A stretch of 33,292 nt of DNA, from contig JAHEMQ010000118.1 in NCBI GenBank assembly GCA_024643555.1, positions 1 to 33,292 of the forward strand, in the 5' to 3' direction. The stretch comes from Crocinitomicaceae bacterium (GTDB taxonomy: Bacteria > Bacteroidota > Bacteroidia > Flavobacteriales_D > Crocinitomicaceae). Under the pieces are notes generated by a model that searched no databases, was not told the origin of the DNA, and was given only the letters and a program-made list of their open reading frames with translations. The position numbers were made by a program, and so were the translations under genes. How positions within the stretch are numbered: position 1 is the first letter of the stretch; each line of letters begins with the position of its first letter. Positions 1 through 33,292 of this stretch are shown here, piece by piece.

Positions 1-437
1 GCATCAACAAAGAGTACAAAAACTATGTTGGATCCGGAGAAAACGGAGGAAAACCAATGTACGGATGGTCCATGGATGACATTGCAACGAAGGTTGGTTC
101 GAAAGACCAATTGAAAGAAGCATTGGCCATGATTAATGTCGTTCCGAATCCATATTATGCATTCTCGGAATACGAAAGAACGCGCATTGAAACGAAAGTG
201 AAAATCACGAACCTTCCAGAGCGTTGTACGGTTAATATTTACACAGTTAGTGGTAAATTGGTGAGAACATTTAAGAAAGATAGTCCTGTAACATCATTGG
301 ATTGGGATTTAACCAACTCGAAAGCAATTCCTGTTGCTGGTGGAGTATACCTGATTCATGTAAACGTACCTGGAGTTGGTGAAAGAGTCATCAAATTCTT
401 CGGAGGTATGAGACAAGTAGATTTACAAGGAATTTAA
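1..437 (+). CDS. C-terminal end of a large secreted or surface protein (5' end outside window)
   Basis: The reading frame is open from base 3 and runs to TAA at 435-437, so only the last ~144 residues are present. From about the middle, the sequence VVPNPYYAFSEY begins a beta-rich domain with VNIYTVSGKLVRTF and a later GGVYLIHV segment. That is the pattern of the FlgD-Ig/T9SS type A C-terminal domain, which directs proteins through the type IX secretion system. It ends in VDLQGI rather than the usual short basic tail after the last strand, so it is an atypical sorting domain, or only structurally similar. A PorV-like gene follows after 20 bases, and the two are probably co-transcribed. The upstream catalytic or structural part cannot be seen, so its function is unknown. 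Confidence 0.7.
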   Translation, partial: INKEYKNYVGSGENGGKPMYGWSMDDIATKVGSKDQLKEALAMINVVPNPYYAFSEYERTRIETKVKITNLPERCTVNIYTVSGKLVRTFKKDSPVTSLDWDLTNSKAIPVAGGVYLIHVNVPGVGERVIKFFGGMRQVDLQGI

Positions 438-457
438 TAAGCATTGATTAGAACGAG

Positions 458-1513
458 ATGAAAATGGATGTAAGAAAAATAGTGATGGGAATTTGTTTAG
501 GCAGTTCCTTTCTCCTGAATGCCGGAAATGAGGATCGTGTTGGTTCTGCTGGTGCATCACACTTATTGGTGAATCCTTGGTCGAGAAGTGCAGGTATGGC
601 CGATGCAGGTTATGCAAACACGAACGGATTGGAAGCAACATTTACGAATATTGCGGGATTGGCATTTACTGAAAAAACGCAAGTAAAGTTCAATTATTCA
701 AATTGGATGGGTAGTGCTGCGATTGGGTTTAATTCTGCTGGAATTGCACAACGAATCTCTGATTCGGAAGTGTTTTCCATTAGTGTTCAGTCAATGAATT
801 TTGGTGATATTCCAATCACTACGGTAGCAAATCCGGAAGGAAATATTGGATATTTCTCACCGAGAGCAAATATCTTTAACATTGGTTACGCAAAGGAATT
901 CTCTTCTAGCATTTATGGAGGGATTAACTTCAAAGTAGTTTCTGAAAGTATTTCAAATTTAAAATCAAACGGAATTGCGATTGATGCGGGAATTCGATAC
1001 ATCTCTGGTGACCAAGATCAGATTAAATTTGGAATCACGTTGAAAAACATTGGTCCGGTGATGCGATTTAAGGGTGATGGTTTAGCACAACAAGCTACTT
1101 ATGTTTCATCTGGATTTATTTCTTCATTGGAGGAACGCTCGGCGACGTATGAATTACCTTCTTTATTAGGAATTGGTGGATCTTACGATTTCATTTTCAA
1201 TGAAAGCAATAAATTAGTTGTTGCAGCAGCGTTTACAGCGAATTCATTCATGAAAGATCAGTTCAGATTGGGATTGGATTATGGAATGTCAACTGAAAAT
1301 ATGGCCTTTAATTTGAGAGCTGGGTATTGCTACGAGGCAGGTATTTTCAATGCTGACAATCGTTCGAATGCCTTGATTGGTCCAACTGCAGGATTCTCAA
1401 TTGATGCCTTGGTTGGAAAAAATAAAAGCGCAATCGGATTCGAATACACTACACGTTTTGCGGGTGTTTTCGGAATCATTCATACAGTAGGAGCTACGAT
1501 TAGTTTAAAATAA
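458..1513 (+). CDS. PorV/PorQ-family outer-membrane beta-barrel protein
   Basis: This 351-residue protein has an N-terminal hydrophobic signal (MKMDVRKIVMGICLGSSFLL) and then the family hallmark: NPWSRSAGMADAGYA followed by an NIAGLA segment. Alternating hydrophobic strands follow to the end (SISLK). PorV and PorQ proteins are FadL-like barrels; PorV shuttles T9SS cargo from the translocon to the attachment complex and PorQ works in the same system. Which member this is cannot be settled by eye, and Bacteroidota carry several paralogues. The preceding gene ends in a T9SS-like domain, which fits a secreted protein paired with its own PorV-like partner. No cysteine lipobox is seen. Confidence 0.8.
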   Translation: MKMDVRKIVMGICLGSSFLLNAGNEDRVGSAGASHLLVNPWSRSAGMADAGYANTNGLEATFTNIAGLAFTEKTQVKFNYSNWMGSAAIGFNSAGIAQRISDSEVFSISVQSMNFGDIPITTVANPEGNIGYFSPRANIFNIGYAKEFSSSIYGGINFKVVSESISNLKSNGIAIDAGIRYISGDQDQIKFGITLKNIGPVMRFKGDGLAQQATYVSSGFISSLEERSATYELPSLLGIGGSYDFIFNESNKLVVAAAFTANSFMKDQFRLGLDYGMSTENMAFNLRAGYCYEAGIFNADNRSNALIGPTAGFSIDALVGKNKSAIGFEYTTRFAGVFGIIHTVGATISLK

Positions 1514-1519
1514 TTTACT

Positions 1520-1527
1520 TATTTTTG
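1520..1527 (+). promoter_or_regulatory. Candidate -7 promoter box for greA
   Basis: TATTTTTG matches the Bacteroidota -7 consensus TAnnTTTG. It lies just after the PorV-like stop codon and 54 bases before the greA ATG. Transcription would begin at about 1531-1533, immediately upstream of the hairpin at 1536-1560. I see no convincing -33 TTG at the usual spacing, so this rests on the -7 box and position alone. Confidence 0.45.
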
Positions 1528-1535
1528 TAAAGGTT

Positions 1536-1560
1536 CAAGAGAGTCCAATGGGCTCTCTTG
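1536..1560 (+). promoter_or_regulatory. Hairpin at the predicted 5' end of the greA transcript
   Basis: Bases 1536-1546 pair with 1550-1560 to give an 11-bp stem (10 Watson-Crick pairs and one T-G wobble) with a 3-base AAT loop. It follows a -7 box by 8 bases and ends 21 bases before the greA ATG. No run of Ts follows directly (the next bases are TTGCGTTTAA), so it is a poor intrinsic terminator for the PorV-like gene. It reads better as a 5' leader structure that stabilises or regulates greA mRNA. A weak terminator remains possible. Confidence 0.55.
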
Positions 1561-1581
1561 TTGCGTTTAATATTTTATGAT

Positions 1582-2055
1582 ATGTCACAATTAAATTACT
1601 ATACTCCAGAAGGATTACAAAAATTGAAAGATGAGTTGTATCATCTAAAAACGGTTCAACGCCCTTCTATTTCAGAGCAAATAGCAGAAGCACGCGACAA
1701 AGGTGATTTGTCTGAAAACGCGGAATATGACGCTGCGAAAGAAGCTCAAGGTATTTTGGAAATGAAAATATCCAAGCTCGAAACCATCATTTCAAATGCG
1801 AGATTGATTGATGATTCTCAAATGGATAATAGCAAGGTTTTCATCCTGTCAAAGGTGTTAATTAAAAACCAAACCAATGGAATGGAAATTGAGTACACGT
1901 TGGTTGCAGAAAATGAGGCGGATATTAAGCAACGCAAAATATCGATTGAATCACCTATTGGAAAAGGATTGCTCGGAAAAAAAGTTGGTGAAATTGCCGA
2001 AATTCAAACGCCTGGTGGAGTTATGAATTTTGAAATTATTTCGATCTCTAGGTAA
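1582..2055 (+). CDS. greA: Transcription elongation factor GreA
   Basis: GreA binds the secondary channel of RNA polymerase and stimulates cleavage of backtracked RNA, rescuing stalled elongation complexes. The protein is 157 residues from ATG 1582 (MSQLNYYTPEGLQKL), the usual GreA length. A longer frame begins at TTG 1558, but it lies in the leader hairpin and adds residues not typical of the family. The N-terminal coiled coil carries the tip motif GDLSENAEYDAAKEAQ, with the acidic residues that coordinate catalytic Mg. The C-terminal FKBP-like domain includes ESPIGKGLLGKKVGE and ends in FEIISISR. Its TAA overlaps the next ATG (TAATG), implying coupled translation with the HIT gene. Confidence 0.95.
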   Translation: MSQLNYYTPEGLQKLKDELYHLKTVQRPSISEQIAEARDKGDLSENAEYDAAKEAQGILEMKISKLETIISNARLIDDSQMDNSKVFILSKVLIKNQTNGMEIEYTLVAENEADIKQRKISIESPIGKGLLGKKVGEIAEIQTPGGVMNFEIISISR

Positions 2056-2441
2056 TGGCATCCATCTTTTCAAGAATCGTTAATGGTGAAATCCCCTGTT
2101 ATAAAATTGCAGAGGATGATCGATTTTTAGCCTTTCTTGATGTCAATCCTTTGGTTCCTGGTCATACACTTGTCGTACCGAAGCTTGAGCAAGATTACAT
2201 CTTTGACATCGAAGATGAAGAATTTATGGCATTTCAACTTTTTGCGAAAAATGTAGCCAAGTTGCTAAAATCTAAAATTGAATGCAAGCGAATCGGTGTC
2301 GCAGTGATTGGATTAGAGGTCCCTCATGCGCATATTCACTTAATTCCAATAAATACCATTGATGACATCAATTTTAGCCGTGAGAAGCTTAAATTGTCTC
2401 CTGAGAAGCTACGTGAACTAGCAGATAAAATTGCAATTTGA
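2055..2441 (+). CDS. HIT-family nucleotide hydrolase/transferase
   Basis: This 128-residue protein is a complete histidine-triad (HIT) protein of the Hint/PKCI branch. The N-terminus SIFSRIVNGEIPCYKI and the block FLDVNPLVPGHTLVVPK are characteristic, and the active-site triad is PHAHIHLIP near residues 95-103. Such proteins hydrolyse nucleoside phosphoramidates or related nucleotide conjugates in the cytoplasm. The gene starts one base into the greA stop codon (TAATG), so it is probably translationally coupled to greA, an arrangement I recall as common in Bacteroidota. Substrate is unknown. Confidence 0.92.
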   Translation: MASIFSRIVNGEIPCYKIAEDDRFLAFLDVNPLVPGHTLVVPKLEQDYIFDIEDEEFMAFQLFAKNVAKLLKSKIECKRIGVAVIGLEVPHAHIHLIPINTIDDINFSREKLKLSPEKLRELADKIAI

Positions 2442-2442
2442 C

Positions 2443-3426
2443 ATGATGTTACGAACGATTGTTCTGAGTATTATTCTTATTACTGCATTGTCACATTCAA
2501 CTGCACAGCAAATGCGCGTATTGTTTGTCGGCAATAGTTACACCCATTACAATAACATGCCGAAGATGTTTCACGACATTGCTGAATCGAAAAACATCAA
2601 GATGGATGTACATATGAGTGCTAAGTCTAGTCATACTTTTCACATGCACAGCGAACGAATGGACTTGTATCAGGACATTAAAAGTCAGAAATGGGATTAT
2701 GTTGTGCTACAAGGATTCAGTAGAGAATTAGCGACCAGTTATGCCACGATTGATACGGCTGTCGTGCCTTATGTTCAGCGTATCGTAGATTCTATTTATT
2801 CAAACAATCCGTGTACGAATATCCTATTGTATGAAACATGGGGATATGAAAAAGGTTTCCCAGAGGACTCGGTAAATATGAATTACCAAATCATGAGTGA
2901 CCATATTCACCAGGGGTATTTATACTTATCCCAAAAATTTGATTTCCCCATCGTGCCCGTTGGAAAAGTATGGGAAACTGTGAAGGAAAATAATCCGAGT
3001 ATTAATTTATACAATGAAGACCTTCAACATCCATCGAAATACGGTTCCTATTTAGCTGCATGTAGTTTTTACGCGGCAATCTTTAAAATGAGCCCTCTAT
3101 CGGCTTATTCAGATGGACTCAATATTGAGCAAGCGAAATACATTCAAAATACGTCATTTACAGTTGTAGATCTTAATTTAAATCGTTACCTGTTAAGTCG
3201 AAATGTAATTTCTGTCAAGTCAACGAGTAAGGATGCAAAATACCAAGCAGAATGTTCTGCAAATTATCCGAAGGCAAAAAGTATTGTTTGGAATTTTGGG
3301 GATGGAAAAACGGCAAATACGTTTCAAACGAAACATGTGTACACGAAACCAGGAACATACATCATTACCATTACCATCCAAGATAGTTGTGGCGAACGAA
3401 TCATTAAGAAAAAAGTTGTTTTTTAG
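2443..3426 (+). CDS. Secreted SGNH/GDSL-type hydrolase with C-terminal PKD domain
   Basis: Starting at ATG 2443, one base after the HIT stop, the product is 327 residues. A signal peptide (about 1-21, ending STAQQ) is followed by VLFVGNSYTHYNNMP, where GNS at residues 30-32 is the block I nucleophile region of SGNH hydrolases. VVLQGFSRE and a late QHPSKYGSYLAA segment (His as the probable catalytic base) complete the fold. Residues ~265-327 form a PKD-like domain with WNFGDGKTA and YTKPGTYIITI. It is likely an exported esterase acting on carbohydrate or lipid esters; the substrate cannot be told. Its last codon overlaps the stop of the convergent gene by four bases. Confidence 0.82.
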   Translation: MMLRTIVLSIILITALSHSTAQQMRVLFVGNSYTHYNNMPKMFHDIAESKNIKMDVHMSAKSSHTFHMHSERMDLYQDIKSQKWDYVVLQGFSRELATSYATIDTAVVPYVQRIVDSIYSNNPCTNILLYETWGYEKGFPEDSVNMNYQIMSDHIHQGYLYLSQKFDFPIVPVGKVWETVKENNPSINLYNEDLQHPSKYGSYLAACSFYAAIFKMSPLSAYSDGLNIEQAKYIQNTSFTVVDLNLNRYLLSRNVISVKSTSKDAKYQAECSANYPKAKSIVWNFGDGKTANTFQTKHVYTKPGTYIITITIQDSCGERIIKKKVVF

Positions 3427-4538
3427 TTGATTCCCAGAAGCTGATTGGTGAACTTCTTTATCGGGATCAAGATAAACCCGAGAATGGCACGGATTTGATC
3501 TAAGAAAAAAACGAAAATCACAAAAAACAATACGAATCCAAGGGTATAAGGAACAATTTGATGCGCATTTAATCGTTCGTGAAAATAATGTGTTAGTCCT
3601 CGCCCTGTAATACTTCCGTACAAAATAATCATGTGGAGGATATAAATGCTCAAAGTGTTTTGACCAATTTTTAAAAATAAGTTTGGTTTTTTAATGTGGA
3701 GCACATAGGTTTCAAGTGCCAAAAGGATTGACAGCACCATAAAAACCATTCCTAGTTTTTCAAACAACCAATCCATACGATACAAATTTACTTGTTCAAA
3801 AATGGAGCATTCACCAAACAATAACAAACATTTTTTACTCAAGGTATAGAGCACAAAGCCAATGAAGAATCCACTTAAAATGAAGATAGGAGATTTTACT
3901 TTTTCTTTGAATTGAAATAAAATCACACCAATCATAGCCCCAAACATCGTATATCCCATGTGTGGAGTGATTGGGAAAAGAGAGTGTTTTCCATGAAAAA
4001 TGTTTTGAAGGAACATGGGTGCTTTTGCTGGCCAAAACTGCCCTTCAGGAAGCAATCCAAAGTACAAGTAGCTAATGAATAGTAAAACACCTGCAGTTGC
4101 GTAATACATCCACAATGGAATGACTTTAATCCATCTTGATATGCCATACAAACTAATGATGGTGAAAATCCCAACTCCAATGCATTGTAGGACGTGAAAC
4201 GCATAATACTGGAGTAAATACCCCCAAAATAACAATTCAATCACGCGCTTTAATCCTTTACGGACACGCATATTATTCCAAAAAGTAGTTTTGTCATTGC
4301 CGAGCAGCAAATAGGTAAAAACGATACCCGTAACAGTTAAAAAGACTGGCGACGTAAATCCACGGATAAATTTCCAGTAGTAGTAGATTTGGTTCGACTC
4401 ATCCCTTAAGTCCAACGCCAATGAATCATGAACGAAATGTCCTTCCAACATCAAAAGAATTGCGATCGAACGTGCGATGTCAATAAAATATAAGCGTTGA
4501 TTTGCTTGATTATTGGCTGGAATTGTAGCTTGATTCAT
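3423..4538 (-). CDS. DUF1624/HGSNAT-like multipass membrane acyltransferase (copy 2)
   Basis: This 371-residue polytopic membrane protein has about ten hydrophobic segments. It opens with RLYFIDIARSIAILLMLEGHF, where the D-x-A-R-S core and H match the first block of the heparan-alpha-glucosaminide N-acetyltransferase (DUF1624) family. FIRGFTSPVFLTVTGI, FHVLQCIGVGIF and GQNTLSIYILHMI are other family-like blocks. Known relatives move acetyl groups across a membrane to sugars. It is a tandem paralogue of the adjacent upstream gene and overlaps it by four bases (ATGA). An Acyltransferase_3 assignment is a less likely alternative. The acceptor is unknown, but the position downstream of two T9SS-like genes suggests modification of a surface glycan. 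Confidence 0.75.
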   Translation of the reverse strand: MNQATIPANNQANQRLYFIDIARSIAILLMLEGHFVHDSLALDLRDESNQIYYYWKFIRGFTSPVFLTVTGIVFTYLLLGNDKTTFWNNMRVRKGLKRVIELLFWGYLLQYYAFHVLQCIGVGIFTIISLYGISRWIKVIPLWMYYATAGVLLFISYLYFGLLPEGQFWPAKAPMFLQNIFHGKHSLFPITPHMGYTMFGAMIGVILFQFKEKVKSPIFILSGFFIGFVLYTLSKKCLLLFGECSIFEQVNLYRMDWLFEKLGMVFMVLSILLALETYVLHIKKPNLFLKIGQNTLSIYILHMIILYGSITGRGLTHYFHERLNAHQIVPYTLGFVLFFVIFVFFLDQIRAILGFILIPIKKFTNQLLGIN

Positions 4539-5680
4539 AGTTCAGATTTCATGCGCAAGTTACGAAAGAATGATTTAATAGAAGGCAAATACTTAACGAG
4601 ATAAGCGAAAAACACAAGAAATAGAAGCGCTCCTAAAAAGGAAAAGTATCCGGAAAGTTTGGCTTGAATTAAGTCACGTAGGCTATAACCTACTAAAGCA
4701 CCATAAAGTAAGATGGCATGTGCGACATATACAAAAAAGGTGTTTTGTCCCATTCCAAGAAAAACTGGATTTTTTGAAATTTTCCATTCACTCATCGGAA
4801 TAAACACCGTAAATAAAAGGAATACAAATCCTAAACGATCAAAGTACCATAGATTTTGAGGATGTTTTGAAAGTTGATACTGTGGCGTGAGCCATGAAAG
4901 GAAAGTAAAAAGCCAACCAATCATAAACGCACCTATGGAAATGAAAAGGGTATATTTTATAAGTCGTTTTTTGTTCTCATGTAACCTTAAAAAGGCAATA
5001 AGTGAACCGAAAAAGGCACCGAAAAACACGTAACCCATCCATGGAAAAATCGAGAATTCCGTTTCAGGTCCTTGAATCATGTTTTGAATAAATGCAGGAA
5101 AATTGGCTGGTAGAAATCCTTCTGTCGAGCGAACGAAAAAGGTTCCAACGAAAAAGCATAATCCAACGCTCACATACATCCAATGAAAGGGAATTCGCAA
5201 TTGAAGAGCGAAATACGTGAGTAAGATTAAACTCAAAATCCCAAGTCCAATGCACTGAAGAACGTGGAACGTGAAAAAATGAGGATTGAAATTCCCCTGA
5301 AAATAGTACAGGATATATTTAAAGTTGATCTGAAGGGCATAACCAATTAACACCAAAAGAAGTCCACGATTCACTCCTTTCCTCACGCGTTTTAATTCCC
5401 AAAAACGAAGGTATTGATTGTTTTTTAATTGCAGGTGCAAAAGGTAACTAAAAACAGTTCCTGAAATCGTGAAAAACAAGGGAGCGGTCAGTCCGCGCAT
5501 AAATCCCCACGCATTAAATAGCAAATTACTCGAATGTCCATTTTTGAATATTTCTGACATGTAATAGTCGTATTCCACATAACTCATGGAAATAAAATGA
5601 CCTTGTAACATCATACAGATGGCAATACTTCTACCAAAATCAATAAATTGAACACGAGGTTGACTTACTTTTTGTTCCAC
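4535..5680 (-). CDS. DUF1624/HGSNAT-like multipass membrane acyltransferase (copy 1)
   Basis: This 381-residue protein is the paralogue of the following gene: VQFIDFGRSIAICMMLQGHFIS, FMRGLTAPLFFTISGTVFSYLL, RVRKGVNRGLLL, FHVLQCIGLGILSLI, PWMGYVFFGAFFGSLI and GQNTFFVYVAHAILLYG align block by block with it. The start is GTG at 5680, overlapping the stop of the PorE-like gene by one base (TAGTG on the coding strand), and its stop overlaps the next ATG. This implies a translationally coupled string. About ten transmembrane helices are expected in the inner membrane. The likely activity is transmembrane transfer of an acetyl or other acyl group; the substrate is not deducible from sequence. Confidence 0.75.
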   Translation of the reverse strand: MEQKVSQPRVQFIDFGRSIAICMMLQGHFISMSYVEYDYYMSEIFKNGHSSNLLFNAWGFMRGLTAPLFFTISGTVFSYLLHLQLKNNQYLRFWELKRVRKGVNRGLLLVLIGYALQINFKYILYYFQGNFNPHFFTFHVLQCIGLGILSLILLTYFALQLRIPFHWMYVSVGLCFFVGTFFVRSTEGFLPANFPAFIQNMIQGPETEFSIFPWMGYVFFGAFFGSLIAFLRLHENKKRLIKYTLFISIGAFMIGWLFTFLSWLTPQYQLSKHPQNLWYFDRLGFVFLLFTVFIPMSEWKISKNPVFLGMGQNTFFVYVAHAILLYGALVGYSLRDLIQAKLSGYFSFLGALLFLVFFAYLVKYLPSIKSFFRNLRMKSEL

Positions 5681-7896
5681 TAGTTGTTGATATTGATACG
5701 AATAAATTGTTCTTCCTTGGTTAGTATGTTCACCACTTTAATGGTTTGCACCACGGGCTGATTCATTTTTTTAAGATCAACCGTTACGTTTAATTTTTCC
5801 ATGGCCTTCACTTGTACGTAGGAAGGAAGGTTCATTAACGCTGAATTTCCTTTTTCGATACTCAGCTCAAGAAGTCCTGCCGTTTTGTTTTCCACTTGAA
5901 AGCTAAGCTTCTTAGGTGTTTCTTGTGTTTTTATTTCAAAGCTTGTTTCACTTAGCTCGAAACTCTTGGCGCTGCTGCGTAATTCGATGATTTCAATGCG
6001 ACGTTCTTGGGATGCCGCTTTTGAATAAACTGAATTTTTCTGATCATAATAATCGTCGCTTGTTTCCTTGTTGGCCTTTAATTCTCCCATGGGAACTTCT
6101 ATGAATTCCAATACAGGATTTTCGCCAAGCATATACGCACCAAAGCGACCTTGTTGTACCTCTTCGAAATAATTTTTTAAAGACTGAATACGTCGTTTTG
6201 TTAAGTGCGTATTGTAATCTGTTTTAGCCAATGGACTAGCAAATCCTTGCACCATGAGTTGTACTCGGTTTCCTTTTTGTAGTTCGAACCAGACTTGATT
6301 GGTGAATTTTTCCAACTCATTCTTTCCTTTTTGAACTTCCTCTTTAAAAAAGGAATCGAGAGCGTCAACCGCTTGTTTCGATTGAATGGAATCGCGTTGT
6401 AAGCCAACTTTGGTTTTGTAGCTGTCGAATTGTTCAGCATATTTTTGAAAAGATTCCAAGTAATTTAAATTGGTAAAATCGGAAGTTGTATTGGCGTCCG
6501 GTTGGTCGTTTTCAAAGTATAAGCGTATCGGTAGTTTGACCACTTCATATGGCAAAATATGGTTGATCTGATCCTCACTTTTTTTGGGTTTTCTTCTCGG
6601 GATTTCAGCCATGTAAATATCACTGCAGCAAGTCGGATTCTTCGCATACAGACTTCCTAGTCGATTCGACGACACAAAAGTTGAGTCACCATATTGAAAA
6701 TAATATTGATCGGCAGCTGGACTATTTATGGGTAAACCCACATTGATTGGCGCTCCAAATTTGCCATTTCGATATTCTGAATAAAAGACATCTTGTCCGC
6801 CAAAGCCTTGGTGCCAACTCGATGAAAAATAAAGTCGATTTTCAATGGTGTCGTACCACGGACAAATGTCATTCTCTATCGAGTTTATATTCGAAACATT
6901 CTCGACTCGTGTTGCTTGACCTTGATTGTCTAAAACCGCATACCAAATGTCCATTTCACCTTTTGTGCCAGTCCTATTGGAAGAAAAAAACAACACATTT
7001 TCATTTCCTAATTTGCTAAAATGTGGCATACTCGAATTAAATCCTGATAGATTCACCATTTGATTTAAGGAGTCTAACATTTTCCATTGACCAAGCGAAT
7101 CGCGTTTACCAAAGACAATTCCACAAGTATAACGATAACCTTGATCGCTACAAACACTATAATAGAAATCGAATTCATTCAAGAAACTCGCATTTGCAAT
7201 GCTTTTGCCTTTCGGAATTAATGCTTGCAGTTTTCTTGCTTTTTGTTGGTTGGAAGGAAAAGGAATTTCGTATAAAGCTGTATGGTAACTCGGGGAATAG
7301 ACTTCCTGAAGTTCTTCATTGATAGAATCTGCTTTCAGGGAGGAGAAATACAATGCTCCATCGCGAATGGTGTGCCCAAATTCGGCATCAAAGGAATTGA
7401 CATCCTCTCCTAAAGCCTGTATTTGAATGCCAATATCAGGTCCGATTTTCATTTGTTTCAAGGCCCAATTGGTTGACTCAACTTCTTGTGCTGCTTTTTT
7501 ATAGGGATAATTTTGCATGTCCTCTGAATAAATTTTCTTAGCTGTTTTGAAATGATCTAAAGCTTCTTTGTATTTCCCATTTTGTTTTTCCATGAGAGCG
7601 AAATTAAGAATGGCCTCCGGGTATCGTTCCGCATCGTCGTCCTTCATGTAAACCAATGAATAGAATCTTTCTGCTTCCTTGTAATCCTTGTAAATACGAT
7701 TGGTTTCGGCTATTTTCCAGATTAAATCTAAATTTTCTGGATCCATCACCAAGGCTTGATTGTAATAATCCAAGGCGTAATAATAATCACCTTTATTATA
7801 TTGTTGATCTGCAAATGCCAACACATCTTTTAATTTGGCTTGACTGAAGGACAGATAGGGAAGAAGTAGAAAACCAATTAGATAAAATCTGGACAT
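5680..7896 (-). CDS. PorE-like TPR / PD40 propeller / OmpA-like outer-membrane protein
   Basis: This 738-residue protein has a signal peptide (1-18, ending LSFSQ). Next come TPR repeats (~20-150; GDYYYALDYYNQALVMDPEN), then WD40-like PD40 repeats (~170-430) with FFSSNRTGTKGEMDIWY and YFSSSWHQGFGGQDVFYSEY, then TCCSDIYMAEI. An OmpA-like segment follows at about 545-635 (VQGFASPLAKTDYNTHLTKRR). The domain order matches PorE, which links the type IX machinery to peptidoglycan. Two oddities: the OmpA segment has GFAS where the usual GHTD carries the peptidoglycan-binding Asp, though the later Arg pair is kept; and ~100 residues of all-beta sequence follow the OmpA domain. It overlaps the PorP/SprF-like gene by 19 bases, so the two products probably act as a pair. 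Confidence 0.85.
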   Translation of the reverse strand: MSRFYLIGFLLLPYLSFSQAKLKDVLAFADQQYNKGDYYYALDYYNQALVMDPENLDLIWKIAETNRIYKDYKEAERFYSLVYMKDDDAERYPEAILNFALMEKQNGKYKEALDHFKTAKKIYSEDMQNYPYKKAAQEVESTNWALKQMKIGPDIGIQIQALGEDVNSFDAEFGHTIRDGALYFSSLKADSINEELQEVYSPSYHTALYEIPFPSNQQKARKLQALIPKGKSIANASFLNEFDFYYSVCSDQGYRYTCGIVFGKRDSLGQWKMLDSLNQMVNLSGFNSSMPHFSKLGNENVLFFSSNRTGTKGEMDIWYAVLDNQGQATRVENVSNINSIENDICPWYDTIENRLYFSSSWHQGFGGQDVFYSEYRNGKFGAPINVGLPINSPAADQYYFQYGDSTFVSSNRLGSLYAKNPTCCSDIYMAEIPRRKPKKSEDQINHILPYEVVKLPIRLYFENDQPDANTTSDFTNLNYLESFQKYAEQFDSYKTKVGLQRDSIQSKQAVDALDSFFKEEVQKGKNELEKFTNQVWFELQKGNRVQLMVQGFASPLAKTDYNTHLTKRRIQSLKNYFEEVQQGRFGAYMLGENPVLEFIEVPMGELKANKETSDDYYDQKNSVYSKAASQERRIEIIELRSSAKSFELSETSFEIKTQETPKKLSFQVENKTAGLLELSIEKGNSALMNLPSYVQVKAMEKLNVTVDLKKMNQPVVQTIKVVNILTKEEQFIRININN

Positions 7897-8861
7897 ACGC
7901 GATGAATGATTTGTTTTGGTTTAAAACGACTGATGACATATTTCACGGCAATTTCGAATCCACCTCGGGTCTGGCTTGCAGGGACTAACTTTGAGAAATT
8001 CACGTCATAACTTAGCCCACAATATAAGGGGCCTTTTTCGTAAGCTAAATTGACAGAAAAAGCATCTTTATTGCGCCACCATAATCCGCCATAAAGGTTT
8101 ATTTTATCACGGCTTGAAAACGCATAACGGGCAAGTCCTCCCACCATTAGTTCTTGGTATTTTCCTTGTTTGCTATATTGCATACTAGGAAGAATCGTCC
8201 AATCTGAATTTAAAAGGTAACTCGCTTTACTGAAGACATTCCAACGGACATCTCTAAGGACAATTTGGTTATAGAATCCTTGGTTCGGCCGATTCAAGTT
8301 AAATGCGGAAATGCCTGAATGGAAGTGCCATTTTGCGGATAATTGCCAATCGTCGACGATTCCGAGTCCCAAGGAGAAGTTTAGTTTCGAATTACTTTGA
8401 AAAGATTCATTACTCGGTGCATTCGGATCGAAAATGTAGCCATTGTATTGATTATCAAAATAAAGAGAAGACCAATTGATTTGACGGTAATTGAATCCAA
8501 TGTTGAGTCCTGGACGAAAGGTATGCGTAGGCAAAAATCCGAAGGTCATTGGCCGGTTGATATTCGCTTGGCATTCCATTGTTCTTAGTTTGCCATCACC
8601 TACTTGGTCGTGAAATGCCAACAAACCGACACCCCAACCCTTGTAACGACCGTCAACTGAAAAAGAGTTGGTGCTAAATGGAACGGTTACACTGCGCCAT
8701 TGATTTCGGTAGTTTGTGATGAGACGAAGGTCTTCTCGAAACGCTCCAGCATTTCCAGGATTTTGAAATAAAGGATTGTCATTAAATTGTGTCCAATGAA
8801 TATCCTGCCCATATATCATGGTGTGAACAAAGAAAAGAAATATGAACGATTTGGACTTCAT
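7878..8861 (-). CDS. PorP/SprF-family type IX secretion outer-membrane protein
   Basis: This 327-residue barrel has a short signal peptide (MKSKSFIFLFFVHTMIYGQD) and then the family signature DIHWTQFNDNPLFQNPGNAGAF, RLITNYRNQWRSV and VDGRYKGWGVGLLAFHDQVGDG. It ends with beta strands and GGFEIAVKYVISRFKP. PorP/SprF proteins are outer-membrane partners of T9SS substrates; SprF is needed for surface display of the gliding adhesin SprB. The overlap with the PorE-like gene supports a functional pair. There is no T9SS cargo gene beside it, unlike many sprF genes. The ATG lies within a long inverted repeat (see 8859-8898), and no TAnnTTTG box is found in the 45 bases upstream. Confidence 0.88.
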   Translation of the reverse strand: MKSKSFIFLFFVHTMIYGQDIHWTQFNDNPLFQNPGNAGAFREDLRLITNYRNQWRSVTVPFSTNSFSVDGRYKGWGVGLLAFHDQVGDGKLRTMECQANINRPMTFGFLPTHTFRPGLNIGFNYRQINWSSLYFDNQYNGYIFDPNAPSNESFQSNSKLNFSLGLGIVDDWQLSAKWHFHSGISAFNLNRPNQGFYNQIVLRDVRWNVFSKASYLLNSDWTILPSMQYSKQGKYQELMVGGLARYAFSSRDKINLYGGLWWRNKDAFSVNLAYEKGPLYCGLSYDVNFSKLVPASQTRGGFEIAVKYVISRFKPKQIIHRVCPDFI

Positions 8862-8898
8862 TGCAAATTGGCTTTACGAAGATACAAAATTTGCAATG
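8859..8898 (-). repeat. 11-bp perfect inverted repeat covering the porP-like start codon
   Basis: Bases 8859-8869 are the exact reverse complement of 8888-8898, separated by 18 bases. In the minus-strand mRNA, the downstream arm ends with the AUG of the PorP/SprF-like gene, so the start codon would be paired at the base of an 11-bp hairpin. It could instead be a DNA operator. Both arms are AT-rich, so chance is not excluded. Confidence 0.6.
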
Positions 8899-8900
8899 CT

Positions 8901-8915
8901 AATCCATTATGGATT
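8901..8915. repeat. 15-bp palindrome at the dehydrogenase stop codon
   Basis: AATCCAT-T-ATGGATT is a perfect 7-bp dyad around one central base, overlapping the TAA (8907-8909) of the short-chain dehydrogenase gene. One loop base cannot form an RNA hairpin, so it would have to be a protein site. One or two such palindromes are expected by chance in a window this size. Confidence 0.3.
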
Positions 8916-9593
8916 TGTTAGGGAAACAGGGATGATTTTACCATTCAAAAAACGCTGCGCATTTAAAGAAAAATCAGTGATAAATTCAGCCATCTGTATT
9001 GGGTTTAAAGGCGCCTGATATCCTGGGAACGCTTGTTCGAGCATTTCAGTTTGAACGGCACCTAAACACAGGCAATTCATTTTGATGTTGGTGTCTTTGT
9101 ATTCTTCAGCAAAAAGCTCTGTAAAGGAACACAGTGCAGCTTTAGATGTGGAATAAGCGGCCAATCCAGGAAACTTCATACTACCTTGAAATCCACCCAT
9201 GGAGCTGATATTGACTATATGTGCTCCCTCGGGATTCAATTTAGGCAACAAGCATTGAATACTTTCCATGACACCAATCACATTGACTTGATAAGAGGTA
9301 TTGAAATCCGCATGAGTTAATTCGGGAAATGGCTTATTTACCAAGTATCCGGCATTTTCAATTAACACGTCAATCTGAGGAAGTTGGCCCATCAGTTTTG
9401 CAAGTTGTTCATACACGTTTTGACTCAGGTCCAAGGCAAAGCAATGTACATTATCTTGATCAAACATCGCTTCCATGCGTTCAATGTTACGCGCAAATGC
9501 ATAGACTTGATGATCGGAATTCTTTGCGTATGTTTTCACGAGTTCTGCACCAATTCCTCGGCTCGCTCCAATAACGAATATGTGCTTACTCAT
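8907..9593 (-). CDS. Short-chain dehydrogenase/reductase (SDR family)
   Basis: The product is 228 residues with a complete classical SDR layout. The Rossmann nucleotide motif GASRGIG is at residues 9-15, IENAG follows the fourth strand, and the catalytic Ser lies in VNISSMGG with YSTSK as the Tyr-x-x-x-Lys pair. A PG-type motif is replaced by CLGAVQTEM. It should reduce or oxidise a carbonyl/alcohol with NAD(P)H in the cytoplasm; the substrate is unknown. It overlaps the PaaE-like reductase gene upstream by eight bases, so it is co-expressed with it and might act on a product of aromatic or acyl-CoA metabolism. That link is inference from context only. Confidence 0.88.
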   Translation of the reverse strand: MSKHIFVIGASRGIGAELVKTYAKNSDHQVYAFARNIERMEAMFDQDNVHCFALDLSQNVYEQLAKLMGQLPQIDVLIENAGYLVNKPFPELTHADFNTSYQVNVIGVMESIQCLLPKLNPEGAHIVNISSMGGFQGSMKFPGLAAYSTSKAALCSFTELFAEEYKDTNIKMNCLCLGAVQTEMLEQAFPGYQAPLNPIQMAEFITDFSLNAQRFLNGKIIPVSLTNP

Positions 9594-10659
9594 CGAAACT
9601 TACAATTAATTCGTCACTTGTCGGAAAGGCTTGACACGTTAAAATGTAACCTTGTTTCACTTCTTCGTCAGTTAATGAGAAATTAGAACGCATTTTAGCT
9701 GTTCCTTTCAAAACTTTTGCACGACAAGAACAGCACACACCACCTCGACAAGAATATGGCGCATCCAAACCATTTTTCTCTGCCAATTCAAGCACGCTGT
9801 GTTGCTCACCTTTCATGTCAAAAGAGGCTGTTTCGCCATCAATCATGACTTTGACTTTGCTTTCTCCTGCAAATGAATCCGTTGCTGTACTTTCCTTTGC
9901 CTCCAATGGCGTAAATAACTCAAGGTGAACTTTGTCTTTGGAAACGCCAAAAAAGGCAAGGCATTCTTGCATTTCTTCCACAAGTCCGATTGGACCACAG
10001 ATGTAAAAAGCATCTGCTTGCAGCAAACTTAAGTTCGCTTTAATTTCTTCAGTGAAACGTTCTTTACTTATTCTTCCTGACGCAAAACCTTCCAGCACTT
10101 CTTGGCTTAAATAATGGGTGCAGTGCACATTGGACAAGGCCGCTAATTCTGATTCAAATAGAATAGAATCCTTGGTTTTGCTACCATAGAACAAATGCAT
10201 TTGAGTGGCACTTGTTAAATGTTTTGCCATAGAAAGAATCGGAGTAATCCCACTACCTGCAGCAATACAGACGATGTTTTTCGCACTTGGACTCAATTTA
10301 AAATTTCCTTCCGGTTTCGAAATCCAAATCGGGAAATCGGTTGAATTTTGATCATTCAGAAAATTGGAGACAAGTCCTTTGTCGAGGCGCTTTATAGCAA
10401 CCGCTAATGGTTCCGATGGACCACTACAAATGGAGTAGGAGCGACGTTCTTTTTTACCGTTAATGTACACTTCTAAATTGATATACTGTCCTGGAACAAA
10501 GGTAAATTCTTGCTGAAGTTCAGCTGGAATTTCAAACGAAACCTGAACAGCCTCTGCATTCAAATGCTTCAGTCCATTCATCGTGATCGCATGAAATCCT
10601 CTGCTGATTTTTTCAGAAGAAGGTTTTTCACTTTTTTTAAATCGGTCAAATAATCCCAT
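9586..10659 (-). CDS. Second PaaE-type FAD/2Fe-2S oxidoreductase
   Basis: This 357-residue protein has a ferredoxin-reductase module: RRSYSICSGPSEP binds FAD, AAGSGITPILSMA is in the NAD(P) domain and FYICGPIGLVEEM lies near its end. A plant-type [2Fe-2S] ferredoxin domain follows, with cysteines in YSCRGGVCCSC (C-x4-C-x2-C) and the fourth Cys in GYILTCQA. The order FNR then ferredoxin is that of PaaE. It has an extra ~18-residue charged N-terminus (FDRFKKSEKPSSEK) and is a diverged paralogue of the neighbour just upstream, from which it is separated by five bases. It may serve the PaaABC epoxidase, or another oxygenase or desaturase. Confidence 0.85.
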   Translation of the reverse strand: MGLFDRFKKSEKPSSEKISRGFHAITMNGLKHLNAEAVQVSFEIPAELQQEFTFVPGQYINLEVYINGKKERRSYSICSGPSEPLAVAIKRLDKGLVSNFLNDQNSTDFPIWISKPEGNFKLSPSAKNIVCIAAGSGITPILSMAKHLTSATQMHLFYGSKTKDSILFESELAALSNVHCTHYLSQEVLEGFASGRISKERFTEEIKANLSLLQADAFYICGPIGLVEEMQECLAFFGVSKDKVHLELFTPLEAKESTATDSFAGESKVKVMIDGETASFDMKGEQHSVLELAEKNGLDAPYSCRGGVCCSCRAKVLKGTAKMRSNFSLTDEEVKQGYILTCQAFPTSDELIVSFDE

Positions 10660-10664
10660 AATGC

Positions 10665-11735
10665 TTAATCGTCAAATGAAACAAGCACTTCCTCACTTGT
10701 AGGGTGTGCTTGACAAGTTAAAATGTATCCCGCTTCTACCTCTTCGGGTGTTAAAGCATAATTTAGGTCCATGCGGACGGTTCCTTTTAGAACTTTGGCT
10801 TTGCATGTACAACAAACGCCACCCTTACACGCGTAGGGAACATCTGAACCAGCCTTGTATGCCGCATCCAGAATGGTCATTCCAGTTGAATCCAAGGGAA
10901 ATTCAATCGCATCATCATCCATAATGACTGTTACGAAAGAGGATACTTGCACCTGTGTTTCGGTATTCTTCTGCGGGGTATTTTTTGATGCGCCAGAATG
11001 GAATAATTCAAAATGGATGCTTTTCTCGGACAGTCCTTTTTGAAGCATCGCTGATTTTACATCCAAAATCATTTGTTCTGGACCACAAATAAAGACATCG
11101 TCGATTTGCTCATTTTGCAAAAAAGCCTGATGCAAATCTAAACATTTTTGCTCGTCAATTCTTCCTTTTTGAATGGCATTTCCAAGGTTTTCACGCGAAA
11201 ATAAATGAACCAGACAAAGGCGATTTAAATATTCGTTTTTCAAGTTTTCCAATTCTTCTCGAAAAATCACCTCTGAAAAACCTTGGTTTCCATAAAACAT
11301 GGTCACGTGACTTTTAGGCTCTTCTCTTAATATCGATTTTAAAATCGAGAAAATGGGTGTTACTCCGCTACCTGCAGCAAAAAGCACATAGGACTTAGCG
11401 TTGTTTGGATTCGTTTCAAGCCTGAAATTCCCCATAGGATTCATGACGTCAAGTTGTTGCCCTTCTTTCAGTTCAGTCAAGGCAAAGCTTGAAAAAACAC
11501 CTTGTTCCACTTGTTTGATTGCAACTCGCCATTCCTTGTCGGATGGAGCTGAACAAAGGGAATAAGATCGTCGAACATCTTCTCCATTTATAATACTCCT
11601 TAACGTAAGGTATTGTCCGGATTGGAATTGAAAATCAGATTGTAATTCTTGGGGTAATTCAAAACTGATGGAAACACAGTTTTTAGTCTCTTTGCGTATG
11701 TTTTTGATCTGAAGAGAATGAAATTTTGGCGTCAT
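10665..11735 (-). CDS. paaE: Phenylacetyl-CoA epoxidase reductase subunit PaaE
   Basis: PaaE passes electrons from NADPH through FAD and a [2Fe-2S] cluster to the PaaAC di-iron oxygenase. At 356 residues it matches the usual length, and the start KFHSLQIKNIRKET resembles the start of E. coli PaaE as I recall it. FAD motif RRSYSLCSAP, nucleotide motif AAGSGVTPIFSIL and FICGPEQM come first. The ferredoxin domain has YACKGGVCCTC and a final Cys in GYILTCQAHP. Of the two tandem copies, this promoter-proximal one looks more like canonical PaaE. It is divergent from paaABCD across a 134-base spacer holding both promoters and a dyad, so joint control is likely. Confidence 0.88.
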   Translation of the reverse strand: MTPKFHSLQIKNIRKETKNCVSISFELPQELQSDFQFQSGQYLTLRSIINGEDVRRSYSLCSAPSDKEWRVAIKQVEQGVFSSFALTELKEGQQLDVMNPMGNFRLETNPNNAKSYVLFAAGSGVTPIFSILKSILREEPKSHVTMFYGNQGFSEVIFREELENLKNEYLNRLCLVHLFSRENLGNAIQKGRIDEQKCLDLHQAFLQNEQIDDVFICGPEQMILDVKSAMLQKGLSEKSIHFELFHSGASKNTPQKNTETQVQVSSFVTVIMDDDAIEFPLDSTGMTILDAAYKAGSDVPYACKGGVCCTCKAKVLKGTVRMDLNYALTPEEVEAGYILTCQAHPTSEEVLVSFDD

Positions 11736-11759
11736 TCAAGTTGAAATTTAAATTGAATT

Positions 11760-11767
11760 CAAATTTA
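11760..11767 (-). promoter_or_regulatory. Candidate -7 promoter box for the paaE cluster
   Basis: Read on the minus strand this is TAAATTTG, a match to TAnnTTTG. It lies 24 bases upstream of the paaE ATG (11735). A palindrome TTGAATTCAA (11753-11762) overlaps the expected transcription start, and the dyad at 11763-11785 overlaps the box. A clear -33 element was not found. Confidence 0.5.
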
Positions 11768-11785
11768 CATAATACTTGTGTAAAT
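11763..11785. promoter_or_regulatory. Operator-like dyad between paaE and paaA
   Basis: ATTTACA (11763-11769) and TGTAAAT (11779-11785) form a perfect 7-bp inverted repeat with a 9-base spacer. It overlaps the -7 box of the leftward paaE promoter in the short divergent control region. Site and position suit a repressor of the paa genes, such as a TetR-type PaaR. No regulator gene is next to the cluster, so the binder is unknown. Confidence 0.4.
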
Positions 11786-11844
11786 CATCGGTCTTTCAGG
11801 AACAATGTTTATCCTTATTTGTTTCATTGAAAATTGATATTTTG

Positions 11845-11852
11845 TATATTTG
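11845..11852 (+). promoter_or_regulatory. Candidate -7 promoter box for paaABCD
   Basis: TATATTTG matches TAnnTTTG and lies 17 bases before the paaA ATG. TTTG at 11818-11821 could be the -33 element, with a somewhat long spacing of 23 bases. Transcription would start about 12-14 bases before the ATG. Confidence 0.55.
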
Positions 11853-11869
11853 TGAAAAGCCGCATAAAC

Positions 11870-12817
11870 ATGAAAACAATGGATTTACAAGAATTAGAAA
11901 AGCGCTTCCAAGAAAAAATTGACAAGGAAATTAAAATCGAACCAAACGATTGGATGCCAGACGAATACCGTAAAACCTTGATTCGTCAAATTTCGCAGCA
12001 TGCCCATTCTGAAATTGTTGGAATGTTGCCTGAAGGTAATTGGATTACACGTGCGCCAAATTTGCGCCGAAAAGCGGTGTTACTTGCTAAAGTGCAGGAC
12101 GAAGCCGGTCATGGACTTTATTTGTACAGTTCAGTTGAGACACTTGGTGCTGATCGTGAAGCAACCATCGATGATTTACATTCAGGAAAAGCAAAATATT
12201 CTTCTATTTTTAATTATCCGGCGGTGACTTGGGCTGACATTGGTACCATCGGATGGTTGGTCGATGGAGCTGCCATTATGAATCAAGTGGCTTTGTGCCG
12301 TTGTTCTTACGGTCCATATGCACGTGGAATGGTGAAAATATGTAAAGAAGAATCTTTCCATCAGCGACAAGGATTTGAAAGCTTAGTAACTCTTTGCAAT
12401 GGCACACCTACTCAAAAAGCAATGGCACAAGATGCGATGAATCGTTTCTGGTGGCCTGCTCTTATGATGTTTGGACCAAGTGATGCGGATTCTCCACATT
12501 CAGCACAATCGATGAAATGGAAAATCAAACGTTTTTCAAACGATGAATTACGTCAAAGTTTTGTAGACGCAACGGTTCCGCAAGCTGAAATACTTGGTTT
12601 GACCATTCCCGATCCCAATTTGAAATGGAACGAAGAGACTGGTCACTATGATTTTAGCCCCATCAATTGGGATGAATTCTGGCAAGTGGTCAACGGAAAT
12701 GGCCCATGTAACAAAGAACGAGTTGAAGCGCGTAAAAAAGCGAAAGAGGAAGGCATGTGGGTGCGTGAAGCAGCAATGGCCTATGCGGAAAAACGAGCAA
12801 TGAGGAAAACAGCATAA
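11870..12817 (+). CDS. paaA: Phenylacetyl-CoA epoxidase catalytic subunit PaaA
   Basis: PaaA is the di-iron subunit that inserts oxygen into the ring of phenylacetyl-CoA. From ATG 11870 the protein is 315 residues; a TTG 36 bases earlier is in frame but upstream of the promoter box. The ferritin-like metal ligands are present: Glu48 ([10 protein letters not shown]), Glu78 and His81 ([10 protein letters not shown]), Asp132 (WLVDGAA), and Glu161 and His164 ([11 protein letters not shown]). The CoA-side motif [12 protein letters not shown] is also intact, so the enzyme should be active. It begins a tight paaABCD operon on the plus strand that ends at the terminator near 14347. Confidence 0.95.
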
Positions 12818-12837
12818 CACATTTATTTTTAGAAACT

Positions 12838-13125
12838 ATGTCAAACAGAGAATGGCCTCTTTGGGAGGTATTTATCCGCAGCAAACAAGGATTAAATCAC
12901 AAACATGTTGGAAGCTTGCGTGCTCCAGATGCTACTTTAGCATTGGAAAATGCACGAGATGTATATACACGCCGATCGGAAGGAATTAGCATTTGGGTCG
13001 TGGAGTCGAATTACATTCATGCTTCAGATCCGTCAGATGCCGACGCCATGTTTGAACCATCGGACACGAAAGTTTACCGCCATCCTACTTTTTACGAAGT
13101 GCCTGAGGGTATAAAACACATGTAA
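12838..13125 (+). CDS. paaB: Phenylacetyl-CoA epoxidase subunit PaaB
   Basis: PaaB is a small subunit required for activity; it bridges PaaAC units in the complex. The 95-residue sequence has the family opening EWPLWEVFIRSKQGLNHKHVGSL, then APDATLALENARDVYTRR and SIWVVES. It ends with HPTFYEVPEGIKHM. Length and all conserved blocks are normal. It lies 20 bases after paaA and one base before paaC, in the same operon. Confidence 0.95.
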   Translation: MSNREWPLWEVFIRSKQGLNHKHVGSLRAPDATLALENARDVYTRRSEGISIWVVESNYIHASDPSDADAMFEPSDTKVYRHPTFYEVPEGIKHM

Positions 13126-13126
13126 G

Positions 13127-13882
13127 ATGAAGAATGAAGCATTGTACAATTACGTTCTTCGTTTAGGAGACGACAGCCTAATTTTAGGTCAACGTTTAGG
13201 TGAGTGGTGTGGGCATGGTCCAATCTTAGAGGAGGACATTGCGATGACCAATATTTCTTTGGATTTAATTGGACAAGCGATGAGTTTGTTGGATTATGCT
13301 GGCGAGTTAGACGGGCAAGGAAAGGACCACGATGATCTTGCATTTTTGCGTTTCGAACACGAATATCGCAATGCACTCTTGGTGGAGCAACCAAATGGTG
13401 ATTTTGCCAACACCATGATGCGCCAGTTTTTATTCGATGCTTTTAGAAAGCCTTTGTATGAAAAAATGCTTGCCTCCACGGATAAACAACTGGCGGCGAT
13501 TGCAGAGAAATCTTTGAAGGAAACAAGGTACCACTTGAAACATACATCCGAATGGATTATTCGAATGGGCGATGGAACGGATGAGTCACATCAACGCGCG
13601 CAAACTGCTTTAGACCTTTTATGGAGGTATACCGATGAACTGTTCAGTGAAACTTCGGATGATCAACTTCTGATTTCAGCAGGTATTGCCCCATCGATGC
13701 TTGACGTTAAAGCCGAATGGTCGAAAACAGTGAAGGAAGTTCTTCAGGAAGCAACCTTAGTCATTCCAACGAATAATTGGCAATTTGAAGGTGGACGAAG
13801 AGGAGTTCATTCCGAACATTTAGGTTATTTATTGGCAGAATTGCAGTACATGCAACGTGCCTATCCAAATATGAAATGGTAA
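13127..13882 (+). CDS. paaC: Phenylacetyl-CoA epoxidase structural subunit PaaC
   Basis: PaaC is the ferritin-like partner of PaaA that lacks a working di-iron site and holds the catalytic subunit in shape. The product is 251 residues with LGDDSLILGQRLGEWCGHGP near the start, then EEDIAMTNISLDLIGQA, FRFEHEYRN-type helices and ETRYHLKHTSEWIIRMGDGT. The C-terminus GRRGVHSEHLGYLLAELQ is typical. It starts one base after paaB and overlaps paaD by seven bases, which indicates coupled translation. Nothing suggests damage. Confidence 0.94.
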   Translation: MKNEALYNYVLRLGDDSLILGQRLGEWCGHGPILEEDIAMTNISLDLIGQAMSLLDYAGELDGQGKDHDDLAFLRFEHEYRNALLVEQPNGDFANTMMRQFLFDAFRKPLYEKMLASTDKQLAAIAEKSLKETRYHLKHTSEWIIRMGDGTDESHQRAQTALDLLWRYTDELFSETSDDQLLISAGIAPSMLDVKAEWSKTVKEVLQEATLVIPTNNWQFEGGRRGVHSEHLGYLLAELQYMQRAYPNMKW

Positions 13883-14361
13883 CTAAAGATTCCATTCTTT
13901 CTTGGTTAGAGGAAGTGTGTGACCCTGAAATTCCCGTATTGTCTTTATCGGACCTGGGAGTTCTTCGAGATGTATCATTTGTCAATGAAGAATGGGTGAT
14001 CACTATTACCCCAACTTATAGCGGCTGTCCGGCAATGAAAACAATGGAAGACGATGTGTTGGCCAAATTAAAATCACACGGGATCACAAACGTTCGTGTT
14101 GAATTGATCTTATCTCCTGCCTGGACCACCGATTGGCTCTCGATAGAAGGAAGGAAAAAACTACGTGCTTTTGGAATTGCGCCACCGGAAGATGAGGTAG
14201 ATAAAAGTGTGCTTTTTGCAAGCCCAACGGTCGTTCCTTGTCCGAAATGCGGATCTCGCGAAACAAAAATGGTCAGTCAGTTTGGTAGTACTGCGTGTAA
14301 AGCACATTACCAATGCCTCACCTGTTTGGAACCCTACGACTATTTTAAATGCCTGAAATAA
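13876..14361 (+). CDS. paaD: Phenylacetyl-CoA epoxidase assembly factor PaaD
   Basis: PaaD is a MIP18/DUF59-type protein thought to help mature the metal centres of the epoxidase system. The 161-residue product has the DUF59 core near the N-terminus (VCDPEIPVLSLSDLGVLRDV and TYSGCPAMKTME) and a C-terminal zinc-ribbon-like segment. The ribbon's cysteines are in CPKCGSRET, a middle Cys, and CLTCLEPYDYFKCLK. The ATG lies inside the end of paaC (seven-base overlap). A hairpin terminator overlaps its final codons, so this is the last gene of the operon. Confidence 0.93.
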   Translation: MVTKDSILSWLEEVCDPEIPVLSLSDLGVLRDVSFVNEEWVITITPTYSGCPAMKTMEDDVLAKLKSHGITNVRVELILSPAWTTDWLSIEGRKKLRAFGIAPPEDEVDKSVLFASPTVVPCPKCGSRETKMVSQFGSTACKAHYQCLTCLEPYDYFKCLK

Positions 14362-14376
14362 AAGGGCATTTTTTTT
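14347..14376 (+). terminator. Intrinsic terminator of paaABCD
   Basis: Bases 14347-14354 pair with 14364-14371 (7 Watson-Crick pairs plus one wobble, loop of nine bases), followed by an eight-T run at 14369-14376. The left arm lies in the final paaD codons and the stop codon is in the loop. Confidence 0.75.
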
Positions 14377-14388
14377 ATTTTACTACTA

Positions 14389-14404
14389 TGTATTGCATAA
14401 TACA
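14389..14404. promoter_or_regulatory. Probable PadR-type operator
   Basis: TGTATT (14389-14394) and AATACA (14399-14404) form a perfect inverted repeat with a 4-base spacer. It covers the likely -33 element (TTG 14393-14395) of the promoter for the PadR gene. PadR-family operators are often ATGT-N8-ACAT-like; this site begins ATGT and is similar but not identical. Autoregulation is the simplest reading. Confidence 0.45.
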
Positions 14405-14424
14405 AAGTAAAACATATATCTTTG
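14393..14424 (+). promoter_or_regulatory. Promoter of the padR-pspC operon
   Basis: TTG at 14393-14395 and TATCTTTG at 14417-14424 are spaced by 21 bases, matching the Bacteroidota TTG / TAnnTTTG promoter. The padR ATG is 16 bases downstream of the box. Confidence 0.6.
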
Positions 14425-14440
14425 TATAAAATATTTCCAA

Positions 14441-14767
14441 ATGAACGTTGAGAATACACAGTCACAAATGCGCAAAGGAATACTAGAGTATTGCATTTTA
14501 AGCATTTTAGACAAAAAAGAAGCGTATCCTTCTGAAATTTTGGAGCGGCTCGATTTGGCTCAATTAAAAGTTGTGGAGGGTACGATTTACCCCTTGTTAA
14601 CGCGTCTGAAAAACATGAAGTTATTGGATTACAGATGGGCGGAGTCTACTGCTGGTCCTCCCAGAAAATACTACACCATTACAGAAGAAGGAAGAGCATT
14701 TTTAAGCGAATTAGAGCGCACATGGATCGAGCTGCAACTTGCGGTGAGTCATATTACAACCATTTAA
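14441..14767 (+). CDS. PadR-family transcriptional regulator
   Basis: This 108-residue protein is a short (subfamily 2-like) PadR winged-helix repressor. It has RKGILEYCILSILDKKEAYPSEILERL (helix 1-2), VVEGTIYPLLTRLKNMKLL (recognition helix) and the wing GPPRKYYTITEEGRAFL, then a short dimerisation helix. PadR proteins usually repress an adjacent operon and respond to small molecules or stress. It lies 10 bases before a PspC-domain gene, a pairing common in Bacteroidota, so envelope-stress control is likely. A dyad over its own promoter suggests autoregulation. Confidence 0.93.
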   Translation: MNVENTQSQMRKGILEYCILSILDKKEAYPSEILERLDLAQLKVVEGTIYPLLTRLKNMKLLDYRWAESTAGPPRKYYTITEEGRAFLSELERTWIELQLAVSHITTI

Positions 14768-14777
14768 AAAAAAACGC

Positions 14778-16289
14778 ATGAACAAAACAGTTTCAATTCA
14801 TTTACAAGGAGTACCATTCATATTGGAGGAGCAAGCCTTTGACCGTTTGAATTCGTATTTACAACAGTTAAAGCAAGTCCTACAAAAAGAAGTCGGAAGT
14901 GAAGAAATTCTTCAAGATATTGAATTAAGAATGGTGGAATTGTTGCAACAGCAATTGACCCCGTTCAAACAGGTGGTTGAATTATCAGTCGTTGAACAGA
15001 TCATCGAAAAACTGGGCAAACCGGAGGATTTCACAGATGAAACAACACCAAACAATGAATCAACATATTCAGAGGAAATTCCTACAGAAAAAAGATTATT
15101 TAGAGATGGTGATCGCGCTATGATTGGCGGTGTATGTGCTGGTGTCGCTGCCTATTTCAATTTGGACGTTGTCATCGTTCGTGCGATTTACATTTTCACC
15201 TTTTTAACTTTTGGCATCGGATTCCTATTTTACATCCTCCTTTGGGCGATTATTCCATTGGCGAAAACCAGCAGTGATAAACTGCGCATGAAGGGACAAC
15301 AAGTGAACATTGAAAACATGAAGTCGGAATTAGAAGATGCAGCAAATCGCGTTAAAAAAGGAGCGAAGGACTTAAAAATGAATCCCGGAATTCAATCTAC
15401 AGTTGGTGGGATTCTACGCATCATCTCTGTCATCATTGGAATCTGGTCCATCCTTTTTGGAACGGGAATTTTTATTTGTGCCATCGTATTCTTCTTTGTG
15501 AATCCAGACATCATTCCAGCACAACTAAACGGTCGATTTATGTCCTTCCAAGATTTCGGTGGATTATTGTTTGAAAACACATCCCATGAAACCTATTTTT
15601 ACCTGGGAATTGCGCTGATTTCCATGGCACTAGTTGCGCAAAGTTATTTATTTGGAATCCGCCTCATCACCCAATTCAAGGCAAAGTACTTGAAGGTGTT
15701 CACAGCTATTTTCGGTGTGGTACTTGTTGCAGGTGTGGTACTAGTTTCGTTGGGTGGAGTTCAAATTGGCCGTTCCATGGCTATATATGGTGAAGTAGAA
15801 AAAGAAATCGCAATTATCTCAGGATCTGACTTGAAGATTGAACAGAAATCCATTGAAGGACAATTTATTGATGGATACAAAATCAAAAGCAATGGTGACG
15901 AGGGGGTTATAACCATCAGAAATGGACGCGTTTACTTGCGAGGAATTGAGTTGGTTTATACGCAATCAAGCGATTCCTTATACCACATCAAGCAAATCAA
16001 TGATGCACAAGGACGAACCCATGAATCGGCATTGAAAAAAGCACGAAATATTCGTTGTGCTTATGATTTTCAGGACAATCACATGTTATTGGAAACGATG
16101 TATTCCTTCCCAACATCGGATAAATTCCGTGATCAAAATGTGAAGTTCATGATAGCAGTTCCGAGTGGCGGCACGATTATTTATAATAAACAACAGGTGT
16201 ATCCAAGAATGAGGCATGAAAGCGAATTCCAAGATGAAACCTATCAGCACGGATACATTTCCAGTGATGGTTCCTATTCAAACTGGTAA
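14778..16289 (+). CDS. PspC-domain membrane protein
   Basis: The 503-residue protein starts with a ~85-residue region (QGVPFILEEQAFDRLNSYL, then DIELRMVELLQQQL) common to Bacteroidota PspC proteins. The PspC domain follows at about 105-165: RLFRDGDRAMIGGVCAGVAA, then YFNLDVVIVRAIYIF and GFLFYILLWAIIPLA. At least three more membrane segments come next (about 210-235, 265-290, 305-330). A soluble C-terminal beta-rich domain ends the protein. PspC proteins sense or act in envelope stress in the inner membrane. It forms an operon with the padR gene. Its stop lies one base from the stop of the convergent DUF5916 gene. Confidence 0.88.
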   Translation: MNKTVSIHLQGVPFILEEQAFDRLNSYLQQLKQVLQKEVGSEEILQDIELRMVELLQQQLTPFKQVVELSVVEQIIEKLGKPEDFTDETTPNNESTYSEEIPTEKRLFRDGDRAMIGGVCAGVAAYFNLDVVIVRAIYIFTFLTFGIGFLFYILLWAIIPLAKTSSDKLRMKGQQVNIENMKSELEDAANRVKKGAKDLKMNPGIQSTVGGILRIISVIIGIWSILFGTGIFICAIVFFFVNPDIIPAQLNGRFMSFQDFGGLLFENTSHETYFYLGIALISMALVAQSYLFGIRLITQFKAKYLKVFTAIFGVVLVAGVVLVSLGGVQIGRSMAIYGEVEKEIAIISGSDLKIEQKSIEGQFIDGYKIKSNGDEGVITIRNGRVYLRGIELVYTQSSDSLYHIKQINDAQGRTHESALKKARNIRCAYDFQDNHMLLETMYSFPTSDKFRDQNVKFMIAVPSGGTIIYNKQQVYPRMRHESEFQDETYQHGYISSDGSYSNW

Positions 16290-16290
16290 A

Positions 16291-18756
16291 TTACAGCTTT
16301 AATTTACTAATGATTCTTCCGGCATCTAACCAATAAATGAGTTTGAATGAAACACTATTGACTGGGCCATTGGCAAGGGTATTTTGTAAGTTAGACCAAT
16401 AATTTTCTTGAACGCGCTTATCCGAACTGAAAATGGAATTCTTCCAAACGATATTAAACTCGCTGCTCGGTTGAAATACCCAACGGTATTGGAAATCAAT
16501 GGTGAATGCATTAAAGTTAATGTTATATGCCGATTCACCTTGATCATTCAAGCCGGCATAAGTAGTCAACGGATCGATCAATCCTTGATCATTTAATTGT
16601 CCAAAGTAATGGTAGTTAATCGCAGAACGGTAATGTCTCAAGCGAAAGGTAATGCCCATCCGATTCGTTAAGATATAATCCAAGGAAACTGATTGGGTGG
16701 TGTTAATCCGATCGCGGTTACCAAAAATGATTCCACTTGGCACATTGACGGGTTCATCAAATGGAACAGCGTATCCTTCACTATTTCGTTCAAAATCTTG
16801 GCTCCAATTATAGGTCATAAAGATGAAGTCGGTAAAACGAATGCGCGGACTCACATTGTAACCATATTCTTTCCACTGGTCGCGTTGCACGAAAGTGTAA
16901 TTAATTCCGGCGTCCAATGCCAATCGCTTTTGGTAATTGGTTGAAACCCAATAAGTGAAATTATAGGTTTTTGGGCGCTGAAAATAACTTCCCCATACAC
17001 GAGGTTCATAATAATCGTAATTTTTTGTCAACGTATTGTAGTTGCCAAAACCAGTTGCATTAAAGGATTTAGACACGAGCACGAATCCCAAATTGGAATA
17101 TGTTCCGACATAATTGTTTGGAGCGTAAAGGCGCATGCTCGAAACAGATCCGCTCACGATCACTTTTGTTAATTGTTTTGATTTCGGTTTGAAATTGCGA
17201 TAGGCCCCAGATACTTCTAAGATTCGTTTGTTATTAATGTAATTAAATCCAAGATCGTTCGGATCGTATTTATCTGACTCTTCCAGGTAGCCTAATCCGT
17301 AAATCCAAGTGCCACGTTGTTTTTTCAGATTCAGATTGTAGTTATACCCAATGTTGGATTGAATTCCTTTTTGCACAGAAACGGTTGTTTTTCCGTTGAT
17401 GTTAAACTTGTTATTTTTGGTATTGGCATTAAAATTTAAGCCACTGACATTCGCATCATAAAATGTGCCGGATCGCAAAACACTGGTATTCGTAAAAGTG
17501 ACTGAACTATTGTTTTTTAAATTCTGATCAAGAACAAAGACGTTGTAATTGGTCAGTGGAGAAATCATAACTTGGCGTTCCATGCCGCTGTCATAATTCA
17601 CTGCGGTGCCATATTGTGGAGCATTCACCGCATTGAAAACACCAATTCCCAAGCCATTTTTCATACGGCCAGAGAACTTAGTTGCATTATATAATTTGGA
17701 TCCAAGTGGAACGTTTTTCAAATATTCATCTGGATTCAACATTGTGGTAATCACTTTTCGTGGTGCTTGAATTCCGATGCGTCTGCTATAAAAGAGACCA
17801 GCTTTGTTAAACAATTCTGTTCCTTCGGTAAAAAATTGACGGTTTTCATTGAATTGTACTTCAAATGGGCTTAAGTTCAATACTTGTTGGTCGAAGACAA
17901 CTTGACCAAAGTCAGGGACTAGCGTCACATCAAGAGTAAATGCTTCATTGACGCCATATTTGATATCCATCCCACCATTGAAAGAACGTGTCCAACCAAA
18001 GGTGCCATCACCTTTCGGAATGCGATCCAAGTAAGAAGAAACATAGGGCATCAGGGCTAATCTCAATGGAGGTTTGATGCCTGAAATACCGACAATATCT
18101 CCGTTTTCAATTAAAAAATTCTCCAAGTCTGGATTCACTTTTACCCAAGTTGATTCCTCGCGGTACCGTGAGATATCACGTGAGAAATTAACCCCCCAAC
18201 TTTGCACTTCTTGTTTCGGAAAACGAATGGCACTATACGGAATGCGGATTTCTACAATCCAAGCATTTTCGGTAATGCTTACTGCACTTGACCATGCTAA
18301 ATTCAATTCCCCAATGTAATTGCTTCCAGAGATTTTTGCATCAATCTGCACGCCGCGACTCGTAACACCAAAGTAAAAACCATTTTGATCGTCGTTGTAG
18401 GTGTCTAAGTACACTTGGAAATTATCCAAATTCGCATTATAGTCGTCGCGCAGAGATAGCACATTGGAAATGGAATCCGGATCATCAAAACAGACAGCAC
18501 TGATGTACAACGCATCATCATTGTAAATCATGCGCACCTCTGTTGGTTTTCGCGCTGGATTACCTGGGTATGGCTTTAATTGGGTGAATGCTTGAGCCGA
18601 CGCGGGTGTTTGCCACGCTTTTTCTTTCAATTGCCCATCCACATGTATTTCTTCTGTGATGCGCAGGGCCGTAATTTGCGGTTTAGTTTCGGTTTGTTTT
18701 TGACAAATTCCGATGGTGTATAGAAATAGAAAAAGGAAGAGTAAGTGTCGTTTCAT
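16291..18756 (-). CDS. DUF5916 protein with N-terminal CBM9-like domain
   Basis: From ATG 18756 the protein is 821 residues; a TTG three codons earlier is in frame but unlikely. A signal peptide (MKRHLLFLFLFLYTIGICQ) is followed by a CBM9-like sandwich at ~30-210: HVDGQLKEKAWQTPAS, DDALYISAVCFDDP and NFQVYLDTYNDDQNGFYFG. The rest is DUF5916, a predicted outer-membrane beta-barrel, with GGMDIKYGVNEAFTLDVTL, PDFGQVVFDQQVLNLSPFE and FFTEGTELF. It ends in a strand-like region (LIYWLDAGRIISKLKL). Function of the family is not established; it is widespread in Bacteroidota envelopes. It lies 24 bases after DUF5715 on the same strand. Confidence 0.85.
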   Translation of the reverse strand: MKRHLLFLFLFLYTIGICQKQTETKPQITALRITEEIHVDGQLKEKAWQTPASAQAFTQLKPYPGNPARKPTEVRMIYNDDALYISAVCFDDPDSISNVLSLRDDYNANLDNFQVYLDTYNDDQNGFYFGVTSRGVQIDAKISGSNYIGELNLAWSSAVSITENAWIVEIRIPYSAIRFPKQEVQSWGVNFSRDISRYREESTWVKVNPDLENFLIENGDIVGISGIKPPLRLALMPYVSSYLDRIPKGDGTFGWTRSFNGGMDIKYGVNEAFTLDVTLVPDFGQVVFDQQVLNLSPFEVQFNENRQFFTEGTELFNKAGLFYSRRIGIQAPRKVITTMLNPDEYLKNVPLGSKLYNATKFSGRMKNGLGIGVFNAVNAPQYGTAVNYDSGMERQVMISPLTNYNVFVLDQNLKNNSSVTFTNTSVLRSGTFYDANVSGLNFNANTKNNKFNINGKTTVSVQKGIQSNIGYNYNLNLKKQRGTWIYGLGYLEESDKYDPNDLGFNYINNKRILEVSGAYRNFKPKSKQLTKVIVSGSVSSMRLYAPNNYVGTYSNLGFVLVSKSFNATGFGNYNTLTKNYDYYEPRVWGSYFQRPKTYNFTYWVSTNYQKRLALDAGINYTFVQRDQWKEYGYNVSPRIRFTDFIFMTYNWSQDFERNSEGYAVPFDEPVNVPSGIIFGNRDRINTTQSVSLDYILTNRMGITFRLRHYRSAINYHYFGQLNDQGLIDPLTTYAGLNDQGESAYNINFNAFTIDFQYRWVFQPSSEFNIVWKNSIFSSDKRVQENYWSNLQNTLANGPVNSVSFKLIYWLDAGRIISKLKL

Positions 18757-18780
18757 GCGCAGCAAAAATACGGCAAAATT

Positions 18781-19473
18781 TTATTTCCCCATGCGCGCAA
18801 CAACATGTAAGCACTCTTCATGCTGTTCAAAAGTCGCCCATATTTTGCAAGCACATTTGAAGCGATATAAAATGGCCGCACTCAATTGTTGAAGGTAATG
18901 TGTTTCGGATGCAGTAAGAGCGCGCTTATTGACAAACCGCGAAAATGAAAAGTCAAAACTATTCCCGTTTAAATGTGGACTCCTGCGCACGGCAGTACGA
19001 TTATGTTTAACCAATTTCGATACGGTGTAATGTGTGCGCGTCATGGAAGTCACCAATAACTTTGTGCCAGCCAATGGTGTATATGCTAAAGAATCTTGAA
19101 AAGCCATGCCGATTTCATTCAAAATCTTTTCCGCATATGGGGTTAATGCAGCATAGGAATAAAAAAAAGTATCCAAAGCATACCCATGATTTTCCCTGAT
19201 TAAATTTAATTTCCCGGCACGAATCAATCGTTGAATCCCTCTTTTATCGGAGGAAGGTTTAACCCCTTGCTTTACTGAGCGATCCATGTACTCACATAGT
19301 CGATTATTTAATTTTAATGGATAGTTTTCTTTCTCAAATTTCGAGTAATCAAAAGATAGTGTGGTTTCTTCCTGCAAGAAATGTTGATGCTGGTCTGCTT
19401 CCTTTGGATTGAAAAGCCCGAATCCAACAAGTACAAAACTAATGGTGAGTAAACTAAACGAAAAAAACTTCAT
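18781..19473 (-). CDS. DUF5715 protein, LAS/M15-like peptidase fold
   Basis: This 230-residue exported protein has one N-terminal hydrophobic segment (FSFSLLTISFVLVGFGLF). The conserved core reads LLVTSMTRTHYTVSKLVKHN, then SPHLNGNSFDFSFS and ECLHVVARMG. SPHLNGNSFD contains H-x6-D and EECLH gives E-x2-H, which is the zinc-ligand layout of LAS (M15/VanY) peptidases. A peptidoglycan peptidase is therefore plausible, but the family's activity is not known to me. It is transcribed divergently from the DUF493 gene across a 62-base spacer that has a -7 box for each direction. Confidence 0.75.
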   Translation of the reverse strand: MKFFSFSLLTISFVLVGFGLFNPKEADQHQHFLQEETTLSFDYSKFEKENYPLKLNNRLCEYMDRSVKQGVKPSSDKRGIQRLIRAGKLNLIRENHGYALDTFFYSYAALTPYAEKILNEIGMAFQDSLAYTPLAGTKLLVTSMTRTHYTVSKLVKHNRTAVRRSPHLNGNSFDFSFSRFVNKRALTASETHYLQQLSAAILYRFKCACKIWATFEQHEECLHVVARMGK

Positions 19474-19480
19474 GTTCCTA

Positions 19481-19488
19481 CAAAATTA
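19481..19488 (-). promoter_or_regulatory. Candidate -7 box for the DUF5715 gene
   Basis: On the minus strand this reads TAATTTTG, a match to TAnnTTTG. Only seven bases separate it from the ATG (19473), so the transcript would have almost no leader. No clear -33 element. Confidence 0.45.
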
Positions 19489-19523
19489 AAATAATCTTCA
19501 AGCTGAGAATGAAAATGCTTGCT

Positions 19524-19531
19524 TAACTTTG
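19524..19531 (+). promoter_or_regulatory. Candidate -7 box for the DUF493 gene
   Basis: TAACTTTG matches TAnnTTTG and ends only four bases before the GTG start codon at 19536. If used, transcription would begin at or just before the start codon (leaderless mRNA). No clear -33 element was found. Confidence 0.5.
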
Positions 19532-19535
19532 CATC

Positions 19536-19799
19536 GTGAGTGTATTTGATAATTTAAGAGCTCAATTAGAGCAGCTGGACTGGCCAAACGTGTACTTGTT
19601 CAAGTTCATCGTTCCAAATGATAATGAGCACATGGCTCAAGTGAGTGCTTTGTTTGATGAACAAGCAGACATTGCATACCATCAATCAGGTAGAGGAAAC
19701 TATGTCAGTGTGAGCGTTAAGGAAGTAATGCTCTCGGTGGAAGACATTATCGAAATTTATGAAAAAGCGGCTCAAATTAAAGGTGTAATCTCGTTGTAA
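19536..19799 (+). CDS. DUF493 (YbeD-like) family protein
   Basis: The 87-residue product is a complete DUF493 protein: WPNVYLFKFIVPNDNEHMAQV, then a GNYVSVSVKEVMLSVEDII block and a final helix ending KGVISL. This ferredoxin-like fold is found in small bacterial proteins of unproven role; E. coli YbeD is the best-known relative. The start is GTG, set four bases after a -7 box, and no ATG is available that keeps the domain. The TAA overlaps the next ATG (TAATG), so a small membrane protein is coupled to it. Confidence 0.88.
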   Translation: MSVFDNLRAQLEQLDWPNVYLFKFIVPNDNEHMAQVSALFDEQADIAYHQSGRGNYVSVSVKEVMLSVEDIIEIYEKAAQIKGVISL

Positions 19800-20167
19800 T
19801 GGAAAGAATAATTGAATTTTTGGTGATTACCCTTTTGATCTTGTTGGCAATTATTGCGTACCGTTATCTTTTGAAGTATTTATCCAAAGGAAATGTCAAT
19901 CAAGCCTTATTTTGCGAATTGTATTCTCTGGACCATGAACCGGCAATGGGTGAAGTAAGTTTTTACTTTGTTTGTCCGGAAACGACTTTTGTTACTTTCT
20001 GCATATGGAAAGGCGATGAAGTCATCAAGCAACTCACAAGCAAGGAGTTTGAGAAAGGTGGACACCTCTTAAAATTCCAAACCTCGGAAATTGAAAACGG
20101 TGTTTATTATTTCGGAATAGAGACAGCGAAACAAAAGACGCAAAAGCGCTTTACCGTTCAGAATTAA
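19799..20167 (+). CDS. Small membrane-anchored protein of unknown function
   Basis: I do not recognise a named family. The 122-residue product has one N-terminal transmembrane segment (IIEFLVITLLILLAIIAYRYLL) followed by ~95 residues of soluble, mixed beta sequence with SFYFVCPETTFVTFCIW and GVYYFGIETAKQK. The soluble part looks like a small beta-sandwich, but this is weak. It is translationally coupled to the DUF493 gene by TAATG. Its stop codon shares the palindrome TTAA with the stop of the convergent barrel gene. It is probably a real gene because of the tight coupling and normal codon use. Confidence 0.65.
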   Translation: MERIIEFLVITLLILLAIIAYRYLLKYLSKGNVNQALFCELYSLDHEPAMGEVSFYFVCPETTFVTFCIWKGDEVIKQLTSKEFEKGGHLLKFQTSEIENGVYYFGIETAKQKTQKRFTVQN

Positions 20168-20859
20168 GATTCGCTTTTCGGTTTCTTCACCTTGATTCTT
20201 GTACGGTGACCAGAAATCTTGTATTTCGATTTATCGAAGTTACTTTTATATCCGTCCGTTTTTTCAATGCGGTACGTTAAGCCAAGACTATATTGCATGT
20301 AGTCCGAACTCTTAAACAAGTCTGTTAGTCCTAACTTTAATGTGCCCTGCGCTTGAAGTCCTAATTTACTGCTCATCCAAAAAGTACAACCAACGGTGAA
20401 ATTAGCTGTGGGAGAAAAGGACTTCGCCGTATTTCGTCGGTCAGAAGTTCTCAATGTCATCCCCAATCCTGATCCAAGATAAGGATCTAAAACACCTCTT
20501 CCGAGTTGCTTATAAAAGGAATATTTCAATGCAAAATCGGTCGAAATCATACTGCCAGTGATGCCCATGGAATCATTCACCATTTTTGTGGGGTCATATT
20601 TTTGATATCCAATGGCACCTTCTGTACTCCATCCATTGTAAATGTATTTATCTACAAAAACACGCGCCGGATAAGGTGCACTTTGAAAAGAAGAACTAGA
20701 AAATGGATTCAGCTCATAACCATCATCATCCGTTAATAACCAAGACGCTCCAAATTGCCAAGCGTAATTATCGCGGTTGGTCATTTTTTTTGTAGGTTGA
20801 GCAATGCTTGTGCCAATAAAAAAAAGAAAAAATAGGAGAGAGCGTGTGCGATTAGTCAT
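20164..20859 (-). CDS. Outer-membrane beta-barrel protein
   Basis: The 231-residue product has a signal peptide (RSLLFFLFFIGTSIAQ) followed by a small barrel of the OmpA/OprF N-terminal type. Blocks include AWQFGASWLLTD, VFVDKYIYNGWSTEGAIGYQKY, LKYSFYKQLGRGVLDPYLGSGLG and YSLGLTYRIEKTDG. A basic tail (SKYKISGHRTRIKVKKPKSES) follows the last strand and would lie in the periplasm. No partner is adjacent. A -7 box lies 18 bases upstream. The function is unknown beyond an outer-membrane structural or adhesion role. Confidence 0.72.
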   Translation of the reverse strand: MTNRTRSLLFFLFFIGTSIAQPTKKMTNRDNYAWQFGASWLLTDDDGYELNPFSSSSFQSAPYPARVFVDKYIYNGWSTEGAIGYQKYDPTKMVNDSMGITGSMISTDFALKYSFYKQLGRGVLDPYLGSGLGMTLRTSDRRNTAKSFSPTANFTVGCTFWMSSKLGLQAQGTLKLGLTDLFKSSDYMQYSLGLTYRIEKTDGYKSNFDKSKYKISGHRTRIKVKKPKSES

Positions 20860-20877
20860 GAGTCATTTGTTCTGAAA

Positions 20878-20885
20878 CAAAAGTA
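20878..20885 (-). promoter_or_regulatory. Candidate -7 box for the barrel gene at 20164-20859
   Basis: On the minus strand this reads TACTTTTG, a match to TAnnTTTG, 18 bases before the ATG. No clear -33 partner. Confidence 0.4.
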
Positions 20886-20945
20886 ATTAAATTATAAAGC
20901 CGAGATCTTTTGTTCTTTTCAATGAATTGACAAGCAATTGTGTAT

Positions 20946-20962
20946 TTCTCATTCAATGAGAA
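20946..20962. promoter_or_regulatory. 17-bp palindrome in the IPExxxVDY-pyk promoter
   Basis: TTCTCATT-C-AATGAGAA is a perfect 8-bp dyad with one central base, ending four bases before the -7 box. A one-base centre rules out an RNA hairpin, so it would be a DNA-binding site. By rough estimate about one such palindrome could occur by chance in the window, so position is the stronger argument. Confidence 0.45.
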
Positions 20963-20966
20963 TGCC

Positions 20967-20974
20967 TAATTTTG
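20967..20974 (+). promoter_or_regulatory. Candidate -7 box for the IPExxxVDY-pyk operon
   Basis: TAATTTTG matches TAnnTTTG and ends eight bases before ATG 20983. The transcript would have a leader of only a few bases. Confidence 0.5.
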
Positions 20975-20982
20975 AGTCGGAT

Positions 20983-21411
20983 ATGGCAAAAGTCAAGAAA
21001 TATGATTTGGTTTTAGAAGATGAGTCAACATTGGAAGTATTTGGCATCTCTTCTGCATTTGCCGATTACCGCTTGGCTTGGGAGTTAAATCAAAGTTTGG
21101 ACATTAACTTAGTAAAATCCAGTGATGTCTTTGAATTTCGTCACCTGAAAACAAAAGAAATGCTAACATTTCGCTATTTTTCATTTTTCGATGAAGAGTT
21201 GTTAACTCGTTTTTATTTGATTAAAAACAGACAGGACGCAGGTGTTTTTCAGGGAGAACGAACAATGATTGACTTTTTCTTAGTACTTCGTGAAAATTTC
21301 ACCATGAAAAAGGATGAGTTCATGCAAAAACTAAGACAGATAAATGGACTTGTAGCCGTTTTTGATTTTCCGCCAGATGATTTTGAATTGATTGAATATT
21401 TAACAAGTTAG
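20983..21411 (+). CDS. IPExxxVDY-family protein
   Basis: From ATG 20983 (MAKVKKYDL) the product is 142 residues; upstream in-frame codons lie in the promoter and operator region. The N-terminal core ISSAFADYRLAWELNQSLDINL resembles the IPExxxVDY family, which typically sits beside pyruvate kinase in Flavobacteriales, as here (one base apart). The namesake C-terminal motif is not recognisable: that position reads FDFPPDDFELIEYL. The function of the family is unknown; its constant linkage to pyk suggests a link to glycolysis or its control. The assignment rests on the N-terminal half and context. Confidence 0.75.
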   Translation: MAKVKKYDLVLEDESTLEVFGISSAFADYRLAWELNQSLDINLVKSSDVFEFRHLKTKEMLTFRYFSFFDEELLTRFYLIKNRQDAGVFQGERTMIDFFLVLRENFTMKKDEFMQKLRQINGLVAVFDFPPDDFELIEYLTS

Positions 21412-21412
21412 C

Positions 21413-22831
21413 ATGAAAAAAACGAAAATAGTAGCTACAATGGGACCTTCTTCTCTGAAAAGAGAAGTTTTAAAAGACATGATGTTGGCTGGACTGAATG
21501 TCTGCCGATTGAATTTCTCTCATGGATCCTATGAAGATCATGCCGGTGCGGTTGCATTGATTCGTTCATTAAACGAAGAACTCGGATTAAATGTAGCAAT
21601 CCTTGCCGATTTACAAGGCCCAAAAATTCGGACCAATGAAATGGAAAACAATGGTGTTCTTTTGGAAAATGGGCATGAAATTTTATTAGTAGTGGACAAG
21701 GTCATTGGAAATGCGGAACGATTCTCCATTAATTATACCCTTTTGCCGCGCGAGGTGAAGCCGGGTGAACGCATTCTTTTGGATGATGGTAAAATTGTAT
21801 TAGAAGTAAGAGAAACCGATGGAAGTTCAACCATTCGATGTGAAATCATTCAGGGAGGAATTTTATCCTCAAAAAAAGGGGTGAATTTTCCCAATACGAA
21901 AATTTCCATGCCTTCACTGACGGAAAAAGACATCGCAGACTTGGATTTTGCATTGGAACACAACGTTGATTGGATTGGACTTTCGTTTGTCCGTTCGCAA
22001 GAGGACATCATTGATTTGAAAGCTCGTATTGCAGCAAAGAATCACCATGCGAAAGTGATTGCGAAAATTGAAAAACCCGAAGCACTGGAAAACATCAATG
22101 AAATTATTTCGGAAAGTGATGGACTCATGGTTGCAAGGGGTGATTTGGGTGTGGAGGTGCCATATCAAACCGTTCCTTCCATTCAAAAAATGCTGATATC
22201 AAAATGTATTTCAACTGCTAAGCCGGTCATTGTGGCTACTCAAATGATGGAATCAATGATCTCTAATTTGACTCCGAGTCGTGCCGAGGTGAACGATGTA
22301 GCGAATGCGGTATTAGATGGTGCTGATGCCGTGATGTTGAGTGGGGAAACATCTGTTGGGAGTTATCCCGTTCAGGTAATTGAAACCATGTCAAATATCA
22401 TCAAGGAAATGGAAACACATGGCGCGATGTATAATAAGGAAGAGTTGCCTGTGAAAAACAGTGAACGCTTTATTTCAGATTCCATTTGTTTTAATGCGTG
22501 TCGTTTGTCACAACGCGTAGAGGCAGACGCCATCATTACCATGTCTTTTTCCGGTTATACGGCCTATAAAATTGCTTCACAACGACCGAATAGTCAAATT
22601 TATGTTTTCACCAGCAATCGTAAAATCTTAACTCAATTGAATTTGGTGTGGGGTGTACGTGCCTTTTACTATGATAAACTCATTTCTACTGACCATACCA
22701 TTGCGGACATTAAGTATTTCATGAAATCGGAGGGTTACTTAAATGTAGGAGATTTGGTGATTAATATCGCATCGATTCCATTGGAAGACCTTGGCGCTAC
22801 AAATATGTTGAAATTAAGTTACGTAGATTAG
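21413..22831 (+). CDS. pyk: Pyruvate kinase
   Basis: Pyruvate kinase transfers phosphate from phosphoenolpyruvate to ADP, the last ATP-making step of glycolysis. The 472-residue product has the N-terminal KTKIVATMGPSS and LNFSHGSYEDH. The lid domain and the active-site motifs IAKIEKPEALENI (catalytic Lys), ARGDLGVEVP (Mg/substrate) and VATQMMESMI follow, then VANAVLDGADAVMLSGET. The C-terminal domain ends normally with ATNMLKLSYVD. Length and motifs are those of a normal enzyme. It is one base downstream of the IPExxxVDY gene, so the two are co-transcribed. Confidence 0.96.
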   Translation: MKKTKIVATMGPSSLKREVLKDMMLAGLNVCRLNFSHGSYEDHAGAVALIRSLNEELGLNVAILADLQGPKIRTNEMENNGVLLENGHEILLVVDKVIGNAERFSINYTLLPREVKPGERILLDDGKIVLEVRETDGSSTIRCEIIQGGILSSKKGVNFPNTKISMPSLTEKDIADLDFALEHNVDWIGLSFVRSQEDIIDLKARIAAKNHHAKVIAKIEKPEALENINEIISESDGLMVARGDLGVEVPYQTVPSIQKMLISKCISTAKPVIVATQMMESMISNLTPSRAEVNDVANAVLDGADAVMLSGETSVGSYPVQVIETMSNIIKEMETHGAMYNKEELPVKNSERFISDSICFNACRLSQRVEADAIITMSFSGYTAYKIASQRPNSQIYVFTSNRKILTQLNLVWGVRAFYYDKLISTDHTIADIKYFMKSEGYLNVGDLVINIASIPLEDLGATNMLKLSYVD

Positions 22832-22887
22832 TAACGAGCGTATTCATCTCGAAAAAAATCCTTAACTTAAGGTAAAGAACAAAAGAG

Positions 22888-24609
22888 ATGGAAAAGAAAT
22901 GGGTGTTTCAACCGACGGTTGACGAGGAAAAAGTTCAGGAATTAGCAAAGCAGTTAAATGTTGAACCATTTGTAGGTCGCTTGCTTGTTCAACGTGGACT
23001 AGAAACGGAAGCCGCAGCACGCGCGTTTTTTCGACCAAACCTAGATGAACTGCACGATCCCTTTCTGTTAAAAGATATGGACCGTGCCGTGGAACGAATC
23101 AACACGGCCATCCAACGCAAAGAGGGTATTTTATTGTTCGGGGATTATGATGTCGACGGCACAACTGCGGTTGCGCTCATGTACGAGCAATTAAATTCCA
23201 TATACGAAAACATTCAATATTATATTCCGGACCGATACAAAGAGGGATATGGATTAAGTCAATTGGGAATTGATTTTGCAGTTGAAAAAAATTGTAATTT
23301 AATCATTACACTTGATTGTGGGATAAAGTCGAATGCATTGGTGGAAAAAGCAAAAAAAACCGGCATCGATTTTATTATTTGTGACCACCATCAACCAGGA
23401 ACGACATTACCGGATGCCATTGTTTTGGATCCAAAAAGAAATGATTGTTCTTATCCTTTTAAAGAATTATCTGGATGTGGCGTAGGATTTAAATTGATGC
23501 AAGCGCTGTACATTGATCATGCGCGGCCCTTTGAAAAATTGATGGAAAGTTTGGATTTACTTGCGCTTAGTATCGGTGCAGATATTGTAGATGTTACCGG
23601 TGAAAACCGAATCCTCTGTCATCACGGCTTACTTCAATTGAATCATGCTCCTAGGCGAGCATTTCAAGAATTATTAATACTTGCAGGTAAAAAGTTACCA
23701 TTAACCCTCACAGATGTTGTATTTGTCATTGCACCAAGAATAAATGCAGCCGGAAGAATACGAAGCGGCAAGACCGCAGTGGACTGGATGCTTTCCTCCA
23801 ATGATGAAGAAATGAAACAATTGGCACAGGAAATTCATGATGATAATACCTTGCGAAGAAGTATTGATCAGTCGATGACAGATGAGGCTCTGCGTCAAAT
23901 TGCTGAAGACCCGTTACATCCCCATCGCTATACGAATCTTGTATTTCAAGAAGATTGGCACAAAGGAGTTGTGGGAATTGTTGCCTCACGAATTATGGAA
24001 ACACATTACCGTCCAACGATTGTCTTAACTTTATCCAACGGACAAATCACAGGGTCGGCGCGCAGCATTGGCATGATAAACCTTTACGAAGTCTTGGAAG
24101 TATGTCAGGAACATTTGACGCAATTTGGAGGACATCATTTTGCAGCAGGATTAACAATGCCGAGGGAAAACCTACATGCTTTTCGCGAAGCATTTGAGAT
24201 GACTGTTCGAAATTTTTTGGAGGATAAAGCAATCGAAGCAGTGCAACAGATTGATGTTGAAATTGATTTAAATGAGATTCAAACCGAATGGAATGGAAGA
24301 CTTCCCCGCATCAAAAAAATCTTAGATGCCTTCGAACCTTTTGGCCCTGGAAATATGAAGCCCGTTTTTTGTACCAAGGAATTATATGCAACAGATGCTC
24401 GTATATTAAAGGAAAAACACTTGAAATTAAAAGTCGTCCAAGCACATTCGAAATTGGCATTTGATGCCATTGGATTTAATTTAGCGGAAAAAGAGCTTTG
24501 TACTTTGAAAGGAATGCCGTTTGAGATGGCTTACACCTTGGAAACGAATGAATTCAATGGAAAAACGAATTTGCAGTTCAATATAAAGGACATTCGTGCC
24601 ATGGACTGA
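22888..24609 (+). CDS. recJ: Single-stranded-DNA-specific exonuclease RecJ
   Basis: RecJ degrades single-stranded DNA 5' to 3' in recombination and mismatch/base-excision repair. The 573-residue product carries the DHH phosphoesterase motifs: LLFGDYDVDGTTAVAL (motif I), LIITLDCGIKSN, ICDHHQPG (the DHH motif) and LSGCGVGFKL. A DHHA1 domain follows with QFGGHHFAAGLTM, then the OB-fold with FEPFGPGNMKPVF. The length is standard. It has no clear TAnnTTTG box in the 56 bases after pyk; a 13-bp palindrome (22860-22872) lies there instead. It may be read from pyk. Confidence 0.95.
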   Translation: MEKKWVFQPTVDEEKVQELAKQLNVEPFVGRLLVQRGLETEAAARAFFRPNLDELHDPFLLKDMDRAVERINTAIQRKEGILLFGDYDVDGTTAVALMYEQLNSIYENIQYYIPDRYKEGYGLSQLGIDFAVEKNCNLIITLDCGIKSNALVEKAKKTGIDFIICDHHQPGTTLPDAIVLDPKRNDCSYPFKELSGCGVGFKLMQALYIDHARPFEKLMESLDLLALSIGADIVDVTGENRILCHHGLLQLNHAPRRAFQELLILAGKKLPLTLTDVVFVIAPRINAAGRIRSGKTAVDWMLSSNDEEMKQLAQEIHDDNTLRRSIDQSMTDEALRQIAEDPLHPHRYTNLVFQEDWHKGVVGIVASRIMETHYRPTIVLTLSNGQITGSARSIGMINLYEVLEVCQEHLTQFGGHHFAAGLTMPRENLHAFREAFEMTVRNFLEDKAIEAVQQIDVEIDLNEIQTEWNGRLPRIKKILDAFEPFGPGNMKPVFCTKELYATDARILKEKHLKLKVVQAHSKLAFDAIGFNLAEKELCTLKGMPFEMAYTLETNEFNGKTNLQFNIKDIRAMD

Positions 24610-24620
24610 GGTTTTTCGCT

Positions 24621-24628
24621 TAAATTTG
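24621..24628 (+). promoter_or_regulatory. Candidate -7 box for ribE
   Basis: TAAATTTG matches TAnnTTTG and ends six bases before the ribE ATG (24635), in the spacer after the recJ stop. The leader would be very short or absent. No clear -33 element. Confidence 0.45.
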
Positions 24629-24634
24629 AACACG

Positions 24635-25213
24635 ATGTTTACAGGAATTATAGAAGAAATAGGCTCCGTTTCGGAAGTCCGTCAGGAAGATGGAAATGTG
24701 CATTTTACCATCAAATCTGATTTGAGCAATGAATTAAAAATTGATCAAAGTGTGGCACACAATGGTTGTTGTTTGACAGTTGTTGGATTGGGCCCGGACC
24801 ATCATGTTGTAACAGCCATTCACGAGACCCTGCAGAAAACAAATCTCGGCAGTTGGAAAGTAGGGTCAAAAATCAATTTAGAGCGTTGTATGAGCTTGAA
24901 TGGACGCTTAGATGGACACATTGTTCAAGGACACGTCGATGGATTGGCTCGTTGTATCGACATCGCGGATGAAAATGGCAGTTGGCGTTATCGTTTTGAC
25001 TATGAATCCGATTTCGTGACGGTTGAAAAAGGCTCGATTACCATAAATGGAACAAGTTTAACAGTGGTAGATTCAGAAGAGCATTCGTTTGCGGTTTGCA
25101 TTATTCCATATACTTACGAACATACAAATTTCCATACTTTAAAGGTTGGAGATGAGGTGAACCTTGAGTTCGACATCATTGGAAAATACGTTGCGCGTTT
25201 GATGAATCGTTAA
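24635..25213 (+). CDS. ribE: Riboflavin synthase, alpha subunit
   Basis: This enzyme dismutates two 6,7-dimethyl-8-ribityllumazine molecules to riboflavin. Starting at ATG 24635 (MFTGIIEEIGSV, the universal start of the family), the product is 192 residues. The upstream in-frame ATG at 24596 lies inside recJ and is not used. Two lumazine-binding domains are visible: first DQSVAHNGCCLTVV and LDGHIVQGHVDG, then KGSITINGTSLTVVD with IPYTYEHTNF near the end. No FMN riboswitch structure was seen in the 25-base spacer, and other rib genes are not adjacent. The stop TAA shares TTAA with the convergent lipoprotein gene. Confidence 0.95.
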   Translation: MFTGIIEEIGSVSEVRQEDGNVHFTIKSDLSNELKIDQSVAHNGCCLTVVGLGPDHHVVTAIHETLQKTNLGSWKVGSKINLERCMSLNGRLDGHIVQGHVDGLARCIDIADENGSWRYRFDYESDFVTVEKGSITINGTSLTVVDSEEHSFAVCIIPYTYEHTNFHTLKVGDEVNLEFDIIGKYVARLMNR

Positions 25214-25704
25214 TAGAAGTGCAACGCAATGGTTTGCACATGTGTTTGACTTTTTAACACAATAAATTTCGCTTGATCATAGCTTGGTGGACCAAAACTA
25301 CCCATGGCATTATTGGAGAAGGCAAAACCTTCCGTTGGAATCCCTAACCAATTTTGGTCAATCTGTTGATTGTCATTTTCGTCATGAAATACACCAAATG
25401 CATAAGTTCCAGCAGGAATGCTATCCAACGTAAAGGACATGGTAGACACCGTAGGAGTCAATATCAAGGATCTATATACGTGTGCCGGATCATTAAAATT
25501 GGAACTAGAATTGTAAAGCGCAAAATTAATTTTGCCGTTAGCGTTGTGCATTCCAGACAAATTCACTTGTATTTTTCCAAGCGTATCCAGTACATTATTG
25601 GTGTTATCCGGAGGGAGATTCACTGCGGGTGGCGAAACTTTATCCTTTTCACATGAAAATACAAGTAGACAAAGCGGCAAGAACAGTACATTTAAAACTT
25701 TCAT
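25210..25704 (-). CDS. DUF2141 lipoprotein
   Basis: The 164-residue product has a lipoprotein signal with the lipobox LVFSC (Cys at residue 18), followed by a Pro-rich linker (VSPPAVNLPPDNTNN). The DUF2141 domain comes next: IQVNLSGMHNANGKINFALYN, PAGTYAFGVFHDENDNQQID and NWLGIPTEGFAFSNN. DUF2141 proteins are small secreted or surface beta proteins of unknown function. It lies downstream of the TPR gene on the same strand but is cut off from it by a strong terminator, so it is a separate unit. I found no TAnnTTTG box just upstream. Confidence 0.85.
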   Translation of the reverse strand: MKVLNVLFLPLCLLVFSCEKDKVSPPAVNLPPDNTNNVLDTLGKIQVNLSGMHNANGKINFALYNSSSNFNDPAHVYRSLILTPTVSTMSFTLDSIPAGTYAFGVFHDENDNQQIDQNWLGIPTEGFAFSNNAMGSFGPPSYDQAKFIVLKSQTHVQTIALHFY

Positions 25705-25760
25705 ATTTCTTGAATGAAGTGTTAAGGTAAAGAAAAAATGTAAAGAATTCTAATGGAATC

Positions 25761-25792
25761 AAAAAAGGCGGATGAAACTCATCCGCCTTTTT
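25761..25792 (-). terminator. Strong bidirectional intrinsic terminator after the TPR gene
   Basis: Bases 25762-25775 pair perfectly with 25779-25792 (14 bp, three-base loop) and the stem has poly-A/poly-T ends, so it can work on both strands. It ends the minus-strand transcript of the TPR gene (stop at 25809). Confidence 0.9.
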
Positions 25793-25808
25793 GAAACTTT
25801 TCATGAAC

Positions 25809-27413
25809 TTATTTAATCCCTAATGCTGCTTTTGCAGTGGCATCGTTTGGATCAACTTGCAAAATTATTTCATAGTAAGATTTCGTTTTTGACAAATCTT
25901 TCGCTGCTGATTTTGCATAGTAATCACATAAGTAACGACACGCTTCTAACACCATTCCTTTATTTGCTGCAACAGTTCGGTCTTCTGGTTTTACTAATTC
26001 AATGACTTTCTCATAATATGGTTGAGCAGCCCATCGTTCGTTATTGGAATCTAATTTATAATTGGTTCTTGCTCTCCATAAATATGCTGGAGCATAGTTC
26101 GGAGATAATTTGATAACGGTTGCAAAAGTTGAATCAGCAAGTACATAATCTTTTGGTCCGTTGTAAATCGCCTTTCCAAGTTCGTATTGTTCAGCAGAAG
26201 TCAAAGTAATAATTTTTGATCGTTTATTGTATAATTCAATTGCTTTATCGAATTTCTTTAATTTAAAGTATTTGCTCGCTGTTTCGCTTGTCAATTCTTT
26301 TGCAGCAATTTCATTAATATCGATGGCTTTTTCATATTCCAATAAACCAAGTGAATCTTTTCCTGCTTTCATTAAAAGCGATCCTTTTGTTTTATAATCC
26401 AAAAAGCTAATCATGTTTGCAGGAACAATGGCAAAGAATCGATCAGATGCGGCAAGACCATTTTTGATGGACAAGCTGTCCGTATTACATTCTAAGTAAG
26501 AGAATGCTAACATACGTTCCGTATAGAAATTGATAAAATTGTTCGCATTCAAGCTTTTCACCTCCGTAATTGCTTCACAATATTGTTTGGCATTAAAGAG
26601 GGCTGTCGTGTACATATAACGGGCCTCTAAATTATTGTTTAAGCTCAAATACTTTTGCCAATCTGCAATCGCCGCTGCTTTCTTACCGTATAACATGTTC
26701 AACTCCGCACTTGCACGGTATGCTGGAGCATAAGTAGAGTCAATATTTTTTGCCTCATTGTATTTTTGAGATGCTAAATCTGGATTCTGCGCAGCTTGAT
26801 ATATTTTTGCCACACGCACAACACCACGTGCAGATTTTGGGTTGATGTCTAACACGGCTAAATACGCTTTAATCGCTGGACTAGCATTGTCTGGCGTTTT
26901 TGCATACAAGGCATCTCCTTTCAATAACAAGTTGTCCTCGTTTTTGGGATCCTTTAAAATGGCTTCTTCAATGATTAAAATCGCTTGGTCTAAATCTTTT
27001 TTCTCAGATTTAATATATGTTTTAACCATTCCACGAATGACTTCTGCACGTTTTAATTTATCTTTTTTGGTCAAAGCCATTGCTTTTTCAAATTCAGCCT
27101 TTGCCTCAGCCGTTTTCCCATTCATCCATAATACACGACCGTATCCAACGTAAGGTAGGGCTTTGATTTTATCCACTTCATAACCTTTGTTCCACATCAT
27201 TTTGGCAGAATCCAATAATCCTTTTTCAAAATAACAGTCACCATAGTAGAAGTATAACTCACCATTCATAGGGTCTGCTTTCACTAAAGAAGCGAAGTCC
27301 TTTAATGCATCCACGTAACGCTCGTTATCCGTTTTGTAAATCGCATCTTTCAATGTTTGACCAAATGTCAAGCTAGAAAATAATGCCGCTCCGATTAAAA
27401 ATAAGGTTTTCAT
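25809..27413 (-). CDS. Periplasmic TPR-repeat protein
   Basis: The 534-residue product has a signal peptide (LFLIGAALFSSLTFGQ) and about a dozen TPR-like helical repeats over the whole length. Clear ones are LYFYYGDCYFEKGLLDSAKMMW, SAEQYELGKAIYNGPKDYVLAD and ATAKAALGIK at the end. It has no catalytic motif and is a protein-interaction scaffold in the periplasm. It has its own well-formed promoter (27449-27479), yet its position after the PstS-like and exbBDD-tonB genes recurs in Bacteroidota as I recall, so it may work with them. Confidence 0.82.
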   Translation of the reverse strand: MKTLFLIGAALFSSLTFGQTLKDAIYKTDNERYVDALKDFASLVKADPMNGELYFYYGDCYFEKGLLDSAKMMWNKGYEVDKIKALPYVGYGRVLWMNGKTAEAKAEFEKAMALTKKDKLKRAEVIRGMVKTYIKSEKKDLDQAILIIEEAILKDPKNEDNLLLKGDALYAKTPDNASPAIKAYLAVLDINPKSARGVVRVAKIYQAAQNPDLASQKYNEAKNIDSTYAPAYRASAELNMLYGKKAAAIADWQKYLSLNNNLEARYMYTTALFNAKQYCEAITEVKSLNANNFINFYTERMLAFSYLECNTDSLSIKNGLAASDRFFAIVPANMISFLDYKTKGSLLMKAGKDSLGLLEYEKAIDINEIAAKELTSETASKYFKLKKFDKAIELYNKRSKIITLTSAEQYELGKAIYNGPKDYVLADSTFATVIKLSPNYAPAYLWRARTNYKLDSNNERWAAQPYYEKVIELVKPEDRTVAANKGMVLEACRYLCDYYAKSAAKDLSKTKSYYEIILQVDPNDATAKAALGIK

Positions 27414-27448
27414 GATAGTGTTTTTTTTATGCTAATCAATTTGCTTGC

Positions 27449-27479
27449 CAAAAATAGCTTTGTTTTATGGTATGACAAA
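27449..27479 (-). promoter_or_regulatory. Promoter of the TPR gene
   Basis: On the minus strand, TTTG (27479-27476) and TATTTTTG (27456-27449) are separated by 19 bases, an excellent fit to the Bacteroidota -33 TTTG / -7 TAnnTTTG promoter. It lies 35 bases upstream of the ATG at 27413. Confidence 0.7.
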
Positions 27480-27514
27480 AAAAAGTAAGGTGAATTACGT
27501 GTTAATTGTTTATT

Positions 27515-28429
27515 CTAGTTCATTTGGATGAGTCGAACAGGGTTATTTGCTGGAACCAATTCAGATTTATGAATAATAATTTGTCCTTTTTCTCCTACCA
27601 TAAAATTAACGAACCCAGTATTCAGACTTGAACGACTTCCTTTATTGATCATCCATACATCACGGATGAGCGGATATTCCCTTGTGTAAATCACCCCATT
27701 AATCGGTTTAAATGACGGGCTATTCTCATTCAGTCTTACGTCCATTACATGAATGCCATCTAAAAAATTGAGCACTTCAAAATCTTCTTGATCAGAAATC
27801 CAATTTAAACCAATAATACCGATAGCATCTTTGTTATTCTTCACATATTCGATTACTTCTTCATTGGACTTTGCTGCGAAAACATGCGTTGACAATTTAT
27901 TGGTTTGTAATAACTCAGTAATGTAATTAAAGTTTGCTGAATTTAATTGATCAAATACGATAGTCATTGGTTTTTTAGATAATGGCCATGTGCTCTTTGA
28001 ATCGGTTAAGTATTTTTTCAACTGTGGCACACTGATGATGGTATCTTTATTTTCAGGATGAACAATTAATGCCACTGCATCAAGTGCAATTCGATCGCTA
28101 CTCACTTCAACATTTTTACTCTTTAAGTATTTTTTTTCAGCCTTCGTAAATTCTCGAGTAATCGTAATTGTCTTTACTTTTCCTTCTAGAAATGCTTGAA
28201 TAATTTCCCCTTCCGTCATGAATTTCGCAGAAATATCAGCTTGGGGATTTAAACTTTGAAAGGTGGAAATGGATGTTTCGAATAAGGGTTTGAACGATTC
28301 TTCCACATAGATGATTGCTCTACCCTTTTCATGAGTGTTTTTCGAATAAATCAAAGGATTTTTATTGGAATCGCAACTGGTAGATAGAAGAAGTAAAGAA
28401 AAAAAAGCCAGAACAATATTATTCTTCAT
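27515..28429 (-). CDS. PstS-like substrate-binding lipoprotein
   Basis: The 304-residue product has a lipoprotein signal ending LLLLSTSC (Cys 19) and a type II periplasmic-binding fold. Segments typical of PstS-like proteins are GRAIIYVEESFKPLFETS, SDRIALDAVALIVHPEN, VPQLKKYLT and DAIGIIGLNWIS (the family GxIGY/GYxGL-type loop). It overlaps the upstream small membrane-protein gene by 11 bases. Classical PstS binds phosphate for an ABC transporter, but no pstCAB is present here. The linkage to exbBDD-tonB suggests a role in delivering or sensing a ligand for TonB-dependent uptake. The ligand is unknown. Confidence 0.8.
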   Translation of the reverse strand: MKNNIVLAFFSLLLLSTSCDSNKNPLIYSKNTHEKGRAIIYVEESFKPLFETSISTFQSLNPQADISAKFMTEGEIIQAFLEGKVKTITITREFTKAEKKYLKSKNVEVSSDRIALDAVALIVHPENKDTIISVPQLKKYLTDSKSTWPLSKKPMTIVFDQLNSANFNYITELLQTNKLSTHVFAAKSNEEVIEYVKNNKDAIGIIGLNWISDQEDFEVLNFLDGIHVMDVRLNENSPSFKPINGVIYTREYPLIRDVWMINKGSRSSLNTGFVNFMVGEKGQIIIHKSELVPANNPVRLIQMN

Positions 28430-28637
28430 TGGGTTTTATTTTTTGACGTTTGATATTTTGACGTATACGTGTGAAACGATAAAATGCATACATAAGGAGA
28501 AGAATGATCATCATTGTTCTCCGCCATCCGACCATGTAATCAATGACATTCGTGAAAGCTAAAAGTGCTGCGAAGAGGATTGCCGTTGCTACAACGAGTC
28601 CTCCGATTATGTTTTGAAAAAATTGACTGTTCATCAT
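28419..28637 (-). CDS. Small two-helix membrane protein of the exb-tonB/PstS locus
   Basis: The product is 72 residues if started at ATG 28637 (a second ATG follows immediately). It has two hydrophobic helices (IIGGLVVATAILFAALLAF and TMMIILLLMYAFYRF), a short linker with DYMVGWRR, and a basic tail. I recognise no named domain. It overlaps the PstS-like gene by 11 bases and sits just after the terminator that follows tonB. With no TAnnTTTG box in the gap it likely depends on readthrough. It could be an inner-membrane partner of the ExbB/D complex, which is a guess. Confidence 0.6.
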   Translation of the reverse strand: MMNSQFFQNIIGGLVVATAILFAALLAFTNVIDYMVGWRRTMMIILLLMYAFYRFTRIRQNIKRQKIKPNEE

Positions 28638-28640
28638 GAC

Positions 28641-28675
28641 AAAAAAAATCCCCAATCGAAAATTCTATTGGGGAT
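28641..28675 (-). terminator. Intrinsic terminator between tonB and the small membrane protein
   Basis: Bases 28648-28656 pair with 28667-28675 (9 bp, 10-base loop). On the minus strand it is followed by eight Ts (28641-28648). It lies between the tonB stop and the next ATG, so it ends or attenuates the exb-tonB transcript. Confidence 0.75.
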
Positions 28676-28694
28676 CTATACGTTTTTTGAGTGA

Positions 28695-29552
28695 TTATTC
28701 TGTTTGAAATCTAATCGGAAGACGCACATAAGTACGAACTTCTCTTCCTGCGTTAGATGCCGGTTTCCATTTCGGCATTTTGTTCACCACGCGAAGCGCT
28801 TCTTTATCACACGCTGGACATTCTTCCAATTTTGACTCAACTACCGCATTGGATACGGTACCATCTTTTTCAACAACGAAACGAATGATCACACGGCCAT
28901 TTACACCTAGGTCAGCAGCTTCCGCTGGTGGACGAATGTTGTCGTTGATGAATGCGTCTAAGTCACCATCGAATACAGATTCGACCTCTACCCATGTTTC
29001 AATCGGTTCAACCACATCTTGTGTGAGGGCTGGACCTCCGGTAGGTTCATCCGTTGGCAAAACCCAACCTTCATCTGTTCCATCCACTGTTTGATTTCCT
29101 GCTTTCACATCCGTCAATTGATCTTGTGTTGGTAGGACATCAGTTACCACATCATCCTCAATTACAGGAGGCAAAAATGCTGTCATGGTTTCCATTGGTG
29201 GCGGTGGTGGCGGTGGTGGTGTTTCAGGAAGGGGTTCCTTTTCTTTCAATTGCTCAATGGTTGTATTCACTCCGGAATCCTTTGGAAGTTCTACTTTTTC
29301 TTTCGGTAGTCTTTTTATTAACTCGGAAATTCCAAAAGCTAAAGCAGCGAAAAGAACCATGCCAGCCATAATCATGACCATACGCTTGTTGTAGCTACTT
29401 CTCAGTACATACGCACCGTATTCTTTGTTACGGTGAGCAAATACGACTTCATTTCTCGTGTTTGATGTTACTTGCTGCCATTTACGAGCAGTTAAATAGT
29501 CAAGGAGAGAAAACCCTGTGACTAAAGCAACGATGACAAAGAGGACTTGCAT
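28695..29552 (-). CDS. tonB: TonB energy transducer
   Basis: TonB couples the inner-membrane proton motive force to outer-membrane receptors. The 285-residue product has a first hydrophobic segment at 1-20 and another at about 59-80. In between is NKEYGAYVLRSSYNKR, a motif typical of Bacteroidota TonB. A run of eight prolines follows, then an acidic linker. The C-terminal TonB domain includes GVNGRVIIRFVVEKDGTVSN, CDKEALRVVNKMPKWKPA and VRTYVRLPIRF. The two-membrane-segment N-terminus differs from the single anchor of E. coli TonB. It is five bases after exbD and is followed by an intrinsic terminator. Confidence 0.9.
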   Translation of the reverse strand: MQVLFVIVALVTGFSLLDYLTARKWQQVTSNTRNEVVFAHRNKEYGAYVLRSSYNKRMVMIMAGMVLFAALAFGISELIKRLPKEKVELPKDSGVNTTIEQLKEKEPLPETPPPPPPPPMETMTAFLPPVIEDDVVTDVLPTQDQLTDVKAGNQTVDGTDEGWVLPTDEPTGGPALTQDVVEPIETWVEVESVFDGDLDAFINDNIRPPAEAADLGVNGRVIIRFVVEKDGTVSNAVVESKLEECPACDKEALRVVNKMPKWKPASNAGREVRTYVRLPIRFQTE

Positions 29553-29557
29553 ACGAA

Positions 29558-30208
29558 TTAATTTTTAAGTTTTGCTTTTAATAACTGCAGCTCGCCTGGA
29601 GTAATGTCAACTGGTGCAATTACACCGACTTCTGCAATCTTTAACTCATCTACAAGGTCAATGAAGTTTTTGCACAACGCTTTATCATCTGTTTTAATTA
29701 AAGCTTTCAAAGCATCCGTCTCAACTTTTATCTTATCTAGTGATTTTAGGTAAGTAGAGTCGGCAATTTCTTTACGTCGAAGCTTGTCATCAAGACCTTG
29801 TTTTTTAACTAAAACGTAAGTATTTAATTTACCTAACAATTTTCTTACACCTTTTTCTCCAGGACCGAAATTTGTTTCAATTAATTCTGTCACAGACCCA
29901 TCTTTATCTGGGTTTTCTTTTGGATGGTATTCTCCTTGGTAGTAAAAGATTTTATCCTTGGAAAGAATAAAAGTAATCCCGTTATTCATTTTAGGAGGTT
30001 CCGCTCCTTCAGGAATATCTTCTGTTTTCGCTGGATAGGCTAGGGGTAACATTTTAGGCTTGCTAAATGTAGAAGTCAAGACGAAAAAGGTTAATAGTAG
30101 GAACGCCAAGTCAACCATGGGCGTCATGTCTACTCGTGTAGAGCTTTTCTTTGCTCTTTTCTTGCCTTTGCCGTGGCCTCCGCCACCGCTTTCTGCGATT
30201 TCTGCCAT
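29558..30208 (-). CDS. exbD: ExbD/TolR-family biopolymer transport protein (second copy)
   Basis: ExbD forms, with ExbB, the proton channel that drives TonB. The 216-residue product starts with a Gly/Lys-rich leader (GGGGHGKGKKRAKKS), then STRVDMTPMVDLAFLLLTFFVLTSTFSKP, which contains the Asp (MVDLAF) in the membrane helix. A periplasmic domain follows. It is longer than E. coli ExbD (about 140 residues), with an extra charged region (KTDDKALCKNFIDLVDELK) near the C-terminus. It is the second of two adjacent ExbD genes. Confidence 0.9.
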   Translation of the reverse strand: MAEIAESGGGGHGKGKKRAKKSSTRVDMTPMVDLAFLLLTFFVLTSTFSKPKMLPLAYPAKTEDIPEGAEPPKMNNGITFILSKDKIFYYQGEYHPKENPDKDGSVTELIETNFGPGEKGVRKLLGKLNTYVLVKKQGLDDKLRRKEIADSTYLKSLDKIKVETDALKALIKTDDKALCKNFIDLVDELKIAEVGVIAPVDITPGELQLLKAKLKN

Positions 30209-30214
30209 GTTCGA

Positions 30215-30883
30215 TTAATTAATCGGAGCTAGCTCCGAAGAGGTTATGAAATTCAAGTTGTTGAGATTTAAATCTCTAAAAACATTGATCACTTCTTCCG
30301 CCTTTTTGTATACAGCTTTTGAGTCAACACGAAGAATATACTTTGGTTTAAAATCATCAGCAACTGGATTTTCACCATTTAATTTTGCCTCTTCAAATGC
30401 TGTTTTAGCACTATTTAAAGCGGCGGTTGCTGCAAAACTAAGCCAGTCATGTAATTCATTATTTTCTGTTGAATCCACCTGTATACCTTTTGTTTGGAAG
30501 GTAATGCGGTCATCCGCACCTGTATCAATGTAAGAAGGTAATTCTTGCATGGTACAACCAAATGTTGACATGAACGCGAACTTATTGATTTGTTCATCAT
30601 TAAGTTTCAATTTATACTTACCGAGCATATTCGTAAGCATTTCACGTCTAGCGCCTTCTCCAGACAAGTTAAAGAACACACGTCCATCTTGGTCAATGGT
30701 CACCATCACAACATTCTCAGGAATGAATTTATCACTGATACTGGAAGGTGTATTAACCGTTACGGGTTCACTTGCGCGGAAAGAGGCTGCCAACATAAAG
30801 AATGTAACAAGCAAGAATGCCAAGTCCACCATAGGCGTCATGTCTATGGACGGGGAACTTTTAGGTATTTTTATTTTTGGCAT
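30215..30883 (-). CDS. exbD: ExbD/TolR-family biopolymer transport protein (first copy)
   Basis: This 222-residue product has KIKIPKSSPSIDMTPMVDLA, then FLLVTFFMLAASFRASEP, giving the same membrane helix and essential Asp as its neighbour. The periplasmic part (TVNTPSSISDK onwards) is diverged from the second copy, with PSYIDTGADDR in the middle. Two non-identical ExbD proteins probably form a hetero-assembly in one ExbB pore, as in other Bacteroidota. It is six bases from the second copy and 30 from exbB. Confidence 0.9.
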   Translation of the reverse strand: MPKIKIPKSSPSIDMTPMVDLAFLLVTFFMLAASFRASEPVTVNTPSSISDKFIPENVVMVTIDQDGRVFFNLSGEGARREMLTNMLGKYKLKLNDEQINKFAFMSTFGCTMQELPSYIDTGADDRITFQTKGIQVDSTENNELHDWLSFAATAALNSAKTAFEEAKLNGENPVADDFKPKYILRVDSKAVYKKAEEVINVFRDLNLNNLNFITSSELAPIN

Positions 30884-30913
30884 TGCTTGTTAATTTAAAT
30901 GTTGGATCAACAA

Positions 30914-31717
30914 TTAGTTAGATGCAGAGAAATCTTGAACAATCGTGAAGCTTGCTTCATCGATGCTATACGTCATTGTATCAATTTTCGTAGAGAAGAA
31001 ATTGTACAAGATAATCGCTAACGTAGATGCGGTAATACCGAATGCTGTATTAATCAAGGCCTCGGAGATACCTGTTGCAAGTGCTGCTGTATCTGGTGAA
31101 CCTTTTGACATCGCGGCAAATGAACGAATCATCCCTAGTACCGTACCAATCAAACCAATCAAGGTTGCAATAGACGCACTTGTAGAAAGAACAGCTAAGT
31201 TTTTAGAAAGCATTGGCAATTCTAATGCAGTTGCTTCCTCTAATTCTTTTTTCAATGACTCTAATTTTTGTTCTTTTGTTAAAGAATTGTCACCATTAAT
31301 GTGATCATATTTCTCTAATCCTGCACGAACAACGTTTGCTAAAGATCCTTTTTGCTTGTCGCATTGCGCAATCGCAGCTTTGTAATCTTTTTTATCCATG
31401 TGCCCTTTGATAGCAGCAATGAATTTATCTGTATTTCCTTTACCATTCGCTAATAATAATGTCACCAAACGCTCGATGGAGAAAATGATGATAATTAAGT
31501 TAACAGCTACCAAGATAGGTACAATGAATCCACCTTTGTAAATGACTCCATAAAGGTTACCTTCCATTGGCTCACCTGTTGGGTCGTTGTCAACGAAGTT
31601 ACTTGGATCCCCAAAAACTTTACTGTAAATCAAAGCTCCTGCAACTAATGCAATAGCAATTGCGAGAAACGAAACGATTGCTGAAAATCCTCCGGCCGTC
31701 TTTTTGTTTTTGTTCAT
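30914..31717 (-). CDS. exbB: MotA/TolQ/ExbB-family proton channel protein
   Basis: The 267-residue product is the first gene of the operon. It has an N-terminal membrane segment (VSFLAIAIALVAGALIYS), a second at about 62-82 (GGFIVPILVAVNLIIIIFSIE) and a cytoplasmic region. The conserved paired helices follow near the C-terminus: LAVLSTSASIATLIGLIGTVLGMI and TGISEALINTAFGITASTLAI. These carry the TolQ/ExbB core that forms the proton path with ExbD. It is an inner-membrane protein. Two TAnnTTTG boxes lie upstream, and the operon runs exbB-exbD-exbD-tonB. Confidence 0.92.
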   Translation of the reverse strand: MNKNKKTAGGFSAIVSFLAIAIALVAGALIYSKVFGDPSNFVDNDPTGEPMEGNLYGVIYKGGFIVPILVAVNLIIIIFSIERLVTLLLANGKGNTDKFIAAIKGHMDKKDYKAAIAQCDKQKGSLANVVRAGLEKYDHINGDNSLTKEQKLESLKKELEEATALELPMLSKNLAVLSTSASIATLIGLIGTVLGMIRSFAAMSKGSPDTAALATGISEALINTAFGITASTLAIILYNFFSTKIDTMTYSIDEASFTIVQDFSASN

Positions 31718-31762
31718 GATAAATAGATTTTAGTGTTTCTAATTTTTAAATTTTTCGAATGC

Positions 31763-31770
31763 CAAATATA
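31763..31770 (-). promoter_or_regulatory. Candidate proximal -7 box of the exbB operon
   Basis: On the minus strand this reads TATATTTG, a match to TAnnTTTG, 45 bases upstream of the exbB ATG. No clear -33 element. Confidence 0.45.
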
Positions 31771-31886
31771 TAAAACTTTTGTTACTTCCTAAACTATCGG
31801 ATTTGTTTAAAGACTTGTTCATTCATCATTTTTCATATATTTTTCTTCTAATTTCACCAATATGATGCTAAAACGTCCAAAATTCA

Positions 31887-31894
31887 CAAATATA
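31887..31894 (-). promoter_or_regulatory. Candidate distal -7 box of the exbB operon
   Basis: A second minus-strand TATATTTG lies 169 bases upstream of exbB. Its leader would be long and AT-rich. It could be a second promoter or chance, as such boxes are common in AT-rich DNA. Nothing else is recognised in the 287-base spacer (31718-32004). Confidence 0.35.
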
Positions 31895-32004
31895 ACACGG
31901 AAAACTTAACATTAATTTAATTTAATTCCTTCCATGAATCAGCCTGAAAAATGTGCGTTTTTAAAGCTATTAAGAAAGATATAGACATGAAATTTGGAAG
32001 GATT

Positions 32005-32682
32005 TTAATGGAGTGAATTGATTCGAAAGGAATTCAACTTTATTTTTTCGCCAATTTGGTAGCAATAATAGATGTTGAGCACTTTGTTTTTTAAAATAGC
32101 ATTGTTTTTAAAATCAGGGGATAAATTATTGATGCTATGAGAAAATTGAACGCCACAACTTGATTTGTTCATTTGGACATCAGCTCCAATTGAAAATCCA
32201 AATTCCCAGGGTCTGATCCAATCATGTGCTGGATTATTCCCGATATTTAGAATGGTTACTTTTTTATTGAACAGTGCACTGGTAATAGATTTTGCCGATG
32301 TTGCTAGCCCAACATACGGCCCAGTAAAAATTGAAACGGTTCTTTTGTCAGTTTCGGTGATTTGGTATCCAATATGAATTGGAATTTCTAAATAATTTAC
32401 CTTTCTATTCGCTAGCAATAAAAAACTTTGACCTTTCGAAGAAAATTGAAAACTGGGTGACAAGTAGATTTTGGATGTCATGTCACTTTTGATGGCAATA
32501 CCAGCATTGAATCCAATTTTTAACGTCGAAGTGACGTCAGTAGTGGGTTTGAGATCAACCATGTTGGCAAAGTTCAATCCGCCTTTGATATGGAGACTTG
32601 TTTGAGCAAAGTTTGTTCCCAATGACCATAAAATCGAAAGGGCAAACAATAGCATTTGGGAGTAAACCTTTTTTTCGACCAT
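32005..32682 (-). CDS. PorT-family outer-membrane beta-barrel protein
   Basis: The 225-residue product has a signal peptide (about 1-27, ending LGTNFAQ) and then SLHIKGGLNFANMVDLKP, a typical opening of PorT-like outer-membrane barrels. IGFNAGIAIKSD, IYLSPSFQFSSKGQSF, YLEIPIHIGYQI and FEFGFSIGADVQ-like strands follow, with a final strand NIYYCYQIGEKI. PorT itself is a T9SS component, but this broad family includes many unrelated small barrels, so a T9SS role is not implied. It is a single-gene unit with a -7 box 65 bases upstream. Confidence 0.75.
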   Translation of the reverse strand: MVEKKVYSQMLLFALSILWSLGTNFAQTSLHIKGGLNFANMVDLKPTTDVTSTLKIGFNAGIAIKSDMTSKIYLSPSFQFSSKGQSFLLLANRKVNYLEIPIHIGYQITETDKRTVSIFTGPYVGLATSAKSITSALFNKKVTILNIGNNPAHDWIRPWEFGFSIGADVQMNKSSCGVQFSHSINNLSPDFKNNAILKNKVLNIYYCYQIGEKIKLNSFRINSLH

Positions 32683-32747
32683 CTCTTCTGAAATTATGTA
32701 CTTTAATAAATTAACGTTGACACTTTGATTGTTTCGACCTCACTAAC

Positions 32748-32755
32748 CAAATTTA
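32748..32755 (-). promoter_or_regulatory. Candidate -7 box for the PorT-like gene
   Basis: On the minus strand this reads TAAATTTG, a match to TAnnTTTG, 65 bases upstream of the ATG at 32682. No clear -33 element. Confidence 0.4.
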
Positions 32756-32941
32756 GTAATTAAATTGCTTTTTAGGATAACGAAGAGGATGGTGTCAAAC
32801 TTTTCTTTTTCAAGTTTAATTCTGTTGATTCACTCCAGAAAATACAGTGACAAAATAGTGTGTTTTAATAGGTCGAATTTTGTTGTTTTAAGGTTTTTGT
32901 TTCGCTCAGTGGTACACAAAAGGGCCATGATTCCGCATGTA

Positions 32942-32971
32942 AAATAAAAAACCCCTGATTAACAGGGGTTT
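32942..32971 (-). terminator. Intrinsic terminator of tRNA-Cys
   Basis: Bases 32949-32957 pair perfectly with 32963-32971 (9 bp, five-base loop). On the minus strand it is followed by a T-rich run. It begins 14 bases after the tRNA 3' end. Confidence 0.8.
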
Positions 32972-32985
32972 AAGGGGTTGTTTAG

Positions 32986-33056
32986 AGGTCTCAAGCAGAT
33001 TCGAACTGCTGTAGACGGTTTTGCAGACCGGTGCCTAACCGCTCGGCCATGAGACC
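32986..33056 (-). tRNA. tRNA-Cys (anticodon GCA)
   Basis: Read on the minus strand, the acceptor arms GGTCTCA and TGAGACC pair fully. The D arm (GCCGAGCGGTTAGGC), anticodon loop CTGCAAA (anticodon GCA) and T arm (GCAGTTCGAATCTGC) are all complete. The discriminator base is T (U73), as expected for Cys identity. The 3' CCA is not encoded, since CTA follows in the DNA, and must be added by tRNA nucleotidyltransferase. A -7 box and a terminator flank it as a single-gene unit. Confidence 0.97.
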
Positions 33057-33066
33057 ATCAGGGTTG

Positions 33067-33074
33067 CAAAAATA
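33067..33074 (-). promoter_or_regulatory. Candidate -7 box for tRNA-Cys
   Basis: On the minus strand this reads TATTTTTG, a match to TAnnTTTG, 10 bases before the tRNA 5' end. Confidence 0.5.
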
Positions 33075-33099
33075 TGAAAATTCTATTAATTCTCGAAAA

Positions 33100-33292
33100 T
33101 TAATCGAGTTTCATTATTTTTTTTGACAGTAATTGTCCGTTAATTCTTGCAGAAACAAAGAAAACACCAGTTCCTACTTCCTTACCTTGCTCGCCTAGAC
33201 CATCCCAATGAATCGATTGAATGCCATTTGGATGCGGTAACTTCCGAATTAATTCGCCAGAGGCAGTGTAAATATAAACCTGATCATCTCCG
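33100..33292 (-). CDS. C-terminal end of a protein with a T9SS type A-like sorting domain (5' end outside window)
   Basis: On the minus strand an open frame enters from the window edge and ends at TAA (33102-33100), giving the last 63 residues. It reads DDQVYIYTASGELIRKLPHP, then IQSIHWDGLGEQGKEVGTGV and FFVSARINGQLLSKKIMKLD. This is a FlgD-Ig/T9SS type A C-terminal domain: VYIYTASGELIR, WDG with G and a terminal basic KKIMKL strand. The protein is therefore probably exported to the surface through the type IX system. The catalytic part is not visible. Confidence 0.8.
   Translation of the reverse strand, partial: GDDQVYIYTASGELIRKLPHPNGIQSIHWDGLGEQGKEVGTGVFFVSARINGQLLSKKIMKLD

Follow-up and report, generated by a model that had tools for sequence, protein, structure and literature searches.

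A predicted split transmembrane O-acyltransferase formed by AT3/HGSNAT-type and DUF4886 SGNH proteins beside PorE-like and PorP genes in Crocinitomicaceae

With what do two tandem membrane acyltransferases (ATs) work when their genes lie between a PorE-like/PorP pair on one side and an SGNH enzyme gene on the other? This question is raised by a window of 33,292 nucleotides (the whole stretch of DNA analysed) from a Crocinitomicaceae bacterium. An earlier note on this DNA looked to the type IX secretion system (T9SS) for the answer and passed over the SGNH neighbour. The genes concerned are as follows.

1582..2055, + strand: GreA (PF03449 103.1 bits, PF01272 89.8 bits), conserved flank and control gene
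2055..2441, + strand: HIT-domain gene (PF01230 62.4 bits)
2446..3426, + strand: DUF4886-family SGNH enzyme carrying a PKD domain at its C terminus (PF16227 and PKD both exceed their cut-offs)
3423..4538, - strand: AT1 (alpha lineage), 371 aa, predicted 10-TM AT3/HGSNAT-like transmembrane acyltransferase
4535..5680, - strand: AT2 (beta lineage), AT1 paralog, 381 aa, GTG start, predicted transmembrane acyltransferase
5680..7896, - strand: PorE-like protein, 738 aa, C-terminal part OmpA-like by eye
7878..8861, - strand: PorP/SprF-family outer-membrane protein (TIGR03519 145.2 bits, PF11751 115 bits)

The AT1 and AT2 reading frames overlap by 4 nt, the AT2 start falls on the final base of the PorE-like stop codon (a 1-nt overlap), and the PorE-like and PorP genes overlap by 19 nt, an arrangement that suggests coupled expression. 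The tandem, overlapping, paralogous ATs of about 375 residues described in the earlier note, themselves overlapping the PorE-like gene, are thus confirmed. The SGNH and AT1 genes are convergent and overlap by 4 nt. PorP passes the curated TIGR03519 cut-off of 90.55 bits; the PorE-like protein scores 74.1 bits against the T9SS PorE model NF052230, below its curated cut-off of 600, as does the best PorE match of the genome (C80, 361.6 bits). For the large gene on the window's left edge, a PorU identity was considered and rejected: its full-length relative (1390 aa, L036) matches PorZ only, weakly (30 bits, cut-off 260), and matches no Pfam family at E 0.001.

The acyltransferases and their SGNH neighbour

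AT1 and AT2 match both PF01757 Acyl_transf_3 (55.0 and 41.8 bits; cut-off 31) and PF07786 HGSNAT_cat (49.7 and 54.3 bits; cut-off 22), the latter formerly named DUF1624, and an identity of about 32-33% marks them as paralogs. Because the AT profile found no match among PDB sequences at E 1, a fold search was carried out with an AlphaFold model of AT1 (pLDDT 90.4). HGSNAT was the best match (Z 23.4, rmsd 4.0, 302 residues aligned), followed by GWT1 (Z 17.3) and by rows at Z 6.8 or less. In this model AT1 has the 10-TM fold of the TmAT (AT3/HGSNAT) proteins, an assignment taken from the AT1 model, with AT2 placed by sequence.

Motif residues, as given in excerpts of PMC12423673 and PMC9833829, were counted in an alignment of 62 distinct AT rows; one AT alignment (A1) includes a short row (L038, 149 bases). 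D20, R23, H34, F66, G71, R91, G200, T295, H302 and Y307 are invariant in all 62, and AT2 carries the same motif residues as AT1. The DxxR of TM1 and the AT3-type DxxRx10H are therefore present throughout (D20, R23, H34), as are the TM2 FxxxxG, the TM3 arginine and the TM6 glycine (F66, G71, R91, G200). The TM9 tyrosine position (299) is occupied by Tyr in 50 ATs and by Phe in the remaining 12. Of the TM3 RxxR that characterises AT3 proteins in the narrow sense, the first arginine occurs in 62/62, and the second position is Lys in 60 and Arg in 2. Since the excerpted text of PMC12423673 describes the first arginine alone as common to most of the TmAT superfamily, we class these ATs as TmAT and AT3-like. 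At E 0.001 the 62 ATs match three Pfam families, with HGSNAT_cat in 61 and Acyl_transf_3 in 58; MBOAT (PF03062) is not among them. Pfam, fold and motif residues agree with the earlier reading of these genes as inner-membrane acylation machinery. Tyr307, located like block II of the SGNH by sequence and helix order, is the sole invariant tyrosine of the AT family.

In the AT tree, AT2 belongs to a paralog lineage (beta) separate from AT1 (alpha). Beta-2 ATs group with AT2 on a midpoint root (branch support 87, length 0.014) and beta-1 ATs group with the first copies (support 97, starred). Alpha ATs, like relatives of beta, are found singly at other loci; an obligate AT1-AT2 heterodimer was accordingly rejected, and the earlier suggestion that two copies imply a heterodimer is weak.

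The neighbouring SGNH enzyme matches PF16227 at 51.1 bits (cut-off 26.7), a family listed with no known activity in the text seen of PMC9487903. Its AT-linked relatives were assembled as 50 distinct rows, comprising 44 of 67 SGNH ORFs (near neighbours among the 67 being excluded), the window and the genus loci. PF16227 is matched by 47 of the 50 at E 0.01, and the catalytic residues S31, D192 and H195 are present in all 50. A structural model (pLDDT 94.7) matches the DUF4886 crystal structure 4i8i (Z 25.2) and PatB (Z 15.2); the closest named folds outside DUF4886 are acetylxylan and other esterases.

These proteins were compared with 26 distinct, longer DUF4886-PKD paralogs unlinked to ATs, a set from which the far homologs L191 and L192, a broken frame (L219) and a short sequence (L213) were excluded. 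The T9SS sorting domain TIGR04183 is found in 19/26 of the unlinked paralogs and in 0/50 of the linked SGNHs, so the latter, with an apparent N-terminal signal sequence by eye, should stay in the periplasm, within reach of the AT. Of four long paralogs that belong to the same order as the window, one matches the sorting domain. By sequence alignment, block II holds Ser or Asn in 25/50 linked SGNHs (Ser62 in the window) and Gly in the other 25; it is Gly in all 26 unlinked paralogs and in all 20 SGNHs from loci that have non-alpha ATs only. A block II change from Gly to Ser or Asn is described for PatB and one OatA in the part of PMC12148441 available; it is not a trait of all SGNH O-acyltransferases. 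A general link between DUF4886 and ATs was rejected, the surroundings of the long DUF4886 paralogs examined giving no AT-profile match; one ORF with an R-x10-H pattern beside a long paralog (L210) is FeoB.

Linkage and co-inheritance across relatives

Of 37 genomes in the genus, 26 carry one or both AT copies, at the same site wherever the contig shows neighbours, and ATs also occur across the family, a recurrence beyond chance. Gene order was mapped in the best 80 of 167 related loci, which overlap the genus set; these include close relatives, so the counts are not independent. SGNH adjoins AT in 71 of these 80 loci (61 convergent, 10 same-strand; SGNH side off the contig in 1) and PorE adjoins AT in 66 (PorE side off the contig in 5). 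The linkage to PorP/PorE that the earlier note had proposed is thus kept in many genomes, within a wider PaaE-SDR-PorP-PorE-AT-SGNH-HIT-GreA-PorV block; the outcome that the note had named as refuting, a linkage absent from every other genome, did not arise.

The AT-SGNH pairing nevertheless survives loss of the PorE neighbour, re-orientation, inversion and relocation. It is kept without an adjacent PorE in 6 of the best 80 of 167 loci and also at L178, and lies away from PorE at L113, L114 and L178. All three genes point in one direction at L124 and L151-L153, the order is PorE-AT-SGNH-AT at L142, L145, L147 and L148, and SGNH-AT-AT opposes the PorE direction at L123. Conversely, PorE-like genes lack an AT at genus loci L060-L068 and lack an adjoining AT in 9/9 order-level loci examined, where a weak AT match, elsewhere in the genome, was found in G058 only. 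Where the AT-SGNH unit is absent, HIT directly adjoins PorE (L061-L064, L066); the HIT gene is the far boundary of a site at which the unit is present, different or absent.

Tree and distance tests used 32 loci that have a single AT and a single copy of five further genes each; the gene trees were quick searches. Three changes of AT type are needed on the SGNH tree, compared with 8 on PorE, 8 on PorV, 7 on GreA and 8 on HIT, although starred branches of the HIT tree force only 2 changes for the beta-2 type. AT distance follows SGNH distance given PorV, GreA, HIT and PorE (partial Mantel r = 0.32, p = 0.0005) and does not follow PorE given PorV, GreA, HIT and SGNH (r = -0.01, p = 0.59). The AT-HIT correlation given PorV and GreA (r = 0.42) equals that of AT-SGNH in strength, a weak correlation links SGNH distance to PorE (r = 0.22, p = 0.01), and co-absence of AT and SGNH offers only 3 independent pairs (sign test p 0.25).

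By these trees AT and SGNH travel, through inheritance or exchange, as matched cassettes whose fixed site is flanked by the porE-like gene and by HIT-greA; the matched set seems to be swapped among related bacteria as one cassette. SGNH is a better-supported AT partner than PorE, and the PorE-like protein is probably a linked neighbour outside the acyltransferase unit.

A proposed split O-acyltransferase and its alternatives

We propose, with somewhat better than even confidence, that AT1/AT2 and the DUF4886-PKD SGNH have the predicted activity of a split transmembrane O-acyltransferase, encoded by two genes in matched cassettes. Judging from its fold and motifs, the AT would bind acyl-CoA on the cytosolic side and move its acyl moiety by way of a pore in the AT to the side facing the periplasm, perhaps via an acyl-Tyr intermediate on Tyr307, by analogy with OatA. 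The SGNH most likely receives these exported groups in the periplasm: it would take the acyl group on Ser31 and donate it to a glycan of the envelope, which the PKD domain may hold. A precedent is given in the excerpted text of PMC9558356, where WecH, an AT3-only protein, worked with a separate PatB.

Stand-alone AT3 proteins are thought to acylate alone, and Ape1 is an esterase beside PatA/PatB. The AT here might likewise act alone as a writer on an exported glycan, and the SGNH would then be an esterase in the periplasm that takes the group off again. We think this unlikely, yet several observations that count against a split transferase speak for it: the esterases nearest in fold, the hydrolase-type Gly of block II in every SGNH from non-alpha loci, and the five loci among the best 80 of 167 at which an AT has no adjacent SGNH (L112, L115-L117, L130). 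Co-inheritance fits both readings equally well. Against an eraser stands the PatB/OatA-like block II change, seen in half of the linked SGNHs and in none of the unlinked paralogs; the missing sorting domain also places SGNH and AT on one side of the envelope, where an eraser could reside too. A split transferase must further accommodate G006, the genome of L115, which has no match to the SGNH profile (A2) anywhere, G188, where a short SGNH (L221) has unrelated genes around it and no AT matches at E 1e-30, distant AT homologs at other locus kinds (L144, L157, L159, L180-L183, L059) with no SGNH-profile match in the stretch examined, and the AT-HIT correlation.

On the reading that follows from the earlier note, the ATs form or serve a T9SS module and acylate an A-LPS-type anchor handled by PorP/PorE. 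The frequent PorE adjacency, the overlapping genes and the weak tracking of PorE by SGNH distance favour such a role, but AT variation does not follow PorE once neighbours are controlled, PorE-like genes stand without ATs in genus and order, and AT-SGNH persists away from PorE. Moreover, in the parts of PMC9143113 that bear on this, PorP-like proteins hold cargo of type B in place, and PG1035 is not modified by A-LPS. An AT that is part of the T9SS was therefore rejected and the anchor role is very improbable; PorP-PorE is best taken as a neighbour of the AT-SGNH unit. Scarcely credible is mere inertia of a slowly rearranging neighbourhood whose genes share no function: the wider block is indeed kept in many loci, but the AT-SGNH pairing outlasts its rearrangement, and a switch of AT type comes with a switch of SGNH type but not of the flanking genes.

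The predicted split transferase resembles PatA/PatB and AlgI with AlgJ/AlgX in pairing a membrane acyl exporter with a separate periplasmic SGNH encoded by a second gene, and resembles PatB in fold and, in half of the linked SGNHs, in the Ser or Asn of block II. It differs in having a TmAT-type (AT3/HGSNAT) membrane partner rather than an MBOAT, and a PKD-bearing SGNH of DUF4886 rather than DUF459. With OatA and OafA/OafB it shares an AT3-type membrane domain with DxxRx10H and an SGNH Ser-Asp-His triad, but those proteins are fusions, whereas the genes here are separate and mostly convergent, with no ORF in the window or mapped loci carrying both domains; the best PDB fold match of AT1 is HGSNAT. 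The 10-TM core and acyl-CoA-site residues are those of WecH, OacB and HGSNAT, yet stand-alone AT3 proteins (WecH, OacB) are thought self-sufficient, and the ATs of this locus are co-inherited with a linked SGNH gene.

The available portion of a 2025 account (PMC12148441) names two major systems, MBOAT with a separate SGNH or an AT3-SGNH fusion. In the text seen of open-licence papers we found no system combining an AT3/HGSNAT-type exporter with a separate SGNH, in keeping with the earlier note, whose author knew of no described system of this composition. The locus presents a natural, co-inherited AT3-type and SGNH pair, and hints at a hitherto undescribed mode of envelope decoration. A 2022 review (PMC9558356, as excerpted) asks if AT3-only proteins depend on a partner, be it an SGNH or another protein; loci with alpha only, with other types only, with two ATs or with no SGNH make partner need and pair specificity directly testable.

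More tentatively, the locus may represent a third envelope-acylation architecture, in which an AT3/HGSNAT-type exporter is paired with a separate SGNH transferase of the DUF4886 family. The transferase would have arisen from a T9SS-secreted surface esterase by loss of the sorting signal and periplasmic retention. This suggests a route from exported esterase to periplasmic transferase; matched variants exchanged at one chromosomal site would alter envelope acylation much in the manner of O-antigen modification genes, with phages or grazers as a possible selective force. We consider this extended reading less likely than not, and slightly the more so because three of the four long paralogs of the window's order do not match the sorting domain.

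The locus also differs from the PorP-PorE-PG1035 type B cargo complex in having acyltransferase genes attached. No CHU_C cargo gene adjoins the PorP-PorE pair in the window; in the order relatives L073 and L078 one precedes the pair.

Gene arrangement and its spread

The two acyltransferases, AT1 of the alpha and AT2 of the beta lineage, end a minus-strand series on which a plus-strand series (a PorV-family gene, GreA, HIT and the SGNH-PKD gene) converges at AT1.

7878-8861, minus strand: PorP, first in the series PorP, PorE-like, AT2, AT1
5680-7896, minus strand: PorE-like gene, 74 bits against a PorE cut-off of 600
4535-5680, minus strand: AT2, above the Pfam cut-offs for Acyl_transf_3 and HGSNAT_cat
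3423-4538, minus strand: AT1, above the Pfam cut-offs for Acyl_transf_3 and HGSNAT_cat
2446-3426, plus strand: SGNH-PKD gene, above the Pfam cut-offs for DUF4886 and PKD

PorP and the PorE-like gene overlap by 19 nt, the latter and AT2 by 1 nt, and AT2 and AT1 by 4 nt; AT1 and the SGNH gene share 4 nt at their 3' ends. The acyltransferases and overlaps described in the earlier note are thus borne out, 'PorE' here standing for a PorE-like gene. Stronger PorE matches occur elsewhere in the window's own genome, all below the cut-off; such matches are also found in 6 of 14 control genomes, so the weak ones carry little meaning. The window's genome also has SprA (2353 bits) and 29 CHU_C matches.

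Within the genus, AT is present in 26 of 37 genomes and a relative of the linked SGNH in 25 (the G034 copy is cut by a contig end), with both in 24. AT stands without SGNH in G006, where the map shows a true gap, and in G029, where the contig ends in AT; SGNH stands without AT in G018, at a contig edge. Five genomes have neither, and there PorE abuts HIT (loci L061-L064 and L066). By the match list and locus maps, 14 genomes carry two AT copies (one pair split over two contigs, one cut by a contig end), four a single AT1-like copy (identity 53-63%, one of them truncated where its contig stops) and eight a single beta-2 copy (36-39% identity), five of these last being assigned in one AT tree, two more in another and G034 by similarity alone.

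Across the family, among the best 80 of 167 loci (record titles mostly Crocinitomicaceae or Flavobacteriales MAGs), AT adjoins SGNH in 71 and PorE in 66, and is flanked by both in 60. SGNH adjoins AT in 6 loci that lack an adjacent PorE and in 5 whose contig ends before the PorE side; PorE adjoins AT in 5 loci without SGNH and in 1 whose contig ends before the SGNH side; 3 have neither beside AT. The PorE linkage reported in the earlier note is therefore kept in other genomes. Loci L084, L088, L106 and L110, titled Polynucleobacter, Chryseobacterium, Sphingomonadales and Chitinophaga, have the gene order of this Crocinitomicaceae locus, so these MAG titles look unreliable.

AT1 and AT2 belong to separate lineages, and alpha alone, or beta-1 relatives of AT2 alone, occur at other loci, so that one copy suffices in many genomes. 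Two acceptors or a hetero-oligomer (a heterodimer was proposed previously) may exist but are not required. Where a locus has two ATs, its beta copy tends towards a longer branch.

Association of AT with SGNH

AT and SGNH stay paired in rearranged loci. Same-strand order is seen in 10 of the 71 adjacent pairs (from the best 80 of 167 loci); SGNH is flanked by two ATs in L142, L145, L147 and L148; L123 has SGNH-AT-AT in a direction opposed to PorE; and the pair lies apart from PorE in L113, L114 and L178. For 32 single-AT loci (types alpha, beta-1 and beta-2, several loci being close relatives), the SGNH tree needs 3 changes of AT type, compared with 8 for PorE, 8 for PorV, 7 for GreA and 8 for HIT; the beta-2 changes forced by starred branches alone number 2 for SGNH, 7 for PorE, 6 for PorV, 5 for GreA and 2 for HIT. 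Partial Mantel tests on these 32 loci give r = 0.32 for AT-SGNH (p = 0.0005, the lowest value attainable with 2000 shuffles) and r = -0.01 for AT-PorE (p = 0.59). Two correlations from the same tests count against a clean story, namely AT-HIT (r = 0.42 given PorV and GreA) and SGNH-PorE (r = 0.22, p = 0.01 given PorV, GreA and HIT).

The matched pairs could have arisen by cassette exchange or by matched loss of ancient duplicates; either account implies that each AT belongs with a particular SGNH. Genome G024 is the plainest case: by its PorE it clusters with G013 (99, starred), but its AT falls in the beta-2 clade, and its SGNH clusters with those of L151/L153 (support 94) and is oriented the other way. 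At L179 (7383-9360), HIT and the only AT are separated by two SGNH genes that point in opposite directions, which may represent a step in cassette exchange or in matched duplication. Locus L221 (8475-9464; genome G188, same family) carries a short SGNH gene of the AT type next to genes for glycine cleavage, a cyclase and an enoyl-CoA hydratase, and no AT match at E 1e-30 was found in G188.

Predicted folds, active sites and location

The AT1 model, of high confidence (pLDDT 90.4), matches HGSNAT over 302 residues (Z 23.4, rmsd 4.0) and also GWT1 (Z 17.3), all remaining rows of the fold search having Z of at most 6.8. DxxR, FxxxxG, the TM3 Arg and the TM6 Gly, described for the acyl-CoA site in the TmAT superfamily (PMC12423673), are kept in 62/62 ATs, as is the AT3-type His of DxxRx10H; HGSNAT has Asn at that position, making these ATs AT3-like by that residue. 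In 60 of 62 ATs, Lys replaces the second Arg of the AT3 RxxR motif. A single Tyr, Y307, is invariant in all 62, and helix order would place it at the TM9 end that faces the periplasm; the AT3 domain of OatA is described as acetylating a Tyr that in turn serves its SGNH domain (PMC12148441).

The SGNH model (pLDDT 94.7) gives Z 25.2 with a DUF4886 structure, Z 21.4 with a putative SGNH hydrolase, Z of at most 17.7 with esterases and Z 15.2 with PatB, and Ser31, Asp192 and His195 are present in 50/50 AT-linked SGNHs. DUF4886 proteins occur in 88 of 247 class genomes, the family's own among them. The unlinked DUF4886-PKD paralogs examined are longer (387-573 aa, mostly 412-455, against 320-373 aa for AT-linked SGNHs), and 19 of 26 distinct ones match the T9SS type A sorting domain (E 0.01); neither this domain nor a simple lipobox pattern was found in any of the 50 AT-linked SGNHs. 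Judged by these signals, the latter should stay periplasmic, on the side where an inner-membrane AT would deliver acyl groups. Loss of the sorting domain is read from the wider class, because L189 alone matches it among the four long paralogs that come from the order of the window.

At position 62, aligned with the block II Gly, all 26 unlinked paralogs have Gly, as do 20/20 SGNHs from loci with other AT types only, but 25 of the 30 SGNHs from alpha or two-AT loci have Ser or Asn. PatB likewise has Ser or Asn, a change said to favour transfer over hydrolysis (PMC12148441). The pattern supports a transferase role for alpha-type pairs; for the other pairs it points neither way.

Known systems are described as an MBOAT with a separate SGNH or as an AT3-SGNH fusion (PMC12148441). 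WecH, an AT3-only protein, is reported to be able to replace PatA alongside PatB (PMC9558356), which makes the chemistry of an AT3-only protein with a separate SGNH plausible. A 2022 review, the one openly licensed paper found to use the term, lists DUF4886 with no assigned activity (PMC9487903), and our searches of openly licensed papers showed no account of an AT3-type AT with a separate DUF4886 SGNH.

PorP-PorE and flanking genes

PorP-PorE may be linked to AT and SGNH because all act on the envelope. The previous argument from this pair to A-LPS does not follow, since PorP-like proteins are described as retaining type B cargo by binding, and PG1035 as having no A-LPS modification (PMC9143113). 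At two order-level loci (L073, 4161-7982; L078, 3372-7403), PorP-PorE is preceded by a large DUF7948 protein that bears a CHU_C type IX signal domain, a triplet not seen at the window's locus.

The PorE-like protein has a C-terminal extension of ~95 aa (window 5680-5980) that is absent from its closest relatives (L033-L035, 642-644 aa) and showed no significant BLAST similarity to other PorE-like proteins of the set; a length of ~745 aa is frequent across the family. Upstream of the PorV-family gene lies a ~1390-aa protein (window 3-1513; L036 2192-7441), of which the window contains the C-terminal part (84% identity to L036); the full-length L036 relative matched no Pfam family at E 0.001, its only hit being a weak one to the PorZ C-terminus. 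Contig ends fall inside this gene in many loci, the window's among them. On the other side, a tandem pair of PaaE-like ferredoxin reductases (9586-11735; the copy at 10665-11735 above the TIGR02160 cut-off, that at 9586-10659 below) lies beside PorP, as in most mapped genus loci.
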